NCBI GenBank assembly: GCA_017614995.1 | Contig: JAGAAX010000039.1 | Location: 124,001-188,000 of the forward strand | Direction: 5' to 3' | DNA: 64,000 bases | From: Spirochaetaceae bacterium | GTDB lineage: Bacteria > Spirochaetota > Spirochaetia > Treponematales > Treponemataceae | In this document: one piece after another, positions 1-64,000 of the stretch | Layout: every line of letters begins with the position of its first letter | Numbering within the stretch: position 1 is the first letter of the stretch | Program-made: the position numbers and the translations under genes | Notes under the pieces: generated by a model | Seen by the model: the letters and a program-made list of their open reading frames with translations, nothing else | What the model was told of the DNA's origin: nothing | Database searches by the model: none

Positions 1-678
1 GAGCGCCAGAAAGCACACAAGCAGAGAAACCGAAATTGCAAAGCCTATAACAAGGCAGTGCGGGTTAAAATACTGAAAAATAATGGCAACAACCAGAGCA
101 ATGCTGTAAAAAACCACGCATGTAATTGTTGCAGCTTTTATCTTCTTTTTGAATTTAAAGCAGTGAATAAGCCCAAGAATAATGTAGAAGCCGGCAATTA
201 TGTAGAGAACGGTCATGCCTGCGCCATGATGATAAGCACCGGTTTCGTCGTTGTACATTGTCCAATGCGTCAACGGCGATGTAATTGTAGAAATCAGAAT
301 ATAGTAGACTGTTAAGCCGAGCGTGTATTTAATCACTTTTGGGGTTTCAGCATAAGTGTGTGTCATTGAAAGCAAAAAGTAATAGTAAAACAGCGGAATC
401 ATGTTTACTGAAAGAATGTGTACAATGTTTACTATGTTGGTTAAGACCGGCGCTTTTAACGCATAATACTGATTTGTATAAACGGACAGAAGATTAAAGA
501 TAATGCCGGTTAGAGCAGATGCCGTCAAAAGTAGAAAAACTTTAGAATTATGAGTCGGAAAATGTTTGTAAAAAATCAGAACAGCAAGAATAATCGACGT
601 AATGATAAGGCTTGCAATATCGAAATATATAATGTAATTCACAAAGTTAATATATAGACAATAGAATTTTATGTCCAT
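1..678 (-). CDS. Integral membrane sensor N-terminus, truncated by window edge
   Basis: Reading the minus strand from an ATG at 678 gives 226 codons open to base 1, so the 3' end lies outside the window. The protein starts MDIKFYCLYINF and is a run of hydrophobic helices separated by short polar loops (for example around residues 15-35, 45-60, 75-95 and 110-130, with further helices up to the edge). This matches the multi-helix input modules (7TM histidine-kinase-N-like) that treponemes place before GGDEF or kinase domains. The output domain is not visible, so that assignment is inference. A GGAG lies about 15 nt upstream of the ATG, which is rather far. It diverges from rsmE. Confidence 0.6.
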   Translation of the reverse strand, partial: MDIKFYCLYINFVNYIIYFDIASLIITSIILAVLIFYKHFPTHNSKVFLLLTASALTGIIFNLLSVYTNQYYALKAPVLTNIVNIVHILSVNMIPLFYYYFLLSMTHTYAETPKVIKYTLGLTVYYILISTITSPLTHWTMYNDETGAYHHGAGMTVLYIIAGFYIILGLIHCFKFKKKIKAATITCVVFYSIALVVAIIFQYFNPHCLVIGFAISVSLLVCFLAL

Positions 679-812
679 AAATTTTCTAAAATCTCCAATT
701 AGAATTAACAAAGTAAATGTTTTGTATCTTAATTTGAGAAACTTTGTAAATTTTTATAAACGAAGATTATATATTTGTTGACTTATTGACTGACTTTATT
801 ATTCTGATTTGT

Positions 813-818
813 TATAAT
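813..818 (+). promoter_or_regulatory. rsmE promoter -10 (extended TGnTATAAT)
   Basis: TATAAT at 813-818 is preceded by TGT (extended -10). TTGACT and TGACTT lie further upstream at non-ideal spacing. The -10 ends 13 nt before the rsmE ATG, so the expected leader is only about 6 nt long and carries no clear ribosome-binding site. Confidence 0.55.
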
Positions 819-831
819 TCAGAAGAATCAG

Positions 832-1572
832 ATGAATATTGTTTTATTTAAAGAAAATGAAATTTCTCAAAGACTGCCGTTAAGAGATCCGCGCGGCGAG
901 CATATAAAGAAAATTCTGCACAAATCTGCCGGAGAAACTTTTGAAGCTGGTATAATCAATGTTTCAGAGGGCGAGTGCCGCATTCTAGAAATTACGGAAA
1001 AGGACATAGCTTTTGAATATAAGTCGCTGCGCCCGGTTGCGCCGCTTTACCGGCTGAAGCTTGTTATAGGCTTTCCGCGCCCGATACAGCTTAAACGGCT
1101 TCTCCGCGATGTGGTAAGCCTCGGCGTTTCAGAGATTCATCTTACAGGCACAGAATTAGGCGAAAAATCTTATTTGAAGTCTACTCTGCTTGAAAGGGGC
1201 GCAGCCGAGGCGATGTTGATTGACGGTGCGTGTCAGGCAAAATCTGCCGCGCTTCCGGCTTTGTACATGCACAATAATTTGTCTGAATATTTTGAGGCTG
1301 TTTTTAGAGATGTTCAGTCTGAGGATGAGCTTGTTCTTTTAGACAATATAAAGCCGGAATTCAGGCTTTCAGATGCTGTTATGCAAAGGCAGTTTGAAGG
1401 CAAAACCGTAATTGCTGCAATAGGCTCTGAACGCGGCTGGACAGACAGAGAAAGAGACAAATTTAAAGAGAAAGGCTTTAAGTTTTATAGTCTTGGCAGC
1501 CGCGTTTTAAGAACTGAAACAGCCGCGACAACGGCAGTTTCGCTTGCGCTTGCCGCCATGAATATTCTTTAG
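832..1572 (+). CDS. rsmE: 16S rRNA (uracil-1498-N3)-methyltransferase RsmE
   Basis: 246 aa, the usual length for RsmE, a SPOUT-family enzyme that methylates U1498 of 16S rRNA using S-adenosylmethionine. The N-terminal RNA-binding part is followed by the SPOUT core with LVIGFPRP near residue 78. The C-terminal knot contains AAIGSERGWTDRE and LGSRVLRTETAATTA, which are RsmE hallmarks forming the cofactor pocket. The ATG follows a short leader with an extended -10. The SprT-like gene follows after 14 nt and is probably cotranscribed. Assignment is secure. Confidence 0.95.
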   Translation: MNIVLFKENEISQRLPLRDPRGEHIKKILHKSAGETFEAGIINVSEGECRILEITEKDIAFEYKSLRPVAPLYRLKLVIGFPRPIQLKRLLRDVVSLGVSEIHLTGTELGEKSYLKSTLLERGAAEAMLIDGACQAKSAALPALYMHNNLSEYFEAVFRDVQSEDELVLLDNIKPEFRLSDAVMQRQFEGKTVIAAIGSERGWTDRERDKFKEKGFKFYSLGSRVLRTETAATTAVSLALAAMNIL

Positions 1573-1586
1573 AATTGGAGTAAAAA

Positions 1587-2369
1587 ATGAACCAAGACCA
1601 GATAAAAGAAATGCTGCTTAAAATTGAAGATACGGAATTAGACTTCTCTGTAACTTTTACGGGCAAAGAAAGCAAAAAAGTAAACGGCTTATACAAGCCC
1701 GACACGCATGAGATTTTGCTTCATACCAAAAATTTTAAGACAGACAATCAGCTTGTTTACACCACCATTCACGAATATGCACATCATCTTATTGCTGAGC
1801 AGAATCCGCTTAAATGTTCTGGAAGAGCCCATACAAACGAATTCTGGGCAAAATTCCACGAGCTTCTTGAAAAAGCTGAACAGCAGGGCTTGTATGTGCT
1901 CGGCTTTGAGAATTCGCCTGAATTAGAAGCTTTGACCGAAGATATACGCAAAAATTACCTTGAAGCCAACGGTCAGCTTATGATTGAATTCGGCAAAAAG
2001 CTTTCACAGGCTTACGAGCTTTGCGAAAGTGCAGGTATCCGCTATGAAGATTATCTTGACCGCGTTTTGAAGCTGCCGCGCGCAACTGCGCAGAGCATAA
2101 GCAAAGTGGCAAAAGCTGAGCCTGCTGCCGCTCTTGGCTTTGACAACATGAAGCTCGTCGCTTCTCTGCCCGCTTCAAAGCAGAAAGAAGCCGAATCAGA
2201 GCTTCTTGCCGGCAAAACGCCTGACACTGTAAGATTTATGATGAAGAAAAAAGCTGAAGAAACTGACAAAAAGCAGGTTCTTGAGCGCGAAAAACGCCGC
2301 ATTGAAAAAACTATCGCGCAGCTTTCCCAGCGCCTCGAAATGATAGAAGAAAATCTGGCCGCTCTATAA
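1587..2369 (+). CDS. SprT-like zinc-binding protein with C-terminal coiled coil
   Basis: 260 aa. An HExxH zinc-binding motif is visible in TTIHEYAHHLIAEQ (residues about 60-73), with a downstream HTNEFW that may add a ligand, as in SprT-like or small metallopeptidase-like domains. The middle contains a helical stretch (LPRATAQSISKVAKAE) that resembles a helix-turn-helix. The last 50 residues are charged and heptad-like (KKQVLEREKRRIEKTI), suggesting a coiled coil. GGAG lies 6-8 nt before the ATG. It follows rsmE by 14 nt. Whether it is an active protease, and on what substrate, cannot be said from sequence. Confidence 0.65.
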   Translation: MNQDQIKEMLLKIEDTELDFSVTFTGKESKKVNGLYKPDTHEILLHTKNFKTDNQLVYTTIHEYAHHLIAEQNPLKCSGRAHTNEFWAKFHELLEKAEQQGLYVLGFENSPELEALTEDIRKNYLEANGQLMIEFGKKLSQAYELCESAGIRYEDYLDRVLKLPRATAQSISKVAKAEPAAALGFDNMKLVASLPASKQKEAESELLAGKTPDTVRFMMKKKAEETDKKQVLEREKRRIEKTIAQLSQRLEMIEENLAAL

Positions 2370-2396
2370 GTTCAATTTATACGAGGATAGTACAAA

Positions 2397-3248
2397 ATGA
2401 AAAAAGTAGTTTTTGTTTTATTTATAATATCTGTTATGCAATTTGCTTTAACAGGTGAAGACAATTTGTTCTCTAAAACAAGTGTGGTTTATGCAAAAAG
2501 TATAGTTTTTAAATATTCCAATCCTGAATATATAAAAAATATTCCTGCTAGTTTGAAACGAATGACATTAAAATACGGAGAATATACAGAAGTATTCAAT
2601 TTCAGTGATGGAAAACTCGCTTCAGAAGATTCAAATGTTCGTGATGGAAGACATAATGAATATATTTATGATGATAAAGGAAGACTTATAAATTGTACGC
2701 CAGATTTTAGTTTTGAATATGAAGATGATTTTAAACGAAAGATTTTCTTTATGAATAATCTTCAAAGGATAGAAAAAGTTGTTTACGAAGATTCTTGTAT
2801 AAAAGCTACATGTATTGATATTGGAAAAAATCGAAAAACAGGCGAATTATTTGAATCAACCATCGAGACTGTAGATTACTTTTATGAAAACAATCTGGAA
2901 AGACTTGTCAAGATTATTGATAAAACCTTTATGAATAGAAAAGACAGAAATCAGATGTCAATGGGTTATGAATATGATTTTGAGTATAATTCTTGTGAAA
3001 ATGGTGATGAGCTGAAAAAAGTAACTTGTATAAACTTAAAAGATAATTCTGTATTTTTTACAGAGGAATATTCATATTCTGACGGTTATTTAACTCAAAT
3101 CATAACAGATTATCCAAGCCGCAGTAGTTGGAATGCAAGAACAGTTTTAAGTGATTATGATGAATATGGTAATTTCCGATGCTGTAAAATATTTGATTCA
3201 GATGGTGCTGAAACAACATATTTACGGGAATTTGTATACAAAAACTAA
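2397..3248 (+). CDS. Secreted protein with YD-repeat-like beta segments
   Basis: 283 aa starting with a signal peptide (MKKVVFVLFIISVMQFAL), with no clear lipobox. The mature part is rich in repeated Tyr/Asp/Gly segments such as EYIYDDKGRLINC, DYFYENNLERLVKII and VLSDYDEYGNF, which resemble the YD/RHS-type beta-strand repeats of secreted bacterial proteins. GAGGAT lies upstream of the ATG. It is AT-richer than rsmE and the SprT-like gene before it, hinting at a faster-evolving or acquired gene. It ends 2 nt from the convergent ricT stop. I recognise no specific family; periplasmic or surface location is inferred. Confidence 0.6.
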   Translation: MKKVVFVLFIISVMQFALTGEDNLFSKTSVVYAKSIVFKYSNPEYIKNIPASLKRMTLKYGEYTEVFNFSDGKLASEDSNVRDGRHNEYIYDDKGRLINCTPDFSFEYEDDFKRKIFFMNNLQRIEKVVYEDSCIKATCIDIGKNRKTGELFESTIETVDYFYENNLERLVKIIDKTFMNRKDRNQMSMGYEYDFEYNSCENGDELKKVTCINLKDNSVFFTEEYSYSDGYLTQIITDYPSRSSWNARTVLSDYDEYGNFRCCKIFDSDGAETTYLREFVYKN

Positions 3249-3249
3249 C

Positions 3250-4182
3250 TCAGCTTACGATTTTCCACTTGCCGTCGATGTATTTCATTCTTGAAACAGG
3301 AATTTCAAGGATGCGGCCGTCATCTCCAATCATTTTGACCATTGTGGTAAGAGGATTTGATTCCATTACTCTGAATGTTGTGCCGTCATAGAAGAATTTC
3401 ACGCCCTCATTCGGCAATTTCCGTCTTGCTTCAGCATACCAGTCGTATTCGTAAGAAAGGCAGCACAAAAGCCGTCCGCACTGTCCGGAAATTTTCATGG
3501 AATTAAGCGAAAGATTCTGGTCTTTCGCCATTCTGATAGAAACTGGGCGCAGTTTGTCAGAAACAGCGTGGCAGCAGTAAGGTCTGCCGCATACGCCAAG
3601 ACCGCCTGTAATGCGTGACTCGTCTCTTACGCCAATCTGACGCAGCTCAATTCTCATCTTGAATACAGAAACCAAATCTTTTACAAGCTCTCTAAAATCA
3701 ACGCGGTTTTCGGCACTGAAAAAGAACAGCACTTTCTGCTCTTCAAGAAGGTAATGCGTTGCAATCAGCTTCATATCAAGGTGATGGGCTGCAACCTTTT
3801 CTTGAAAAATCTTAAAAGCCGATTCTTCTTTGCTGCGGAGTTCAGCGGCTCTTTCAAGGTCTTGGGCAGTTGCCTTGCGTTCAATCATAACAACATCGTC
3901 AGGGCGAATACCGACCGGAGTTGTAGAAATGCCCATTACTTTTGCAAGGTCTTTTCCGTAGCGTGTGGGAATTATCACAAAGTCGCCGGCTTCAAGCTTT
4001 ACATTGTCCGGGGCGGTTGCATAGACGCCCTCGCTTGAGTATTCAAGCTTTGTTTTGTAAAGCGGTTCTGGAAAAACGTAGTTTTCTGCTTCTTCGGCGG
4101 AACGGTCGTCATAAACCGGATCTTCAAGAAGCGAAAGATCGTCGCTTTTGGGTTCTATATCATTTTCAAAAACTTCACTCAT
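3250..4182 (-). CDS. ricT: RicT/YaaT-family protein (PSP1 C-terminal domain)
   Basis: 310 aa. The PSP1 domain is recognisable from LGVCGRPYCCHA, ISGQCGRLLCCLSYEYDWY and FFSAENRVDFRELVKDL. The clustered cysteines match the Fe-S-binding cysteines of B. subtilis RicT (YaaT), part of the RicA/F/T complex that affects RNase Y-dependent mRNA maturation. Residues 1-35 are acidic and poorly conserved. It is last in a minus-strand operon after the M23 peptidase, bactofilin and YaaR genes. The yaaR-yaaT pairing also occurs in Firmicutes. A GGAG sits before the ATG. Confidence 0.85.
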   Translation of the reverse strand: MSEVFENDIEPKSDDLSLLEDPVYDDRSAEEAENYVFPEPLYKTKLEYSSEGVYATAPDNVKLEAGDFVIIPTRYGKDLAKVMGISTTPVGIRPDDVVMIERKATAQDLERAAELRSKEESAFKIFQEKVAAHHLDMKLIATHYLLEEQKVLFFFSAENRVDFRELVKDLVSVFKMRIELRQIGVRDESRITGGLGVCGRPYCCHAVSDKLRPVSIRMAKDQNLSLNSMKISGQCGRLLCCLSYEYDWYAEARRKLPNEGVKFFYDGTTFRVMESNPLTTMVKMIGDDGRILEIPVSRMKYIDGKWKIVS

Positions 4183-4197
4183 AATTTCTCCAAGTCT

Positions 4198-4713
4198 TTA
4201 TGTAATTAAATCTATCAGCAGACCGTTGATTTCGTCAATCTTTGCAAGAAAGGCAATCTGATCACGCTGGTTTATCAAAACTTCGGCGGCAAGCTTTTCG
4301 AGCTTTTGGTCAATTATTTCAATTTGAAAGAATTTTTTCCGCTTTTTGACGAGCCTGCTGCTTTCATGCTTTTCTACTTCAAAGCAGGTTTTGACGACAT
4401 AGTTTATAAAATTTTTTACGGCGCGCTTATATTTTTGAACATCCTCGTTTGTCTGATTTTTCCGTAAGTCGTTTCCGGTAGAATATACCGAATCAAGAAG
4501 TGTTTCTACAGCTTTTTCATAAGGCAGTCCGATAATTTCGGGCGGAAAGCCGGCATTAATTAGTTTTTCTTCTTCAGATTCAGAGGCGTCTTTTAGAAAA
4601 TCTGAAAATATGTGCTTTTTTGTCGCCGCTTTTTTGGTTTCAGTCTCTTTTTTTCTGGCCTGTGCAGCCGCAGTAAAATATAATGATGTTCCTAATGGGT
4701 CAATAGAACTCAT
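4198..4713 (-). CDS. YaaR-family (DUF327) protein
   Basis: 171 aa. Contains the DUF327 pattern: a basic low-complexity N-terminus (ARKKETETKKAATKK), FSDFLKDASESEEEKL, then YKRAVKNFINYVVK near the middle and KIDEINGLLIDLI at the end. The family is of unknown function but is commonly encoded next to the PSP1/RicT gene, as here (15 nt upstream of ricT). Helical and cytoplasmic, with no signal or membrane segment. Part of the M23-bactofilin-YaaR-RicT operon. Confidence 0.75.
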   Translation of the reverse strand: MSSIDPLGTSLYFTAAAQARKKETETKKAATKKHIFSDFLKDASESEEEKLINAGFPPEIIGLPYEKAVETLLDSVYSTGNDLRKNQTNEDVQKYKRAVKNFINYVVKTCFEVEKHESSRLVKKRKKFFQIEIIDQKLEKLAAEVLINQRDQIAFLAKIDEINGLLIDLIT

Positions 4714-4758
4714 GGAAACTCCTAAGCTGAAAATGCCCGAAAATGACGCCCGGTTCTG

Positions 4759-5184
4759 TTAGTTTTCGTGAACTATAAAAGTTTTTCCCGAAACAGCCTT
4801 TACATCTATCCAATGATTTTTTGCTTCTTCAAAAGCCTCTTCGTCGCTAAGCGTTATACATTCGCCGTTTACAAGCACGTTGCCGTCAAGCTGAAGATGC
4901 TTTGTAACTATGTCGCCGAGAACTACGGCTTTGGGGTACAGATGCACACCTTCCGGTGCGAGAATGTCGCCTTCGATTACTCCGCCGCATACATCAACAG
5001 AATGAGCGATAATATCAGCCTTTATTCTTGCGGCAGAACCAATCCACACATGTCCGGCTGATTCAATCTTGCCGTTAATATCGCCGTCTATGCGTGCAAT
5101 TCCGGCTGAGTATATATTGCCTGTTATTAAAGAACCGACACCGACAATGGTGTTCATCGAAATATCGTCTGTATGAAAAGCCAT
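4759..5184 (-). CDS. Bactofilin (polymer-forming cytoskeletal protein)
   Basis: 141 aa, typical bactofilin size. The core is a right-handed beta-helix with a short glycine-centred repeat: GVGSLITGNIYSAGIARIDG, DINGKIESAGHVWIG, IIAHSVDVCGGVIEGDI, AVVLGDIVTKHLQLDG. Bactofilins self-assemble into membrane-associated filaments and often scaffold peptidoglycan hydrolases. The gene lies 2 nt downstream of an M23 peptidase gene, the classic bactofilin partner, so a role in cell-shape control with that enzyme is a well-supported inference. Confidence 0.9.
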   Translation of the reverse strand: MAFHTDDISMNTIVGVGSLITGNIYSAGIARIDGDINGKIESAGHVWIGSAARIKADIIAHSVDVCGGVIEGDILAPEGVHLYPKAVVLGDIVTKHLQLDGNVLVNGECITLSDEEAFEEAKNHWIDVKAVSGKTFIVHEN

Positions 5185-5186
5185 AA

Positions 5187-6209
5187 TTATTTTGTTAAGA
5201 CTACGTTTACATATTTTGCAGGGTCAACAACATCAGAACCGATATGAACTTCGTAATGAAGATGCGGACCTGTTGATTTGCCTGTATTACCGATAAGACC
5301 GATTGTATCGCCCTGCATTATAAACTGACCTTTTTTTACAAAGACTTCACGCATGTGACCATAGCGTGTGTAAAAACCATGCTTGTGCTTGATAATTACA
5401 TAATTGCCAAGTCCGTTGTCAAATGCTGAAGTAACAACCTGTCCGTTTGCTGTTGCTATTATAGGGTCTCCTGCGCGGTATGTAGAGAAGTCCATTCCTT
5501 TATGAATATACCATTGACCTGTAAATGGGTTGATGTTCTGACCGAAAGGCATTGAAATGTGTCCGATGCCGCCTTTAAGCGGGTGAACACTTGGAATATC
5601 TGAAAAAAGTGTGCTCTGTGCCTGAAGCATTTTTCCAATTTCTTCGATTGGCTGAACTGCATTCTCAAGATAAGATGCAAGCATTTTGACATCGGCGGTT
5701 TCGGCGGTTGTTGTGCCTGAATATTCCTGAAAGTCAAATAAAGAGGCAAGGTCGCCGGACTGGGTTTGTCCAGAAGTTTTTTTGGTCTGCTGGTTCATGC
5801 CGAGCATAGACAGTGTTTCAGATAAAGAACCCTGAAATTTTTTGGCAGCCTGCAAAAGGTTTGTGTTTTCATCGCGGAGCTCATCAAGCCCGGCGCGGGC
5901 TTCTTTGTTTTCAGTCTGAAGCCTTGCAATTTCTGCATTAGCAGATAAAGCAGTTTTGTTGAACCAGAAAAATGAAAAAAAGACGCCTGCAATTATAACA
6001 GCGCATGAAATCAAGGCAAAAACATTAGTCTGAAAATTCAAGACTTTGTTCTGCGAATGTGGAACTATCATAATTGTCAGCTTGCGGTTACAGCCATGAA
6101 ATAGCGAAGAAAAACCCCGGCCGATTCCCACTCCAATGCGGCCAAAGAAGCGCAAAATTGTCTGAACAGCATTTTTTTCTGCGCGTTTATATCTACGAGT
6201 CCGAGCCAA
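5187..6209 (-). CDS. M23-family (LytM-type) peptidoglycan endopeptidase, membrane-anchored
   Basis: About 340 aa from a TTG start at 6209. The domain order is a basic cytoplasmic N-terminus (ARTRRYKRAEKN), one membrane helix (FALISCAVIIAGVFFSFFWF), a coiled coil (IARLQTENKEARAGLDELRD), and a C-terminal LytM domain with HKGMDFS, GNYVIIKHKHGFYTRYGHM and GPHLHYEVH, the zinc and active-site His motifs. It should cleave peptidoglycan cross-links in the periplasm. The start was chosen because GGAG sits 7 nt before this TTG. The longer frame to 6329 would begin inside the -35 box of an excellent promoter. First gene of the bactofilin operon. Confidence 0.88.
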   Translation of the reverse strand: MARTRRYKRAEKNAVQTILRFFGRIGVGIGRGFSSLFHGCNRKLTIMIVPHSQNKVLNFQTNVFALISCAVIIAGVFFSFFWFNKTALSANAEIARLQTENKEARAGLDELRDENTNLLQAAKKFQGSLSETLSMLGMNQQTKKTSGQTQSGDLASLFDFQEYSGTTTAETADVKMLASYLENAVQPIEEIGKMLQAQSTLFSDIPSVHPLKGGIGHISMPFGQNINPFTGQWYIHKGMDFSTYRAGDPIIATANGQVVTSAFDNGLGNYVIIKHKHGFYTRYGHMREVFVKKGQFIMQGDTIGLIGNTGKSTGPHLHYEVHIGSDVVDPAKYVNVVLTK

Positions 6210-6300
6210 GAGATAACTCCAAAGAATTAGATTTACAGCTTCTCTAAAAATCCCCAATTTAGATGTGCTGTTAAGAAACAAAAACGTTGAAATTTCTACT

Positions 6301-6329
6301 ATAATAGCATCAAAATGAACGTCTGTCAA
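6301..6329 (-). promoter_or_regulatory. Sigma-70-type promoter of the M23-bactofilin-yaaR-ricT operon
   Basis: On the minus strand TTGACA (6329-6324), 17 bp, TATTAT (6306-6301). Near-consensus. Predicted initiation near 6294 gives a leader of about 85 nt before the TTG start at 6209. Confidence 0.8.
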
Positions 6330-6356
6330 ACAACATAATAGCCCAAAAGCTTTTGA

Positions 6357-6385
6357 TTGACGTGTGAAGTTTCCTGTGTTAAACT
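6357..6385 (+). promoter_or_regulatory. Sigma-70-type promoter of tatD
   Basis: TTGACG (6357-6362), 17 bp, TAAACT (6380-6385). It is divergent from the M23 promoter 28 bp away. Transcription should start near 6392, leaving a leader of about 50 nt with GGAAG before the ATG at 6444. Confidence 0.75.
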
Positions 6386-6443
6386 TATCGGCAGGAACAG
6401 AAAGAAGTTAAGGTTCCTCACATTTCATCTCTGGAAGAAAGCA

Positions 6444-7223
6444 ATGCAGTTTTTTGATACTCACGCTCATATCGGGCTTATTTACAATGACCCAATTGAG
6501 CAGCTTCGTGTTTTACAGGAAGCAAAAAAAGCACATGTAACCCGCATCGTAAGCATCTGCAACAGTTTGCGTGACTTTGGAACAGTATATAATAACCTCA
6601 AGTCGTTGCCAAACGTGTATCATGCTGTAGGTGTCGCTCCGTCAGAAGTTGTAAATCCTGGCAAAGACTGGATACAGACAATTGAGGCGTCTGTAAAGCT
6701 GCCTAATGTTGTTGCTATCGGCGAGACAGGCTTGGATTATTTTAAAAAATATGGCGATAAAACTTCGCAGATCGAGCTTTTTATTACACAGCTTGAACTG
6801 GCAGAAAAATACAATCTGCCTGTAATTATTCATAACAGGGAAGCAGGCAAAGACGTTCTTGATATATTGAAAGACCGCATACCTTCAGCCGGTGCCGTTC
6901 TGCACTGTTATTCTGAAAATGCTGCTTATGCAAAAGAAGCAGAAAAATTGAATTTGTATTTCTCTTTTGCCGGTAATGTTACTTATAGAAATGCACGCAA
7001 TCTCCATGAAACAGCTTTGAATGTTCCGATTGACCGCATTTTAATTGAAACAGAAAGCCCTTTCATGATTCCTGCCGAATACCGCGTACGCAAAAGAACA
7101 ATGCCGGCTTATCTGCCTTCAACAGCGCATTTTCTTGCAGGGCTTCTCGACATGGACGAAGAAGAGCTTGCCGCACAATTGTGGAAAAATAGCTGTAAAT
7201 TTTTCAGACTGCCGGAAGACTAA
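6444..7223 (+). CDS. TatD-family metal-dependent DNase/hydrolase
   Basis: 259 aa, standard for TatD proteins (metal-dependent 3'-5' DNases and related hydrolases). The TIM-barrel metal ligands are visible: FDTHAHIG at residue 3, IGETGLDYF near residue 95, VIIHNREAG near 130, LHCYSE near 155 and LIETESPF near 205. The ATG at 6444 is preferred because it has GGAAG upstream and starts one residue before the conserved strand. The frame is open further up to a TTG at 6357, but that TTG is the -35 box. dus follows after 24 nt. Confidence 0.9.
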   Translation: MQFFDTHAHIGLIYNDPIEQLRVLQEAKKAHVTRIVSICNSLRDFGTVYNNLKSLPNVYHAVGVAPSEVVNPGKDWIQTIEASVKLPNVVAIGETGLDYFKKYGDKTSQIELFITQLELAEKYNLPVIIHNREAGKDVLDILKDRIPSAGAVLHCYSENAAYAKEAEKLNLYFSFAGNVTYRNARNLHETALNVPIDRILIETESPFMIPAEYRVRKRTMPAYLPSTAHFLAGLLDMDEEELAAQLWKNSCKFFRLPED

Positions 7224-7247
7224 CCGCGCGCGTCAGAACTTTAGTAT

Positions 7248-8258
7248 ATGACAAACGAAAATCAGTTCTATCATTCTGTCTCAATAGGAAGCCTGAAGCT
7301 GGACGGGAATTTGTTCTTAGCTCCAGTCGCAGGCTATTCTGACTGTGCATTCAGGCATTTGTGCAGAAAAGGCGGCGCAAATTTTTCGTATACAGAAATG
7401 GTTTCCGCTGAAGCACTGGTGCGTGGTTCGGGTAAAACGCAGGAACTTATGGTGCGTGCCCCGGACGAAGACAAATATGCCGTACAGATTTTCGGCGGCG
7501 AGCCTGAAACAGTGGCAAAAGCTGCGCTGATTGTTGCTGAAAGGGTTAATCCCGAAGTTATAGACATAAATGCAGGCTGTCCTGTTCCAAAGATTATAAA
7601 AAGCGGCGCCGGTTCTGCATTAACAAGAGACCCGGAACGGCTCTTTGCGGTTCTAAACTGCACAAAAAAAGCTTTGACCGAAGCCGGCAAAGATATTCCT
7701 GTTACGGTAAAAATCCGCTCCGGTTGGGATTCTTCTAGTCTGACATGGAAAGAAGCCGCCGAAGCTTCTCTTAAAGCCGGTGCAGACGCAATTACACTGC
7801 ATCCGCGCACAAGGGCGCAGGGCTACGAAGGTAAGGCTGACTGGGCACTGCTCGCAGAGCTTGTAAAGCTTGTCGGCGGCAAAATTCCGGTTTTTGCTTC
7901 CGGCGATATTTTTTCGCCTGAAAGTGTAAGGGCTTGTTTTGAGCAGACCGGCGTTGACGGTGTAATGTTTGCGCGCGGCGCAATGGGCAACCCTTTCATT
8001 TTTAACGAGACAAGGCGGTTCTTGCTGACAGGCGAAAAATACTCGACGCCGCCCGAAGTCAGAATCTCTGCCGGAATGGAAGAGCTTGATATTCTGATAA
8101 AAGTCAAGGGCGAGGTAACCGCCTGCCGCGAAATGCGCAAAAGATTCTGCGCATATTCAAAGGGGCTTGATAAAGCAAGCCAGATGCGCGCTTCAATAGT
8201 CAGTGCAAATACGCGCGCAGATTTTGCCGCAATTTTTTCAGACTATTTTACTTTGTGA
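7248..8258 (+). CDS. dus: tRNA-dihydrouridine synthase (DusB-like)
   Basis: 336 aa flavoprotein that reduces uridines in tRNA D-loops. Diagnostic segments are LAPVAGYSDCAFRHLCRKGG (FMN-binding strand 1), QIFGGEPE, DINAGCPVPKI with the catalytic Cys, VTVKIRSGWD, ITLHPRTRAQGY with the conserved His, and IPVFASGDI followed by GVMFARGAMGNP. This pattern fits the DusB branch used by most bacteria. There is no strong ribosome-binding site, but the gene follows tatD closely and is probably translated from the same message. Confidence 0.92.
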   Translation: MTNENQFYHSVSIGSLKLDGNLFLAPVAGYSDCAFRHLCRKGGANFSYTEMVSAEALVRGSGKTQELMVRAPDEDKYAVQIFGGEPETVAKAALIVAERVNPEVIDINAGCPVPKIIKSGAGSALTRDPERLFAVLNCTKKALTEAGKDIPVTVKIRSGWDSSSLTWKEAAEASLKAGADAITLHPRTRAQGYEGKADWALLAELVKLVGGKIPVFASGDIFSPESVRACFEQTGVDGVMFARGAMGNPFIFNETRRFLLTGEKYSTPPEVRISAGMEELDILIKVKGEVTACREMRKRFCAYSKGLDKASQMRASIVSANTRADFAAIFSDYFTL

Positions 8259-8276
8259 GTTAATGCAAATAATTTA

Positions 8277-8305
8277 TTGTCAAATCTAATTGATAGGGTT
8301 AAAAT
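8277..8305 (+). promoter_or_regulatory. Promoter predicted to give a leaderless mRNA
   Basis: TTGTCA (8277-8282), 17 bp, TAAAAT (8300-8305), then only 6 nt before the ATG at 8312. No ribosome-binding site is present, so transcription should start at or next to the start codon. Confidence 0.7.
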
Positions 8306-8311
8306 ATTAAT

Positions 8312-9889
8312 ATGGCTTTTTTGAATAGTTTTTCTGAATTTTTTGAAATGCTTTTTTTCGGTTCTAATCCTGAAACTCTTAAAAAGAGAACGTTGCGCAA
8401 ATTAGAAAGCGAATTAAAAGCTTTAAGTCCGTCAATGTTGAAGAATAAGTATATTCTTCCGCCTTTTGCAGAAGGGCTTTTTATATTAAATCAGAGTTGC
8501 AGTTCTCTTGTTAAAATACTTGACGAAACTGTATTGAATCTGACAAGCAATGTTGCGGCCGGTTATGTTGACCTGCTGATTTCTACTGGCTTTACTTCCG
8601 AAGACTGTCTTATCGTAAAGGCACTTCAGTATGAAAACAGAAAATCTGCAATAGAAGCTGCAGAAAACGAAAAGAAAGAGATAGACCACCAGAGAAATTC
8701 TCTTGAAAAAGTTATCAAAGACATGAATTCGTCTAATCAGATGTCTCAGATTGAAGTTGTAATTACAAGACTTTTTCAGCTGCATGATATATGTATGTTT
8801 GATTATGTTAAGTTTTTACAGGCTTTTGCGCCCGATTTTACAGGTGGTGCCGGAGCAGGCAAACCTCTTTTTAGACCGACACCGCTTTTTGAGCAGGAAC
8901 AGAAGCTTTTGGATTTATACTTTGTTATAAAAGACTTTACGGTTACAAGTTCTCTGGCAAATGCAATTGTGGCTCTTGAAGAGCACCGCACAGCGACAAC
9001 GCTTTCTCACGATGCCCATGCCGAGATAACAGACAATCTCAAGCGCATTTCAGCTGTTCTTACAAAGCTTGTAACGCAAGATACTATTTATAAAATGCTC
9101 TGCATTATCAAGGGCGACCCGAAATTTGAGCCGGGCGCAAACAAATACGAGTTTCACTTTATTGAAGATTATATTACGCGCTCAAAGCAGATGTTTGAGG
9201 CAAATACACAGCGCATAATCAACGAGCTTAAAGACGAGCGTCTTTCTGCCGAACTGAATGATCTTTTTTCTGGAAAAGAAATGCAGCCTGTTTCAGGCTA
9301 TAACAACGACAACAGCCTGATGCTTCAGAAGACATCAACGCAGATGTTTATATGGGTTACACCGCTTCAGATTATGAAGACATTCTTCTTCTACTATTTT
9401 TCACAGGGAATACAGGCACTTCTTAATGACATAGTAGTTGAAGGCTTCTTCTCAAATACGAATATGCAGTCTTCTTTTGGTTCTGAAGTATTTGCATGTG
9501 GCGGGATAATGGCGCGGATTGCAGAATTCGAACATTCGTTTGAAGAAAATCAGGAGAACAATTTTTCTTCGATTATGCGGCTTGCGTCTAACAGTAAGAC
9601 AAACCCTGATTTGGCTAAAAGACTTTTATCTAAAGTATCTGAAGTGAATATGCATGTTAAGACTATGCTTCAGACAGACATGAGTAATTTTAAAAAGCTC
9701 ACAAGAGACGTCAACGATCTGTTGAACGACTCTAAGAAAGGCAGCCCGGAACTTGTTTCTAACATCAAGATGGTGCTTTATTCAACTAGAAACAAAGAGT
9801 ATACGCTGATGCTCGAAAATCAGTTTTCATACTGGCAGAAGTTTATAGAGCTTATGAAGAATTACGTTATATTTACCGATAAAGAATAG
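8312..9889 (+). CDS. Conserved spirochaete protein of unknown function (possibly DUF5312)
   Basis: 525 aa, no signal peptide and no clear membrane helix, mostly helical with charged stretches (ENEKKEIDHQRNSLEKVI near residue 120). I recognise no catalytic motif. It is 1 nt upstream of a GAF-GGDEF cyclase gene, so the two are almost certainly translated together. An equivalent pairing in other treponemes is my recollection, not something shown here. The DUF5312 label is likewise from memory and should be checked. A cytoplasmic role linked to cyclic-di-GMP signalling is inference from position. Confidence 0.6.
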   Translation: MAFLNSFSEFFEMLFFGSNPETLKKRTLRKLESELKALSPSMLKNKYILPPFAEGLFILNQSCSSLVKILDETVLNLTSNVAAGYVDLLISTGFTSEDCLIVKALQYENRKSAIEAAENEKKEIDHQRNSLEKVIKDMNSSNQMSQIEVVITRLFQLHDICMFDYVKFLQAFAPDFTGGAGAGKPLFRPTPLFEQEQKLLDLYFVIKDFTVTSSLANAIVALEEHRTATTLSHDAHAEITDNLKRISAVLTKLVTQDTIYKMLCIIKGDPKFEPGANKYEFHFIEDYITRSKQMFEANTQRIINELKDERLSAELNDLFSGKEMQPVSGYNNDNSLMLQKTSTQMFIWVTPLQIMKTFFFYYFSQGIQALLNDIVVEGFFSNTNMQSSFGSEVFACGGIMARIAEFEHSFEENQENNFSSIMRLASNSKTNPDLAKRLLSKVSEVNMHVKTMLQTDMSNFKKLTRDVNDLLNDSKKGSPELVSNIKMVLYSTRNKEYTLMLENQFSYWQKFIELMKNYVIFTDKE

Positions 9890-9890
9890 T

Positions 9891-11009
9891 ATGAATATTG
9901 ATTCAATAGCTATACCTGCTAATAGTCTCAGTAACTACGAGAAGCAAATCTATGATTTGAAGCAGCTGCTAGAAATTTCCAAGAGCCTCTCTTCTGTCCT
10001 TGAGATTAAGAAAGTAATTGAATCAATGTTATATATCTGTATGTGTCAGATGCGCACTTTAAGTGCCGCTTTGTTCACGCTGAACGGTTTTGAAGCAAAT
10101 GCCTTTACTTTGGATTCTAACTACAACGGTATGGAGCTTGCTTCTGACATAAACTATTCTGTACCTGTAGACCATCCTGCAATTCAGCTGCTTGAATCAA
10201 CCAATATGACTTATACCTATGAGGAAATGGTTGATATTCTAAAGTCTAGAAAAGAAGAAATAGCCTTTCTTGAAACGCTGCACCCTTCTCTAATTGTTCC
10301 GCTTAAAGTAAAAAACCGCTTGAACGGCTTTCTTGTTTTAGGCGAAAGAATCGACTTAGGTGAAGGCAACGTCTATTCAAGCTACGAAAAGAACCAGATA
10401 ATGACAATTGCGTCTCTTGCGGCAATTGCTATAAACAATGCAACGCTTATGGACATGACAACAACCGACATGATGACGCATCTTAAGCTTAAGCATTATT
10501 TCTTTTCGGTTTTGATGGACAAAATTGACCACGCATTTGTAGATTCGCGCAGTCTTGCCGTTTTTATGCTCGACATCGACCATTTTAAGAAATTCAACGA
10601 TACTTATGGTCATGCCTGCGGAGACATGGTGCTTATCGAAGTTGCACAAATTATAAAGAATACTGTCCGCGCAGAAGATTTGGCAGCCCGTTACGGCGGC
10701 GAAGAATTTGTTGTTCTTCTTTGTGACGTTGAGCAGGAACAGGCTTTTGAAATTGCAGAAAATATCCGCAAAGCTGTAGAAACCAAAGACTTTGTATTTG
10801 AAGACCAGCACATGAATGTTTCTATTTCGGTAGGAATTTCAATGTATTTCGGTATAAAGGAAATGACGGCAAAGCTTCTTGTAGAACATGCAGACGCGGC
10901 TTTGTACGAATCAAAGAATAACGGCAGAAACAGAACGACAATCTATACAGAAAAAAAGCCTGCCAAGAAAAAGAAATCAGCTTCTAAGAAAGCAGAATTA
11001 AAAATATAA
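9891..11009 (+). CDS. GAF-GGDEF diguanylate cyclase
   Basis: 372 aa. Residues about 40-190 form a GAF sensory domain (SLIVPLKVKNRLNGFLVLGER). Residues about 205-350 form the GGDEF catalytic domain with LDIDHFKKFNDTYGHACGD and ARYGGEEFVVLL. The active-site signature is intact (GGEEF). An RxxD inhibitory site (RAED) lies five residues before it, so product feedback inhibition is likely. The C-terminus is a Lys-rich tail (KKPAKKKKSASKK). Makes cyclic-di-GMP in the cytoplasm. Coupled to the upstream conserved gene (1-nt gap) and followed by a rhomboid protease. Confidence 0.92.
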   Translation: MNIDSIAIPANSLSNYEKQIYDLKQLLEISKSLSSVLEIKKVIESMLYICMCQMRTLSAALFTLNGFEANAFTLDSNYNGMELASDINYSVPVDHPAIQLLESTNMTYTYEEMVDILKSRKEEIAFLETLHPSLIVPLKVKNRLNGFLVLGERIDLGEGNVYSSYEKNQIMTIASLAAIAINNATLMDMTTTDMMTHLKLKHYFFSVLMDKIDHAFVDSRSLAVFMLDIDHFKKFNDTYGHACGDMVLIEVAQIIKNTVRAEDLAARYGGEEFVVLLCDVEQEQAFEIAENIRKAVETKDFVFEDQHMNVSISVGISMYFGIKEMTAKLLVEHADAALYESKNNGRNRTTIYTEKKPAKKKKSASKKAELKI

Positions 11010-11022
11010 TTTACAGGAATTT

Positions 11023-11676
11023 ATGAGTTTTTCTTCTAAAATAAGAACACCTTTCCGTTACGAAATGTGGAATGTCACTTTGTGGCTTATAATCATAAAC
11101 ATTATTGTCTATTTTTTGTCTGTACTTCAGCCGGCGCTTTTCAGTTATTTTTCGCTGAATGTTATTAACGTCATTTATAAACATGCGTACTGGCAGTTTT
11201 TTACATACATGTTTACTCATGGAAATTTTCAGCATGTTTTCTTTAATATGTTAGGTCTATTCTTTTTTGGTTTTTCAGTCGAAAAAGCTATAGGCTCAAA
11301 AGAATTTTTATTATTCTATTTGCTGTCCGGCATTTTTTGTGGATTAGTTTCGTTTGCAGCTTATTATCTGTCAGCTTTATCTGGAAACATTATGGCATAT
11401 TATTACAGCCTGTTAGGTGCTTCCGGGGCAATTTATGCGGTTTTGCTTGCTTATGCGGTTATTTTTCCACGGAATATGATTTATATTTTTGGCATTTTGC
11501 CTTTGCCGGCGCCAATTCTTGTTATCGTATATGCGGTAATTGATTTTGGCGGTCAGTTTATCGGTTCAAGCAATGTTGCTCATGTGGCACATCTTTCTGG
11601 TTTTGTTTTTGCTTGGTTTTATTTTATTGTCAGAATGGGAATAAATCCATGGAAAGTATGGAAACAAAATTATTAG
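11023..11676 (+). CDS. Rhomboid-family intramembrane serine protease
   Basis: 217 aa, six predicted membrane helices. The rhomboid landmarks are present: FTHGNFQHVFFNMLGLFFF (HxxxN in helix 2), LGASGAIYAVLLAYA with catalytic Ser in GASG (helix 4), and VAHVAHLSGFVFAW with catalytic His (helix 6). It should cleave substrates within the lipid bilayer. Substrate unknown. Follows the diguanylate cyclase by 13 nt with GGAA upstream. Overlaps the next gene's 5' end by 28 nt, suggesting translational coupling. Confidence 0.9.
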   Translation: MSFSSKIRTPFRYEMWNVTLWLIIINIIVYFLSVLQPALFSYFSLNVINVIYKHAYWQFFTYMFTHGNFQHVFFNMLGLFFFGFSVEKAIGSKEFLLFYLLSGIFCGLVSFAAYYLSALSGNIMAYYYSLLGASGAIYAVLLAYAVIFPRNMIYIFGILPLPAPILVIVYAVIDFGGQFIGSSNVAHVAHLSGFVFAWFYFIVRMGINPWKVWKQNY

Positions 11677-12389
11677 CAGGTTTTTTCTCACGCGCCAAAC
11701 CTTTTTTCCGCCTTTTTGTCTGCATTTGTCTTTTAGCAGGCGTATCGTGCAATTTGTTCTCTCAGGTTCTTGCAACTCAAAGAACGATAAAGTTTCCGGT
11801 TTGGGTGCTTATTGAGCCGGAACCTAGCTGCGTAGAAGATTTAGACGAATCAAAAAACGGTGCGCTCACATTTGCTATAACGCACATGCGCACTTCTGTT
11901 CCGTTTATTCTTGAAGGCTTAATCTACGGCTGGAATTTCACATACACACCTTCTGACAAAATGCGGAATGTCGAAGAATATTTTGAATACACGCCAATAT
12001 CAGAGATAAAGCTCGGCGACAAGAACATAAGCTTTTCGCAGTTAAAGGCAGATGAGAGCCGTTTTTCGTGCTGGGTGGCATACGAAAGAACAGACTTGCA
12101 GTATGCTTTAAGGCAGCACTGGAATTCAGTGAAATTTCCCAAAATAGCAGGAACAGGTTCAGGCTCAATCCGCGACGGTGACAATGGAATACATGACGCT
12201 TATGCAGAAGCCATATTGAAGGCCGTAAGAGAGTATGTACAGGGCTTTACAAAGAACAAGCCAAAGGAGATATCAGGTTCTGTTTTGCTTGAAAATTACC
12301 CGTTATTAAGCATTCAGTCGGGCAGATATGTTGCAAAACTTGAGCTTCTTGTAAATATTTCAAGAATAGTACCTTATTCAACGTTTTAA
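11649..12389 (+). CDS. Exported protein of unknown function
   Basis: 246 aa from the ATG at 11649 (a second ATG at 11658 is also possible). It overlaps the end of the rhomboid gene. A basic stretch and hydrophobic segment (FFRLFVCICLLAGVSCNLFSQ minus its ends) form a signal peptide; the Cys could be a loose spirochaetal lipobox, but Leu is not at -3. The mature part has repeated aromatic segments (YGWNFTYTPSDKMRN, FSCWVAYERTDLQYALRQHW) and ends in an amphipathic strand region. I recognise no family. Probably periplasmic or outer-membrane associated. Confidence 0.6.
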   Translation: MESMETKLLAGFFSRAKPFFRLFVCICLLAGVSCNLFSQVLATQRTIKFPVWVLIEPEPSCVEDLDESKNGALTFAITHMRTSVPFILEGLIYGWNFTYTPSDKMRNVEEYFEYTPISEIKLGDKNISFSQLKADESRFSCWVAYERTDLQYALRQHWNSVKFPKIAGTGSGSIRDGDNGIHDAYAEAILKAVREYVQGFTKNKPKEISGSVLLENYPLLSIQSGRYVAKLELLVNISRIVPYSTF

Positions 12390-12391
12390 AT

Positions 12392-12420
12392 TTGACTTTT
12401 TGGAAAAATCAATATATTGT
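12392..12420 (+). promoter_or_regulatory. Promoter with long 5' leader for the small secreted protein
   Basis: TTGACT (12392-12397), 17 bp, TATTGT (12415-12420). The next start codon is at 12607, so the transcript would have a leader of about 180 nt with AGGAG close to the ATG. No known riboswitch was recognised in it. Confidence 0.55.
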
Positions 12421-12606
12421 AAATTTATTCCATATATATGGATACTTCAAAAAACGAGTAAAAACTTGTAACATTTGAAGAAACATTTTGTTAAATAAAT
12501 TGATAGAAACAGGAACTATAGGTTTCATCTCTTTCAATTCTTCCGTGATAAAGCGGCTCCAAATCGTCCATGGTTGCTGTTCTCAACGGGTTTATAGGAG
12601 TTTATT

Positions 12607-12966
12607 ATGAAGAAGATTTTGATTGTCATAGCTTTGCTTTGCTTTGTTGTTGTTGGAGCATTTGCCCAGTCACAGCAGAACCAGGATTCAGCAGTACCGC
12701 TTACTGTTTTGATTACAGAACCTTATGACGGTTATACTATTTCAATTGAATATACTGAAATGCTTGGAGAAGCACGTTTTATTTATTCAACAAACCGCTT
12801 TACTTATGATGAATATGATGCAATAAAGATTGCCCGCGAAAGAATTATTGCTTTCACAAAAGAAAAGGGTTATTTCTCTTATTCTTATATGCGCCCGACA
12901 ATTACAAAGACAGACTACGAAAAGAACAAGACTTACTTCTATTCATTCGTTTTGTTTGATAAATAA
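12607..12966 (+). CDS. Small exported protein of unknown function
   Basis: 119 aa. A textbook signal peptide (MKKILIVIALLCFVVVGAFA, cut before QSQQN) leads to a mature protein of about 98 residues. It contains PLTVLITEPYDGYTISIEY and a C-terminal half rich in Tyr/Phe and Lys (IIAFTKEKGYFSYSYM). No Cys in the mature part and no recognised domain. AGGAG precedes the ATG. It stands alone, with its own promoter and a strong downstream terminator, so it is a monocistronic exported-protein gene, possibly highly expressed. Confidence 0.7.
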   Translation: MKKILIVIALLCFVVVGAFAQSQQNQDSAVPLTVLITEPYDGYTISIEYTEMLGEARFIYSTNRFTYDEYDAIKIARERIIAFTKEKGYFSYSYMRPTITKTDYEKNKTYFYSFVLFDK

Positions 12967-12991
12967 TTTCAGCTAAAAAATGGCTGTAGAA

Positions 12992-13022
12992 ACACCCGGA
13001 AAGATAACTCCGGGTGTTTTAT
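12992..13022 (+). terminator. Rho-independent terminator
   Basis: Perfect 9-bp stem ACACCCGGA / TCCGGGTGT with an 8-nt loop, followed by TTTTATTTT. It ends the small exported-protein gene and may also act weakly on the convergent ROK gene. Confidence 0.85.
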
Positions 13023-14116
13023 TTTGCCTTGATTATAAGGCTCTGTGGAATATCTCTGTCACAAGGATGAACAAACAGATTTTCAAAAACAAAAGCACAT
13101 GCGCCTTTTGCTATTGTGAAAGATTCCAGAGTTGAAGTTACTATTTCTGTATGCTGGACTGTAGGATAAAAGTGAAATTTATCCATGTAGCTCTTCAAAA
13201 TATCCGTATAATCGTTTCCTACATCAAGACCTGAAATATATGTATAAAGCTTTTCTGTATCAAACAGCGTTGAAGTATAGCTTGATCTGATTGCAATGTT
13301 CTTAAGAACAGTAGCTTTTAGCTGCGGATTGTTCTTCATTTTAAGCTTTTCGCTATATGGAATAAAATTATGCTCGCCGACATATTCTTTTATGCTGAAT
13401 AAATCTGGAATTTCACCGGCGCAGTTGTGTGCACCAGCCCATGAATTGCCCTTTGAGAAAAGCGAAAGTCCGTTTGAAATGCGTATATATTCGTCTTTGT
13501 TCTGTGGGTTTTCGATGCACTGATACACTACCAGAAGAAAATTGCCGAAATCTTTTTCAAACGCAACCTTGTTCCAGCCGAGACATCTTGTGTCGTTTTC
13601 AAGAAAAAGCGGAATTTCTTTTTCACCGAGCGTTTTTGGCAGTTCTCTTGGAATTTTAATGCCGAAAGGATTAGACGCAATTATCCGCTTGTTCTCGTTG
13701 TCGCAGACACCCGGAATTGCAAGTCCCACCGCAAAAATATCGTAACCGCACTCATTTATAGCTTTTGTTATTTCCCCGAAAAGAAAATCTGAAATTTCCG
13801 GGCGCGGAAGCGTCCATTCTTTTGTATAGAGAATAGTGCCGTTAATATTGCAGACTGCAAGGCGCTGATATTCGGGCTGAATTTCGATTCCGGCAACGTA
13901 CAGCCGGTTTTCGTTCAACGACAGCGGAATCTTCTTTGCAAAATGATTTTGCTTTATAAGCCACTCGTCAGCCGTAAGGTAATTGACAATATGCGTTATC
14001 ATGGCTTTGTCTATGCACAGAAGATTGCTTAATTCTTTTCTAGTTATGCCAGGATTCTGATAAATTAACTTAAGAATTGAGCAGATTTGCCAATATTTAG
14101 TTTTGCCGATTGCCAT
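13019..14116 (-). CDS. ROK-family transcriptional regulator
   Basis: About 365 aa. An N-terminal winged-helix domain (ITRKELSNLLCIDKAMITHIVNYL minus its ends, residues about 25-60) precedes a sugar-kinase-like fold with VGLAIPGVCDNEN and PLFLENDTRCLGWNKV. The usual ROK zinc motif (CxCGxxGCxE) is reduced to AHNCAGEIPD, so zinc binding is doubtful. Likely a sugar-responsive repressor of the NagC/XylR type. It lies directly downstream of the GH2 glycosidase gene on the same strand, so that gene is its most likely target. ATG at 14116 has GAGGG 5 nt upstream; an in-frame ATG at 14128 lacks this. Confidence 0.75.
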   Translation of the reverse strand: MAIGKTKYWQICSILKLIYQNPGITRKELSNLLCIDKAMITHIVNYLTADEWLIKQNHFAKKIPLSLNENRLYVAGIEIQPEYQRLAVCNINGTILYTKEWTLPRPEISDFLFGEITKAINECGYDIFAVGLAIPGVCDNENKRIIASNPFGIKIPRELPKTLGEKEIPLFLENDTRCLGWNKVAFEKDFGNFLLVVYQCIENPQNKDEYIRISNGLSLFSKGNSWAGAHNCAGEIPDLFSIKEYVGEHNFIPYSEKLKMKNNPQLKATVLKNIAIRSSYTSTLFDTEKLYTYISGLDVGNDYTDILKSYMDKFHFYPTVQHTEIVTSTLESFTIAKGACAFVFENLFVHPCDRDIPQSLIIKAK

Positions 14117-14168
14117 TGGTGCCCTCATTTTTGTAATAACTTTAATTTGTTGATATTATACAATATGC

Positions 14169-17100
14169 TTACGAAAAAACAAAGTCTTTAAAATCAAAAT
14201 TGCAGCCGGGCAGAAAAATAAAAGAAACTTTCTGAAGTCCTTTTACTTTTTCAAAGTCAAAATCGAAATACTGATAATCTGTGGATTTGCTAATTTCAAG
14301 TACAATTACCGTCTCTTTTGTTTGCGGATTATCTTGAGGTGAAAATCTTAACTGGATTGTATTTGCACCAGAAGGAGCTCTGCCTAAAAGCTTTATGTGG
14401 CTTGCACCTTTATCTCCGAAATCCATGTCCGCAAATTCAATTACCACGTTGTTGCCTATATTTGTGACAGCGTTTTCAGTTTTTGTAAAAGCGTCTCCTG
14501 TAATGTCTGTTGCGTCAAGACTTGAAAGTTTGGCAAAAGCTTTCGGCGATTTGGCAAAGACAAAGCCTTTGAGAGAAAGCTTATCGTTTGTTTCAAAACA
14601 GATTGTGTGAATACCAAAAAGTCTTCTTGAAAGCTTCCATGTGTTTGGCTGATAGCGGTTGTAAATGCTTTTTGCCTGATACGTCAACCTTTCAAGAATC
14701 TTGCCTTCTTTTGAGTCTGGAATACCGTCCCATAAATTGATTGTAAGCTTATCGGCAAAGGCAAAAACTGGTATTGTAAGCTCGTCAGAACCGTCTTTGC
14801 CAAAATCTACATTTTCAAAGCCAATCCAGTTGCGGTCTTCTGCAAGAAAACTGCCGCCTTGAAAGCTTAAGACTTTTTTGTTCAGCGAGAGTGTTGCTTC
14901 GCAGCCTGAAATAAAACTATATGCATCAAGCAATAAAGAGCCGGTGCCGCTGACAGACATTTCGTATTCAGAAATAACTTGAGGCAAAGCTGAATTGTTT
15001 TTGCAAGAACAGCGTAAGCGGAAATCTCCGTTACTTTTTGCATGAACAATAATATGCCTGTTATCAATCTGTTCGATTTCTACGCTTTTTGACCCGATTC
15101 CTTCAAGTCTTACAGCCTGCCACAAAAGCTGCTGTTCAGAAGCTTCCTTTGGAAAAATTTCAGCTTTAATTTTTACAGACTTATGTTCATTTGTTAAGGC
15201 AAGGCTGGAATTTGCGGAAAGTTCAATTTTTCTTATAGGAATAAAACCGCCAGCTCTGACAGCCGGAACTTGTGCAAAACTTAAAGCCTTATCTTTATAA
15301 GTCAGTTTTGTGCCGGTAAGCCCTTCTGATTCAGCCTGAACAATTAAAGGCTTGTTAAGAATGTCGTCTGTTTCAACAATTGCGGTAAGTCTGCCGCTAA
15401 AAAGCGCACGTTCGTCTGTTTTATACTGCTCGTAGTCTGTACTGTCGCCGTTGTCTAAGCCGAGAAGTCTGCCGCCTTTTACATGCACTTTTATGCGGTT
15501 TCGTGCATTTGCCACAAAATTACCGTCTTTATCGCTTGTGCTGATGCTTATAAAAAGCAGGCAAGACTCGTTTATATTGGTAAAATCTGGCATTTCATAA
15601 GAAGCGTCAAAATTTTGCTTTAAGAGCCTATATTTATTGAAATCTTCGAAATTGTCGGTTTCCATTTCAATTTTGACGGCATCTGAAAACGAGATCTGCA
15701 TATCTTCGGCAATACAGCAGCCGTTTTCGTCATATCCTTTGGCTCTTAATGTTCCTTTTTGGTACGGAATCTGCCATTTGCCTGAAATTTCGTTTCCGTC
15801 TATGTGATTGTGTACAAAAGTACCCAAAGATTTGCCGTTAAAGAAAAGCTCTGTTTTTGCGCAGTTTGAATAAACTCTTATGTCGATAAGCTGGTTTTCG
15901 TTAAAATCCCAATAAGGCAGAATGTGAACCATAGGTGCATCATCTTTTGAAGTCCATTCCGCCTGATAGGCGTAAAACGAGTCTTTTTCAAAGCCCGCTG
16001 TGTCAATCTGTCCAAAATAAGAATTCTTCGTAAAATATGGCGTAGGCTCGCCTATATAATCAAATCCTGTCCAGATGAACTGACCGGCACAGAATTCAGC
16101 GTTTCTGTCAGCTATAATGGCGGCTGCGCTGTCTTTTGCACCCCAATTTGTAGAGCAGTTGCCCAAAGAAGAGCATTGTTCATCATCGTGGGTTAAAGTT
16201 CTAAAAGAAGCCGGAAAATGGTAGATTCCGCGGCTCTGCACAGTCGAAGCAGTTTCGCTTCCGTAGATTTTCCAATGCGGATAAGTCTTGTGATGTTCGC
16301 TGTAAAGCCGTTCTGTGTAGTTGTAGCCCGCAATATCGACTTCCTGCATACATTTTTGTGCGCCTTCCCATGCAATATAATTTGAAGCAATAGTTGTCGG
16401 GGCTTTGTTCAGCGTATCGTTTGCGCGCACAAGTTTTACAAGCCTTTTTGAAATTTCAAGTCCATTGCCCTGGTGTGTGTCATAAATCTCGTTGCCGATG
16501 CTCCACATAAAAACGCTTACATGACTTCTGTCGCGCCGCACCCAAGAAGCTGTATCACGTGAAACCCAGTCATTAAAGTAGTTTGCATAATCATATACTG
16601 TTTTGGGTTTTTCCCACATATCAAAGCCTTCTGAATCAATTAAAAAGCCTAATTCGTCTGCAAGGTCTAAGAAAGCGGGTGCATAAGGGTTGTGCGATGT
16701 TCTGATGGCGTTTACACCCATTTTCTTCAGTTTTTCCAGCTGTCTTTTTGCTGCGCTTTTGTTAAAGGCTGAACCCAGTGCGCCTAAATCGTGGTGCATA
16801 CATGCGCCATGAATTTTTAAATGCTTTCCGTTTAAGAAAAAGCCTTTGTCAGAATCAAATTCTTGGGTACAGAAACCAACGCGGATTATGCTTGTATCAA
16901 CAGTTTTTCCGTCTTTTGAAATTAATTCAGTTTTTAAAAGATAAAGGTTCGGTTCATCAGTGTACCATTCTTTTATATTCTGAAGTTCTAAAACTTGAAG
17001 CGTTTTAGAGAACAGATTTTGATTGTCAGCAAAAAAATACGGATTATCGTCTGTAAATAAAGAGCTTATCGATACGTCTTTTTCAGTTTGAGCTACTTTA

Positions 17101-17747
17101 TCTGCACAGACAATTTGATTTCCGGCTTTTTTAGATTCGTAAAGTGTATGGATTATGCTTCCTTCAAAAAGTTCCCGGCTGGTTTTATCTTTTGAATGAA
17201 AGAAAGTTTCTGTTAGAATTTTAAGCTTGTACGAATTATCCGAATTTTTTTCAGCTTTCCATGAGATTCCGTCTTGAACGATATGTGCTTTTGCCGTTGT
17301 TATAAGCCATACATTGCGGTAAATGCCTGCACCGGAATACCAGCGCGAATTCGGCGAGCGGTAAACGGCGCATACGCTTATTGTATTTGACCCTGCTTTG
17401 AGAAATGGTGTGAGATCAACCTCAAACGTGGTGTAACCGTATTTCCATTCAAAGATTTTTACGCCGTTCAAGAAAATGCTTGAATCCATGTAAATTCCCT
17501 CAAATCTAAGGAAAAATCTGGAACATTGCAGACTTTCTTTTGAAACAGGAAATTCTTTTTTGTAGATTCCTACGCTGTTTTCGTATAGGTCGTTAGTGTT
17601 GTAGATAAGCCAGTCATGCGGAATTTCAACAGGCGAAAAGTCAGCGTCTTTTAGCGTGGCTGGAAAAGTTTCTAAATTGATTTTCTGGTCTGCGCTTTCA
17701 AGATGAATTTTGCTGAACAGCCAGCCGTTATTGAAAAGTTCTTTCAT
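14169..17747 (-). CDS. Glycoside hydrolase family 2 enzyme (beta-galactosidase-like), large
   Basis: 1192 aa, without a signal peptide, so probably cytoplasmic. N-terminal sugar-binding fold (IPHDWLIYNTNDLYE), immunoglobulin-like domain, then the catalytic TIM barrel with GVNAIRTSHNPYAPAFLDL, acid/base Glu in MWSIGNEIYD (about residue 415) and probable nucleophile Glu in IYGSETAST (about 497). A DUF4982-like region follows, then about 350 residues of beta-rich domains. The end (FDFDFEKVKGLQKVSFIF) looks like a CBM6-type carbohydrate-binding module. Substrate is most likely a beta-galactoside or related beta-glycoside. It starts 9 nt after hflX and is followed by a ROK regulator. Confidence 0.85.
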   Translation of the reverse strand: MKELFNNGWLFSKIHLESADQKINLETFPATLKDADFSPVEIPHDWLIYNTNDLYENSVGIYKKEFPVSKESLQCSRFFLRFEGIYMDSSIFLNGVKIFEWKYGYTTFEVDLTPFLKAGSNTISVCAVYRSPNSRWYSGAGIYRNVWLITTAKAHIVQDGISWKAEKNSDNSYKLKILTETFFHSKDKTSRELFEGSIIHTLYESKKAGNQIVCADKVAQTEKDVSISSLFTDDNPYFFADNQNLFSKTLQVLELQNIKEWYTDEPNLYLLKTELISKDGKTVDTSIIRVGFCTQEFDSDKGFFLNGKHLKIHGACMHHDLGALGSAFNKSAAKRQLEKLKKMGVNAIRTSHNPYAPAFLDLADELGFLIDSEGFDMWEKPKTVYDYANYFNDWVSRDTASWVRRDRSHVSVFMWSIGNEIYDTHQGNGLEISKRLVKLVRANDTLNKAPTTIASNYIAWEGAQKCMQEVDIAGYNYTERLYSEHHKTYPHWKIYGSETASTVQSRGIYHFPASFRTLTHDDEQCSSLGNCSTNWGAKDSAAAIIADRNAEFCAGQFIWTGFDYIGEPTPYFTKNSYFGQIDTAGFEKDSFYAYQAEWTSKDDAPMVHILPYWDFNENQLIDIRVYSNCAKTELFFNGKSLGTFVHNHIDGNEISGKWQIPYQKGTLRAKGYDENGCCIAEDMQISFSDAVKIEMETDNFEDFNKYRLLKQNFDASYEMPDFTNINESCLLFISISTSDKDGNFVANARNRIKVHVKGGRLLGLDNGDSTDYEQYKTDERALFSGRLTAIVETDDILNKPLIVQAESEGLTGTKLTYKDKALSFAQVPAVRAGGFIPIRKIELSANSSLALTNEHKSVKIKAEIFPKEASEQQLLWQAVRLEGIGSKSVEIEQIDNRHIIVHAKSNGDFRLRCSCKNNSALPQVISEYEMSVSGTGSLLLDAYSFISGCEATLSLNKKVLSFQGGSFLAEDRNWIGFENVDFGKDGSDELTIPVFAFADKLTINLWDGIPDSKEGKILERLTYQAKSIYNRYQPNTWKLSRRLFGIHTICFETNDKLSLKGFVFAKSPKAFAKLSSLDATDITGDAFTKTENAVTNIGNNVVIEFADMDFGDKGASHIKLLGRAPSGANTIQLRFSPQDNPQTKETVIVLEISKSTDYQYFDFDFEKVKGLQKVSFIFLPGCNFDFKDFVFS

Positions 17748-17756
17748 GTCTGCCTC

Positions 17757-19031
17757 TTATTCTTTAGGCTTTATCTCATAAGGTGCAAGTAAGGCTTGGG
17801 CTTTGCCTGAAACTTGGGCTTCTATCTTTATTGAATTTTCCTGCCATTCAGAGTTGATAAGAATTCCAGTTTTGCGCACTAATTCCAAAAGTTCAGCTTT
17901 TTCTAAAGGCAGAGAATACGTCTTTTGGCTGCCGAACAGCATTTCTCTTATAGAAAAAATCAAATCAGAAAAGCCGGTTTTTTCTAATGCACTTACCTTT
18001 ACAGCCTCTGGAAAGTAGTTTTCAAGTCTGCGCAAAGAAAACATGTCGCTTACGCGGTCAATTTTGTTTAAGACTATGATACGCGGCGTATCCAGAACAT
18101 CAATTTCTTTTAAAACTTGAAGAACAGTCTGATATTGTTCGTATATATTGGCGTCAGAAGCGTCTAAAACGAGAATCTGCAAGTCTGCGCCGGCTGTTTC
18201 TTCTAGTGTTGATTTAAAGGCGTTTACAAGGCTGTGCGGCAAATTTGAGATGAATCCTACAGTGTCGGTCAATAAAATGCCGTTGCCGCCGTCTAAAGAA
18301 AGGCGGCGCGTAGTCGGGTCTAGTGTGGCAAAAAGCTTGTCCTCGACAAACACATTAGAGCCTGTGAGCGCGTTTAAAAGACTTGACTTGCCCGCATTTG
18401 TATAGCCGACAAGCGCACATGACGGCAGCGGAACTTTGTCGCGCCTTGCTCTTAAGGTTTCGCGCTCTTTTACAACTTTAGCAAGCTCAAGCTTTATGCG
18501 CGAAATTCGGTTTTGAACAGCACGCCTGTCAAGTTCAAGCTTTGTTTCACCTGAACCCTTTGAGCCGTAATTGCCGCCGCGCTGCTTTGCCATGTCGCCG
18601 TAGCTGTGCGCCAGACGCGGCAGAGAATATTGAAGCTTGGCAAGGTCAACTTGAAGCGTTGCTTCTTTTGTGCGGGCGTGGCTTGCAAAAATACGCAGAA
18701 TCACTTCGTTGCGGTCAAAAACCGGTATTTTGGCAAGGTTTTCCCAGTTACGCTGGTGTGTCGGCGAAATTTCAAAGTCAAAGATTATGCAGTCGGCTTC
18801 ATGATTTTTGGCTTCTTCGGCTATTGTTACGGCTTTTCCTGTGCCTATGCCGAATTTCGGCTGCGGGTCGCGGCTTGTCAAAACTATGCAGTCGCAGATT
18901 TCCATGCCGAGAGTTTTTACAAGCCCAAAAAGCTCTTGAAGTGTCTCTCTGTCTGCCGGTTCATTTGCTTTAACACAGCCTACCAGAAAAGCTTTGATGG
19001 GTCGTTCTTCTTCTTCCCTTATTTCAATCAT
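17757..19031 (-). CDS. hflX: GTPase HflX
   Basis: 424 aa, normal for HflX, a ribosome-associated GTPase that splits stalled 70S ribosomes. The N-terminal HflX domain contains GKAVTIAEEAKNHEADCIIF and the glycine-rich linker QRGGNYGSKGSGETKLELD. The G domain carries VGYTNAGKSSLLNAL (G1), LTDTVGFISNLPHSLV (G3) and VLNKIDRV (G4). All nucleotide-binding motifs are intact. Upstream is a small membrane protein gene; downstream, 9 nt away, is the GH2 gene, which may be an accidental operon partner. Confidence 0.95.
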   Translation of the reverse strand: MIEIREEEERPIKAFLVGCVKANEPADRETLQELFGLVKTLGMEICDCIVLTSRDPQPKFGIGTGKAVTIAEEAKNHEADCIIFDFEISPTHQRNWENLAKIPVFDRNEVILRIFASHARTKEATLQVDLAKLQYSLPRLAHSYGDMAKQRGGNYGSKGSGETKLELDRRAVQNRISRIKLELAKVVKERETLRARRDKVPLPSCALVGYTNAGKSSLLNALTGSNVFVEDKLFATLDPTTRRLSLDGGNGILLTDTVGFISNLPHSLVNAFKSTLEETAGADLQILVLDASDANIYEQYQTVLQVLKEIDVLDTPRIIVLNKIDRVSDMFSLRRLENYFPEAVKVSALEKTGFSDLIFSIREMLFGSQKTYSLPLEKAELLELVRKTGILINSEWQENSIKIEAQVSGKAQALLAPYEIKPKE

Positions 19032-19040
19032 AAGATAATG

Positions 19041-19418
19041 TTATATTGCGGAATTTGCGTTAGCAGAGCTTCCGTCAGAGTCATCAGAACCGTTGTCATC
19101 GTCAGAATCATCATCTTTGTCCGGGGCTTCTGCATCGGTCTGTGCAACCAGTTTTGTAAAATCTGCTTCAGCCTGTTTCAGTTTTTCATTTATAGCCTTA
19201 ACCTGAATTGTGTCAAAAATCAAAACACATACTGAAACAACAATGACAAGACCCATAATTACCCAGAACCACCATTCAGGGCTGTCTGTTGTATGCGCCT
19301 GATACATATAATAACTTACAACGGCTATTGCCAGAGCGCAGATGCTTCTGTTGCGGTCATAGCCCTGCTTCTGCTTTCTTAAAGATTCAAGTTTTTTTCC
19401 AAGTTCTTCGTTTTCCAT
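19041..19418 (-). CDS. Small two-helix membrane protein with acidic Ser/Asp tail
   Basis: 125 aa. Residues 1-20 are charged (ENEELGKKLESLRKQKQGYD). Two membrane segments follow (ICALAIAVVSYYMY and WFWVIMGLVIVVSVCVLIF), then a helix (QVKAINEKLKQAEADFTKLV) and a low-complexity Asp/Ser/Gly tail. No family recognised. Its promoter, 17-bp spacer and -10 place the transcription start at the ATG, so it is probably leaderless. hflX follows 9 nt after its stop. Confidence 0.65.
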   Translation of the reverse strand: MENEELGKKLESLRKQKQGYDRNRSICALAIAVVSYYMYQAHTTDSPEWWFWVIMGLVIVVSVCVLIFDTIQVKAINEKLKQAEADFTKLVAQTDAEAPDKDDDSDDDNGSDDSDGSSANANSAI

Positions 19419-19424
19419 ATTCTC

Positions 19425-19453
19425 AGTATATAAGAAATATCCGGTGTCGGCAA
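19425..19453 (-). promoter_or_regulatory. Promoter predicted to give a leaderless mRNA
   Basis: Minus strand TTGCCG (19453-19448), 17 bp, TATACT (19430-19425), 6 nt, ATG at 19418. No ribosome-binding site lies in the 6-nt gap. Confidence 0.65.
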
Positions 19454-19474
19454 ATTTTTACAGTACATTCTTTT

Positions 19475-20683
19475 TCAAAAATCCATTAGCAAAAAATCTT
19501 TTATGTTCTTGTGGATAATGCCGTTTTGAGAAAAGTCAAAGTCGTCCATAGAAACAACGTATTTCGGGTAACTGTCTTTTATTGAATTGTAGACAGAAAA
19601 CTCGCGCTTTACAGTTTCTTCGCCTGCTAAAAGATATGCAACTTGAACATAGAGTTTTTTATCCTGTTTTTCTGCTATGAAATCTATTTCTAAATCGCCT
19701 TTTTTGCCGACATAAACTTTATAATTTCTTCTCAAGAGTTCAAGACAGACAATGTTTTCAAGAATCTGGTCTATGTTCTGCATATTTCTTCCGAATACAG
19801 CTTCACGCAGTCCATGGTCAGCGCAGTAATATTTCTCATTCACGCTGACAATCTTTTTGCCTTCCATATCATAGCGGTTTATTTTGTAAATGAGAAAAGC
19901 ATCTGCGCAAAAATTCAGATAATTCAAAATTGTGGCGTGAGAGATTTTGCGGTTTTCGCTTTTGAAATATTTCGAGAGCGAAGTTGCACTGAATATATGC
20001 CCGATGTTTGAAAAAGCATAGGCTACAATCCGTTCCAAAGTATCAACGTCGCGGATATTGTTTCGTTTTACTACATCTTTTAAAACTACGGAATTGTAAA
20101 TATCCATCAGATATTGATTCTTTGCAGAATCATCGCCGCTAAAATTTGACAGGAACGGCATTCCGCCTGTTTTTAAAAACTGCATAAAGCATGAAGCTTT
20201 ATCAAGCTCTGGATTTATCTGCCTGTTCATTTCAAGGAATTCCGCAAAAGAAAATGGATAAATAATAAACTCCACATAACGTCCTGCAAGATACGTCGCA
20301 AGTTCTCCTGACAAAAGCTTTGCGTTAGAGCCTGTTATATAAATGTCACAGTCAAAATCTACTCTGCATGAATTGATGCACTTTTCCCAGTTCTCAACTT
20401 CTTGAATTTCATCAAAAAACAAGTACATTTTGCCTTCCGCATTTTTGTGAAATTCAACAATTCTTGCATAAAGGCTTTTAGCATCCAGCAGTTCAGAATT
20501 AGAAAACTGTTCAAAATTTATGCAGAGAAAGTTCTTTTCGCTTATTCCAGATTTTTTAAGTTCATCTTTTACAAGTTCAAGCATCACAGATTTGCCGGAA
20601 CGCCTGATGCCCGTAAAAACCTTAATCAATTCCGTATTCATAAACGGTCTGATTCTCCGCATATATGTTTCGCGCTTAATCAT
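19475..20683 (-). CDS. AAA ATPase with DUF4143-type C-terminal domain
   Basis: 402 aa. Walker A is in FTGIRRSGKSVMLELV (residue about 20-35) and Walker B in KMYLFFDEIQEVENWEKC; sensor-like ITGSNAKLLSGELATYLAGR follows. The C-terminal half has the DUF4143 pattern ending in a nuclease-like strand pair, KKGDLEIDFIAEKQDKKLYVQVAY (D-E-x-D ... Q, PD-(D/E)XK-like). This family is widespread and often present in many copies; function is unknown, with mobile or toxin-antitoxin-like roles proposed. Repeated operator-like sequences lie directly upstream, and the promoter predicts a leaderless message. Confidence 0.8.
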   Translation of the reverse strand: MIKRETYMRRIRPFMNTELIKVFTGIRRSGKSVMLELVKDELKKSGISEKNFLCINFEQFSNSELLDAKSLYARIVEFHKNAEGKMYLFFDEIQEVENWEKCINSCRVDFDCDIYITGSNAKLLSGELATYLAGRYVEFIIYPFSFAEFLEMNRQINPELDKASCFMQFLKTGGMPFLSNFSGDDSAKNQYLMDIYNSVVLKDVVKRNNIRDVDTLERIVAYAFSNIGHIFSATSLSKYFKSENRKISHATILNYLNFCADAFLIYKINRYDMEGKKIVSVNEKYYCADHGLREAVFGRNMQNIDQILENIVCLELLRRNYKVYVGKKGDLEIDFIAEKQDKKLYVQVAYLLAGEETVKREFSVYNSIKDSYPKYVVSMDDFDFSQNGIIHKNIKDFLLMDF

Positions 20684-20689
20684 AACTGT

Positions 20690-20718
20690 ATTTTATCAGT
20701 TATAGTCGCTAAAATCAA
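20690..20718 (-). promoter_or_regulatory. Promoter predicted to give a leaderless mRNA for the ATPase gene
   Basis: Minus strand TTGATT, 17 bp, TAAAAT, 6 nt, ATG at 20683. It overlaps the proximal copy of the 17-bp repeat at 20699-20715. Confidence 0.6.
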
Positions 20719-20755
20719 GGAAAATGTTAATTTTAGCGGTTATAGTCGCCAAAAT
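20699..20755. repeat. Operator-like direct and inverted repeats upstream of the ATPase
   Basis: GTTATAGTCGCTAAAAT (20699-20715) recurs 40 bp away as GTTATAGTCGCCAAAAT (20739-20755), one mismatch. CGCTAAAAT (20707-20715) is also the mirror of ATTTTAGCG (20730-20738), a perfect 9-bp inverted repeat. The proximal copy covers the promoter spacer, which suggests autoregulation or another DNA-binding regulator. Confidence 0.6.
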
Positions 20756-20791
20756 TAGACACTGCACGGTTTTTGCTGAAACAGATATGTT

Positions 20792-21775
20792 CTATTTAAT
20801 ATTTTGAGCCATTTGTGTCATTTTAAGAACAGTATCTTTCCAGCCTTTTGCAAACCAATCAGGCTTACGCGGAAAAGCATTGCAGCCGTTAGAAAGTACC
20901 CATGATTTTATTTTGAGAAATTGAGTTGAATCAAATTCAATGATGGTTTTGTCTTTATCTTCAATTATAACTTGGTTCTCAGCCCATTTTCTTTCTTTTA
21001 CGATAAGGCGCGCTTCATTGTAGAATTCAATTACATAATGCTCTGCCTTGTTTGAGAAGAATGCACCGAACTTTGAATTTTCAAGGCGATTGCCGAATTC
21101 AAAATCTACAGGTAGTTCAAAAACATCATCAGTAACATTCACATTCTTCATGCGGAGCAATGAGAAAATGCGTTCTGCGTTACGAAGCTCATCAAAACCA
21201 AAAAGCAGACATTCACCATCGTCCAGAACAAGCTGATAAGGTTTTAAGCGTCGCTTTTCGGTTTGCTTTCCCCAACGGTCAGTATAATCAAATTGAAGAA
21301 TATGATTGTTATTTAATGCGTCTTGAATCTTATTCCATGTTTCTTGGTTTATCACGGTTTCTACCGTTGGAGCAACGGTAATTCTGTTCAAGAGCTCAGC
21401 GTTTTTACCATTCATTGCAGAAGAAGAAAGCAAATCAAGTATAGAACAAGCTTCTTCATAAACAGGCGTATTCTTGTAATGAGAAAGCAATACTTTTGCT
21501 GCAAGCAGAACCCGCAAGTCTTTTTCTGAAAGGTGATTTTGCAATGTAGGTTCAAAAGGCTCTGTATAATAGTAGCCTTTGTGCGTGTAATCATATTCAA
21601 TCGGGGCATACATTCTGTCTCGCATGTAGTCTATATCACGGCTGATTGTTGCAAGTCCTGATTCAAGTTCAAAAGCAAGCTGTTTCGTATTCGGGTAGCA
21701 GCCGCTTTTGATTTTGCGATGAATATGAGAAATACGTTCCAACATTCTGTAGGTTATCTTTGTTTGTGTGTTCAT
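20792..21775 (-). CDS. WYL-domain transcriptional regulator with N-terminal HTH
   Basis: About 327 aa from the ATG at 21775; the frame is open 7 codons further. N-terminal winged helix (YPNTKQLAFELESGLATISR followed by DIDYMRDRM), then a WYL ligand-binding domain (ILQFDYTDRWGKQTEKRRL, KPYQLVLDDGECLLFGFDE), and a C-terminal WCX-like extension (EFDSTQFLKIKSWVLSNG). WYL regulators often sense nucleic-acid or nucleotide ligands and control defence or stress genes (for example BrxR/CapW). Its own promoter carries a 23-bp spaced palindrome that recurs at two or three other promoters here, so it is a candidate local master regulator. Confidence 0.85.
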   Translation of the reverse strand: MNTQTKITYRMLERISHIHRKIKSGCYPNTKQLAFELESGLATISRDIDYMRDRMYAPIEYDYTHKGYYYTEPFEPTLQNHLSEKDLRVLLAAKVLLSHYKNTPVYEEACSILDLLSSSAMNGKNAELLNRITVAPTVETVINQETWNKIQDALNNNHILQFDYTDRWGKQTEKRRLKPYQLVLDDGECLLFGFDELRNAERIFSLLRMKNVNVTDDVFELPVDFEFGNRLENSKFGAFFSNKAEHYVIEFYNEARLIVKERKWAENQVIIEDKDKTIIEFDSTQFLKIKSWVLSNGCNAFPRKPDWFAKGWKDTVLKMTQMAQNIK

Positions 21776-21781
21776 ACTGAA

Positions 21782-21817
21782 AATATAACACGCCACTCTA
21801 TCATAAAAAGAGAGAGT
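21782..21817 (-). promoter_or_regulatory. Putative WYL operator A with -10 of the WYL gene
   Basis: Spaced palindrome 21795-21817 read on plus as ACTCTATC, 7 nt, GAGAGAGT. On the minus strand it is followed by 7 nt, TATATT (21787-21782), 6 nt and the ATG at 21775. The -35 position falls inside the palindrome and is far from consensus, which fits a regulator-controlled promoter. Confidence 0.6.
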
Positions 21818-21842
21818 AGAATTTTTTTACAAAAAAATTTTC

Positions 21843-21879
21843 AATCCCTCGTTTTAAGATAGAGTTAGCACTGTATACT
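21843..21879 (+). promoter_or_regulatory. Putative WYL operator B with plus-strand -10
   Basis: AATCCCTC (21843-21850), GTTTTAA, GATAGAGT (21858-21865), 8 nt, TATACT (21874-21879), 6 nt, ATG at 21886. Same layout as operators A and C. Transcription from it would run antisense to the XRE gene and toward the zinc-finger gene. Confidence 0.55.
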
Positions 21880-21901
21880 GCGGCTATGAAAAACGGAATG
21901 C

Positions 21902-22222
21902 TTATTTTTTGTCTGCCAGATATTGCTCAACCACTTGTGCGAAAATTGTCTGCAAGTCATCAGCGATTGTCTGCTTTTGTAATTGACTTACTTGTTCTGC
22001 AGAATCTTCGGGTAGAAAAAGCGTATAAACATCAGTTTGCAATGCGTTTGCCAGTTTTGAAAGCGTTTTTTCGCTCGGCCACCTTCGGCATCCTTCAATA
22101 TCGTTCATCATCTGTACAGAAATTTGGGCTTCTTCGGCAAGTTTTTCTTGTGAAAGGGAAAGTGTTTTGCGAGCTTTCTTTAAGTTGGCAGAAAGCCTTT
22201 TCTGCAATAATTCGGGAGTCAT
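21902..22222 (-). CDS. XRE-family HTH transcriptional regulator
   Basis: 106 aa from the ATG at 22222 (AAGGA lies unusually close upstream; a TTG at 22240 adds six residues). Residues about 10-65 form a Cro/C1-type HTH: LKKARKTLSLSQEKLAEEA, then VQMMNDIEGCRRWPSEKTLSKLANAL. The C-terminal 40 residues are helical (LQKQTIADDLQTIFAQVVEQY) and probably mediate dimerisation. A -10 TATAAT sits at 22256-22251. It is divergent from the zinc-finger miniprotein gene. AAGCAA (22235-22240) and TTGCTT (22260-22265) form an inverted pair between the two promoters, a possible operator. Confidence 0.85.
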   Translation of the reverse strand: MTPELLQKRLSANLKKARKTLSLSQEKLAEEAQISVQMMNDIEGCRRWPSEKTLSKLANALQTDVYTLFLPEDSAEQVSQLQKQTIADDLQTIFAQVVEQYLADKK

Positions 22223-22259
22223 CTTCCTTATTTTAAGCAAGTTCTTTTTTATTATACAG

Positions 22260-22287
22260 TTGCTTTAAGCGGAAACTATGGTATAAT
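22260..22287 (+). promoter_or_regulatory. Promoter of the zinc-finger miniprotein / channel genes
   Basis: TTGCTT (22260-22265), 16 bp, TATAAT (22282-22287) preceded by TGG (extended -10). The leader is about 65 nt and has AGGAGAAGG just before the ATG at 22358. Confidence 0.7.
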
Positions 22288-22357
22288 TTTCTTTGCTTAC
22301 TGCAAGGAAAAATAAATAAATCGTTGCTAAAAGCAATGCAAAAGGAGAAGGAAAATT

Positions 22358-22609
22358 ATGGCAAATTATTATTGTGAGTATTGTGGACAGAAGTATTCAT
22401 CAGTCTCAAGTTTAACAGCTGCTTATTGTTTTAGGCATCCTGATGGTCCTAACAAAGGAAAACATAAATTATACGAAGGTGAAGAAAAATCGCAATATAC
22501 TTGTAAATACTGCGGACAAAAGTATTCGACACTTGCAAGTTTAACAGCTGCTTATTGTTTTAGACATCCCGATGGAGCAAATAAAGGAAAGCATGCCCCT
22601 ACGCTATAA
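22358..22609 (+). CDS. Small protein of two tandem zinc-finger-like repeats
   Basis: 83 aa made of two near-identical halves of about 35-40 residues: CEYCGQKYSSVSSLTAAYC, FRHPDGPNKGKH, then CKYCGQKYSTLASLTAAYC, FRHPDGANKGKH. Each half has CxxC plus a downstream Cys and two His, consistent with one zinc site per repeat. Similar short proteins occur in gut anaerobes as unnamed hypotheticals, as I recall. No signal peptide. AGGAGAAGG before the ATG is a strong ribosome-binding site. Divergent from the XRE regulator and followed by a terminator-like hairpin, then the channel gene. Nucleic-acid binding is plausible but unproven. Confidence 0.75.
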   Translation: MANYYCEYCGQKYSSVSSLTAAYCFRHPDGPNKGKHKLYEGEEKSQYTCKYCGQKYSTLASLTAAYCFRHPDGANKGKHAPTL

Positions 22610-22620
22610 GACTTTACTAT

Positions 22621-22660
22621 TGAACTTCCCAAATCATTATGACTAGGGGAGTTCATTTTC
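22621..22660 (+). terminator. Probable rho-independent terminator
   Basis: Stem TGAACTTCCC / GGGGAGTTCA (one G-T wobble), 15-nt loop, followed by TTTTCACTTT. It separates the zinc-finger gene from the channel gene. Confidence 0.6.
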
Positions 22661-22682
22661 ACTTTCCCCAAAGGTAGTAAAA

Positions 22683-23597
22683 ATGAATAACCAAGATAAA
22701 ACAAAACGAAGCTTAAAAGAATATGTGGATGGCGAGGCAGATACACCTTACGAGTATTTTATGCTTCTCGTAATCGTTGTAAATACAGTTTCGCTTGGTC
22801 TTGAAACATCCAAAAATCTTTCTGTAAATTTTGGGAATGTTTTATTTTGGATAGATCAAATTTGTCTTTATATTTTCATTGTAGAATTGCTTTTTAAAGC
22901 TGTTGCTTACAACAAGGATTTTTTCGGCGAAAACCGGATTGATGAAGAAGGAACAGAATTCTTCCATATAAATCTTTGGAATATTTCAGATTTGGTTATT
23001 GTGGTTGTTTCAGTTTTTTCATCGCTTCCATTTTTTGCTGTATTCCGTGTGTTCAGAGTTTTCCGCTCATTCAAAGTCATAAAGGCAATTCGTTCTTTTA
23101 GGGTTGTAAAGTCTTTCAAGCTTGTAAATGAAGTTTCAAGTCTTCGTACAACATTTAAAGGTCTTTTAAAAGCGATTCCCGGTATTCTGTGGACATTCTG
23201 TTTTTTAGCTGTTTTTGCCTATGTTTATGCAATCATCGGAACGAATGTTTTCCGCGAAGATTTTCCTGAATATTTTGGAACATTGGGGAGTTCGATTTTG
23301 ACATTATGCCAAGTTACAACTTTTGATTCATGGTTTTCTGGAATTACGCGCCCTGTGATACAAGTTTATCCATGGGCTTGGATTTATTTCATTTCTTATG
23401 CATTCATAGCTGCCTCTGTAATTATGAATGTAATAGTCGGAATAATTGTAGATTCAATGGGCAAAGAACGTGACAGGCAAAGAGAAAAAGCCATAGAAAT
23501 AAAAAGTAAAGATGAAGTTACGCTTGAAAAACTTTCTGCACAGATTTCAGATTTGCAGAAACATATTGAGCAATTAGAAAAAATGAACCGGCAATAA
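22683..23597 (+). CDS. Voltage-gated-type cation channel subunit (Ion_trans, single 6-TM domain)
   Basis: 304 aa with the plan of a bacterial NaChBac-type tetrameric channel. S1 is FMLLVIVVNTVSLGLETS and S2 is CLYIFIVELLFKAVAY. S4 (about residues 118-140) has basic residues mostly at every third position (AVFRVFRVFRSFKVIKAIR). S5 is GILWTFCFLAVFAYVYAII. The pore has filter CQVTTFDSWFSGI (about 210-222), and S6 is AASVIMNVIVGIIVDSM. A C-terminal coiled coil (EVTLEKLSAQISDLQKHIEQ) fits tetramer assembly. The filter has Asp where sodium-selective relatives have Glu. Located in the inner membrane. Lies in the accessory island before two nuclease genes. Confidence 0.85.
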   Translation: MNNQDKTKRSLKEYVDGEADTPYEYFMLLVIVVNTVSLGLETSKNLSVNFGNVLFWIDQICLYIFIVELLFKAVAYNKDFFGENRIDEEGTEFFHINLWNISDLVIVVVSVFSSLPFFAVFRVFRVFRSFKVIKAIRSFRVVKSFKLVNEVSSLRTTFKGLLKAIPGILWTFCFLAVFAYVYAIIGTNVFREDFPEYFGTLGSSILTLCQVTTFDSWFSGITRPVIQVYPWAWIYFISYAFIAASVIMNVIVGIIVDSMGKERDRQREKAIEIKSKDEVTLEKLSAQISDLQKHIEQLEKMNRQ

Positions 23598-23650
23598 AAA
23601 AGATTCTTTATTGGAAAATAAAAATGGAACATAATGTATAAGGAGGTAAT

Positions 23651-24820
23651 ATGTCGGAATTTGAGCTAACAATACCTGAAATACAGAATCTACTGTTGCA
23701 AGTAAAAGCTATAAAACAAAAAAGTGATGCTGTACTTGATGCTACTGGTGGACGTTTTAATATTTTTAAAATTCTTGATGTAAACCAATACGAAACAATT
23801 CATTCCAAGATTATAGCTAGTTTTCTTAATCCAAAAGGAACTCATGGAATGAAATCCCGTTTCCTTGAACTTTTTATTCAGGAATGTGAATTAGAATCTT
23901 TTTGTTTTAACTGTGAAAATGCCACTGTAATTACAGAGGCATCTGCACCAACAGAATGGACAAATGGAAGAATTGATATTCTAATTAAATCTAATTCCAA
24001 AATGATAATTATTGAAAATAAGTTACTTGCAAAAGACCAACCTCAGCAATTAAAACGATACGATGAATGGGCAAAAAAGAATTCTTTCCAATATAAAATC
24101 TTATATCTTACAAAAGACGAACACGAGGCTTCTAACCAAAGCGGAGATGGCGTAGAATATAAAACTATTTCATACCCAAGAGAAATTACTAACTGGCTTG
24201 AAAAATGTTGTTTAGAAAGTGCCAAGTATCCTTTAGTAAGAGAAACAATCGTACAGTATAAAAACTTAATAGAACATTATACCGGAGGAAGTATGACGCA
24301 ACAGGCAACAAATGAAATCGTAGAATTATTAGCAAAAGATGAAAATATACAAATTGCTCAATTAATTTCAGAGAATTTTTTAAAAGCAAAAAAAATAATA
24401 GCCACAGAAATATTCAATGAAATAGAAACTATTATGAGAGAAACCTTTCCTAATAAATATAAAAAAGAGATAAAAGGAAAAATCGGTGATGAAAACTTTT
24501 CTATTAGATATGAAATTGAATCACTGACTGATATGTATGTATATTTTCTTTTTGGAGAAACAAAAACTGAAAAAATCAATCTAAATATCCTGAAATGTAA
24601 TCTAAGTTATAAAAAGGGAAAAGATGAAATTTCAAAAGAAGAAAAACAAAAATATGAAAAAAAATATATGACACTTTTAACAGATATAAAGAATCCTGTT
24701 GGATTAATACCAAGTACATATTCACCATGGAGAATGGGGTATCGAAATTGGCATATAGAAAAAGAAGATTTTCTTAATGAGATAAAAAATTTAATGAAAA
24801 CCCTAAATGAATCAAAATAA
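23651..24820 (+). CDS. PD-(D/E)XK nuclease-superfamily protein
   Basis: 389 aa. The N-terminal third matches the PDDEXK_4-like pattern: an early helix pair with YETIHSKIIASFLNPKGTHG, then EWTNGRIDILIKSN and MIIIENKLLAKDQPQQLKRY. Together these give the D...ExK core (D in GRIDIL, ENK) and a QxxxxY helix. The C-terminal half is Lys/Glu-rich and AT-rich, with no recognised domain. AGGAGGT precedes the ATG. Followed after 25 nt by a restriction-endonuclease-like gene, so they are probably cotranscribed. A nucleic-acid-cutting role in defence is inferred; the target is unknown. Confidence 0.75.
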   Translation: MSEFELTIPEIQNLLLQVKAIKQKSDAVLDATGGRFNIFKILDVNQYETIHSKIIASFLNPKGTHGMKSRFLELFIQECELESFCFNCENATVITEASAPTEWTNGRIDILIKSNSKMIIIENKLLAKDQPQQLKRYDEWAKKNSFQYKILYLTKDEHEASNQSGDGVEYKTISYPREITNWLEKCCLESAKYPLVRETIVQYKNLIEHYTGGSMTQQATNEIVELLAKDENIQIAQLISENFLKAKKIIATEIFNEIETIMRETFPNKYKKEIKGKIGDENFSIRYEIESLTDMYVYFLFGETKTEKINLNILKCNLSYKKGKDEISKEEKQKYEKKYMTLLTDIKNPVGLIPSTYSPWRMGYRNWHIEKEDFLNEIKNLMKTLNESK

Positions 24821-24845
24821 TTTTGATATTACAGGAGGATAAATA

Positions 24846-25835
24846 ATGGCAAGACATTACTGGGGTTACAGAATAAACACAGAACAGATTAAGTTTTTTC
24901 GGCAAGAACTACAAGAAGGCCGGTTACGGCAAGGTTGGGGATGGGATAAGAATCAAGATTTAAGAAATCTGAAAATGGACAAAGGTGCAAAGAGAAATCT
25001 CCCTATCTTCAAAAAAGTAAAAAAGGGTGACATTATTCTAATTCCCCATTGTCCGATATGGGATGAAGTAGCAATTGTCGAAGCTAGTGAAGATTTTAAC
25101 AAAGGCTATGTTTTTGAAATTTCAAAAGAATTAAAGGATTACGGACACATTTTCCCTGCAAAGTTTTTGAAGTCTTTTGTCAGAAAGAATCAGAATGTAA
25201 GTGGTAATCTTAGAGCGACACTAAAGAATATCTCACGGTTTTGGAATATTGATCATTGTTCTGAAGAAATTGATAAAATGATTTCTTTAGATGATTCCGA
25301 ATTGAAGGATTCAAAAAGCTTTAGAGCAAGTTTTGCAAACGCTGTTGAGAATTCATTTACACAATCATTTAATATGGATATTTTCTCAAAGAAACTTTAC
25401 GAGCTAGCAAATGATAAGTTTTCTAACGAAGAATGGGAATTTGCACTTGTGGAAGGATTAAAAAAATTACTTCCAAGTCCTATTGTTGTTGAACGGGTCG
25501 GAGGAATTAAAGAGAAAGAACACGGTGCTGATATTATAATCCGTTATCCTGGTTTATTGAAAACAGAGTATATAGTTGCGATTCAAATAAAAGATTATTC
25601 AGGGTTTGTTGGCGATAGTCCTGTAAAGCAAATCAAGAAATCAGACACATATAAAGATTTTAATGATGAAAATCATAAACTTATAGATAAATATGTTCTT
25701 ATTACAAACGCAAAAAAAGAGGATAATGAAAGACTGCTTGAAAAAGCAGAAGATGTGAAAATCATTTTTGCAGAGGAATTAAAGGAACTTCTTTGTAATA
25801 TTGGGAAAGCTTATATCGGATTAAATGAGGATTGA
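24846..25835 (+). CDS. Mrr-type restriction endonuclease-like protein with N-terminal PUA/EVE-like region
   Basis: 329 aa. The C-terminal part (about 190-325) has a PD-(D/E)XK core of the Mrr type: EKEHGADIIIRYPG with the catalytic Asp, VAIQIKDYSG (QxK), VKQIKKSDTY and KYVLITNAKK. The N-terminal about 135 residues (HYWGYRINTEQIKFFRQEL, then KKGDIILIPHCPIWDEVAIV) read like a PUA/EVE-type domain, a fold that often reads modified bases. A modification-dependent restriction enzyme is the best inference. GGAGGATAA precedes the ATG. Low GC, next to another nuclease gene. Confidence 0.65.
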   Translation: MARHYWGYRINTEQIKFFRQELQEGRLRQGWGWDKNQDLRNLKMDKGAKRNLPIFKKVKKGDIILIPHCPIWDEVAIVEASEDFNKGYVFEISKELKDYGHIFPAKFLKSFVRKNQNVSGNLRATLKNISRFWNIDHCSEEIDKMISLDDSELKDSKSFRASFANAVENSFTQSFNMDIFSKKLYELANDKFSNEEWEFALVEGLKKLLPSPIVVERVGGIKEKEHGADIIIRYPGLLKTEYIVAIQIKDYSGFVGDSPVKQIKKSDTYKDFNDENHKLIDKYVLITNAKKEDNERLLEKAEDVKIIFAEELKELLCNIGKAYIGLNED

Positions 25836-25922
25836 TATTTCAATAGTGTTATTTGAAAGATGATTGAAACGAATCTTTATTTAGCAGATTGCACAGTACG
25901 TACTTGGTAAAAAAATTTTTTC

Positions 25923-25959
25923 ACTATCTCACTTCCCGATAGATACCCCCTGTTATTAT
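25923..25959 (+). promoter_or_regulatory. Putative weaker WYL operator D with -10 of the LRR operon
   Basis: ACTATCTC (25923-25930), ACTTCCC, GATAGATA (25938-25945), 8 nt, TATTAT (25954-25959). Same geometry as operators B and C but with two mismatches in the right arm. Unlike them it has a leader of about 24 nt, with AGGGG before the ATG at 25990. Confidence 0.4.
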
Positions 25960-25989
25960 TAGATTACAAAATACTAGCAGGGGTTTTTT

Positions 25990-27450
25990 ATGGCAAAAGA
26001 ATATGAAATCAAATCCAGTGACGGCGAATCGCTCACCTTCCCCGCGAGCTGGATGGAAGGTGTCAGTCGTCCATTTTCTGACTGTACATCGCTTACGAGT
26101 GTAAGCATTCCCGAAGGTGTGACGGAAATAGACGACTATGCGTTCGATGGGTGTACGTCGCTCTCTTCTGTCACCATCCCTAGTAGTGTGACAAAAATTG
26201 GTAAATTTGCATTTGCGAGGTGCATCTCACTCACAACAATAAGTATTCCAGGAAACGTAGCGGACATCGAAGTGTGTGCATTTGTGTGCTGCACGTCGCT
26301 CAAAGAAGTCCGCTATGACGGAACAAAAGAACAGTGGAAAGCCGTTGAGAAGGAAATCGACTGGTACAAAAACACTTGCGTACAGGAAGTGTTTTGTTCT
26401 GATGGCACGGTGGAACTGCCGTCATACAGCATTGAAGACGGTGTTCTGGAGGGGTGGTATCACCTTGTTTCTGAAGTAATCATTCCTGAAGGCGTAACGA
26501 AAATTGGCAGAGGTGCATTCTCTGGCTGTAGATTGCTTGCTTCAGTGAGTATACCCGAAGGTGTGACGGAAATAGACGACTATGCGTTCGAAGACTGTAC
26601 GTCGCTCACGAGCATAATCATCCCCGAGTGTGTAACGGAAATAGGCTGTGATGTGTTCAATGGTTGTACATCGCTTTCTTCTGTAAACATCCCTAGTGGC
26701 GTGACGAAAATCTGCGAAGGTGTATTTTCTGAGTGTAAGTCTCTCACGGCCATAACAATTCCCGAGGCTGTAACGAAAATCGACGAGTATGCATTTGTTG
26801 GCTGTGTGTCGCTTACTTTCGTCACTATTCCTAGTACTGTGAGGGAAATCGAAAAGTGTACATTTGCAGGCTGCATGTCGCTTAAAGAAATTCACTATGA
26901 CGGTACAAAAGAACAGTGGAAAGCCGTCAAGAAGGGAATCGACTGGTACAAAAACACTTACGTACAGAAAGTGTTTTGTTCTGATGACACGGTGGAACTA
27001 CCTGCATACAACATTGAGGGCGACGTATTGGAGTGCTGGTACCACCTTATCTCTGAAGTGGTCATTCCTGAAGACGTGACGAAAATTGATGCGTTTGCAT
27101 TCTCTGGCTGCAAGACGCTTGCATCCGTCACCATCCCTAATGGTGTGATGAAAATCGGCGAACATTCGTTCTCTGGTTGTACATCGCTCACATCCGTGAC
27201 AATTCCCGAGAGTGTGACGAAAATCGGTTATTCTGCATTCTCTAACTGCACATCGCTCGCTTCCGTGAACATTATAGGTTGCTTGATGGAAATCGACAAT
27301 TATGCCTTCAGAAGCTGTTCGTCACTCAAAGAAATCCGCTATGGTGGAACAAAGAAACAGTGGAAAGCAGTAAAAAAAGAACCAGAATGGAATGATGGTG
27401 TTCCGGCAGAGTATGTAGTTTGTACCGACGGTACAGTAAAACTACAATAG
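25990..27450 (+). CDS. BspA-type leucine-rich-repeat protein
   Basis: 486 aa built almost entirely of 23-residue LRR_5 units with consensus VTIPEGVTKIGxxAFSGCTS. The units come in three blocks. Each block ends in a conserved cap, DGTKEQWKAV (GGTKKQWKAV in the last), followed by a CSDGTVEL or CTDGTVKL strand at about residues 112-140, 302-330 and 456-486. BspA-type proteins of treponemes and Bacteroides are usually surface adhesins, but this one has no signal peptide, so its location is uncertain. Direct DNA repeats make the gene prone to recombination. A smaller copy follows 31 nt downstream. A putative WYL operator lies at its promoter. Confidence 0.85.
   Translation: MAKEYEIKSSDGESLTFPASWMEGVSRPFSDCTSLTSVSIPEGVTEIDDYAFDGCTSLSSVTIPSSVTKIGKFAFARCISLTTISIPGNVADIEVCAFVCCTSLKEVRYDGTKEQWKAVEKEIDWYKNTCVQEVFCSDGTVELPSYSIEDGVLEGWYHLVSEVIIPEGVTKIGRGAFSGCRLLASVSIPEGVTEIDDYAFEDCTSLTSIIIPECVTEIGCDVFNGCTSLSSVNIPSGVTKICEGVFSECKSLTAITIPEAVTKIDEYAFVGCVSLTFVTIPSTVREIEKCTFAGCMSLKEIHYDGTKEQWKAVKKGIDWYKNTYVQKVFCSDDTVELPAYNIEGDVLECWYHLISEVVIPEDVTKIDAFAFSGCKTLASVTIPNGVMKIGEHSFSGCTSLTSVTIPESVTKIGYSAFSNCTSLASVNIIGCLMEIDNYAFRSCSSLKEIRYGGTKKQWKAVKKEPEWNDGVPAEYVVCTDGTVKLQ
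27399..27444 (+). repeat. 46-bp direct repeat, copy 1 (end of large LRR gene)
   Basis: Identical to 27754-27799. Encodes the shared C-terminal cap VPAEYVVCTDGTVKL. The two copies lie 355 bp apart. Confidence 0.85.
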
Positions 27451-27481
27451 AACTCGAATTTCAGACTATTAGGAGATTTTT

Positions 27482-27817
27482 ATGGCAGAAGAATTTGAAA
27501 TCGAATGTGGTGTGTTGAAAAGGTACAATGGTACTGATTCCGCCGTCACTATCCCCGAAGGCGTGACGGTAATAGGCGTTGGTGCATTCTCACACTCAAA
27601 CTGCGAATCGCTCACATCTGTGACTATTCCAGGTGGCGTGTGGTATATTGGCATGGTTGCGTTCCTAGACTGCACATTGCTTGAAGAAATCCGCTATGAC
27701 GGAACAAAAGAGCAGTGGAAAGCAGCAAAAAAAGGCGTAGGATGGAATGCATGTGTTCCGGCAGAGTATGTAGTTTGTACCGACGGTACAGTAAAACTAT
27801 CGCTAGAGTTGTCGTAA
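27482..27817 (+). CDS. Short LRR protein, partial duplicate of the upstream gene
   Basis: 111 aa: a short lead (MAEEFEIECGVLKRYNGTDS), two LRR units (VTIPEGVTVIGVGAF, VTIPGGVWYIGMVAF) and the same C-terminal cap as the upstream LRR protein (IRYDGTKEQWKAAKK, PAEYVVCTDGTVKL). The last 46 bp before the divergence of the tails are identical in both genes, so this is a recent tandem duplication with loss of internal repeats. AGGAG precedes the ATG. No signal peptide. Confidence 0.8.
   Translation: MAEEFEIECGVLKRYNGTDSAVTIPEGVTVIGVGAFSHSNCESLTSVTIPGGVWYIGMVAFLDCTLLEEIRYDGTKEQWKAAKKGVGWNACVPAEYVVCTDGTVKLSLELS
27754..27799 (+). repeat. 46-bp direct repeat, copy 2 (end of small LRR gene)
   Basis: Exact copy of 27399-27444. 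Confidence 0.85.
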
Positions 27818-27844
27818 GAAAATCTGAAATTTTAAGAGGAAAAA

Positions 27845-28417
27845 ATGAGTTATACATATTACGCAATCGATTTTGAAACAGCAAATGATTATGAAAACAG
27901 TGCATGTTCTGTTGGTGTAGTCAGATTTGTAGACGGCATTGAACAGGACAGCATTTATTCCCTAATCAAACCTGCAAAAATGTATTTTAAGCCGGATTAT
28001 ACGGAGATTCATCATCTAAGTTATAACGATGTAAGAAACCAGCCGCAGTTTCCAGAAGTATGGCAGACTTTGATTGAACCGTTCATAAAAAAAGATGGTG
28101 TTACCCCTGTTTTTGTCGCACATAATGCAAAGTTTGATATGGGCGTACTTCGTGCTTGTTTTAACTATTACGGTATGCCGGTTCCCAACATTGAATATAA
28201 ATGTACCTTAAATGTTTCAAGACGAATCTGGAAGGACTTTAAATGTCATAAGCTTACTTTTTTGGCTGAACAATTTGGAATCGAATATGACGCTCACAAT
28301 GCTCTGGACGATGCCCGCACTTGTGGAAAAATATACGCACTGGCAGCAGAAAAGCTAGGCTGTAATCTTGATGAAATTTATAAAAAGACAGAATTGAAGC
28401 CGACTTTTTTAGGTTGA
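27845..28417 (+). CDS. DnaQ-like 3'-5' exonuclease (DEDDh)
   Basis: 190 aa single-domain exonuclease. ExoI motif is YYAIDFETANDYENSACSVG (D and E), ExoII is VFVAHNAKFDMGVL (D) and ExoIII is AHNALDDARTCGKI (H and D), so all four DEDDh acidic residues and the His are present. This is the DNA polymerase III epsilon-like family, but lone members act in repair, RNA processing or as parts of mobile/defence loci. AGAGGA precedes the ATG. It follows the LRR genes and may share their transcript. Confidence 0.88.
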   Translation: MSYTYYAIDFETANDYENSACSVGVVRFVDGIEQDSIYSLIKPAKMYFKPDYTEIHHLSYNDVRNQPQFPEVWQTLIEPFIKKDGVTPVFVAHNAKFDMGVLRACFNYYGMPVPNIEYKCTLNVSRRIWKDFKCHKLTFLAEQFGIEYDAHNALDDARTCGKIYALAAEKLGCNLDEIYKKTELKPTFLG

Positions 28418-28462
28418 GAATTTAAAAAAAGCTGAAATATGAAAATGAATAAAGGATTGAAA

Positions 28463-28612
28463 ATGAGTGAACCCAAAGCTTATAACAAAAATTTTAGGCA
28501 ACAACCAAATTTCTTTGAGATTCACCTGGGGCATGATATTACCTCTCTTATTGATGAGATGAAAGGAAATCCCTTGATGATTGAAATAGCTGATTACAGT
28601 AAAAATATTTGA
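28463..28612 (+). pseudogene. 5' fragment of the FlhA-C-like gene, in a different frame
   Basis: ATG at 28463 with AAAGGA upstream opens 49 codons ending at a TGA. Its sequence (FEIHLGHDITSLIDEMKGNP) matches the first strand-helix of the FlhA cytoplasmic domain. The continuation (KIFEEKYGFSFPEVHITEH) is in another frame, and the shift falls in an A5 run at 28601-28605. Removing one A joins it to the larger downstream frame. Confidence 0.65.
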
Positions 28613-28688
28613 AGAAAAATACGGTTTTTCATTTCCTGAAGTTCATATAACTGAACATAGTGATCTTAATGCAACTGAATATTTAATT

Positions 28689-30140
28689 TTGATTAATGGA
28701 ATTGAAGCAGGAAGAAGTACATTGCGAATGGGTTATCATTTATGTATGGATACGGGCAAAGTTACTGAAGAGTTGGATTATTCTTCTTGTGATAGAACTA
28801 AAGATCCTGCATTTGAATTAGATGCTTTCTATGTACCAAAAGAAGATATAGCAAAATATGTTGATGCAGGATATGCATGTGCATCACCTGAACAGATTAT
28901 AAGTTTTCATCTTTTTGAAATAATAAGAAAGAATCGAACCAAGATTCTTGATCAGAATCTGATAAAGAACCTTATTGAAAAGGTAAGAAAACAAAATCCA
29001 GATGTTATTACTGATGTTTTTGTTATGCATAAATTTTCAATTTCAGATTTTAGAATTTTGTTAAACTATCTTCTTGAAGAAGAAGTTTCAATCCGTGATA
29101 TGAATACAATTATTGAAACAATTGCGGATAATATTCAAAAATGCCAGAAAATTTATAAATTAGCAGAGAAAGTAAGACAAAACTTATCTTATAGTGTTGT
29201 TCAAAATTATATTGATGAGAATAAAGAGTTACATGCATTTAGAATTTCTAAAGATATTGCTCAGTTGCTTCTTGCTAATGTCTATTATCCGCCATCAAAA
29301 ACTGAGATTCCTCATTGTGTACTTGAATTAAAAGATGAAATAAGTTTTTTTGATTCGATTTCGAAACCTCTTGCTAGGCTTATTGAAAGAAATCTAACCC
29401 CTGTTTTGGTTTGTAAGTCAAATGTTCGTCATCTTCTTGCATATATATTACATCGTGTGATGCCTGGAATTCTAGTTATTTCCGATGTGGAAATGTATGC
29501 ATTAAGAAATGACATAACCATCACTGTTGAAGGAGAAGTGACATTAAAAAATGAAGATAATAGAACTGATAAAAAAATGAAATGTGATATTGTTATTTAT
29601 TCAAATACAGCCGCCGTTGGATTGTTCCTTTTTCTAAATTGGTATGATGCACCTTCTGTTATGTTTGTTTATGAAGCAAAACAATATAATGGAAATAACT
29701 CAACAGAATGGACTGAAAAGAGTTTGCAAGAAATAAAAACATTGGGTGAATATTGTGTAAAAAATGATATTCTTACGTTTTATATTAAAAAGTATTATCA
29801 GGCAGGTGCCTTACTCGATGACTGTTTTCTTATGAGTTCAGTTGCGAAATTATTTGCGATACTAATTACAAAGATATGTCCAGAAGGTACAACGGAAGAT
29901 TATTATATAAAGAGGAAGTTGATATACACAGATTTGATGAAATACTGTCAGTTAGACATGGCATTGGTAATTATCGAAAAGTTGTTGGTCTCTGGTGACG
30001 AATACGATTTGACTCAGGGTTTGAGATGTGAAAAGATTCTTTTTCAGCAAATTGGAATTGAGAAAATAATAATACCTTATAGTTCTTTTAAGAAAAAGAC
30101 AGTTGAGCTAGAAAAAAGATATAAAATATCACAACATTAA
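28689..30140 (+). CDS. Orphan protein resembling the FlhA/FHIPEP cytoplasmic domain
   Basis: 483 aa from the first possible start in this frame, but the frame is open back to about 28606 and continues from the upstream fragment. Residues 1-280 follow the FlhA C-terminal domain: INGIEAGRSTLRMGY, AFYVPKEDIAKYVDAGYACA, a run resembling LLEEEVSIRDMNTIIETIA, and LIERNLTPVLVCKSNVRHLL. No membrane part is present and no flagellar or secretion genes are nearby. The last 200 residues are unlike FlhA. Probably a cytoplasmic protein of unknown role, or a pseudogene if the frameshift is real. Confidence 0.6.
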   Translation: MINGIEAGRSTLRMGYHLCMDTGKVTEELDYSSCDRTKDPAFELDAFYVPKEDIAKYVDAGYACASPEQIISFHLFEIIRKNRTKILDQNLIKNLIEKVRKQNPDVITDVFVMHKFSISDFRILLNYLLEEEVSIRDMNTIIETIADNIQKCQKIYKLAEKVRQNLSYSVVQNYIDENKELHAFRISKDIAQLLLANVYYPPSKTEIPHCVLELKDEISFFDSISKPLARLIERNLTPVLVCKSNVRHLLAYILHRVMPGILVISDVEMYALRNDITITVEGEVTLKNEDNRTDKKMKCDIVIYSNTAAVGLFLFLNWYDAPSVMFVYEAKQYNGNNSTEWTEKSLQEIKTLGEYCVKNDILTFYIKKYYQAGALLDDCFLMSSVAKLFAILITKICPEGTTEDYYIKRKLIYTDLMKYCQLDMALVIIEKLLVSGDEYDLTQGLRCEKILFQQIGIEKIIIPYSSFKKKTVELEKRYKISQH

Positions 30141-30262
30141 AACAGACTTTCAATAGATGCACATACAAATTTTAAGATACAAAGCTTGGGATTTTCAAGA
30201 GATGTCCTTGAACGGGTACTGCCGGAATGTTCAGATTTTTTTACAATATCGTTGCTTACATG

Positions 30263-31969
30263 TTAAACCGGAATACTCTTTTCAAGACAATTACTAAACT
30301 TATCAATAACTTTGTTTATGAGCCTTTTATTTCTTATCTGATTAATCCATTCGGCTGGAATATTGCCGTAATAAAGCCCTGCAATGCTGCCTGCTACACA
30401 GGCTACTGTATCTGCGTCATGTCCAAGATTGACAGCCTTTAAGACACAATCACGATAATTATTTGTATTTAGAAAGCACCAAAGGGCAGCTTCAAGAGTG
30501 TCTACCACATAGCCAGAGCTATTTATCTGGTCTTCACTAATGTCTTTGAAGCTTAAATGAAAAATACGCTCATATTTTTGAAAAGCTTCATTATATTCAG
30601 AATGGTTTCTTACAAAAGTTCCGATTTTTGGAAGTGCATAACCTTGCAAAGATTCCTTTTTGGTTCCCTTAAGAATTTCAATCATAATTGCACAGTAAAT
30701 ATCACAGCCAATTAAAGAAATTGCATGACTATGAGTAAGGGCAGAAATATTGTGAATAATCTCAAAACTTTCTTCATTGTTCATAGCGTCATTATCAAAC
30801 TTCTGAAATAGATATAATGGAAGTGGCGAAATGCGCATAAGTGAGCCGTTTCCGTTGCTTTGTTCATCGGAAAGACCGCATTTTAAAGCATTCCTGTTAT
30901 GGCGATAATTTGTAATTGCTTTAGAACAAGTTAGACCGACTCCAAAAGATTTATGGTCAGGTGTAAATTTGGAATGTCTAAGCCATGCATAGAAATTCCG
31001 CATTATATCGTCATAATCAATTTTACCAAGCCGCCCAATACTTTCTGCCAGACATAATGTCATGCTGCTATCATCAGACCATGAACCTTTAGGAAGATTG
31101 AAAGACCCGTAGCCGGTCATATCAGTAACAGGAGTTCTTTTGAGATAATTTCTGTATGTTCCTTCAAATGGTACGCCAAGAGCGTCAGCGACGATAGCTC
31201 CCAGAAGTGCGTTCCGTATTTTTTCTTTCAAAGTCATCTCCTCAAAATGTTGTTCGTTGCGATTTTCAGTATTTCTCATCTTAATTTTCTTAACATTTCT
31301 GCATTTGATTTTATCGTCAAAAAAGTAAAAACCAGGTAACGCCATAAATAAATCAAAGCACTTGCTGAAATTGTGATCAGCACCGTTTATTCTAGTAATT
31401 TCAACAATATCACTTTCTAATTCAGAAAAAAGATTAACCATACTGAATGAAAAATCATTTGAACAATACACAAGATTCATTTTTTCTCCACGAAATTTCC
31501 TGATTCCAGAAGTTAAAGATAGAAGGTTAATATTAAGAGGGCCGTTTATGCAGACAAGCTTTTTTATTTCTGGGTATTTATAGGCGTGAATTATTCCAAG
31601 ACTTGCACCGTTTGAATTACCCATGTAATAAATCTGATAATCAGATAAGTTATATTGATATGCATAATCTTTTAGAAATTTCATCTCGCTGTCAAAGTCA
31701 TCATAATAGCCATTTGGATTAGAAGCCGTTATAACAGTACATCCGTGATTTCGATTTAATCTTTTTGCTATTTTCGAATACTTATTTTTGTAACCGCGAT
31801 AGCTTCCGAGAAGTCCTGCTTTGATGAAAACTATTGTGCTGTTGCCATGAATGATTCCGTATTCAATATCTATATCACCTTGTTTTATGACTTTTCTTTC
31901 ATCAAAACCATTCAGTATTTTCCATGTTGTCGAAATGAGAGCTAAAAGAATTTGTTTTATCTGTTTCAT
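30263..31969 (-). CDS. Fusion of alpha/beta-hydrolase and ADP-ribosylglycohydrolase
   Basis: 568 aa. Residues about 1-230 look like an alpha/beta-hydrolase: nucleophile elbow YYMGNSNGASLGI (GxSxG, near 119) and a late His in INGADHNFS (near 200). Residues about 245-568 are a DraG/ARH-type ADP-ribosylhydrolase: LLGAIVADALGVPFEG, GSWSDDSSMTLCLAES (metal-binding Asp pair) and AVNLGHDADTVACVAGSIAG. An internal ATG at 31237, right behind GAGGAG, marks the domain junction and may be a relic of two separate genes. It should remove ADP-ribose from a protein or nucleic acid target. Preceded by WYL operator C. Confidence 0.8.
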   Translation of the reverse strand: MKQIKQILLALISTTWKILNGFDERKVIKQGDIDIEYGIIHGNSTIVFIKAGLLGSYRGYKNKYSKIAKRLNRNHGCTVITASNPNGYYDDFDSEMKFLKDYAYQYNLSDYQIYYMGNSNGASLGIIHAYKYPEIKKLVCINGPLNINLLSLTSGIRKFRGEKMNLVYCSNDFSFSMVNLFSELESDIVEITRINGADHNFSKCFDLFMALPGFYFFDDKIKCRNVKKIKMRNTENRNEQHFEEMTLKEKIRNALLGAIVADALGVPFEGTYRNYLKRTPVTDMTGYGSFNLPKGSWSDDSSMTLCLAESIGRLGKIDYDDIMRNFYAWLRHSKFTPDHKSFGVGLTCSKAITNYRHNRNALKCGLSDEQSNGNGSLMRISPLPLYLFQKFDNDAMNNEESFEIIHNISALTHSHAISLIGCDIYCAIMIEILKGTKKESLQGYALPKIGTFVRNHSEYNEAFQKYERIFHLSFKDISEDQINSSGYVVDTLEAALWCFLNTNNYRDCVLKAVNLGHDADTVACVAGSIAGLYYGNIPAEWINQIRNKRLINKVIDKFSNCLEKSIPV

Positions 31970-31975
31970 GAATTA

Positions 31976-32012
31976 TATATATCACAATAAGTCTGTCATA
32001 AAACGATAGAGT
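31976..32012 (-). promoter_or_regulatory. Putative WYL operator C with -10 of the fusion gene
   Basis: On the minus strand ACTCTATC (32012-32005), GTTTTAT, GACAGACT (31997-31990), 8 nt, TATATA (31981-31976), 6 nt, ATG at 31969. Arm and spacer layout is the same as operators A and B; the -35 position is GTTTTA in both B and C. Confidence 0.6.
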
Positions 32013-32041
32013 GATATTTTTAATATACTATAGTCTTTATC

Positions 32042-32070
32042 TTGTGAATAATACGCTTTCTTGGTAAGAT
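32042..32070 (+). promoter_or_regulatory. Promoter predicted to give a leaderless mRNA for ettA
   Basis: TTGTGA (32042-32047), 17 bp, TAAGAT (32065-32070), 6 nt, ATG at 32077. No ribosome-binding site. Confidence 0.65.
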
Positions 32071-32076
32071 ATTTTC

Positions 32077-33837
32077 ATGGCAACAACTTTTGACGATAAG
32101 AAAATCATTTACACAATGGATCGCGTGTCGCGTTCATACGGCACAAAAACTGTTCTTAAAGATATAAGCATTTCATATTATTATGGTGCAAAAATCGGTG
32201 TCATAGGCGAAAACGGAAGCGGTAAGTCATCTTTGATGAAGATTTTTGCAGGACTCGACACCGAGTACACAGGCGAAGCTTCAATTCTGCCAGGCTATAC
32301 AATCGGCTATCTGCCGCAGGAGCCTGAACTTGAAGCCGGAAAAACTGTTATGGAGATTGTCAAAGAAGGCGCGGCTGGAACTGTAGCCCTTCTTGAAGAA
32401 TTCGACAAGGTTAATGAGGCATTCGGCGACCCTGACGCTGATTTTGACAAACTTTGTGCCCGTCAGGCTGAAATTCAGGAAAAGCTTGATGCTCTTGATG
32501 CATGGAATCTTGATTCGCAGCTTGAGCTTGCAATGGACGCCCTGCGCTGCCCTCCTTCTGACCAGATTGTTGATGTACTTTCCGGTGGTGAGCGCCGCCG
32601 CGTGGCTCTCTGCCGACTGCTTTTGCAGAAGCCCGATATTCTGCTCTTGGACGAACCTACGAACCACCTTGATGCCGAAACTGTTGCATGGCTTGAGCGT
32701 CATCTTCAGCAGTATGAGGGCACAATTATTGCAATTACGCATGACCGCTACTTCCTCGACAATGTTGCAGGCTGGATTCTTGAGCTTGACCGCGGCGAAG
32801 GTATTCCGTATAAGGGCAATTATTCCGGCTGGCTTGAGCAGAAAGAGAACCGTCTGAAAATGGAAGAAAAGAGCGAGAGCGAACGCCAGAAAGCCCTTAA
32901 ACGCGAGCTTGAGTGGATTCACATGGGTGTTAAAGGCCGTCAGGCAAAGCATAAAGAGCACATTACAAAATATGAGGAATTGTTGAATAATTCCGGCAAA
33001 GGACAGATAAAAGACACAAAGATTACGATTCCGGCAGGCCCGCGCCTCGGCAACCTTGTAATTGAAGCTGATAAATTGACAAAAGGCTACGGCGACAGGC
33101 TTTTGTTTGAGAATCTTTCGTTTACAGTTCCGGCTGGTGCAGTTGTGGGCATTGTAGGTCCGAACGGTGCCGGTAAAACAACGCTTTTCAGACTTATTGC
33201 AGATGCAGCCGGTCAGACCGTTGAACGCTTAGACGGCAAGGCTGGCGGCGAAAAGCCTGACAGCGGTTCTATAAAAGTTGGCGAGACCGTAAAACTTGTT
33301 TATGTAGACCAGATGCGCGGGCTTTTGGACGATAATAAGACCGTCTGGGAACAGCTTTCTGACGGGCTTGATATAATCAAGCTTGGTGCAGTTGATGAAA
33401 AAGGGCGTGCCTTAAACGGCGTTGTCCGCGAAATTAACAGCCGTGCCTACTGTTCGTGGTTCAACTTTTCTGGCCCAGACCAGCAGAAAAAAGTCGGTGT
33501 GCTTTCAGGCGGTGAAAGAAACAGACTGAATCTCGGTATGATGCTTAAACAGGCAGGCAACGTGCTTCTGCTTGACGAACCTACAAACGATTTGGACGTA
33601 ACTACAATCCGTGCCCTTGAAGACGCTATTGAAGAGTTTGCAGGCTGTGTTTTGTGCGTAAGCCACGACCGCTGGTTCTTAGACCGAATCTGTACACATA
33701 TTCTGGCATTTGAGAACAACAGCGAAGTTGTTTGGTTTGAAGGCAACTGGTCAGATTATGCTGAATGGCGCAGAAAGCAGCTTGGCGCAGAAGCAGACCG
33801 TCCGCATAAGACAATATACCGAAAAATGACACGCTAA
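32077..33837 (+). CDS. ettA: ABC-F ATPase, EttA-type translational throttle
   Basis: 586 aa with two ABC domains and no membrane segment. Domain 1: GENGSGKSSLMKIF (Walker A), LSGGERRRVALCRLLLQKPD and LLLDEPTNHLDAETV. Domain 2: GPNGAGKTTLFRLI, LSGGERNRLNLGMML and LLLDEPTNDLDVTT. The linker (EKSESERQKALKRELEWIHM) matches the P-site tRNA interaction motif region. EttA binds the ribosomal E site and gates early elongation according to ATP/ADP ratio. The sce7726-like gene follows 9 nt later. Confidence 0.93.
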   Translation: MATTFDDKKIIYTMDRVSRSYGTKTVLKDISISYYYGAKIGVIGENGSGKSSLMKIFAGLDTEYTGEASILPGYTIGYLPQEPELEAGKTVMEIVKEGAAGTVALLEEFDKVNEAFGDPDADFDKLCARQAEIQEKLDALDAWNLDSQLELAMDALRCPPSDQIVDVLSGGERRRVALCRLLLQKPDILLLDEPTNHLDAETVAWLERHLQQYEGTIIAITHDRYFLDNVAGWILELDRGEGIPYKGNYSGWLEQKENRLKMEEKSESERQKALKRELEWIHMGVKGRQAKHKEHITKYEELLNNSGKGQIKDTKITIPAGPRLGNLVIEADKLTKGYGDRLLFENLSFTVPAGAVVGIVGPNGAGKTTLFRLIADAAGQTVERLDGKAGGEKPDSGSIKVGETVKLVYVDQMRGLLDDNKTVWEQLSDGLDIIKLGAVDEKGRALNGVVREINSRAYCSWFNFSGPDQQKKVGVLSGGERNRLNLGMMLKQAGNVLLLDEPTNDLDVTTIRALEDAIEEFAGCVLCVSHDRWFLDRICTHILAFENNSEVVWFEGNWSDYAEWRRKQLGAEADRPHKTIYRKMTR

Positions 33838-33846
33838 TCTGTAGCG

Positions 33847-34500
33847 ATGAATCAGACTAAAGAAAAACATACGGCACAATTAAAACCTGTGCCGCGTGTT
33901 TTATACGATAAAGACATACGCCCTGCGCTGTTCAATTTTCTTGATTCGCTTTACGAAACTAACCGTATAATCGAAGAAAAAGAAATGGGCAGCTCGCGCG
34001 CCGACGCAGTTCTTGTTACGTTTAAGGCTGTTTACGGCATAGAAATCAAAAGCGACCAAGACACCTACGCTCGGCTTGAACGCCAGATTAAAGACTACGA
34101 CCGCTTTTTCTACAAAAACTATATTGTAGCCGGAACGCGTCACGCGGCGCATATTACAGAGCATGTGCCTGCCCATTGGGGCATTATCACTGTTGAAATT
34201 GCAGACGGTAAAGAAGATTTTTACCTGCTTAGAAAGCCGCTAAAAAATCCTAATTTTGTCATAAAAGAAACCCTGAAACTTTTGTGGAAAACTGAACTTA
34301 TACACATTCTGGCGCGGAACAATTTCCCTTTATACAAGGAAAAGAACAAAGAATATATTAGAAAGCGCCTTTTAGCATATATTCCGGCTGAAAAGCTGCT
34401 TAAAGAAGTGTGCATAGAGCTTATGGAGCGCGATTATACGCTTGTTAAGCCTGTGCGCCGGATGCGCCGTCAAAAAGTTGTGCGCCGCAAAAAACGCTAA
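33847..34500 (+). CDS. sce7726-family protein (PD-(D/E)XK-like)
   Basis: 217 aa. The central part carries SSRADAVLVTFKAVYGIEIKS followed by DTYARLERQIKDYDRFF, which gives a D...ExK nuclease-like core and a helix with QxxxY. This matches sce7726/MmcB-like proteins. The C-terminus is strongly basic (KPVRRMRRQKVVRRKKR), consistent with nucleic-acid binding. Located 9 nt after ettA; its stop overlaps the convergent UDG-like gene by 4 nt. Specific function unknown. Confidence 0.65.
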   Translation: MNQTKEKHTAQLKPVPRVLYDKDIRPALFNFLDSLYETNRIIEEKEMGSSRADAVLVTFKAVYGIEIKSDQDTYARLERQIKDYDRFFYKNYIVAGTRHAAHITEHVPAHWGIITVEIADGKEDFYLLRKPLKNPNFVIKETLKLLWKTELIHILARNNFPLYKEKNKEYIRKRLLAYIPAEKLLKEVCIELMERDYTLVKPVRRMRRQKVVRRKKR

Positions 34501-35315
34501 AAGCCGAAAATCTCTTTTCGGTGTTTTTTGCCCAAAGCGGCAAGTGCACTTTTTAAAGATAAGCCGGGGTTTTCAGCTTGAAACTCTTTTAAGTCTATCG
34601 AAAATCTGTTCATCGAAAAATGCTGAAAAACCAAGAAACTTTCGTCAAAGCGTGAGCAGTCGTGTGCATCTTCAAAATATTTGGTGTATAAAGTCTGTTT
34701 GTAGCTTTCAAAAAGCCCTGCTTTTTTTAATTCGCCGTAACCGACAAGCCATAAACCGGGCTTTTCTTCTTCGGTTTGAGCTGTTTCAAACAAGGACTGA
34801 TGAAGTTCAGCTGTTTTTTGTGCCATCCAAATCTGGCTTTCCTGCAAAATCCGGCAAATAACGCTGCCCTGAGGCGACTTTTTTGCTTCATTGATGATAT
34901 ATGCCAAATCTTTTGTTTTGGGGCTGTGAACGGGCGTTTTATTCAAGATAATGGCGTTTTTTCTAAAGTCAATGCCGAGTTCAGGTGCACTGCTGAAGAA
35001 TTTTGCGCCGAGCTTTCCCGCCTGTCCTACAAGATAAGCGCGGTTAATTGCGAGCTGCTCGTTTTTTCCGGGGTTGTCGCCAACAACAATCAGTTTTATC
35101 TGGTCATTTTGGGTAATTACATCAAGCGCGGTGTTATAGACAATCGGTGTCTCAACAGAAAATTCCGGCGTATGCCCGTAAACCTGCGATTTTTTCTGAA
35201 GTTCTGTCAAAAAGCTTAGGGCATCTCTCTTTTTTAGCTCTGTCTGCCATTCGTCAATCTGTGCCTTAAAAGCCTTTCTGAAGCTGCTGAATATTTCCCA
35301 CTGCTTTTTGTTCAT
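34497..35315 (-). CDS. Uracil-DNA glycosylase-like superfamily protein
   Basis: 272 aa. The UDG-like fold is suggested by IKLIVVGDNPGKNEQLAINR (motif A region, with GDNPG replacing the usual GxxPG), GQAGKLGAKFF, and AIILNKTPVHSPKTKDL. A possible C-terminal motif region follows (GLWLVGYGELKKAGLFESYK). The catalytic Asp/His pair of classical UDGs cannot be placed with certainty, so substrate specificity is open. Minus strand, convergent with the sce7726-like gene; no obvious operon partner. Confidence 0.6.
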   Translation of the reverse strand: MNKKQWEIFSSFRKAFKAQIDEWQTELKKRDALSFLTELQKKSQVYGHTPEFSVETPIVYNTALDVITQNDQIKLIVVGDNPGKNEQLAINRAYLVGQAGKLGAKFFSSAPELGIDFRKNAIILNKTPVHSPKTKDLAYIINEAKKSPQGSVICRILQESQIWMAQKTAELHQSLFETAQTEEEKPGLWLVGYGELKKAGLFESYKQTLYTKYFEDAHDCSRFDESFLVFQHFSMNRFSIDLKEFQAENPGLSLKSALAALGKKHRKEIFGF

Positions 35316-35354
35316 AAAACAAGCTTAAAGACAAATAAAGTGCCGGTCAATATA

Positions 35355-35420
35355 GAAAGCGCAGTTCCATGCCATTACCGAATAAAACACGATAATGACG
35401 GTAGAACTGCGCTTTCTTTT
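35355..35420. repeat. Large inverted repeat between the UDG-like gene and galE
   Basis: Perfect 13-bp arms GAAAGCGCAGTTC (35355-35367) and GAACTGCGCTTTC (35404-35416) enclose 36 nt with a smaller internal pairing. TTTT follows on the plus side only. As a terminator it would face plus, where no gene precedes it; galE reads minus through it. A small-RNA or mobile palindromic element is possible. Confidence 0.5.
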
Positions 35421-35485
35421 AAGTCGTTACGCTAACTCGCGCGGCAATCTCGAAAAATCGTCAGAGGTGAGTTTTCCAGATGCCC

Positions 35486-36502
35486 TTAGTCATCATATCC
35501 ATTAGGATTGTTTGACTGCCAGCGCCAGCTGTCTTCGCACATTTCTTTAATACCGCGCTCAGCTTTCCATCCAAGTTCGCGTTCTGCCTTTGAAGGATCT
35601 GCATAGCATGTGGCGATATCACCTGGTCGGCGAGGTTTAATCACATACGGAACTTTTATGCCAGTTGCGGCTTCAAAGTTTTTCACAATATCAAGAACAG
35701 AGTAGCCTTGTCCTGTTCCCAGATTATAAATGCACAGACCGGCTTTTTCTTCTATCTTTTTAAGTGCCTTAACATGACCGATTGCAAGGTCTACGACATG
35801 GATATAATCGCGGACACCTGTTCCGTCATGTGTGTCATAATCGTTACCGAATACTCCAAGTTCCTTAAGTTTTCCGACTGCAACTTGTGTTACGTACGGC
35901 ATAAGGTTGTTAGGAATCCCGTTCGGATTTTCGCCGATTGTTCCTGATTTATGTGCGCCAATCGGGTTGAAGTAGCGCAGCAGAATGACGTTCCATTCAG
36001 AATCAGCCTTCTGTATGTCAGAGAGAATTTGTTCCAGCATTGATTTTGTCCAGCCGTACGGGTTTGTGCACTGTCCTTTCGGGCATTCTTCCGTAATCGG
36101 AATAAAAGCCGGGTCGCCGTATACTGTAGCTGATGAAGAAAATATGATGTTTTTGACATTGTGCTTTCTCATGACGTCAACCAGAGTGAGTGTTCCGGCG
36201 ATATTGTTTTCGTAATATTCCCACGGCTTTGCGACAGATTCTCCGACAGCTTTAAGACCTGCAAAATGAATTACAGAATCAATTTTTTCAGCATCGAAAA
36301 TCTTATTAAGAGCGTCGCGGTCAAGAATATCCGCCTTATAAAACTTAACTGGTTTTCCGGTTATCTTCTGTACTCTCTCGAGGGATTTTTTGTTTGAATT
36401 AATCAGGTTATCAAGAACTACAACGTCATAACCTGAATTCTGAAGCTCAACGACAGTGTGGCTGCCGATAAATCCGGCACCACCGGTTACCAAAATTGTC
36501 AT
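35486..36502 (-). CDS. galE: UDP-glucose 4-epimerase
   Basis: 338 aa, the GalE length. An extended short-chain dehydrogenase: [15 protein letters not shown] binds [16 protein letters not shown] and [13 protein letters not shown] carry the catalytic Ser/Thr region, and [10 protein letters not shown] supplies the Tyr-x-x-x-Lys pair. [12 protein letters not shown] and [12 protein letters not shown] bind the sugar nucleotide. Interconverts UDP-glucose and UDP-galactose in the cytoplasm, linking galactose use (see the GH2 enzyme in this window) to cell-envelope sugars. AAGGAG precedes the ATG. Divergent from an AraC-type regulator. Confidence 0.95.
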
Positions 36503-36641
36503 ATTAATCTCCTTATGTTTTCATCATAATATTAGCAGGCATTGCTGTACATTTTTTTATGTTTAATCTATATGTAAAAATGTTGCATTTCCGCACAATT
36601 TATATATACTGGGGAAGAAACAAAGCTGTAAGGTAGAGAAT

Positions 36642-37931
36642 ATGGGCGTAACAAAAGATACGGAGCTGCTCTTAGACATTTTAAAGTCTCAGTTAAAACG
36701 GTACCCTGCTTCGAGTGTGATGATTCTTGGAACTGATATCGACGGTGGTATTAATGAAATGATTCCAAAGGGCAAGTATAAATCGACGCGCATAATCGAC
36801 ATCAATGAACAGGCGATTTATATTCCCTCTCTTTCACAATATGACCTTCTGATAACGAATCTGCTGCTTGAGAAGATGGGATATGATTTTTTCATTAATC
36901 TGTTGCACCGGGTAAAGCCTCAGTTTGTGTGCTGCAGCTTTCATGTGGCCAACCGTCTTGAAATTACAGAGGATGAGCTTGCTTCACGGCTTACAGATAA
37001 TTCATACGACCTGTTCAGCCGGAGCGAAATCTCTCTTTCTAGCGGAAAAACACTTATTCAGCTTGATTTTATTGTTTCAAGTCAGGCATCAAACATTGCC
37101 GAGCCGGTAAAATCATCTTATAAAACCACCGGCAAAGAGCTGATGTCTCTTTCTGTCTATAATGTCGGATATCAGAAATGTGAGCCGCGGTATCAGTGGG
37201 GGCCGGGCATCCGGGACCATTATCTTATTCAATACATAATTTCAGGCAGCGGCACTTATACTTCCGGCGACAAGGAGTACAGGCTTTATGCCGGCGACTG
37301 TTTCATAGTTTATCCGCACCGTGAAATATCGTATAAAGCAGATAAACATAATCCTTGGGAATATGCATGGGTCGGCTTTAACGGCCCTGATGCCGCTTTG
37401 ATTCTCAACTCGACAGACTTTACACCGGATGCACCGTATATACGGAAAGAGCCGCATGGAATGCAGATTGAAGAACTTATCCGAAGCATCTACAATGCAA
37501 AAGGAAACGGATTTACCAGCACGATTCAGATGACAGGACGCCTTTACGAACTGCTTGCACTGTTTGTAAACGATGCGGTAACAGAAACAAGGCATTCTGT
37601 TGCTCAACTGTACGTAAATCATGCTGTTGAATACATTGTAGAAAACTATTCGGATCCAATCAGTATTGAGGATGTGGCGTCCTATATCGGTGTAAGCCGA
37701 AGTCAGCTTTTCCGCTGTTTTCAGTCTGTAATGGGAAAATCACCAAAAGAATATCTGACAGAATATCGCATAAAACAGGCGTGTCATCTGCTGTCAGATA
37801 CATCTTTTTCAATGAATGCCATCGCAAATTCTCTCGGGTTTGACAACAGCCTTTATTTTTCAAAAGCATTCCACAAAGCCCAGGGTATCTCTCCAAGCGA
37901 ATACCGCAACGGGCATAAAAAAAACCGCTGA
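36642..37931 (+). CDS. AraC-family regulator with extra N-terminal Rossmann/methyltransferase-like domain
   Basis: 429 aa in three parts. Residues about 1-150 look like a degenerate SAM-methyltransferase-type Rossmann fold: VMILGTDIDGGINEM, TRIIDINEQAIYIPSLSQYD, LLITNLLLEKMGYDFFINLL. Residues about 170-310 are a cupin-like AraC sensor (GSGTYTSGDKEYRLYAGDC, FIVYPHREISYKA). Residues about 325-425 hold the two HTH motifs (ISIEDVASYIGVSRSQLFRCF; FSMNAIANSLGFDNSLYFSK), ending in ISPSEYR. Sits divergent to galE, 139 bp away, so it may regulate sugar metabolism. TTGCAT, 16 bp, TATACT upstream is a plausible promoter. Confidence 0.8.
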   Translation: MGVTKDTELLLDILKSQLKRYPASSVMILGTDIDGGINEMIPKGKYKSTRIIDINEQAIYIPSLSQYDLLITNLLLEKMGYDFFINLLHRVKPQFVCCSFHVANRLEITEDELASRLTDNSYDLFSRSEISLSSGKTLIQLDFIVSSQASNIAEPVKSSYKTTGKELMSLSVYNVGYQKCEPRYQWGPGIRDHYLIQYIISGSGTYTSGDKEYRLYAGDCFIVYPHREISYKADKHNPWEYAWVGFNGPDAALILNSTDFTPDAPYIRKEPHGMQIEELIRSIYNAKGNGFTSTIQMTGRLYELLALFVNDAVTETRHSVAQLYVNHAVEYIVENYSDPISIEDVASYIGVSRSQLFRCFQSVMGKSPKEYLTEYRIKQACHLLSDTSFSMNAIANSLGFDNSLYFSKAFHKAQGISPSEYRNGHKKNR

Positions 37932-37951
37932 CGTATCTCTACGCCAGCGGT
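37917..37951 (-). terminator. Rho-independent terminator of nifJ
   Basis: On the minus strand ACCGCTGGCGTA / TACGTCAGCGGT (12-bp stem with one G-T wobble), GAGA loop, then T8. It overlaps the 3' end of the convergent AraC gene. Confidence 0.88.
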
Positions 37952-37988
37952 CTCTAAGTTACCGTAGGGTTTTTACGCCCCAAGCAGC

Positions 37989-40900
37989 TTATTTGTAGAG
38001 TTCAACAAGTTTAAGCAAGTGCTCGTAGCGGGCTTTTGCTGTTTCTTCGTTTCTCTTGAAGAGCACTTCTGCACGTTCTGGGAACTTGCGTGTAAGTGAA
38101 GAGTAACGTGTTTCGTTAGCAAGGAATGCCTGGTAAGAACCGTCACCTGGCTTAGAAGTCAATGTGAATGGGTTCTTGCCTTCTGCTTTGAGAGCAGGGT
38201 TAAAGCTGAACAAGTTCCAGTAACCGGCTGCAACAGCTGCTTTCATTTCGTCCTGGCAGTGGTTCATACCGCCCTTAACACCATGCAATTCACATGGAGC
38301 GTAGCCGATGATGAGAGAAGGTCCGTTGTAAGCTTCAGCTTCCTGAATAGCTTTAAGTGCCTGTGCCGGGTTTGCACCGAGAGCAATCTGCGCTACATAA
38401 ACGTAGCCGTAGCTCATAGCGATTTCAGCAAGGCTCTTCTTGTTGACTTCTTTACCGGCAGCAGCAAACTGACAAACTTCACCGATGTTAGAAGCTTTAG
38501 ATGCCTGTCCACCAGTATTTGAGTACATTTCTGTATCGAATACCATTACGTTTACGTTTTCGCCAGAAGCGAGAACGTGGTCAAGTCCGCCGTAACCGAT
38601 ATCGTAGGCCCAACCGTCACCACCCATAATCCATACAGATTTCTTGTTGAGGTAGTCTTTCTTTTCAAGAATTTCATTCTTGCAGTCGCAGTTGAGTTTT
38701 TCAAGTTCAGAAATAAGAACTTTTGTAGGTTCTATGTTAGCAATTGTGCTGTCTTTTGTTTCCATGAACTTAGCGATTGCGTCTTTGAGAGATGCAGAAG
38801 CTTTGTCGCTCTTTGCAATTTCATCAAGTTTTGCAATCAGGCTGTCGCGGATGTATTTCTGACCCATGTACATACCAAGACCGTGTTCTGCGTTGTCTTC
38901 GAACAATGAGTTAGCCCAAGCAGGACCTTTCTTTGAGTCTTTGTTGATTGTATATGGACATGTTGCAGCAGGGCCGCCCCAGATTGAAGAACAACCTGTT
39001 GCGTTAGAAATGAACATGCTTTCACCGAAAAGCTGTGTGATAAGACGTGCATAAGAAGTTTCTGCACAACCTGCACAAGAACCTGAGAATTCAAGGAGCG
39101 GCTGGTTGAACTGGCTTCCCTTAACTGTTGATTCAGCATAACCTGAATCAGCTTTTTTAGAAACGTTCTTAACGAGGTAGTTCCAAACTGGCTGTTCTTC
39201 AAGACGTGATTCCTGTGGAACCATTTCGATAGCTTTTGTAGGACAAACAGTAACACATTCGCCGCATCCCATACAGTCGAGAGGAGATACAGACATTGTG
39301 TATTTGTATGCACCTGGTTTTGGCTTTGTATCAACAGCTACAAGACCTGCCGGAGCAGCCTTGATTTCTGCGTCTGAAAGAAGGTAAGGACGGATTGTTG
39401 CGTGTGAACATACGAATGCACAGTTGTTACACTGAATACATTTTGCAGCATCCCATTTTGGAACGTTGACTGCTGTACCGCGTTTTTCATAAGCAGAAGC
39501 ACCAAGTTCGAACTGACCGTCTGCACAGTCTTTGAAAGCAGAAACTGGAAGTGAATCACCGTCCATAAGGGCAATCGGATTCATCAGTTTTTCAACCATT
39601 GCTACAGTCTTTGCTTCGCCTTCAAGTTTAGCCTTAGGAGCATCGTCTTTTGCGTTTTTCCATGAAGCAGGAACTTCAACCTTGTGGAGTGCGCCTGCAC
39701 CCTGGTCGATAGCCTGGCAGTTCATGTCTACAACGTCCTGGCCTTTCTTAGAGAACTTAGCCACAACTTTTTCTTTCATGTACTTGATAGCTTCTTCAGC
39801 AGGAAGAACGTTAGCAAGTTTGAAGAATGCAGACTGGAGAACTGTTGATGTGCGTTTTCCAAGACCAATCTTTGTTGCAATGTCTACAGCGTCGATTGTG
39901 TAAAGTGTGATGTTGTTTTCTGCAATGTAGCGTTTTGCTTCTGCAGGAAGGTTCTTTTCAAGTTCCTTGTCGTCCCACTGACAGTTGATAAGGAATGTAC
40001 CGCCCTTCTTAACATCCTGAACCATCTTGTATCCTTTGAGGATGTAAGACTGGTTATGACATGCTACAAAGTCAGCCTGGTTGATGTAGTATGGGCTCTT
40101 GATTGGTTTGTCGCCAAAGCGGAGGTGAGAAATTGTGATACCGCCTGTTTTCTTTGAGTCATACTGGAAATAAGCCTGAATGTATTTGTCTGTGTGGTCA
40201 CCGATGATTTTTGTTGAGTCTTTGTTAGCACCAACAGTACCGTCACCGCCGATACCCCAGAATTTGCATTCAACAGTACCTGCAGCAGCTGTAATAGGAG
40301 CCGGCTTAACTTCTGGCAAAGAGAGATTTGTTACATCGTCTACGATACCGAGTGTAAAGCGTGCTTTTGGGCTGGCTTTTGCAAGTTCTGTGTAAACAGC
40401 AAATACGCTTGAAGGTGGTGTATCTTTTGAACCGAGACCATAGCGGCCGCCGCAAAGCTTAATGTCAGCAAGACCAGCTTCGCGCAATGTTGTAGCAACA
40501 TCAAGGTAGAGAGGTTCACCGAGAGAACCAGGCTCTTTTGTGCGGTCAAGAACAGCAAGTTTCTTGCAAGTCTTTGGAAGCTTGTCGAGGAAAGCTTCTG
40601 AAACCCAAGGGCGGTAAAGACGAACTTTAATAAGACCGACTTTTTCGCCTTTGTTGTTCAAGTAATCGATTACTTCTTCTGCAACATCACAGATTGAACC
40701 CATTGCAACGATTACGCGGTCTGCATCTTTTGCACCGTAGTAGTTGAAAAGGTCATAGTTTGTACCGAGCTTAACATTGATTTTTGCCATGTATTTTTTA
40801 ACAACAGCAGGCAAATCAAGATAAACTGAGTTACAAGCTTCGCGGTGCTGGAAGAAAACGTCGCCGTTTTCGTGTGAACCGCGCATTGCCGGGTGGTTAG

Positions 40901-41528
40901 GATTAAGAGCGTGATTACGGAAAGCCTTAACAGCGTCCATGTTGCACATCTCTTTGAGGTCTGCATAATCCCAAGTTTCAATCTTCTGAATTTCGTGTGA
41001 AGTGCGGAAACCGTCGAAGAAGTTTAAGAAAGGAACTTTGCCTTCAATTGCTGCAAGGTGAGCAACTGGAGCCAAATCCATAACTTCCTGTGGGTTAGAT
41101 TCTGCGAGCATTGCAAAACCTGTCTGGCGGCAGGCATATACGTCAGAATGGTCACCGAAAATGTTAAGAGACTGGCTGGCAACACAACGTGCTGAAACAT
41201 GGAAAACGCCAGGAAGCTGCTCACCGGCAATTTTGTACATGTTAGGAATCATCAAAAGAAGACCCTGCGAAGCGGTGAATGTTGTTGTCAATGCACCGGC
41301 TGCGAGAGAACCGTGTACTGTACCGGCTGCGCCTGCTTCTGATTCCATTTCGATAACTTTTGTCTGTGTACCGAAAATGTTCTTCTGACCGTTTGCAGAC
41401 CACTGGTCAACAAAGTCGGCCATTGGTGAAGACGGTGTGATAGGGTAGATGCCGGCAACTTCAGTAAAAGCATAGGCTACGTGCGCTGCTGCCTGGTTAC
41501 CGTCCATCGACTGTTTTTTTCTGGACAT
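37989..41528 (-). CDS. nifJ: Pyruvate:ferredoxin (flavodoxin) oxidoreductase
   Basis: 1179 aa single-chain enzyme converting pyruvate and CoA to acetyl-CoA, CO2 and reduced ferredoxin in anaerobes. N-terminal pyruvate-binding domain (GIYPITPSSPMADFVDQW), gamma domain (WGIGGDGTVGANKDSTKI), two 4Fe-4S clusters (CIQCNNCAFVCSHATIRP; CMGCGECVTVCPTKAIEMVP), and a C-terminal thiamine-diphosphate domain (CAGCAETSYARLI; GGDGWAYDIGYGGLDHV). All cluster cysteines are intact. AGGAGG precedes the ATG; a strong terminator follows. Monocistronic and probably highly expressed. Confidence 0.97.
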   Translation of the reverse strand: MSRKKQSMDGNQAAAHVAYAFTEVAGIYPITPSSPMADFVDQWSANGQKNIFGTQTKVIEMESEAGAAGTVHGSLAAGALTTTFTASQGLLLMIPNMYKIAGEQLPGVFHVSARCVASQSLNIFGDHSDVYACRQTGFAMLAESNPQEVMDLAPVAHLAAIEGKVPFLNFFDGFRTSHEIQKIETWDYADLKEMCNMDAVKAFRNHALNPNHPAMRGSHENGDVFFQHREACNSVYLDLPAVVKKYMAKINVKLGTNYDLFNYYGAKDADRVIVAMGSICDVAEEVIDYLNNKGEKVGLIKVRLYRPWVSEAFLDKLPKTCKKLAVLDRTKEPGSLGEPLYLDVATTLREAGLADIKLCGGRYGLGSKDTPPSSVFAVYTELAKASPKARFTLGIVDDVTNLSLPEVKPAPITAAAGTVECKFWGIGGDGTVGANKDSTKIIGDHTDKYIQAYFQYDSKKTGGITISHLRFGDKPIKSPYYINQADFVACHNQSYILKGYKMVQDVKKGGTFLINCQWDDKELEKNLPAEAKRYIAENNITLYTIDAVDIATKIGLGKRTSTVLQSAFFKLANVLPAEEAIKYMKEKVVAKFSKKGQDVVDMNCQAIDQGAGALHKVEVPASWKNAKDDAPKAKLEGEAKTVAMVEKLMNPIALMDGDSLPVSAFKDCADGQFELGASAYEKRGTAVNVPKWDAAKCIQCNNCAFVCSHATIRPYLLSDAEIKAAPAGLVAVDTKPKPGAYKYTMSVSPLDCMGCGECVTVCPTKAIEMVPQESRLEEQPVWNYLVKNVSKKADSGYAESTVKGSQFNQPLLEFSGSCAGCAETSYARLITQLFGESMFISNATGCSSIWGGPAATCPYTINKDSKKGPAWANSLFEDNAEHGLGMYMGQKYIRDSLIAKLDEIAKSDKASASLKDAIAKFMETKDSTIANIEPTKVLISELEKLNCDCKNEILEKKDYLNKKSVWIMGGDGWAYDIGYGGLDHVLASGENVNVMVFDTEMYSNTGGQASKASNIGEVCQFAAAGKEVNKKSLAEIAMSYGYVYVAQIALGANPAQALKAIQEAEAYNGPSLIIGYAPCELHGVKGGMNHCQDEMKAAVAAGYWNLFSFNPALKAEGKNPFTLTSKPGDGSYQAFLANETRYSSLTRKFPERAEVLFKRNEETAKARYEHLLKLVELYK

Positions 41529-41796
41529 ATATCCTCCTAAAAAAATAACTAAATAGAGTTAGAAAATACTGTGTTGAAGTGACGAGTATAGAACGTTTAA
41601 CATATTCTTATACAATTTACTTCCATATAGAAGAATTTGCAAGATGTGAGAATGATTTAAGCTTTGAATTTAAGAAAAAGTTTTAAAGAAATTCTGCATG
41701 TTTTCCGAAAATGGTTGCCCGATTCGGAAAGAAAAACTATATCACGGAAAAGCCTGAAACCTTTCTATTAAGCTATGCCGGAGTTAATGAAATTTG

Positions 41797-42687
41797 TTAT
41801 CTGTAAGTCTTTTCTATATAGTCTTTTATGCCGTCAAGACCGTCTTTGCACAGTGCGCTTATAAGTGGGCGCGCAATCATAACCTGCTTTGCGCCAAAAT
41901 AAGAAGCTACAAATATATCGCGCTTTTTTCTTATGCCGCCGTCAATCCAGATTTCGCCGCAATATTGCGCCAGTGTCTTGTGCTGTTCCGCAAGAAAATC
42001 GATTGTGCTGCCGGTGCGGTTATCGACTCTTCCGCCATGGTTAGAAATTGCAACAATATCGGGTCTCAGTGCCTTTACAAGCTCAATGTCCTGTGTTGTA
42101 AAAATTCCTTTGAGTGCAAACGGAACTTTTAGAACGCCGTTTACGTACTGTTTTATTTCGCTCAAAAGTTCGGCATTCTTTTTTTCAAGACTGACAAGGT
42201 TACGCATAGTAAGAATATTATATGCGTCTATATCGATTCCGACTGTTTCAGCAACGCCGGAAGCCCATTCAATTCTTTCAAGGATTTTTTTGTTTGAATA
42301 TGGCTTTATGAAAACGGCGGCTTTTGCCTTGTGTTTTTCAACAGCGGCTATTCCGCTTTTAAGCTTTACGTCAGGGCAGCCGTCGCCAATGCTTAATGCA
42401 ATATTTGCCCTGCAACAGGCTTCTATTATGTCATAGTAGAATTCTTCTTCTACAGCGTAGCCCACATTTTCACAGCCGCCGGTAATTGGCGCAAGTCTTA
42501 TTGTCGGAGGATTTAGCTTGTAAAGTTCTTCGTCAGATACTTCGTTTCTTGGATAAATGTCCCAGTCACTGCAATTAAGCTGAAAATTGATGTTCTTGCG
42601 GATTCCGCCTGTGCCGGGTAATTCTGAAATACAGCCTGTGCCTTTACATTCGGTACAAAAGTGACATTTTGGGGTAATTTTGCTCAT
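41797..42687 (-). CDS. FMN-dependent alpha-hydroxy-acid oxidizing protein
   Basis: 296 aa, shorter than classic lactate or glycolate oxidases (about 350-370). The FMN-binding barrel is visible: IVAISNHGGRVDNRTGSTID (substrate-binding His/Arg region), EIWIDGGIRKKRDIFVASYF and GAKQVMIARPLI. The N-terminus has a Cys cluster, CHFCTECKGTGC, which could bind iron-sulfur or zinc and is unusual for the family. Physiological substrate unknown. It lies downstream of recR on the same strand and may be the last gene of the dnaX-ybaB-recR operon. Confidence 0.78.
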   Translation of the reverse strand: MSKITPKCHFCTECKGTGCISELPGTGGIRKNINFQLNCSDWDIYPRNEVSDEELYKLNPPTIRLAPITGGCENVGYAVEEEFYYDIIEACCRANIALSIGDGCPDVKLKSGIAAVEKHKAKAAVFIKPYSNKKILERIEWASGVAETVGIDIDAYNILTMRNLVSLEKKNAELLSEIKQYVNGVLKVPFALKGIFTTQDIELVKALRPDIVAISNHGGRVDNRTGSTIDFLAEQHKTLAQYCGEIWIDGGIRKKRDIFVASYFGAKQVMIARPLISALCKDGLDGIKDYIEKTYR

Positions 42688-42728
42688 ATCTAGTCTATCG
42701 GCTTTTTTGTAGACTGCTTGAGCGCGTT

Positions 42729-43322
42729 TTAGCTGCCGAGCGAGATGCGGCCGCGGAAGCTTCGCTGCAAAGTGAGTTTGTCTGCATATTCAAGGTCGCC
42801 GCCGACGGGCAGACCGGAAGCAAGGCGTGAAACCGAAACATGAAGCTCTGAAAGCAGTTTTTGGGCATATAAAGCCGTTGTGTCGCCTTCAATTGTCGGG
42901 TTTGTGGCAATAATGACTTCCTGAATATTTTCGGTCTTTACGCGCTCTATAAGCGAATTAAACGAAAGCTGCTCCGGGCCAATGCCTTCAAGCGGTGCAA
43001 TAACGCCGCCAAGCACATGAAAAAGCCCATGAAATTCGCGTGAAGCTTCGATTGTCTGAACGTCCTGCGGCTGCTCTACAACGCAGAGAAGGCTTCTGTC
43101 GCGCAAAGGGTCTCTGCAAATGTCGCATGTGTCTTTTTCAGTGTATGCGCCGCATATAGGGCATGGGTGTATGCGCTCATGCAGCGTTAATAGCTGTTGG
43201 GCGAGGTTTTGCGCAAAAGCTTCGTCAGTCTTTAAAATGTGAACCGCTATGCGGGCGGCGCTTTTTTTGCCGATGCCGGGCAGACGCGAAAAAGATTCTG
43301 TAAGTTCTTCTAGTGCATTCAT
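42729..43322 (-). CDS. recR: Recombination mediator RecR
   Basis: 197 aa, standard RecR size. N-terminal HhH motif (LPGIGKKSAARIAVHIL), a C4 zinc finger (CPICGAYTEKDTCDICRD), a Toprim domain (SLLCVVEQPQDVQTIE), and a C-terminal Walker-B-like strand (GDTTALYAQKLL; VSRLASGLPVGGDLEYAD). Works with RecO/RecF to load RecA on gapped DNA. Start overlaps or abuts the ybaB stop, consistent with the conserved dnaX-ybaB-recR operon. Confidence 0.96.
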   Translation of the reverse strand: MNALEELTESFSRLPGIGKKSAARIAVHILKTDEAFAQNLAQQLLTLHERIHPCPICGAYTEKDTCDICRDPLRDRSLLCVVEQPQDVQTIEASREFHGLFHVLGGVIAPLEGIGPEQLSFNSLIERVKTENIQEVIIATNPTIEGDTTALYAQKLLSELHVSVSRLASGLPVGGDLEYADKLTLQRSFRGRISLGS

Positions 43323-43640
43323 TTAAGCGTTCAATCCCGGAATATTTAGTCTGCCGACCATCGGACCGAGCTTTTCTGTGATTTCTTCTTTGATTTTAGA
43401 CAGAGCGTCTCTGTGGGCGGCAATAATCAAATCCTGAAGCATAGGCACGTCGCGCGGGTCAACAGCCACAGGGTCTATTACAAGCGAAGTAATCTCCATC
43501 TGTCCGTTTACCGTCAGTTTTACTATGCCGCCGCCAGATGCGCCGGTTGCTGTCAAAGTTTTAAGATCTTCCTGAACTTTGCCGAACTGCTGCTGAAGAT
43601 TCTGTGCATTTTTTAATAGTTCAAACGGATTTATATTCAT
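43323..43640 (-). CDS. YbaB/EbfC-family nucleoid-associated protein
   Basis: 105 aa from the ATG at 43640 (MNINPFELLKNAQNLQQQFG), which has AGGAG 8 nt upstream. The frame is open further, but those residues overlap the dnaX end and are unlike the family. The middle contains GASGGGIVKLTVNGQMEITS and VDPRDVPMLQDLIIAAHRDAL minus one residue, the YbaB signature. Binds DNA as a dimer; precise role in nucleoid structure or recombination is unsettled. Lies between dnaX (19 nt) and recR (0 nt). Confidence 0.92.
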   Translation of the reverse strand: MNINPFELLKNAQNLQQQFGKVQEDLKTLTATGASGGGIVKLTVNGQMEITSLVIDPVAVDPRDVPMLQDLIIAAHRDALSKIKEEITEKLGPMVGRLNIPGLNA

Positions 43641-43659
43641 AAATACTCCTAGTTTTCTG

Positions 43660-45711
43660 TTATTGTGGAATCTGCTTTCCCTTAAAGACTTGGCAAAGCA
43701 GGTTGACTTCATTCGGGATATTTTCGTTCTGCTGCTGTTCTTCATCTTCGTGCATTTTAAATTCAACGTCGAAAAGCACAGGCGAGCCTTTCAACTCAGA
43801 AAAAACTGAGCTTATGTATTTTTTTTCAGATTCAATCTGATTTTTCAAGAACGGCTTGTCAATAAAGCATGTGATTTTATCGCTGTTAAACGACCATTTG
43901 ACAGCGTTGAGCAGAGCCGTTCCAATCAGAGTCTTTTCGCTAGAAATGCGGTTTATCGCCTCGTCAAGCAGACTGTCTGTGCTTGATGCGTCCTGTTCCG
44001 GCTGTGCGGGCGCTGCCGGTCTGTTTGCAGACGGGTCAAAACTTTGAAGCGCAGAGTCTATTTGCGGACTTTCTTCGTATGAATCATCTGAATCATCGTA
44101 GCTGCTATAGTCTTCTTCTGTTTCTGGCTGAAACGCTTCTGAAGCTGCTGTGCCGAAATTCTGCATGGCCTGTGTCTGCTGGACAAATTGCGGCGTAGTC
44201 TGCACTGGTTCAGGCTTTGGCGGCTGTAGCGGTTTCGGCGGAACTTCGCCTGCGCTATCAAAAACAGCAGATGCCGCCTGCATGTTTATCTGAAAACTGC
44301 CCTGCATAACAGGCGGTTTCGGTGCAGCAGGCTGTGCCGTCGGTGCTGAATGTGCCGCGCTGAATACAGGCGGCGGCTCAATCTGCGGTGCAGGCTTATT
44401 TTGCTGCGGACGTGATTCTGCGATGTTGCGGCGTATCTGCTCAAAAGGGTTTATGCTGCTTGAATTGAATGCGGTTTCAGTATTGTGTCCGCTGAAACCG
44501 CTCTGGGATAAAGGGGCTGAGCCACCTTGGTTAAATCCCTGTGCTTGCGGCGGATTCATTTTTGAGCCTGCTAACAGAAGGTTTCTTGCCGAATCAATTG
44601 CCGCCTTGACTTCAACAGGTGAAACATAGCCTGCAAGAAAGGCAAGCCTTGAAAGCGCAAGTTCAAGCTCAAACCGCGGCGAAAGCGAATAGCGTATATC
44701 GCGGTAAAGCTGAAGAAACATCGAAAGCGCCCTTTCGAGCTTGATTGAATCCCATGCTGCAAGAACTTTCTGCGAAAAGCGCGCGGCAGACTGTCCGATT
44801 AAAGACTCTTTTTTTACGCCGTTCTGAATTAATATAAGGCTTCTAAGATAATCTGAAAAATTAATGACAAACTGTTCGATAGACACGCCAGACTGCAAGA
44901 CTTCGTCAAGTTTTTCTAGCGCAGTGCCGGTGTTGCCGTCAATAAAAAGCTCACACAGCTCGTTGAGCTTATCTACGCCTGTAAGTCCAAGCTTGTCGCG
45001 GATTTTTTCAAATGTTATGTGGTCACCCGAAAAAGCCGCAACCTGGTCAAAAAGCGTGTAGGCATCGCGTACAGAGCCTGTTGATTCGCGCGCAATCCAA
45101 TAAAGTGCCTCATCGTCAGCCTGAATCTGCATTTCTTTAGCCGCATCTGCGAGCAGTCCTTTTACAATTTCAGGTGAAACTAGCCTGAAGTTGAACTGCT
45201 GGCAGCGGCTCTTTATTGTAGCCGGAACTTTGTGAAGTTCAGTTGTGGCAAAAATGAAAATTACATAAGGCGGCGGCTCTTCAATTGTTTTAAGCAGTGC
45301 GTTAAAAGCACTTGTAGAGAGCATGTGAACTTCGTCGATTATGTAGATTTTATAGCGTGAGCTGTTCGGCGGAAAAAGCACCTCGTCTTTAATCTGGCGC
45401 ACGTCGTTTACGCTTGTATTTGAAGCGCCGTCTATTTCGATAACGTCGAGATTTGAGCCGCGCGCAATTTCGCGGCAGGTGTTGCATACGCCGCATGGAG
45501 TGGCGTTAGGGCCTTTTTCGCAGTTAAGAGCTTTTGCAAGAATGCGGGCGCTTGAAGTTTTACCGCAACCGCGCGGCCCGGAAAACAAATAAGCGTGTGC
45601 TATTTTTCCGGTTTCAATTGCATTTTTGAGTGTTGCTACAACAAATTCCTGACCGACTAAATCTTCAAAAGTCTGAGGACGCCGTCGTGTTGCTGTTACT
45701 TCGTAAGCCAT
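43660..45711 (-). CDS. dnaX: DNA polymerase III subunit gamma/tau
   Basis: 683 aa. The clamp-loader ATPase is in the first about 370 residues: FSGPRGCGKTSSARILAKAL (Walker A), CGVCNTCREI (zinc), IDEVHMLSTSAFNALLKTIE (Walker B, DExx) and STGSVRDAYTLFDQ (sensor 2). Then a Pro/Gln/Ala-rich linker of about 170 residues and a C-terminal tau-like domain (ISSEKTLIGTALLNAVKWSF). First gene of the dnaX-ybaB-recR operon. The promoter and -10 end 7 nt before the ATG, predicting a leaderless mRNA. Confidence 0.95.
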   Translation of the reverse strand: MAYEVTATRRRPQTFEDLVGQEFVVATLKNAIETGKIAHAYLFSGPRGCGKTSSARILAKALNCEKGPNATPCGVCNTCREIARGSNLDVIEIDGASNTSVNDVRQIKDEVLFPPNSSRYKIYIIDEVHMLSTSAFNALLKTIEEPPPYVIFIFATTELHKVPATIKSRCQQFNFRLVSPEIVKGLLADAAKEMQIQADDEALYWIARESTGSVRDAYTLFDQVAAFSGDHITFEKIRDKLGLTGVDKLNELCELFIDGNTGTALEKLDEVLQSGVSIEQFVINFSDYLRSLILIQNGVKKESLIGQSAARFSQKVLAAWDSIKLERALSMFLQLYRDIRYSLSPRFELELALSRLAFLAGYVSPVEVKAAIDSARNLLLAGSKMNPPQAQGFNQGGSAPLSQSGFSGHNTETAFNSSSINPFEQIRRNIAESRPQQNKPAPQIEPPPVFSAAHSAPTAQPAAPKPPVMQGSFQINMQAASAVFDSAGEVPPKPLQPPKPEPVQTTPQFVQQTQAMQNFGTAASEAFQPETEEDYSSYDDSDDSYEESPQIDSALQSFDPSANRPAAPAQPEQDASSTDSLLDEAINRISSEKTLIGTALLNAVKWSFNSDKITCFIDKPFLKNQIESEKKYISSVFSELKGSPVLFDVEFKMHEDEEQQQNENIPNEVNLLCQVFKGKQIPQ

Positions 45712-45718
45712 GTAAAAA

Positions 45719-45747
45719 AGAATAGCGCAAAAACCGCATGTTTACAA
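45719..45747 (-). promoter_or_regulatory. Promoter predicted to give a leaderless dnaX mRNA
   Basis: Minus strand TTGTAA (45747-45742), 17 bp, TATTCT (45724-45719), 7 nt, ATG at 45711. No ribosome-binding site in the gap. Confidence 0.6.
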
Positions 45748-45753
45748 GGCGTT

Positions 45754-47217
45754 TCAGTACGGTATGCTTTCGCCGGTCAAATCTTGAAAAGCCTTTTCGT
45801 TTGGAAAGCGTTTCTGCGCTTCGGCGACAACGGCTTTGATTTCAGAAGGCTGGGCCTTTGTCTTAAGATAATCAACATAGCCCAAATAATAGACTTTTAA
45901 GTTTGAAACAAGAACCTTGTCTTTGGGCATATATTCAAGACAGTCCAAAGTCTTTTCGATAGCCTGTTTATAGTTTTTCTGGTTGTAAAGCAGGTTACAT
46001 TCTTTGACAGTAACGCTTCTGTAAAGCTTTAATAAATCAGATTTAGAAAGAACACCTGCGTCCAGTTCAGAGAAAATAAGCTTGCGCGCATCGTCAAATT
46101 TCTGTGCGTCAAGAAACTTTACAACAGAATTGTTTGTCAGCATAAGCCTGAAACGTATGTATTCACCGTTTTTTTGCGTAACGCCATAATTAAGCGAAAG
46201 GTCGAGTGCGTCGTAGCCAATCTGGTAATTGTCGGCTTTTTCAGCCTCGTTTACGGCAGCAAGGTAAGTGTTGTTCAAAAGAGCGCGCTTGTTCTGGTTT
46301 TGCGGCAAATCCTTAATCCACTTAAAAGATTCCTCGTAACGCCCTTTTTTGTTGTTTTCCCTCGACATATAGCTTGCAAGGTTTCCAAAAGCAGAAGTAT
46401 AGCTGTTATTTCCAGACTCGTCGTCTCTTATAATCTGAAGAATATGCGCAAGGTTTGTCGCCTCAAGATATTTCTTTTCTTTTGTCTTTATAAAAACGTC
46501 ATTCTGAATAACAAGAGCAAGAAGCTTTTTCATAGGAAGATCGTCAAAAAGCTTGTATCTTCCGGGCGCAACATAGGTAAAGCCTGTCGATTTGCCGAAA
46601 TTAGACTGAAATTCTTTTTTGCTTCCTGGATCAAAACCGTAAAAGTTAGTTGTTTCAACGAAAACATCTCTTGTATCAAGAATTACCTTTGTCAAAACAT
46701 GGTCAGTTGTCTCAATTGCACCGCATGGAATTCCGTATCTTGTAAGCAGAGCCGCATATAAAAGCGAGGCGCTTACGCAGTCGTAGCTTTGTGTGTCTTT
46801 TAAGTCTGCAAAAGTAAAGCTGTTTTTGTTATAGCGTCTTAAAAAAGTGCGGTGCATCTGCTGGTTTATGGTATCCGCAAGAAGATACTGCGAATCGTAA
46901 GACTTGTCCTCAAAAATTTCCGGGGCAAGCTGTTCGGCTAAAGCTTCGTCAAACGCTTCTGCCTGTGTTTCGTAAAAACCGAGCAGTTCGTCTTTGCGGC
47001 CGTTGTTGCTGCCTACGGTTATAAACGCTTCAATAAGTTCTTTATCTGTGTAGCTTGAAAAATCGCTGTCAAGAAACTGCTGAAATTCAGGAGTAATTAC
47101 AGAAACAAGCTGCATTGTTTCTTCAAATGTTGTCAGTTCTTCTTGTGCAAAACTAAATAAACTGAAAATGCCGGAAAATAAAGCAATAAAGCAAATAAAT
47201 TTGTAGTTACGTTTCAT
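45754..47217 (-). CDS. Exported transglutaminase-like/TPR protein
   Basis: About 487 aa from the ATG at 47217. A signal peptide (MKRNYKFICFIALFSGIFSL, then FSFAQ) leads to a domain with SYDCVSASLLYAALLTRYG, TTDHVLTKVILDTRDVFVET. The Cys, His and Asp order matches a transglutaminase-like/papain-fold triad. The rest is helical repeats of TPR type (LSLNYGVTQKNGEYI, LYNQKNYKQAIEKTLDCLEY). Likely a periplasmic protein, perhaps in envelope or peptide handling. The frame starts further upstream at 47274, but the signal peptide supports 47217. Family membership moderately sure; substrate unknown. Confidence 0.65.
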   Translation of the reverse strand: MKRNYKFICFIALFSGIFSLFSFAQEELTTFEETMQLVSVITPEFQQFLDSDFSSYTDKELIEAFITVGSNNGRKDELLGFYETQAEAFDEALAEQLAPEIFEDKSYDSQYLLADTINQQMHRTFLRRYNKNSFTFADLKDTQSYDCVSASLLYAALLTRYGIPCGAIETTDHVLTKVILDTRDVFVETTNFYGFDPGSKKEFQSNFGKSTGFTYVAPGRYKLFDDLPMKKLLALVIQNDVFIKTKEKKYLEATNLAHILQIIRDDESGNNSYTSAFGNLASYMSRENNKKGRYEESFKWIKDLPQNQNKRALLNNTYLAAVNEAEKADNYQIGYDALDLSLNYGVTQKNGEYIRFRLMLTNNSVVKFLDAQKFDDARKLIFSELDAGVLSKSDLLKLYRSVTVKECNLLYNQKNYKQAIEKTLDCLEYMPKDKVLVSNLKVYYLGYVDYLKTKAQPSEIKAVVAEAQKRFPNEKAFQDLTGESIPY

Positions 47218-47342
47218 ATTGTTTAAAACATCGGCATGTATGTTAAGTTTCTGTAAACTAGTTTCCGCCAGCAAGATTTAAGCAGATTTTAATAATTGGG
47301 GAATTGAAGAAATGGCGTTCCAAGCCGTTGCAGGTTCTTGTT

Positions 47343-47381
47343 CCGGCGGAGATTTAAAGTCAGACTTGAAATCTCCGCCGG
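47343..47381. repeat. Long near-perfect palindrome in the promoter of an ATPase gene
   Basis: Arms CCGGCGGAGATTT (47343-47355) and AAATCTCCGCCGG (47369-47381) are perfect; inside them AAGTC-A-GACTT extends the hairpin. The right arm covers most of the -35/-10 spacer of the ATPase promoter. Confidence 0.75.
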
Positions 47382-47394
47382 TGCATGTTATCAT
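47366..47394 (+). promoter_or_regulatory. Promoter predicted to give a leaderless mRNA
   Basis: TTGAAA (47366-47371), 17 bp, TATCAT (47389-47394), 6 nt of T, ATG at 47401. No ribosome-binding site. Confidence 0.6.
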
Positions 47395-47400
47395 TTTTTT

Positions 47401-48606
47401 ATGATAAAGCGAAGCGTTTCAGAATATATAAAAACCTGCATGAGCGAATATTTTTCTGTGGCGGTATTCGGGCCACGCCAATGTGGAAAAACTACGCTTA
47501 TAAGAGAACTTTTCCCTGATTTTTCTTATGCAAATCTTGAGGATATGAATGTCCGCAATCTGGCAAAAAACGACCCCGAAGAATTTTTCACCCGCTTCCC
47601 TGAGCCTGTCATAATTGATGAGATTCAGCGTGTGCCTGAACTTTTGAGCACTGTTCAGGTTCGCATTGACAGCAACAAAAAGAAAGGACAGTACATAATT
47701 ACCGGCAGTCAGCAGATTTCGCTTAAAAATTCTGTCTCGCAGTCGCTTGCCGGAAGAATTGCACTTGTTCAGATGCAGCCGCTTTCAATGGCAGAACTGA
47801 AAGCAAGCAATATTGAACTTGACCGCGATACACAGCTTGTTTCTGGCTTTATGCCCTATCTTTTTGCAGAGCAGGGTCACAAGCCGTTTGAATATTACAG
47901 AAACTATGTTCAGACCTATCTTGAAAAAGATATTGCACAGATTGGCGCTGTGCAGGATTTAATGCGCTTTGAAAATTTTATGCGGCTTCTTGCAGGGCGG
48001 ACAGGTCAGCTTGTAAACAATTCTGCCCTTTCCGGCGAAGTCGGCGTTTCAAGCACCACAATCGGCTCATGGCTTTCGGTTCTAGAAGCTTCTCATCTTG
48101 TTTTTGTTCTGCGCCCCTGGTACGAAAACAGGACAAATCAGGTTGTAAAAACCCCGAAAGTATACTTTTGCGACACCGGTCTTGCTTCGTATCTTTTAGG
48201 AATTGAAACGCCGGAACAGATGCAGCGTGACCCCTTGATGGGAAATCTCTTTGAAAATCTTGTTGTTTCAGAAGCATTAAAGGCACGCTACAATTCTGGC
48301 GCAGAGCCTGACCTTTATTTTTTTAGAAACAGCAAAGGGCTTGAGATTGACGTAATCCTTAAAGAGAACCGGCTTCTTAATCTGTTTGAAGTCAAAAGCG
48401 GAAAAGCCCTAAACGACGATTTTACTAAAAATATGCAGAAATTCCGCGAATTGTACAGCCCGTACACAACAAACGGTTCTGTAAAAGGAACTGTGATTTA
48501 CAGCGGCGAGACATATAAATCTTATAAAGATTTTGCCTATGTAAATTTTCACCAGACCTCAGATTTATTTTCTCCAAAAACAGAGCCCTTTGTCTTGCGG
48601 TTTTAA
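47401..48606 (+). CDS. AAA ATPase with DUF4143-type C-terminal domain (second copy)
   Basis: 401 aa from the ATG at 47401; the frame is open to 47338 but that part lies in the palindrome and promoter. Walker A VFGPRQCGKTTLIRELF, Walker B PEPVIIDEIQRVPELL, sensor YIITGSQQISLKNSVSQSLA, then an HTH-like stretch (LAGRTGQLVNNSALSGEVGV) and a C-terminal nuclease-like core (FFRNSKGLEIDVILKENRLL, LFEVKSGKAL; D...ExK). Same family as the ATPase at 19.5 kb but only distantly similar in sequence. Function unknown; commonly present in multiple copies. Confidence 0.82.
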   Translation: MIKRSVSEYIKTCMSEYFSVAVFGPRQCGKTTLIRELFPDFSYANLEDMNVRNLAKNDPEEFFTRFPEPVIIDEIQRVPELLSTVQVRIDSNKKKGQYIITGSQQISLKNSVSQSLAGRIALVQMQPLSMAELKASNIELDRDTQLVSGFMPYLFAEQGHKPFEYYRNYVQTYLEKDIAQIGAVQDLMRFENFMRLLAGRTGQLVNNSALSGEVGVSSTTIGSWLSVLEASHLVFVLRPWYENRTNQVVKTPKVYFCDTGLASYLLGIETPEQMQRDPLMGNLFENLVVSEALKARYNSGAEPDLYFFRNSKGLEIDVILKENRLLNLFEVKSGKALNDDFTKNMQKFRELYSPYTTNGSVKGTVIYSGETYKSYKDFAYVNFHQTSDLFSPKTEPFVLRF

Positions 48607-48668
48607 CCAGATTTTAATAATTGATTTTGTCTTTTTCTGGGAACATGGTTTATAATTTCTTAAATAGA

Positions 48669-48777
48669 TGCTGAAACAAGTTCAGCATGACAGACTGTCA
48701 TTCCGAACAGAAACCGCCCTTACGGACACAAACTGTCGTTACGGACAGAGACTGTCATTCCGAACTTGTTTCGGAAT
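48669..48777. repeat. Cluster of REP-like palindromic elements
   Basis: Hairpin TGCTGAA / TTCAGCA (48669-48687); GACTGTCATTCCGAAC occurs at 48693-48708 and 48750-48765; TTACGGACA occurs at 48720 and 48739; hairpin ATTCCGAA / TTCGGAAT (48757-48777). It is intergenic between the ATPase and GH5-type genes. The TGTCATTCCGAA core is typical of short dispersed bacterial palindromes. Confidence 0.65.
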
Positions 48778-48798
48778 CTCAACACATTAGGAGGAAAT

Positions 48799-50936
48799 AT
48801 GAAAGATACTATGTATAGAATGAGGGGGGGGGTAAAAAGCTCTTTCTAACAGCCCTCTTTCTTTTTATTGTTTCTATTTCTATTTTTGCGCAGAACGTAA
48901 AGCCGTATGTCGTTGATTTAAATTGGCTTCCAACCGTAAATTCTGATAAGACTGCAACTTTTGACAAGGCGACTAAAACACTTACGATTTCTTACAATGA
49001 CAATCTGGAATGGGGCGGTGACAGGGGCTTATATCTTGGGCTCAATAATCTTGGTATCAGTAATTATAACATCGCAAGAGTAAAGTACAAGGTTCTGGGA
49101 GATTACGGATTCAATTTTGTTCTGGATTATGATGATGAAACTCTGGATTGGAGCGTAGACAAAACAACTTATTGTCCGACTTACCTTAATGAGATGGTTA
49201 TTCCTCTTAAAGCCAATCAGAAAAAACTAAAAGGAATTTCAATTGGAGGAGCGTGGAATGTTCGTTATGAACAGTTTGTAATTGAATCAATTACTTTTGA
49301 AAAAATTGCCAATCCACAGAAAACAGATGTTAATGCTTGTGATGAGCCTCCTGTAATCGACACCGCAAAAAATGGAATAATAAATGAAAAACTCTCAGCA
49401 TGGGATTTTGTTAAACAACTCGGTGCAGGTTTACAATATATGGTTTTTATTGACGCTCCTGAGTTGCTTGATTTTGGTATGGATGTTCACCCAGGAAATG
49501 CATTTTCAAAACCGACAAAAGAACAAATTCAGTTTATAAAAAGCAAGGGATTTAAAACAATCCGTATTCAAACGAATCCTGGTAATGATCATTTGATGGA
49601 TAAAGATTACAGGATAAATCCGTCATACATTAAACATATTAAGCAGGTTGTTGACTGGTGTATTGAAGAAGATATGTATGTTATTATCTGTGGTCCATTT
49701 GCTGAATATGGAATCGATGAAAAATATAAAAAAAGAGTGGCCGCCGGTGACGTTCATTTTGCCGGTTATTTTGTAAATGAAAATGATAAAAAAGAATCCG
49801 AGAGATTTTTAAGAGCTGTCTGGAAACAGTATGCTGAAGCATTTAATAATTCTTATGACGAACATCTGATTTTTGAAAACCTTAATGAGCCAGTTGATGT
49901 TTTTCATGTGGAGAATGTACATTCCTGGTTTCCAAAAGATGATTGTTCAAGATGTAAAAAAGCTTATGAAGTCTTGAATGATTATAATCAGCTTATAGTT
50001 GATACAATCCGTTCAACTGGAGGAAATAACACTAATCGCTTTATTATGATAAATGGTCTTGGAGCAAAATGTTGGACTATTACAAGCAAGAACTTTAAGT
50101 TGCCGAAAGACAAGTCAAATAACAAGCTTATTCCGACATATCATGAATACACAATGGGTGGTTCTGCGGCTTTTGATCAGTATTCCGATTATTATACAAA
50201 TGGCATAAAAGAATCGATTCTCGAAACATTTGCAGCTTTTGATAAAGTATATTTTTCAAAGCATATTCCGGTTTATGTCAGCGAAATCGGACAAAGCCGT
50301 AGAACTCCGATTTTGGAGCGTATAAAATGGATAAAAGATTTTATGGCAGAAGCTTCAAAACCAAGCCGTTCATGCGCCGCTTTGTTGCATGTTGATGGCG
50401 CACTTAAAGATGATGGAGGATTTTTCAGCGGTTACTATGACAGCTGGAAGCTTGGATGGTATGACGAGGAATTCGTTGATACGTTTATTTACGGAGCTCA
50501 GGGCAAAGATTATCCGTTGAGCGCAGACTTTGTCAAAAAGAACGAAGTCAAAGTTGAAAGCATCGTGGGTAAAAACCTTTTGAAAAACCCTTTGGAATTA
50601 AAGAATTGGGAAGGTGGATATAAATTAACCAGCAATGTTTTAGCTCTAGCAACACCTGCAAAATACAAACTTGTTTTTGAATTTGAAAGAAAAGGTTCAG
50701 ATCCTAGATTTAATATTGGATACAATGACTCAAGGTTAAATTGGCATGAAGTTGTACCTTTGCTACAAAAGTCGGGTGTAAAGGGTGGAATGATTGATGG
50801 AACTACTATAAAGGTTAAGGCTAAGACTATAGAAATCTCTGTTGACGAAGAACTTGCCAAACAGCTTGAGTATACTATTGGCATCTATCTGAATGGCAAG
50901 GACATCATTATCAAGTCTATGAAGGTTATTGAGTAA
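48799..50936 (+). CDS. Secreted GH5-type glycoside hydrolase with (G)9 frameshift near its start
   Basis: ATG at 48799 with AGGAGG upstream reads nine G residues (48824-48832) and then stops after 16 codons. With 7 or 10 Gs the frame would run on into a signal peptide (KKLFLTALFLFIVSISIFA) and a protein of about 710 aa. It has an N-terminal beta-rich binding module (to about residue 155), a GH5-like barrel with LIFENLNEPVDVF (acid/base Glu) and PVYVSEIGQS (nucleophile Glu), and a C-terminal module. As sequenced, only a signal-less part from about 49194 could be made. Likely cellulase or related beta-glucanase; phase variation is inferred. Confidence 0.78.
48824..48832 (+). repeat. Homopolymeric (G)9 tract, candidate phase-variation switch
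   Basis: Nine consecutive Gs at codons 9-12 of the GH5-type gene. With 9 Gs the gene is out of frame; 7 or 10 restores it. Poly-G tracts are established contingency switches in treponemes. A sequencing or assembly error is the alternative. Confidence 0.7.
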
Positions 50937-50941
50937 AGTTA

Positions 50942-50977
50942 AAAAAAGGTTCTCGCCACTGTGTGAGAACCTTTTTT
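50942..50977. terminator. Bidirectional rho-independent terminator
   Basis: AAAAAAGGTTCTC (50942-50954) pairs with GAGAACCTTTTTT (50965-50977) across a 10-nt loop. A/T runs on both sides let it end both the GH5-type gene and the convergent rpiA operon. Confidence 0.88.
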
Positions 50978-50987
50978 CAGCTACCTA

Positions 50988-51713
50988 TTACCGTTCAGTT
51001 ACACTGCCGTCGGCGTGGGCTACAAAGACGGTCGGAATGTTCTTGCAGAAGAAGCCGTTTTCGACTACGCCGACAATTTTGTTGATTTCGGCTTCCATTT
51101 CGGCGGCGTCAGGGGCGGTTTTCCACAAAAGGTCTAAAATTAAGTTGCCGTTGTCTGTAATAACAGGCCCGGCCTTTTTGACGCCCTGACGTAAAGTGCA
51201 TGTTGCGCCGAGCTTTTCAAGAGCCTTTATGACAGGCACGCGGGCTTCTGCAATAATCTCGACAGGAAGTGCAAAAACTGTGCCGATAGAAGCCACGTCT
51301 TTTGACTGGTCGGCAACAATTACAAAGCTGTCTGCGTTGTAGGCGACAATTTTTTCAAGAAGAAGAGCTGCGCCGCCGCCCTTTATAAGCTGCTTTTTCG
51401 GGTTAATTTCGTCTGCGCCGTCAATTGCAAGGTCAAGATGACCGCCAATTTCTTTAGAATTCATTGAAAAAACTGGAATACCCAGATTTTCGCACGCAAT
51501 TGTAGTCTGAAAACTTGTGGCTACGGCGCAAATGTCTTTCAAAGTTCCGTCTTTAATGCGCTCTGCAACACGTTCAACAGCAGGCATTGCCGTAGAGCCT
51601 GTGCCTAAACCGATTTTCATGCCTGAAAAAATGCGTTTCTGTTCAATAAGGCGGTCAACCGCAAATTTGCCGACCAATGCCTTCTGTTCACTCTGTGTCA
51701 GATTTTTTGTCAT
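50988..51713 (-). CDS. rpiA: Ribose-5-phosphate isomerase A
   Basis: 241 aa from the ATG at 51713, which has AGGAG 7 nt upstream (the frame is open 8 codons more). RpiA motifs: MKIGLGTGSTAMPAVERV (phosphate loop), LDLAIDGADEINPKKQLIKG (catalytic Asp/Glu region) and KGGGAALLLEKIVAYNADSF with the catalytic Glu and Lys. Interconverts ribose-5- and ribulose-5-phosphate in the pentose phosphate pathway. Its start overlaps aroDE by 26 bp; last gene of the def operon. Confidence 0.94.
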   Translation of the reverse strand: MTKNLTQSEQKALVGKFAVDRLIEQKRIFSGMKIGLGTGSTAMPAVERVAERIKDGTLKDICAVATSFQTTIACENLGIPVFSMNSKEIGGHLDLAIDGADEINPKKQLIKGGGAALLLEKIVAYNADSFVIVADQSKDVASIGTVFALPVEIIAEARVPVIKALEKLGATCTLRQGVKKAGPVITDNGNLILDLLWKTAPDAAEMEAEINKIVGVVENGFFCKNIPTVFVAHADGSVTER

Positions 51714-53208
51714 AAGGTACTCCTGTAAAAAGCTCAAAGTGCGCCCGCGCCTGTTTTTGAATCATCTCAAAAGAGTTTGCCGTATTGCAGCCTGCCCTTT
51801 CGGCGCGGACAAGCAGCGGGTTTTGTTGAGGATTATATGTGCAGTCAAAGACATATTCATTTCCCGTAAATTCGTAAAAAGGAATTGGGTCGTAAACAAT
51901 GTCGAGACCGCCGTAACGCACAATATCTGCGTTTTCGGTTTTTGTCTGAATTATCAAATCAGAATAGTCGCCAATCTGAATCTGCGATTCTTCTGAAAGT
52001 GAAGAACTTTTAAATGAAAACTGGTCTGCAATTTTTTTTGCCTGACTTATCGGGTTGTTGAATACACAGGCTTTGCCTTTCAAAGACTTTACGACATAAG
52101 CGGCTGTTCTTGCTTCTGCACCCGAACCGATTATGGCAATTTTCATGCCGGAAAGGTTTTTAAGTCCTATAAACTCGCAGAGTGTGTCGCTTAAAGCCTT
52201 TGCGCAGAGGTTAAAGCCGCTCCACGTGTCGTTTTCGCGTATAATTGCGTCGCATGTATAAGAATAGCCCGCGTACTCGTCAATTGTGGGTATAAAGTCT
52301 TTAACCGTATTTTTGAACGGCCTTGAAATTGTCATTGCTTTTATAGAAAGCTCTTCTGCAAATTCAATAGATTCTTCTATTTTTTGTGCCCTAAGCGGAA
52401 TATACACGTTGTTCATGTTGTGCGCGTGATAAGCCTCGTTGTGGATTTTCGGGCTTAGCGCATGAAGCATCGGATAGCCGGTTATGGCAAAAATGTTTGT
52501 GCTGTCGTCGATTGACTCAAAATTGTAGATTTCAGAAAGCGAAATAGGGTCTATGCCGCCATGCGGACGCTTGTCGTCGAGCAGCTCTCTCGGCAGTGTG
52601 TATGTAAGCAGAGAATGAAGCTTTGTCGCAAGAATGCGGCATGGCAACGCAAGCTGGCCGCGGACGGCTATAATCTGGTCATATTCCTTAAAATTCTTTG
52701 TCTGGTGAAAAAGCTGCGTAATATCAGAAAGGCTTCTCGGTTCGTAGGAAATTTTGGGAATCTCAAAACCGGCAACTCTAAGCTTGCTTATGCGGTTGTT
52801 CAGGTTTCCGATGGGTTCTTCTTTTATATAGGAACTTCTGATAATTCTTGTGCCGAACGCCAAAGCCGCGTCCTGAATGCTTGGAACGTTGAAGTCTGTT
52901 TCAATGTCGATGTAGGCAAAATTTTTGCGGCTGTCCTGATTTGCAAAGGCAAGTCCGCGGGCAAAAAGCACAGTGCGCGAAGCTTCTCCGTCTTCAAATT
53001 TGCCGCCATCAATTGTGCGCCTTATGCTCAAAATGCAGGGCACTTTTGCCAGTTCCGGGAATTTTCTTATTTCGAGGCGCTCGTCAGCATTAAGATAATC
53101 CGCTCTCAATTCTGCTATATCAATCCAGTTACGGTATTTGTCCAGAATTGCAAGGTCTTCTGCTAAAGTTGACCCTGTAAGGCTTAAACAGATTTTTGAG
53201 CGGATCAT
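51688..53208 (-). CDS. aroDE: AroDE-type bifunctional 3-dehydroquinate dehydratase/shikimate dehydrogenase, possibly degenerate
   Basis: 506 aa. Residues 1-225 are a type I dehydroquinate dehydratase (DIAELRADYL; ILSIRRTIDGG; FEIPKISYEPRS with the Schiff-base Lys; CRILATKLHSLLTYT). The rest is shikimate dehydrogenase (AITGYPMLHALSPKIHN; TISRPFKNTV with catalytic Lys; AIIGSGAEARTAAYVV for NADP). Several expected residues differ: the SNHDF His region reads SSYIKEE, and the NTD Asp motif reads GFNLC. Order and fusion are recognisable, but catalysis is not assured. Between the PASTA gene and rpiA. Confidence 0.78.
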   Translation of the reverse strand: MIRSKICLSLTGSTLAEDLAILDKYRNWIDIAELRADYLNADERLEIRKFPELAKVPCILSIRRTIDGGKFEDGEASRTVLFARGLAFANQDSRKNFAYIDIETDFNVPSIQDAALAFGTRIIRSSYIKEEPIGNLNNRISKLRVAGFEIPKISYEPRSLSDITQLFHQTKNFKEYDQIIAVRGQLALPCRILATKLHSLLTYTLPRELLDDKRPHGGIDPISLSEIYNFESIDDSTNIFAITGYPMLHALSPKIHNEAYHAHNMNNVYIPLRAQKIEESIEFAEELSIKAMTISRPFKNTVKDFIPTIDEYAGYSYTCDAIIRENDTWSGFNLCAKALSDTLCEFIGLKNLSGMKIAIIGSGAEARTAAYVVKSLKGKACVFNNPISQAKKIADQFSFKSSSLSEESQIQIGDYSDLIIQTKTENADIVRYGGLDIVYDPIPFYEFTGNEYVFDCTYNPQQNPLLVRAERAGCNTANSFEMIQKQARAHFELFTGVPYDKKSDTE

Positions 53209-53222
53209 ATTTTGCTCCCGTA

Positions 53223-54254
53223 TCAGTCTTCGCTAGGTCTTACTGTAATCTGAGAGAATTCTTTGCCTTCAACATAGAGTATAAGCACAGTGTTCTTCGG
53301 CACAGCATACGGAATCGAAAGGCTTCCGCCCATGTGTGTAAATTTAACTACAGAAGAGCTTTTGCCGCCAGAAGGTGGAAGAGCCATAAGCTCCATTTTG
53401 AGCGGGTAAGCATATTCCGGCAAAGTCTGCTTAAAGATTCCGTAAACTGTTGAGCTTAAACCCTTTGCCTGAGGAAATCCGATTACGGCTTCAACTCTGC
53501 TGTTCTTTGAAAGAACTTCGTTTGCTATAGGCATCTGCGAAATAATTTGCGGTTCGTTTGCATCTGTCTCGCCGGCAGAAAAATCAAACATAAGGTCGCT
53601 TGAAGCCATCTGGCTGTATATTTCGCGCAAAGAAAGAGAGACAATATTAGGTACTGTGATTTTTTCGTTTTCCGGGCCGCGGCTTACAACAAGCTTAAGT
53701 ACAATCGGGTCAGAAATGCTTTTGCCTGCCGGCGGGTTCTGTGAAAGAACAGTACCGGCTTCAGCAGCATTATATTCATAAAGCGGCTCTGCAAGGGTAA
53801 TAAGCGGCTTTGACATGGCGGCAAAAAGTGTTTTAAGGTGGCTTTTAACATCATCGATGTTCCAGCCTTTAAAATCCTCAACCTTGTCTACAACTGTGCC
53901 GCGGCTTACGGTCAGGTTAATGCGCTTACCAGCTTTTACAATAGAGCCTGCAACAGGCGACTGGTCTAAGATTAAGCCCTTGTCTTCAGGGTTGTCTGAA
54001 TAGCGCAGAATAATTTTTGGATAAAGTTCCTTAACCTGCATTTCAAGCAGCGCGTCGCTAAGCTCTTTGCCTACAACTTGCGGAACCATAACTTCTTCTT
54101 CGCCTTTTACAGAGGCAAAAAAGACTGCCACGCAGATAAGTCCCATAAAAAGAATGACAAAAAGTGCATAAATAAAAAAAGCAAAACCGCTCTGCTGCAT
54201 TTTTTCGCCCGCAGAAGCAATGCTGAATCCAATTCCTGATTTTCTATCTTTCAT
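53223..54254 (-). CDS. Membrane-anchored PASTA-domain protein
   Basis: 343 aa. A cytoplasmic N-terminus (about 20 residues) and one membrane helix (FAFFIYALFVILFMGLICVA) precede at least three PASTA repeats: VPQVVGKELSDALLEM, VEDFKGWNIDDVKSHL and VPNIVSLSLREIYSQM, each with the LDQSP- or LSQNP-type turn (ILDQSPVAGSIV; VLSQNPPAGKSI; IISQMPIANEVL). PASTA domains bind muropeptides or peptidoglycan; here no kinase domain is attached. Extracytoplasmic. GAGGAAT precedes the ATG. Downstream of def and fmt. Confidence 0.88.
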   Translation of the reverse strand: MKDRKSGIGFSIASAGEKMQQSGFAFFIYALFVILFMGLICVAVFFASVKGEEEVMVPQVVGKELSDALLEMQVKELYPKIILRYSDNPEDKGLILDQSPVAGSIVKAGKRINLTVSRGTVVDKVEDFKGWNIDDVKSHLKTLFAAMSKPLITLAEPLYEYNAAEAGTVLSQNPPAGKSISDPIVLKLVVSRGPENEKITVPNIVSLSLREIYSQMASSDLMFDFSAGETDANEPQIISQMPIANEVLSKNSRVEAVIGFPQAKGLSSTVYGIFKQTLPEYAYPLKMELMALPPSGGKSSSVVKFTHMGGSLSIPYAVPKNTVLILYVEGKEFSQITVRPSED

Positions 54255-54290
54255 ATTTATTCCTCGTTTCCTCCATTTTTAAAGGAAGTT

Positions 54291-55280
54291 CTAATTACAT
54301 ACTGAACCGACGAAGTTGCGCGCTCCGTTCATAAAGTCTTTCCAGTTCATGGCTTTTTTTGTCTGCCACTGAAGGTTCTGCACCGCAAGAATGCCGCTGC
54401 CTGTCTTAATCAGAATACCTTCTTTTTTGTCTGAAAAAAGCACCGTTCCAGGCGCTTTGCCGTCAGCTTCGGCTTTATTATAGCTGCTGCCGTTATAGAC
54501 CGCCGCCCTGTGAATAATCAGGCTTGTTCCGTTAGAAACAGTTGAAGCGCCCGGCCAGGGCTCAAAAGCCCTTATTTTGGCGCATATACTTTCGGCTGAA
54601 TCATTCCAGTTTATGGCAGAATCTTCTTTTTTAAGCATACCAAAATAAGTTGCATCTGCCTCATTCTGCACAGTCTCGCCCGCGCCTACTGTATTATTTT
54701 CTATTTTATCAAGAACTTCAAGGAAAAGACTGCCGCCTTCATTTGAAGCTTTTTCAAGTATGTCCTCGGCATATTCTGTGCCGTTAAGCGCAAATCTTGT
54801 CTGCAAGAGAATGTTGCCGCTGTCCATCTGCTGTGCAAGGCGCTGAACGGTAAAGCCAGTTTCTTTGTCCTGGTTTAAGATGGCGGCAGGCACTGGTGCG
54901 CAGCCTCTGTAGCGCGGCAGCAAAGACGGATGAAGGTTTATTCCTCCAAGCGGAAAAATTGCCATAAATTCAGGCTTAAAAATCTTGCCGTAAGCAAAGC
55001 AGACTAAAATGTCCGGCTTAAGCTCTTTTATTGCAGACTGAACTTCTGCAAGTTTCTGCGGCTCAAATAAAGCAATTGCCGGTTCGCCGTTCTGGGCGCG
55101 TTCTGCGTTTATAGCCGCCAAAGCCTGTGCTACCGGCGTGCTTACAAGCTCTTTGCCGCGCTTTTGTGCAGCAGGCGGGTTTGTAAGAACACCGACAATC
55201 TGGTGCTTTTTGCTGTGAGCAATTTCAATTAACGGTTTTGCCGCAATTGCAGGGCTTCCGGCATAGAGAATCTTAAGCAT
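54291..55280 (-). CDS. fmt: Methionyl-tRNA formyltransferase
   Basis: 329 aa, usual size. N-terminal formyl-transfer Rossmann domain (LKILYAGSPAIAAKPLIEI), the folate-site segment INLHPSLLPRYRGCAPVPAAI (catalytic Asn/His region) and TVQRLAQQMDSGNILLQ. A C-terminal tRNA-binding domain starts near residue 210 (INWNDSAESICAKIRAFEPW). Adds the formyl group to initiator Met-tRNA. Start overlaps the def stop by 8 nt, so the two are translationally coupled, matching their linked function. Confidence 0.95.
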   Translation of the reverse strand: MLKILYAGSPAIAAKPLIEIAHSKKHQIVGVLTNPPAAQKRGKELVSTPVAQALAAINAERAQNGEPAIALFEPQKLAEVQSAIKELKPDILVCFAYGKIFKPEFMAIFPLGGINLHPSLLPRYRGCAPVPAAILNQDKETGFTVQRLAQQMDSGNILLQTRFALNGTEYAEDILEKASNEGGSLFLEVLDKIENNTVGAGETVQNEADATYFGMLKKEDSAINWNDSAESICAKIRAFEPWPGASTVSNGTSLIIHRAAVYNGSSYNKAEADGKAPGTVLFSDKKEGILIKTGSGILAVQNLQWQTKKAMNWKDFMNGARNFVGSVCN

Positions 55281-55845
55281 CAGGCGATTTTCCGCCTTTT
55301 TTTGCTAATTTAGCCTGAAGCTTTGCCTGTTTGGCTTTTTTCTGCGCCAACTTTGCTTTGCGGCGCTCCTCGCGTTTTGCAAACTGCTCTTCGATTTTCT
55401 TTTTAAAGTCAGCATCGCCTTTGTCAATGTAAAGAATGCCGTCAAGATGGTCATTTTCATGCTGAATAACGCGTGCAAGAAGTCCGTCTGCCTCAAGCAG
55501 AAATTTCTTTCCGAATTCGTCCTGTGCCTGAACTGTTACTTTTTCAGGGCGCATGATTTTTTCGTAGACTTTTGGAATGCTTAGGCAGCCTTCTTCAAAG
55601 GGCACAAGGTCAGAAGATGTAGATACAATCTGAGGATTTATAAAAACGCGGCGGACGTCGTCGTCTGCGATAATTACAAAAAATCTTGATGATTTTCCGA
55701 CCTGAGGCGCGGCAAGACCGACACCTTCGGCTTCAATCATCGTGTCAAACATTTCATTAATAAATGAGCGCAATTCGTCTGTAAATTCTGTTACAGGCTG
55801 TGCTTTTTGGCGAAGTACCGGGTCGCCTAACTGAACTACTTCCAT
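55273..55845 (-). CDS. def: Peptide deformylase
   Basis: About 190 aa from the ATG at 55845; the frame is open 24 codons more but that part contains the promoter. Motifs I-III are intact: GVGLAAPQVG, EGCLSIP (metal-ligand Cys) and QHENDHLDG (HExxH). Removes the formyl group from new proteins using Fe2+ or similar. The C-terminus (about 30 residues) is Lys/Ala-rich (KAKLAQKKAKQAKLQAKLA), longer and more basic than usual. First gene of the def-fmt-PASTA-aroDE-rpiA operon; probably leaderless. Confidence 0.93.
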   Translation of the reverse strand: MEVVQLGDPVLRQKAQPVTEFTDELRSFINEMFDTMIEAEGVGLAAPQVGKSSRFFVIIADDDVRRVFINPQIVSTSSDLVPFEEGCLSIPKVYEKIMRPEKVTVQAQDEFGKKFLLEADGLLARVIQHENDHLDGILYIDKGDADFKKKIEEQFAKREERRKAKLAQKKAKQAKLQAKLAKKGGKSPDA

Positions 55846-55852
55846 GTGCTTA

Positions 55853-55881
55853 ATAGTATACAAAGCTTTGAGTTGCGTCAA
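55853..55881 (-). promoter_or_regulatory. Promoter of the def operon, predicted leaderless
   Basis: Minus strand TTGACG (55881-55876), 17 bp, TACTAT (55858-55853), 7 nt, ATG at 55845. No ribosome-binding site in the gap. Confidence 0.7.
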
Positions 55882-55957
55882 TCTTAGAAAATGCTGATTA
55901 ATGTCATTATCTGGCATGACCAGATAATCTATTTGATTGTAATACAGATATTTATAG

Positions 55958-55986
55958 ATTGCCGGATCAACTCCGGCAATGACAGG
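55958..55986. repeat. REP-like palindrome
   Basis: Perfect 8-bp stem ATTGCCGG (55958-55965) / CCGGCAAT (55973-55980) followed by GACAGG. Same style as the elements at 58983-59046. Sits between def and the DUF4954-type gene. Confidence 0.6.
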
Positions 55987-56003
55987 CTGTAATTAATCAG
56001 CAC

Positions 56004-58202
56004 TTACTTTGCGTATTTGTCTACAAGCGCAAGAAACTTCTTTGTATCTTCTTTTGCCGTTTTGATAAAGCTGTTGTCCTCAACCTTGCCGAGTACAGCG
56101 AAGCGTTCCTTCTGGTTGCGGTATGTGCAAGACCTGAATGTGTTTGTGTAATCCTTAAGCTTTGTTACATAAACCTGCTCTTCGATGTAAGCGCGTATTG
56201 TGCGTGCTTCATCACATGCCTGTTTCCAGACTTCTACGGACAAGTCGCTGTAAACAACTTTTAGAGTTTCCAAAGCACAGCAAGCGGCATCAAGCTTGTA
56301 GTTTTTCCATGCTTCGTCATATTCGCTGTGAAGTTCCTGCCAAGTCTTAAAGTTGCCGAGCACAATTTCGTTTCTAATCTGCTCAAAACGCTTTTCAGGC
56401 ATAAGCTGACCGCCGATGTTAATCCAGTTCAAGTCCTGCTTATTTGTCTTTGTCTGCATAAAGGCGGCAAAATTTGAGCCGGATTCCTCAAAATAAGCAA
56501 TAAGCGTTTTAACCGCAAACATTACGAGCATCTGTCTGTAAGCGTTATAAGCTTCGGCTGTCTTTATAAGGTGAACGGCGCGCTTTGAGCGTTCCATGTT
56601 CTCGCCTGTAACCGTAAGCTTTTGTACAACTTCCTGCTTGTTTTTAAGATAAGAGCGGCCGCGTGCGGCAACTTTCTCAAGGTTTTCGGGCAGATTTTCG
56701 CCTAAGTTGCGGAAAATAGCCTTGCCAGTCCATTCTTCGAGAAGCTGCATTGCCTTAATAATTTCTGTTGCTGTGTCCGGGGCAAGATAGTCTGTAACGA
56801 TGTGCTGCGTCTTGTAAAAACGCTTGTCTCTTGTTGTGTATTTCCAGCTATTGCGCTCAAGCGCGTACATATTGTACATCCAGTAATAAGCCGGCATAAC
56901 TTCAAGGTGATTTGCCTGAGGGTTTTCGATAAGCATAGAAAACGGCAGCGGAATGTTCAGCTCATTCGGGTAATTTCCCTTTGTTATAAGCGTGTAGCTT
57001 GCAAAACGGCTGTTATGCTTCAATGTGCTCGAAAGACCCGGCCAGAAGCCTCTGCCTGCAATAATTTCGCCGTCGTTGCCGCGGCTGTTGTGGTTAGAGC
57101 CTACGGTTGCGCCGGCTGCCATATTAGACTGACCCATAATGAGGGTTGCAATCAAGAAAGAGTTGTTGTGGTGCTGCTCGTGTCCCGGGAAGACAAGGTT
57201 GTTCAAAACTTCGCAGCACGAAATTGTGGAATTGTCGCCAAGAATTGAGTGGATGAGCCTTGCGCCGTATTTCAAATTTGAGTTGTTGCACATTACAAAG
57301 CGCACAGCCTTGCAGCCGTAGAAAATGCGGCAGCCGTAGCCGATAATTCCGTTTACAAGTTCTACGCCCTCGCCAATCTGGGTGTCGCTGTTTTCGTCAG
57401 ATTTTATGGTGAGATTTTTGAGCTTGTTTGCGCCTTTAATGTACGCACATTCGCCGACGGCAACGTCTTTGATGATGCGGCAGCTTTTAATTACAGTGTT
57501 GCTGCCGACAGTTCCGTAAAAGCCGCGGTGCAGGTCATAGCTTCTGTTTGTCATGTCGAAAAACGCCTGCATAAGTGCTTTGTCGTCGCGGTAAATTGTC
57601 CAAAGATAAGCGTCGGCGCAGATCATGTCGCTGAAAGGCAGCACTTCGCGGCCGCCAGCTTCATTAAGCGGTTCAATCCATACGCGGACGTCTTCGTCTT
57701 CGCCCTCTTTGATAATGCCGTTGCCGAACTTTGAATGGTTTGTTGTGTCCATTTCGTCAATGCGCGAAAGAATGACGTTGTTGCCTATAATATAGTGCGA
57801 AAGATAATTGCAGTTGTGAATGGCACAATGGTTGCCGATGTCGCATGAAATTATACAGCTGTTTGAAATTCCTTCGTGCACCACAAAATCGTGGTAGCGC
57901 AAAAGCCCTGAACCGGTGTCGCCAATGCGCACAAGCCCGTAAAAAGAGCTGTTTTTTATTGCTTCCGGGTTAAAATTTTTTGTGACAAGCACTTTCTGCC
58001 AGTCTGATGAAGAATTATTGTTCTTTTCAAGAATTTCGATTTGAACGGCAGTCAGGTTCTGCCATTGAGGCACTGCACCGCCTAAAACCTTTTTTATCTG
58101 TTCATTTCTAAGATAATATTCGTCTTTTCCGTCTGGAATAAATTTGTCTTCTATAAATCTATAGCCGTAATTCTGGTTTTCTGAAATATAATTTACACTC
58201 AT
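56004..58202 (-). CDS. DUF4954-type protein with beta-helix (hexapeptide-like) region
   Basis: 732 aa from the ATG at 58202 (MSVNYISENQNYGYR); an ATG at 58214 adds four residues. Residues about 90-330 alternate short glycine/Asn-rich beta turns (IISCDIGNHCAIHNCNYL, YIIGNNVILSRIDE, LIHSILGDNSTISCCEVL), the look of a left-handed parallel beta-helix as in hexapeptide transferases. The rest is helical. This fits the DUF4954 family of spirochaetes and Bacteroidetes as I remember it. Function unknown; a sugar-nucleotide-related role is speculation. Divergent from the gene at 58336. Confidence 0.7.
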   Translation of the reverse strand: MSVNYISENQNYGYRFIEDKFIPDGKDEYYLRNEQIKKVLGGAVPQWQNLTAVQIEILEKNNNSSSDWQKVLVTKNFNPEAIKNSSFYGLVRIGDTGSGLLRYHDFVVHEGISNSCIISCDIGNHCAIHNCNYLSHYIIGNNVILSRIDEMDTTNHSKFGNGIIKEGEDEDVRVWIEPLNEAGGREVLPFSDMICADAYLWTIYRDDKALMQAFFDMTNRSYDLHRGFYGTVGSNTVIKSCRIIKDVAVGECAYIKGANKLKNLTIKSDENSDTQIGEGVELVNGIIGYGCRIFYGCKAVRFVMCNNSNLKYGARLIHSILGDNSTISCCEVLNNLVFPGHEQHHNNSFLIATLIMGQSNMAAGATVGSNHNSRGNDGEIIAGRGFWPGLSSTLKHNSRFASYTLITKGNYPNELNIPLPFSMLIENPQANHLEVMPAYYWMYNMYALERNSWKYTTRDKRFYKTQHIVTDYLAPDTATEIIKAMQLLEEWTGKAIFRNLGENLPENLEKVAARGRSYLKNKQEVVQKLTVTGENMERSKRAVHLIKTAEAYNAYRQMLVMFAVKTLIAYFEESGSNFAAFMQTKTNKQDLNWINIGGQLMPEKRFEQIRNEIVLGNFKTWQELHSEYDEAWKNYKLDAACCALETLKVVYSDLSVEVWKQACDEARTIRAYIEEQVYVTKLKDYTNTFRSCTYRNQKERFAVLGKVEDNSFIKTAKEDTKKFLALVDKYAK

Positions 58203-58335
58203 GGAATAAAGCATAAAGTTTTTTTTGCTTTCTGAATAGTAGCAGGGCTGATTTTATTTTTAAGATTTTGTCCGTTATAAAAGCAAATCTTGTTTCGGGT
58301 CTTGACAAAAATGCCAGAAAATACGATGTATAGAT

Positions 58336-58905
58336 ATGCGAAATTCAGAACTTACTGCATCAGGCAGTATTACACAATTTATTTCACAAGACATTTTATC
58401 TGCTTTAGAGACTTTATTAAACGGAGCATCAGAGCAAGAACTGGATGATGCCGCTTGTGTAATAGCTTGTGCTTTTGGAGACAGCGGTTCTTTCAGCCAG
58501 CTTGCTTCAGAGGAATCAGAGAACAGAGACCAAAAAGAATCAAAATTAACTTCAAGTTTCCACAATAACCTAAATCTTCTTGTTCAAAAAACCTGGGTTG
58601 AAAAATCAGACGAAACATTAAAGGAACAGGCTTTGTTCCGCATAACAGAATTGTGCGATGCATGTTCAAAAAAAGCTTATGCAGAAAACTATGAAAACTT
58701 TCTTGCTATTCTTAGAGATGTTGTTTATCTGATGTTCGGCGCACAGGCAAAAAAAGACGATTTTCTTGAATACGCACTGCGTATTGACCCGGGTTTCGGC
58801 ATTTTCTGGTGGTATATTTCGAACCTTCCTCCCAAATCTGAGTGGTCAGAAGAAAAGAGCCGGTTAGCTATATTGCTTGGTATGTATTTCCTTGCAAATT
58901 ACTGA
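58336..58905 (+). CDS. Conserved hypothetical cytoplasmic protein
   Basis: 189 aa, mostly helical and acidic, without signal or membrane segments. Recognisable features are only compositional: an N-terminal ITQFISQDILSALETLLNG helix, a central SFHNNLNLLVQKTWVEKSDE, and an aromatic C-terminus (IFWWYISNLPPKSEW). No family recognised. TTGACA lies 24 nt upstream at 58301-58306 but no convincing -10 fits. Ends in a good terminator, so it is probably monocistronic. Confidence 0.65.
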   Translation: MRNSELTASGSITQFISQDILSALETLLNGASEQELDDAACVIACAFGDSGSFSQLASEESENRDQKESKLTSSFHNNLNLLVQKTWVEKSDETLKEQALFRITELCDACSKKAYAENYENFLAILRDVVYLMFGAQAKKDDFLEYALRIDPGFGIFWWYISNLPPKSEWSEEKSRLAILLGMYFLANY

Positions 58906-58918
58906 TTATGATTCAAGC

Positions 58919-58952
58919 AGACCGGAGCTTACAGAGTTTCGGTCTTTTTTTT
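58919..58952 (+). terminator. Rho-independent terminator
   Basis: AGACCGGA (58919-58926) pairs with TTCGGTCT (58938-58945, one G-T wobble) and is followed by T7. It ends the gene at 58336. Confidence 0.8.
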
Positions 58953-58982
58953 GTATTGTCATTGTTATTTGACAAACTTGTC

Positions 58983-59046
58983 ATTGTCGGGCTTGACCCG
59001 ACAATCTGTTAAAAAAGATTTCCGGCTCAAGTCCGGGAATGACACT
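58983..59046. repeat. Two REP-like palindromes upstream of proA
   Basis: ATTGTCGGG / CCCGACAAT (58983-59005, perfect 9-bp stem) and ATTTCCGG / CCGGGAAT (59018-59040, one wobble), the latter followed by GACA. Dispersed palindromes of the CCGGGAATGACA type. Confidence 0.65.
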
Positions 59047-59061
59047 TCGGTGAGGAGACCT

Positions 59062-60351
59062 ATGGATATAAAAAAGACAACTGATTCGCTGCGGACTGCA
59101 AGCCGGAAGCTTGCGCTCCAGAATGCCTGTGAAAAAAATGCAGCCTTAAACGCTGTTGCTGCCGCCCTTGATAAAAACCGCGCTTCCATTATTGCGGCAA
59201 ACGATGCTGATGTAAAAGCTGCCCGCGCCAATGGAATTTCTGAGTCGGTAATCGACAGGCTTATGCTAGACAATAAGCGCATAGACGGAATTGTTGCAAG
59301 CCTCCGCGAAGTTATTGCACAGACCGACCCGGTAGGCGAAGAAGTTGCCGGCTGGAAAACCCCGAACGGAATGACAATCAGACAAGTGCGCGTGCCGCTC
59401 GGCGTTGTGGCAATAATCTATGAAAACCGCCCGAATGTTACGGTTGATGCTTTCAGTCTTGCCTATAAAAGCGGAAACGCAATTCTGCTCCGCGGTTCGT
59501 CTTCTTCGTATAAGTCTAATGTGGAAATTGTCCGCGTGATTAAAAAAGCGCTTGCCGGCGTTTCAGGCGGTGTACCTGAAGCAATTGAGCTTGTTGAGGT
59601 AAAAGAGCACGACCACAGAGACGTAGACCAAATCCTTAATGCAGTGGGAATGATTGACGTATGTCTGCCGCGCGGTGGAAAAAAGCTTATAGAAAATGTT
59701 GTGCGCAACGCAAAAGTGCCTGTTATTGAAACCGGAAGCGGCGTCTGCCACCTTTATGTAGACAGCGAGGCTGATTTGGCTATGGCGGCAAAAATTGCCG
59801 AAAACGCTAAGATTCAGCGTCCTAGCGTCTGCAACGCAATTGAATGTATTGTTGTGCACAGCGCAGTTGCCGCAAAGTTTCTGCCGATGCTCGAAAAGAC
59901 CTTTGACGGCCGCGTAAAGCTTCACGCTGACGAGCGCGCTTACGAAATCTTAAAGAATGCAGTTTCGGTTGCTGAGCGGAGTCGAAGTACCGAAACCACC
60001 ATCGTTACAGCCACAGAAGCAGATTTCGGCAACGAATATCTTGATTACGAATGCTGCATCAAAATTGTAGATTCAATTGAAGAAGCAGTTGATTACATAA
60101 ATTCGCACAATACAAAGCACAGCGAAAGCATTATTTCAGAAAGCCGCGCAAATACAAGGCTTTTTCAGTCTATGGTAGATGCAAGCTGTGTCTATGTAAA
60201 TGCCAGCACACGCTTTACAGACGGCGGCGAATTTGGTTTTGGGGCAGAGCTTGGAATCAGCACCCAGAAACTGCATGTACGCGGTCCGATGGGAATTAAA
60301 GTGCTTACAACAACAAAATACCTTATAGACGGGGAAGGACAGATTCGGTGA
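59062..60351 (+). CDS. proA: Glutamate-5-semialdehyde dehydrogenase, with in-frame palindromic insert
   Basis: 429 aa from the ATG at 59062, which has GAGGAGA upstream. ProA reduces gamma-glutamyl phosphate in proline synthesis. Landmarks are VPLGVVAIIYENRPNVTVDA, LRGSSSSYKSN, ETGSGVCHLYVD (near the active site), RPSVCNAIECIVVH with the catalytic Cys and STRFTDGGEFGFGAELGIST. An extra segment of about 10 residues (SVAERSRSTET) has no match in E. coli ProA and is encoded by a palindrome at 59962-59996. proB starts inside the stop codon. Probably still active. Confidence 0.94.
   Translation: MDIKKTTDSLRTASRKLALQNACEKNAALNAVAAALDKNRASIIAANDADVKAARANGISESVIDRLMLDNKRIDGIVASLREVIAQTDPVGEEVAGWKTPNGMTIRQVRVPLGVVAIIYENRPNVTVDAFSLAYKSGNAILLRGSSSSYKSNVEIVRVIKKALAGVSGGVPEAIELVEVKEHDHRDVDQILNAVGMIDVCLPRGGKKLIENVVRNAKVPVIETGSGVCHLYVDSEADLAMAAKIAENAKIQRPSVCNAIECIVVHSAVAAKFLPMLEKTFDGRVKLHADERAYEILKNAVSVAERSRSTETTIVTATEADFGNEYLDYECCIKIVDSIEEAVDYINSHNTKHSESIISESRANTRLFQSMVDASCVYVNASTRFTDGGEFGFGAELGISTQKLHVRGPMGIKVLTTTKYLIDGEGQIR
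59962..59996 (+). repeat. Palindromic element inserted in frame in proA
   Basis: GTTTCGGT (59962-59969) and ACCGAAAC (59989-59996) are perfect arms around TGCTGAGCGGAGTCGAAGT. Encodes about 11 residues absent from E. coli ProA. Confidence 0.75.
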
Positions 60352-61160
60352 AAACAAAGAATGGAACAAATCCGGCTGAATGTATACATAACGCAAAAAA
60401 AATTGTCTTAAAAATCGGCTCGAATACGCTTGCAAAAAAAGACGGAACTATAAATTTTGAATTTATGCAGGAATTTGCAAATCAATGTGCCGCTTTAATG
60501 GAAGACGGAAAACAAATTGTAATTGTTTCTTCCGGGGCACAGGTTGCAGGTGTTTCAACATTAGACAAATGGGCACGCCGCAAAGACACACATTACCGTC
60601 AGGCTTTGTGCGCTATCGGGCAGATTGAGCTTATGGATAAATGGCGCTGTGCGTTTGCGGCTCACGACATTCATATCGGGCAGCTTCTGCTTACAAACAT
60701 AGACTTTACTGACGACCAGCGTACGCTCAATATGCGCAACACGCTTTTTACGCTTGTCGATGAAGGCGTTGTTCCAATTATTAATGAGAATGACTCTGTT
60801 TCATTTGCGGAAGGCCGTATCGGCGACAACGACAATTTGAGCGCGCTGACTGCAATTGTCTGGAGTGCAGATCTTTTGATTTTGTTCAGCGATATTGACG
60901 GTATTTATACCTGCAATCCAAAGGAATTCAAGGATGCGGCACTTATAGAAACTGTCAAAAATATTGATGAACTCCGTGCAAGCATTTCAATCGGTGCAAC
61001 AAATGATTTCGGCACAGGCGGAATTACAACAAAGCTTGAGGCAGCTGAAAAAGTAACAGAATACGGAATTCCTATGGTTCTGGCACACGGCGGAAGAAAG
61101 AATATTCTTGATAATCTTGCAAAAGGAAATGCAAAAGGCACATTATTCCTTGCCAAATAA
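60348..61160 (+). CDS. proB: Glutamate 5-kinase (no PUA domain)
   Basis: 270 aa starting at a GTG that overlaps the proA stop (GTGA), so the two are coupled. The amino-acid kinase fold has IVLKIGSNTLAKKDG, VIVSSGAQVAG, VPIINENDSVSF, GDNDNLSALTAIV and DIDGIYTCNPKEF; GTGGITTKLEAAE binds nucleotide. Phosphorylates glutamate, the first step of proline synthesis. E. coli ProB is about 367 aa with a C-terminal PUA domain; that domain is missing here, as in some other bacteria. Confidence 0.94.
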   Translation: MKTKNGTNPAECIHNAKKIVLKIGSNTLAKKDGTINFEFMQEFANQCAALMEDGKQIVIVSSGAQVAGVSTLDKWARRKDTHYRQALCAIGQIELMDKWRCAFAAHDIHIGQLLLTNIDFTDDQRTLNMRNTLFTLVDEGVVPIINENDSVSFAEGRIGDNDNLSALTAIVWSADLLILFSDIDGIYTCNPKEFKDAALIETVKNIDELRASISIGATNDFGTGGITTKLEAAEKVTEYGIPMVLAHGGRKNILDNLAKGNAKGTLFLAK

Positions 61161-61217
61161 CGAAACTAGAACGTACAATAGTTTTATAGGAATTCTTTGA
61201 GACTGGAGGGTAATTTT

Positions 61218-62030
61218 ATGGGAAAGAAAGTCGGATGCATTGGCTGTGGTGTTATGGGCGGAGCTTTGATGAGTGCTGTCTGCAAAGTAGAAAACACTGA
61301 AGTACATATAAGCGATGTTGATTTGTCTAAGGCAGAGCAGTTTGCCGCTTCAAATAAAGCAGTTGCAGAAAAAAACAATAAGAATGTTTTGCAGAATTCA
61401 GAATATGTTTTTCTTGCAGTAAAACCGAATTACCTGGCTTCTGTTCTTGATGAAATTTGCGCAGTTCTTTCAAAAGACGAATTAAACAAAAAAGTTTTTG
61501 TTTCAATTGCGGCCGGTATCCGCATAAGCACAATCGAAGAAAAGCTTGGCAAAAACGCCAAAATTATAAGAGTTATGCCTAATACGCCTGCAATCGTAAG
61601 CGAAGGCATGATTGCTCTTGCCCCTAACGAAAGCGTTTCAGGCGATGAAATCAGCACTGTAGAAGACCTTCTTGCAAAAGCCGGTTCAGTTCAGGTTGTG
61701 CCTGAGCATCTTATGGACGGAATAACAGCCGTTTCCGGCTCCGGCCCTGCTTACGGCTATCTCTTTGTTGAAGCTTTGGCAGACGCAGCAGTTAAATTCG
61801 GTATGCCGAGAAAGCAGGCTGTTGTTTTTGCTGCCCAGACTTTGAAAGGCGCGGCATCAATGGTGCTTGAGACCGGCAAACATCCGGGGCAGCTCAAGGA
61901 CGAAGTCTGCTCACCTGCCGGAACAACTATAGAAGCTGTGCGCGTACTTGAAGAAAAAGGCTTTAGAGCCGCCATTATAAGCGCCGCCACCGCCGCCTTT
62001 GAAAAATCTGTTCAGTTGAGCAACAAATAA
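61218..62030 (+). CDS. proC: Pyrroline-5-carboxylate reductase
   Basis: 270 aa from the ATG at 61218 with GGAGGG upstream (frame open 7 codons more). N-terminal NAD(P)-binding strand VGCIGCGVMGGALMSAV, VFLAVKPNYLASVLDEI, then IIRVMPNTPAIVSEGMIAL and TAVSGSGPAYGYLFVEAL with LKDEVCSPAGTTIEAV at the C-terminus, all ProC signatures. Last step of proline synthesis. proA-proB-proC lie in pathway-linked order. Confidence 0.96.
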   Translation: MGKKVGCIGCGVMGGALMSAVCKVENTEVHISDVDLSKAEQFAASNKAVAEKNNKNVLQNSEYVFLAVKPNYLASVLDEICAVLSKDELNKKVFVSIAAGIRISTIEEKLGKNAKIIRVMPNTPAIVSEGMIALAPNESVSGDEISTVEDLLAKAGSVQVVPEHLMDGITAVSGSGPAYGYLFVEALADAAVKFGMPRKQAVVFAAQTLKGAASMVLETGKHPGQLKDEVCSPAGTTIEAVRVLEEKGFRAAIISAATAAFEKSVQLSNK

Positions 62031-62085
62031 CCGCCAGAACAGAAGACGTACTCTACCCTTTCGGTGAGCTTGTAGCTATGACTTT

Positions 62086-62114
62086 TACCAAATTGCGCTT
62101 GTTGCAATTTGGTA
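62086..62114 (+). repeat. Stable hairpin downstream of proC
   Basis: Perfect 11-bp stem TACCAAATTGC / GCAATTTGGTA with a 7-nt loop, followed by GGGTTTAG. No T-run, so a weak terminator or an mRNA-stabilising 3' hairpin. Confidence 0.5.
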
Positions 62115-62167
62115 GGGTTTAGTTTGGAGCAGCAGTAATTGTTACGGTTGAGGATATGGAGTAGAAG

Positions 62168-62503
62168 ATGAAAAGATTTATTAAAATTGCAAAAGTGTTG
62201 GCTGTTTTAGCTTTTTTTGTAAGTGTCATATACTTTTTTTATTATAAGGTTTGTATAAATGATAAAATGGAAGGTTCGTTTTTAAATGGCAGTAAAATTG
62301 AAGACGGCAGATATTATCTAGAAGATAACGACGGAAATTTTATTGAAATTGAAGAGAACGAATGGAATATTTTGTTAGTTAAAACAAGAATTTTCAAGCT
62401 TTGCTTGATTTATATAATCATATTTATGTTTGTAGTATGGATGAGATTTTTGATTATACCAAACATAAAAAAATATATAAAACTGTTATCTGGAGAAAGT
62501 TAA
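62168..62503 (+). CDS. Small two-helix membrane protein of unknown function
   Basis: 111 aa. Helix 1 (VLAVLAFFVSVIYFFYY, residues 10-26) and helix 2 (LCLIYIIIFMFVVWMRFLII, about 76-95) bracket a polar loop of about 50 residues (DGRYYLEDNDGNFIEIEENE), which would be periplasmic or cytoplasmic depending on topology. GGAG lies 5-8 nt before the ATG. AT-rich compared with proC. No family recognised. Confidence 0.6.
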   Translation: MKRFIKIAKVLAVLAFFVSVIYFFYYKVCINDKMEGSFLNGSKIEDGRYYLEDNDGNFIEIEENEWNILLVKTRIFKLCLIYIIIFMFVVWMRFLIIPNIKKYIKLLSGES

Positions 62504-62632
62504 AAACTTTATGTATTTTTAATGATCTTTCCTCCCGTCAATTTTAATTGATGGAAACACTTAGAAAATAGATTAAAAAAACTCCAAAAAGAAAAAAAAA
62601 TTAGCCTGTCTACAGCTCCTCTTCCTCCTAAA

Positions 62633-62661
62633 TTGAATTTTTTGCTGATTTATTCTATTAT
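62633..62661 (+). promoter_or_regulatory. Promoter of purD, predicted leaderless
   Basis: TTGAAT (62633-62638), 17 bp, TATTAT (62656-62661), 6 nt, ATG at 62668. No ribosome-binding site in the gap. Confidence 0.7.
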
Positions 62662-62667
62662 GAACGC

Positions 62668-64000
62668 ATGAAAATTCTTGTAGTTGGCTCAGGTGGCCGT
62701 GAACACGCCATAAGTTGGCGGCTCGCAAAAAGCGGGCAGGTTGATGAAGTTATTTGCGTTCCAGGCAATGGTGGAACAATAAACGAAGCAAAATGCCGGA
62801 ACATAAACCCGGAAGACTGCGACTATGCACAAGGTCTTGCCGGCAATGACGCAGTTGCGCAGGTTGCCTCGTTTGAGCAGGTAGATTTTGCCGTTATCGG
62901 CCCGGAAGACCCGCTTTGTGCAGGAATTGCCGACCAGTTGTGGAGTGTCGGAATTCCGACAGTCGGTGCAAAATCAGCGGGTGCGGCACTTGAAGGCAGC
63001 AAAGATTTGGCAAAAGCTTTCATGAAAAAATACGGCGTAGCAGCCGCAGCAAGTGAAAGCTTTACAAACCAAGCTCTCGCAGAAGAATATATAAAAAAAC
63101 ATGGTGCACCTATCGTTATTAAGGCAGACGGACTTGCTGCAGGCAAAGGCGTTGTAGTTGCTCCTACAGTAGAAGTTGCATTAAAAGCTGTAAAAGACTT
63201 TATGCAGGACGGCAAACTTGGAGAAGCAGGTGCAAAGCTTGTAATCGAAGATTATCTTCAGGGTGTTGAAATTTCGGTTCTTGCGGCAGTTTCTGTTACA
63301 AAAGAATTAACCCAAAAAGGCAAGTCTTGCATTATTCCGTTTGTTCCGGCCAGAGACCATAAAAGACTGAATGACGGCGCAAAAGGCCCGAATACCGGCG
63401 GAATGGGTGCAGTTGCCCCACTCTCTGATGTTTCAGACGAAACAATGGCGCAGTTCAACAAGGACATTCTTGAGCCTACACTGAAAGGACTTGAAGCAGA
63501 AGGCTTCGATTACCGCGGCTTTATCTTCTTTGGCGTTATGCTCTGCAAAGACGGTCCTAAACTTCTTGAATACAACGTCCGCCTCGGTGACCCTGAAACA
63601 CAGGCTGTGCTTCCGCTGATGGATTTTGATTTTGCAGATTTGTGCAAGGCAATTATCGACGAAAAGCAGACAGGAGCTCTTAAAGATTTTTCATCAAACA
63701 TGAAATGGAAGAAAGGCTTTGTCTGCGCACCTGTTGCAGTTTCAGGCGGCTATCCGAATGCTTATGCAAAGGGCAAAGAAATTACGCTCAAAAAAGGCGG
63801 CGAAAACACCAAAGTGTTTATTGCCGGCGGTCAGCAGAAAAACGGCAAGCTTGTTACATCAGGCGGAAGAGTTCTTGCTGTTTCAGCTTTTGGCAGCACC
63901 TTTGATGAAGCTTTCAAAACCGCATATAGCGCAATGGCAGATGTTTCGTTTGACGGAATGTTCTATAGAAAAGATATAGGTCTGCCAGGCGCCGCCGAAT
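62668..64000 (+). CDS. purD: Phosphoribosylamine-glycine ligase, truncated by window edge
   Basis: 444 codons visible, still open at the window end; the family is about 420-430 aa, so little is missing unless the C-terminus is extended. N-terminal MKILVVGSGGREHAISWRLA, AVIGPEDPLCAGIAD, then the ATP-grasp core: VIKADGLAAGKGVVVA, KRLNDGAKGPNTGGMG and LEYNVRLGDPETQAVLPLM. Joins glycine to phosphoribosylamine in purine synthesis. The ATG at 62668 has a promoter 6 nt upstream and no ribosome-binding site. Confidence 0.95.
   Translation, partial: MKILVVGSGGREHAISWRLAKSGQVDEVICVPGNGGTINEAKCRNINPEDCDYAQGLAGNDAVAQVASFEQVDFAVIGPEDPLCAGIADQLWSVGIPTVGAKSAGAALEGSKDLAKAFMKKYGVAAAASESFTNQALAEEYIKKHGAPIVIKADGLAAGKGVVVAPTVEVALKAVKDFMQDGKLGEAGAKLVIEDYLQGVEISVLAAVSVTKELTQKGKSCIIPFVPARDHKRLNDGAKGPNTGGMGAVAPLSDVSDETMAQFNKDILEPTLKGLEAEGFDYRGFIFFGVMLCKDGPKLLEYNVRLGDPETQAVLPLMDFDFADLCKAIIDEKQTGALKDFSSNMKWKKGFVCAPVAVSGGYPNAYAKGKEITLKKGGENTKVFIAGGQQKNGKLVTSGGRVLAVSAFGSTFDEAFKTAYSAMADVSFDGMFYRKDIGLPGAAE

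Follow-up and report, generated by a model that had tools for sequence, protein, structure and literature searches.

In Treponema pallidum, the poly-G tracts of tprE/G/J, tprL and tp0126 lie upstream of the transcription start or between the -35 and -10 elements (PMC7864442). Phase variation at poly-G or poly-C tracts within coding sequence is described for Neisseria (hmbR, hpuAB) and Campylobacter (PMC3786947, PMC4965091). For the pilus G-tract of Bifidobacterium breve, replication slippage was shown by deep sequencing (PMC9187656). Among cultured treponemes, G/C tracts have been counted per genome and tied to slipped-strand mispairing; the rumen commensal T. ruminis was the poorest in tracts, and tracts were discussed in connection with pathogens (PMC8049484).

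The locus described here lies in a 64,000-nucleotide stretch of genomic DNA (the window), and its features are collected in Table 1. An earlier note on this DNA had read from it a Shine-Dalgarno sequence, a start codon at 48799, a run of nine Gs and a stop at codon 17, and all four are present. The (G)9 run is exact, with an A before it and a T after it, and is the only run of at least seven Gs in the window. Uninterrupted, it sits in the 5' part of the coding sequence, after the start codon and ahead of the functional domain. The frame from the ATG reads MKDTMYRMRGGVKSSF and then meets TAA, and the assembled allele is OFF. One class of tract lengths leads to the full protein and other lengths lead to an early stop: 7 or 10 Gs join the leader to the signal peptide and complete enzyme, as the note had proposed, and 13 Gs do so too. 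The ON product carries the leader and its glycines N-terminal to the signal peptide. The enzyme frame contains no ATG, GTG or TTG until codon 121, so the signal peptide is retained only by way of the ATG at 48799, and a start between the tract and codon 121 is ruled out. Sister genes read GAAT-Gn-TAAAA, without the A found at window position 48823. Further upstream, positions 48604-48656, which include the putative promoter, are 89% identical to the syntenic locus of a sister species. Both flanks of the ATPase-like gene that precedes this region match the sister-species locus (L049), where the gene itself has no nucleotide match, and the gene is probably an insertion adjoining the switch locus.

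Table 1. Coordinates of features at the window locus (nucleotide positions in the window; domain boundaries as residues of the enzyme).
Feature	Position	Strand	Remark
ATPase-like gene	47338..48606	+	upstream, outside the switch
Putative sigma-70-type promoter TTGTCT-18-TATAAT	48627..48656	+	consensus match only
Shine-Dalgarno AGGAGG	48789..48794	+	AGGAGGAAATATG also in C49, C41, C47 and C43b leaders
Leader ATG AAA GAT ACT ATG TAT AGA ATG A	48799..48823	+	common to GH5 paralogues of two subfamilies
(G)9 tract, proposed slippage switch	48824..48832	+	enzyme frame opened by 7, 10 or 13 Gs
TAA ending the 16-codon product of the current (OFF) frame	48847..48849	+	codon 17
GH5 enzyme frame, 700 codons and stop TAA	48834..50936	+	
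Signal peptide KKLFLTALFLFIVSISIFA	48834..48890	+	cleavage probably after A19; judged by eye
N-terminal beta domain	residues about 22-157		
GH5 barrel	residues about 185-555		
C-terminal beta domain	residues about 575-700		
Codon of E352, predicted acid/base (NEP motif)	49887..49889	+	
Codon of E484, predicted nucleophile	50283..50285	+	invariant in 15-sequence alignment

The enzyme behind the tract is a member of glycoside hydrolase family 5, as the note had supposed. It matches the PF00150 (Cellulase/GH5) profile with E = 1.1e-34 and has both catalytic glutamates, E352 in the NEP motif and E484 on strand 7; a search of NCBIfam gave no match. An AlphaFold2 model built on an alignment of 15 sequences has a mean pLDDT of 87 and places a beta domain on either side of the GH5 barrel. 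The nearest solved relatives, by both sequence and fold, belong to the GH5_4 endoglucanases from rumen and clostridial bacteria, with Cel5C (4nf7) first; 4nf7 matches the catalytic barrel at E = 1.5e-42 in phmmer and E = 6e-27 in Foldseek. The protein looks like a secreted plant-polysaccharide hydrolase of the endo-beta-1,4-glucanase kind, made by a rumen-type commensal, and its substrate would be plant beta-glucans. The earlier suggestion of a glycan-degrading surface activity agrees with this as far as secretion is concerned; retention at the surface gains no support from the signal peptide, which is an ordinary cleavable one.

The whole assembly (3.05 Mb in 64 contigs) contains 21 G runs (three G7, ten G8, seven G9 and one G10), and 14 of them fall in the opening ~25 codons of genes that encode a signal peptide or lipobox. 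This placement at the starts of secreted and lipoprotein genes is not due to chance. Tracts of G7-G9 away from gene starts (contigs C9, C29, C46, C59 and C62) and tracts at the junction of two genes (upstream of an mreB-like gene on C44 and of a tetrapyrrole methylase gene on C37) were not counted as switches. A single conserved leader, ATGAAAgATACTATGTATAGAAT-Gn-TAAAA, stands before seven GH5 genes of two subfamilies, and every one of these genes has a separate G8-G9 tract. One subfamily comprises the window gene, C43:20845, C47 and C56, and the other C41, C43:10334 and C49; two of the seven (C43:10334 and C47) are ON at the tract and five are OFF. Between the subfamilies the leader and signal peptide (about 80-110 bases) are 86-88% identical in DNA, and no DNA similarity is detectable beyond them, so the 5' end behaves as a cassette.

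Six large lipoproteins of the same genome (L036, L042, L043, L045, L033 and L005, on G000 contigs C15, C50, C52, C60, C39 and C49:84635) carry G7-G9 directly after the lipobox cysteine (ITSC-GGG). With G8 four of them are ON, and with G7 and G9 two are OFF. They have relatives throughout the genus, a Pfam scan of three of the six gave no match, and they form a candidate second phase-variable family. A 306-codon frame of unknown family also has a G10 within its signal peptide (L001:2804-2813, on G000:C3) and is OFF as assembled.

We compared the window gene with its relatives in other genomes, most of the named ones coming from rumen or reticulum samples (yak, water buffalo, a rumen MAG series); given these origins, the window genome is likely a rumen-type Treponema. 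The syntenic orthologue in the sister species (G001:C44, L049), whose flanks are 79-87% identical in DNA, keeps the leader, but there the pure tract is replaced by GCGGGAGGG; the gene is in frame and reads as a locked-ON allele. Two other copies in that species have pure tracts, a G9 that is in frame (C19) and a G7 that is out of frame (C164). A further comparison comes from two rumen MAGs of species other than that of the window (Tb.RUG.153 and UBA1233; L052 and L055), which share one GH5 locus at 93% identity over 5.1 kb. The 25 bases before the tract are identical, and the tract is a G8 in frame in one and a G9 out of frame in the other; a tract-length difference with a consequence for the frame is thus seen between relatives of the gene. 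Among all GH5 relatives examined, those with a tract are 9 in frame and 10 out, and those without are 34 in frame and 1 out (Fisher p = 3e-5), as read by eye and leaving out genes with no recognisable SD-linked start. One GH5 relative (L048, near 2942-2970) has runs of A and T where its signal peptide is encoded, and its SD-linked ATG does not lead into the gene's frame, possibly through poly-A/T slippage or error.

A broken frame may simply mark a recent frameshift pseudogene with its tract fixed out of frame. The assembled frame is indeed broken, and two paralogues carry other damage: C47 (L004, G000:C47:1023-3086) is in frame at the tract but has a second lesion downstream, a frame break and a TAG, and in C56 (L044) the catalytic NEP is replaced by NNP and the acid/base Glu is lost. 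C56 may be a binding protein or a decaying copy, and both may represent decay among tract-bearing paralogues. The window gene, however, is otherwise open over 700 codons with both catalytic residues in place, its sole lesion sits exactly where relatives have tracts of other lengths, and all but one of the 35 tractless relatives are in frame. Substitution patterns also argue against decay. Between C49 and G001:C164, both OFF, dN is 0.11 and dS is 0.54, a dN/dS of about 0.2; other gene pairs give 0.16-0.33, with many dS values above 1 and near saturation. The OFF genes are thus open and under purifying selection; they are being maintained, and this requires that they be expressed from time to time. 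We regard the pseudogene explanation as very improbable.

The arrangement extends well beyond this genome. In 274 genomes of the family, the pattern SD-ATG-N10..40-G8 occurs in 107 and the reversed pattern in 35; the matches number 129 on the forward and 214 on the reverse strand, and 37 and 26 for the reversed pattern, longer tracts being counted more than once on one strand. The SD-ATG-poly-G pattern is also present in further families of the order. Chance is ruled out by the reversed-pattern control together with the position of the tract in the paralogues. From 21 family genomes we collected 60 leader tracts, picked for gene-like leaders, with lengths of 8-14; 17 are ON and 43 OFF, and the in-frame share (28%) does not differ significantly from one third (p = 0.49). 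Downstream of almost every tract is a long open frame that opens with a hydrophobic stretch, usually with a lipobox; one of these frames (L185) is broken early, and two (L190 and L197) are one sequence present twice. A domain scan of ten of these proteins found FGE-sulfatase, Listeria-Bacteroides repeat, InlB-B, BspA-type leucine-rich and Ig-like domains, which are typical of surface proteins. FGE-sulfatase-domain lipoproteins stand behind out-of-frame poly-G leaders at L208 and L183 (G153 and G129), one of them with Listeria-Bacteroides repeats; FGE-type folds in treponemes also carry diversity-generating-retroelement variation. Within the set of 60 (L174-L233), GTA(T/C) occurs no more than 10 bases before 38 tracts (background 5%) and TA follows about three quarters of them, even among unrelated-looking leaders. 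Some of these leaders hold palindromes, for example GTATACAAAAGTATAC.

The same survey bears on the explanation that the tract length is an assembly or sequencing error and that the real tract has an invariable, in-frame length. Homopolymers are error-prone, the window genome is a draft in 64 contigs, and nearly all genomes compared are MAGs in which the consensus tract length may be off by one. Errors of this kind, however, would not set tracts at one and the same position in seven paralogues and again in the MAGs of unrelated studies, and would not yield one-third in frame over 60 loci, and the same tracts occur in genomes with chromosome-sized contigs (G092, 2.8 Mb; G035, 2.5 Mb). An erroneous count is accordingly an exceedingly doubtful account of the locus. 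The poly-G artefact of dark cycles in two-colour sequencing is ruled out, because the tracts are found in the middle of contigs, at the same homologous position in MAGs obtained independently; G runs at contig ends (for example in G297 and G321) resemble that artefact and were left out.

The tract could also act on transcription, with the apparent leader untranslated, as in the promoter-type switches of T. pallidum (PMC7864442). Sequences of the GTAY type often precede the tracts, and one GH5 relative (L051:2943-2951) has a G9 upstream of the gene, between TTGACA and TATAAT, a candidate transcriptional poly-G switch in the same gene family. At the window locus, by contrast, the tract lies neither in the promoter nor between -35 and -10 elements: a strong Shine-Dalgarno sequence and an ATG precede it, and the stretch from tract to signal peptide contains no start codon. 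A promoter-like site is about 170 bases upstream, and the leader stays in frame in tractless and interrupted relatives. A promoter switch at this locus is thus very unlikely, and the lineage may use both types, translational here and promoter-based at L051.

Slippage on homopolymers is known in bacteria, and transcriptional slippage or ribosomal frameshifting on the G run could produce some enzyme from OFF genes, the tract then setting a level rather than an on/off state. That many alleles across genomes are out of frame and yet selected would fit such leakage. Taken alone, it leaves unexplained the length differences between close orthologues and the in-frame alleles of other lengths; it is compatible with replication slippage, and the two may coexist. 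As the whole explanation we consider it unlikely.

The locus is very probably a translational contingency locus that phase-varies by slipped-strand mispairing, which is the simplest account of the findings. The candidate reading offered in the earlier note has gained from mixed-frame tracts in the seven GH5 leaders and six lipoproteins of one genome, from length differences between close orthologues, from the purifying selection estimated for OFF copies and from the one-third in frame across the family. During replication, mispairing would add or remove one or a few Gs. The tract lies between start codon and signal peptide, so its length decides the frame of ribosomes starting at 48799, which would either continue into the 700-codon frame of the secreted GH5 enzyme or terminate after some 16 codons. 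The cassette of leader and signal peptide would have been set before several GH5 genes, and because each has its own tract, a population would be a mosaic in which cells differ in the subset of enzymes that they secrete. We infer slippage within one population, its switching rate, its effect on expression and its advantage, which might lie in bet-hedging or in sharing the cost of secreted enzymes, or in evading phage or immunity. More broadly, we lean slightly towards the view that the poly-G leader cassette has been recruited repeatedly before unrelated secreted and lipoprotein families in gut Treponemataceae, so that commensal fibre-degrading spirochaetes would have an extensive translational phasome, with the plant-cell-wall enzymes themselves turned on and off randomly in individual cells.

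Most discussion of phase variation concerns the surface structures of pathogens; in rumen and gut treponemes it apparently governs secreted enzymes for plant polysaccharides together with a wide range of lipoproteins. If this is true, digestion itself is a bet-hedged trait, and many gut-treponeme genes annotated as frameshifted or start-less are live. The locus also offers a testable system for asking whether costly secreted public goods are switched stochastically.

The mechanism itself is already known. Its placement in a reading-frame leader, its GH5 plant-polysaccharide cargo and its occurrence in gut treponemes were not found together in the limited literature searched, where no direct precedent for phase-variable glycoside hydrolases under homopolymeric tracts turned up (subscription papers lay mostly outside it), nor any description of GH5_4 endoglucanases as phase-variable. 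The window enzyme shares the catalytic barrel and both catalytic glutamates with the GH5_4 endoglucanases (Cel5C 4nf7, CelCCA 1edg and R. champanellensis 6wqp), but has extra N- and C-terminal beta domains. The B. breve switch likewise uses an intragenic G tract in a gut commensal; it acts on pilus genes of Actinobacteria, with no polysaccharidase and no shared leader. The Neisseria and Campylobacter systems resemble the present one in having a homopolymer in the reading frame, ON and OFF states set by frame and many loci per genome. Their targets are receptors and surface structures, whereas here secreted GH5 enzymes and treponemal lipoproteins are affected, and the signal peptide is preceded by a shared leader cassette. 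The survey of cultured treponemes provides counts only, and the tract-bearing rumen-type genomes found here do not match its contrast between commensals and pathogens. The poly-G loci of T. pallidum are alike in belonging to Treponema in the broad sense, in tracts of 7-11 Gs with variable length and in their outer-membrane cargo. The treponemal precedent invoked in the note is mostly located in promoters and transcriptional. Here the tract follows the Shine-Dalgarno sequence and start codon and lies in the reading frame before the signal peptide, which makes the switch translational, and its cargo consists of polysaccharide hydrolases and large lipoproteins of gut treponemes.
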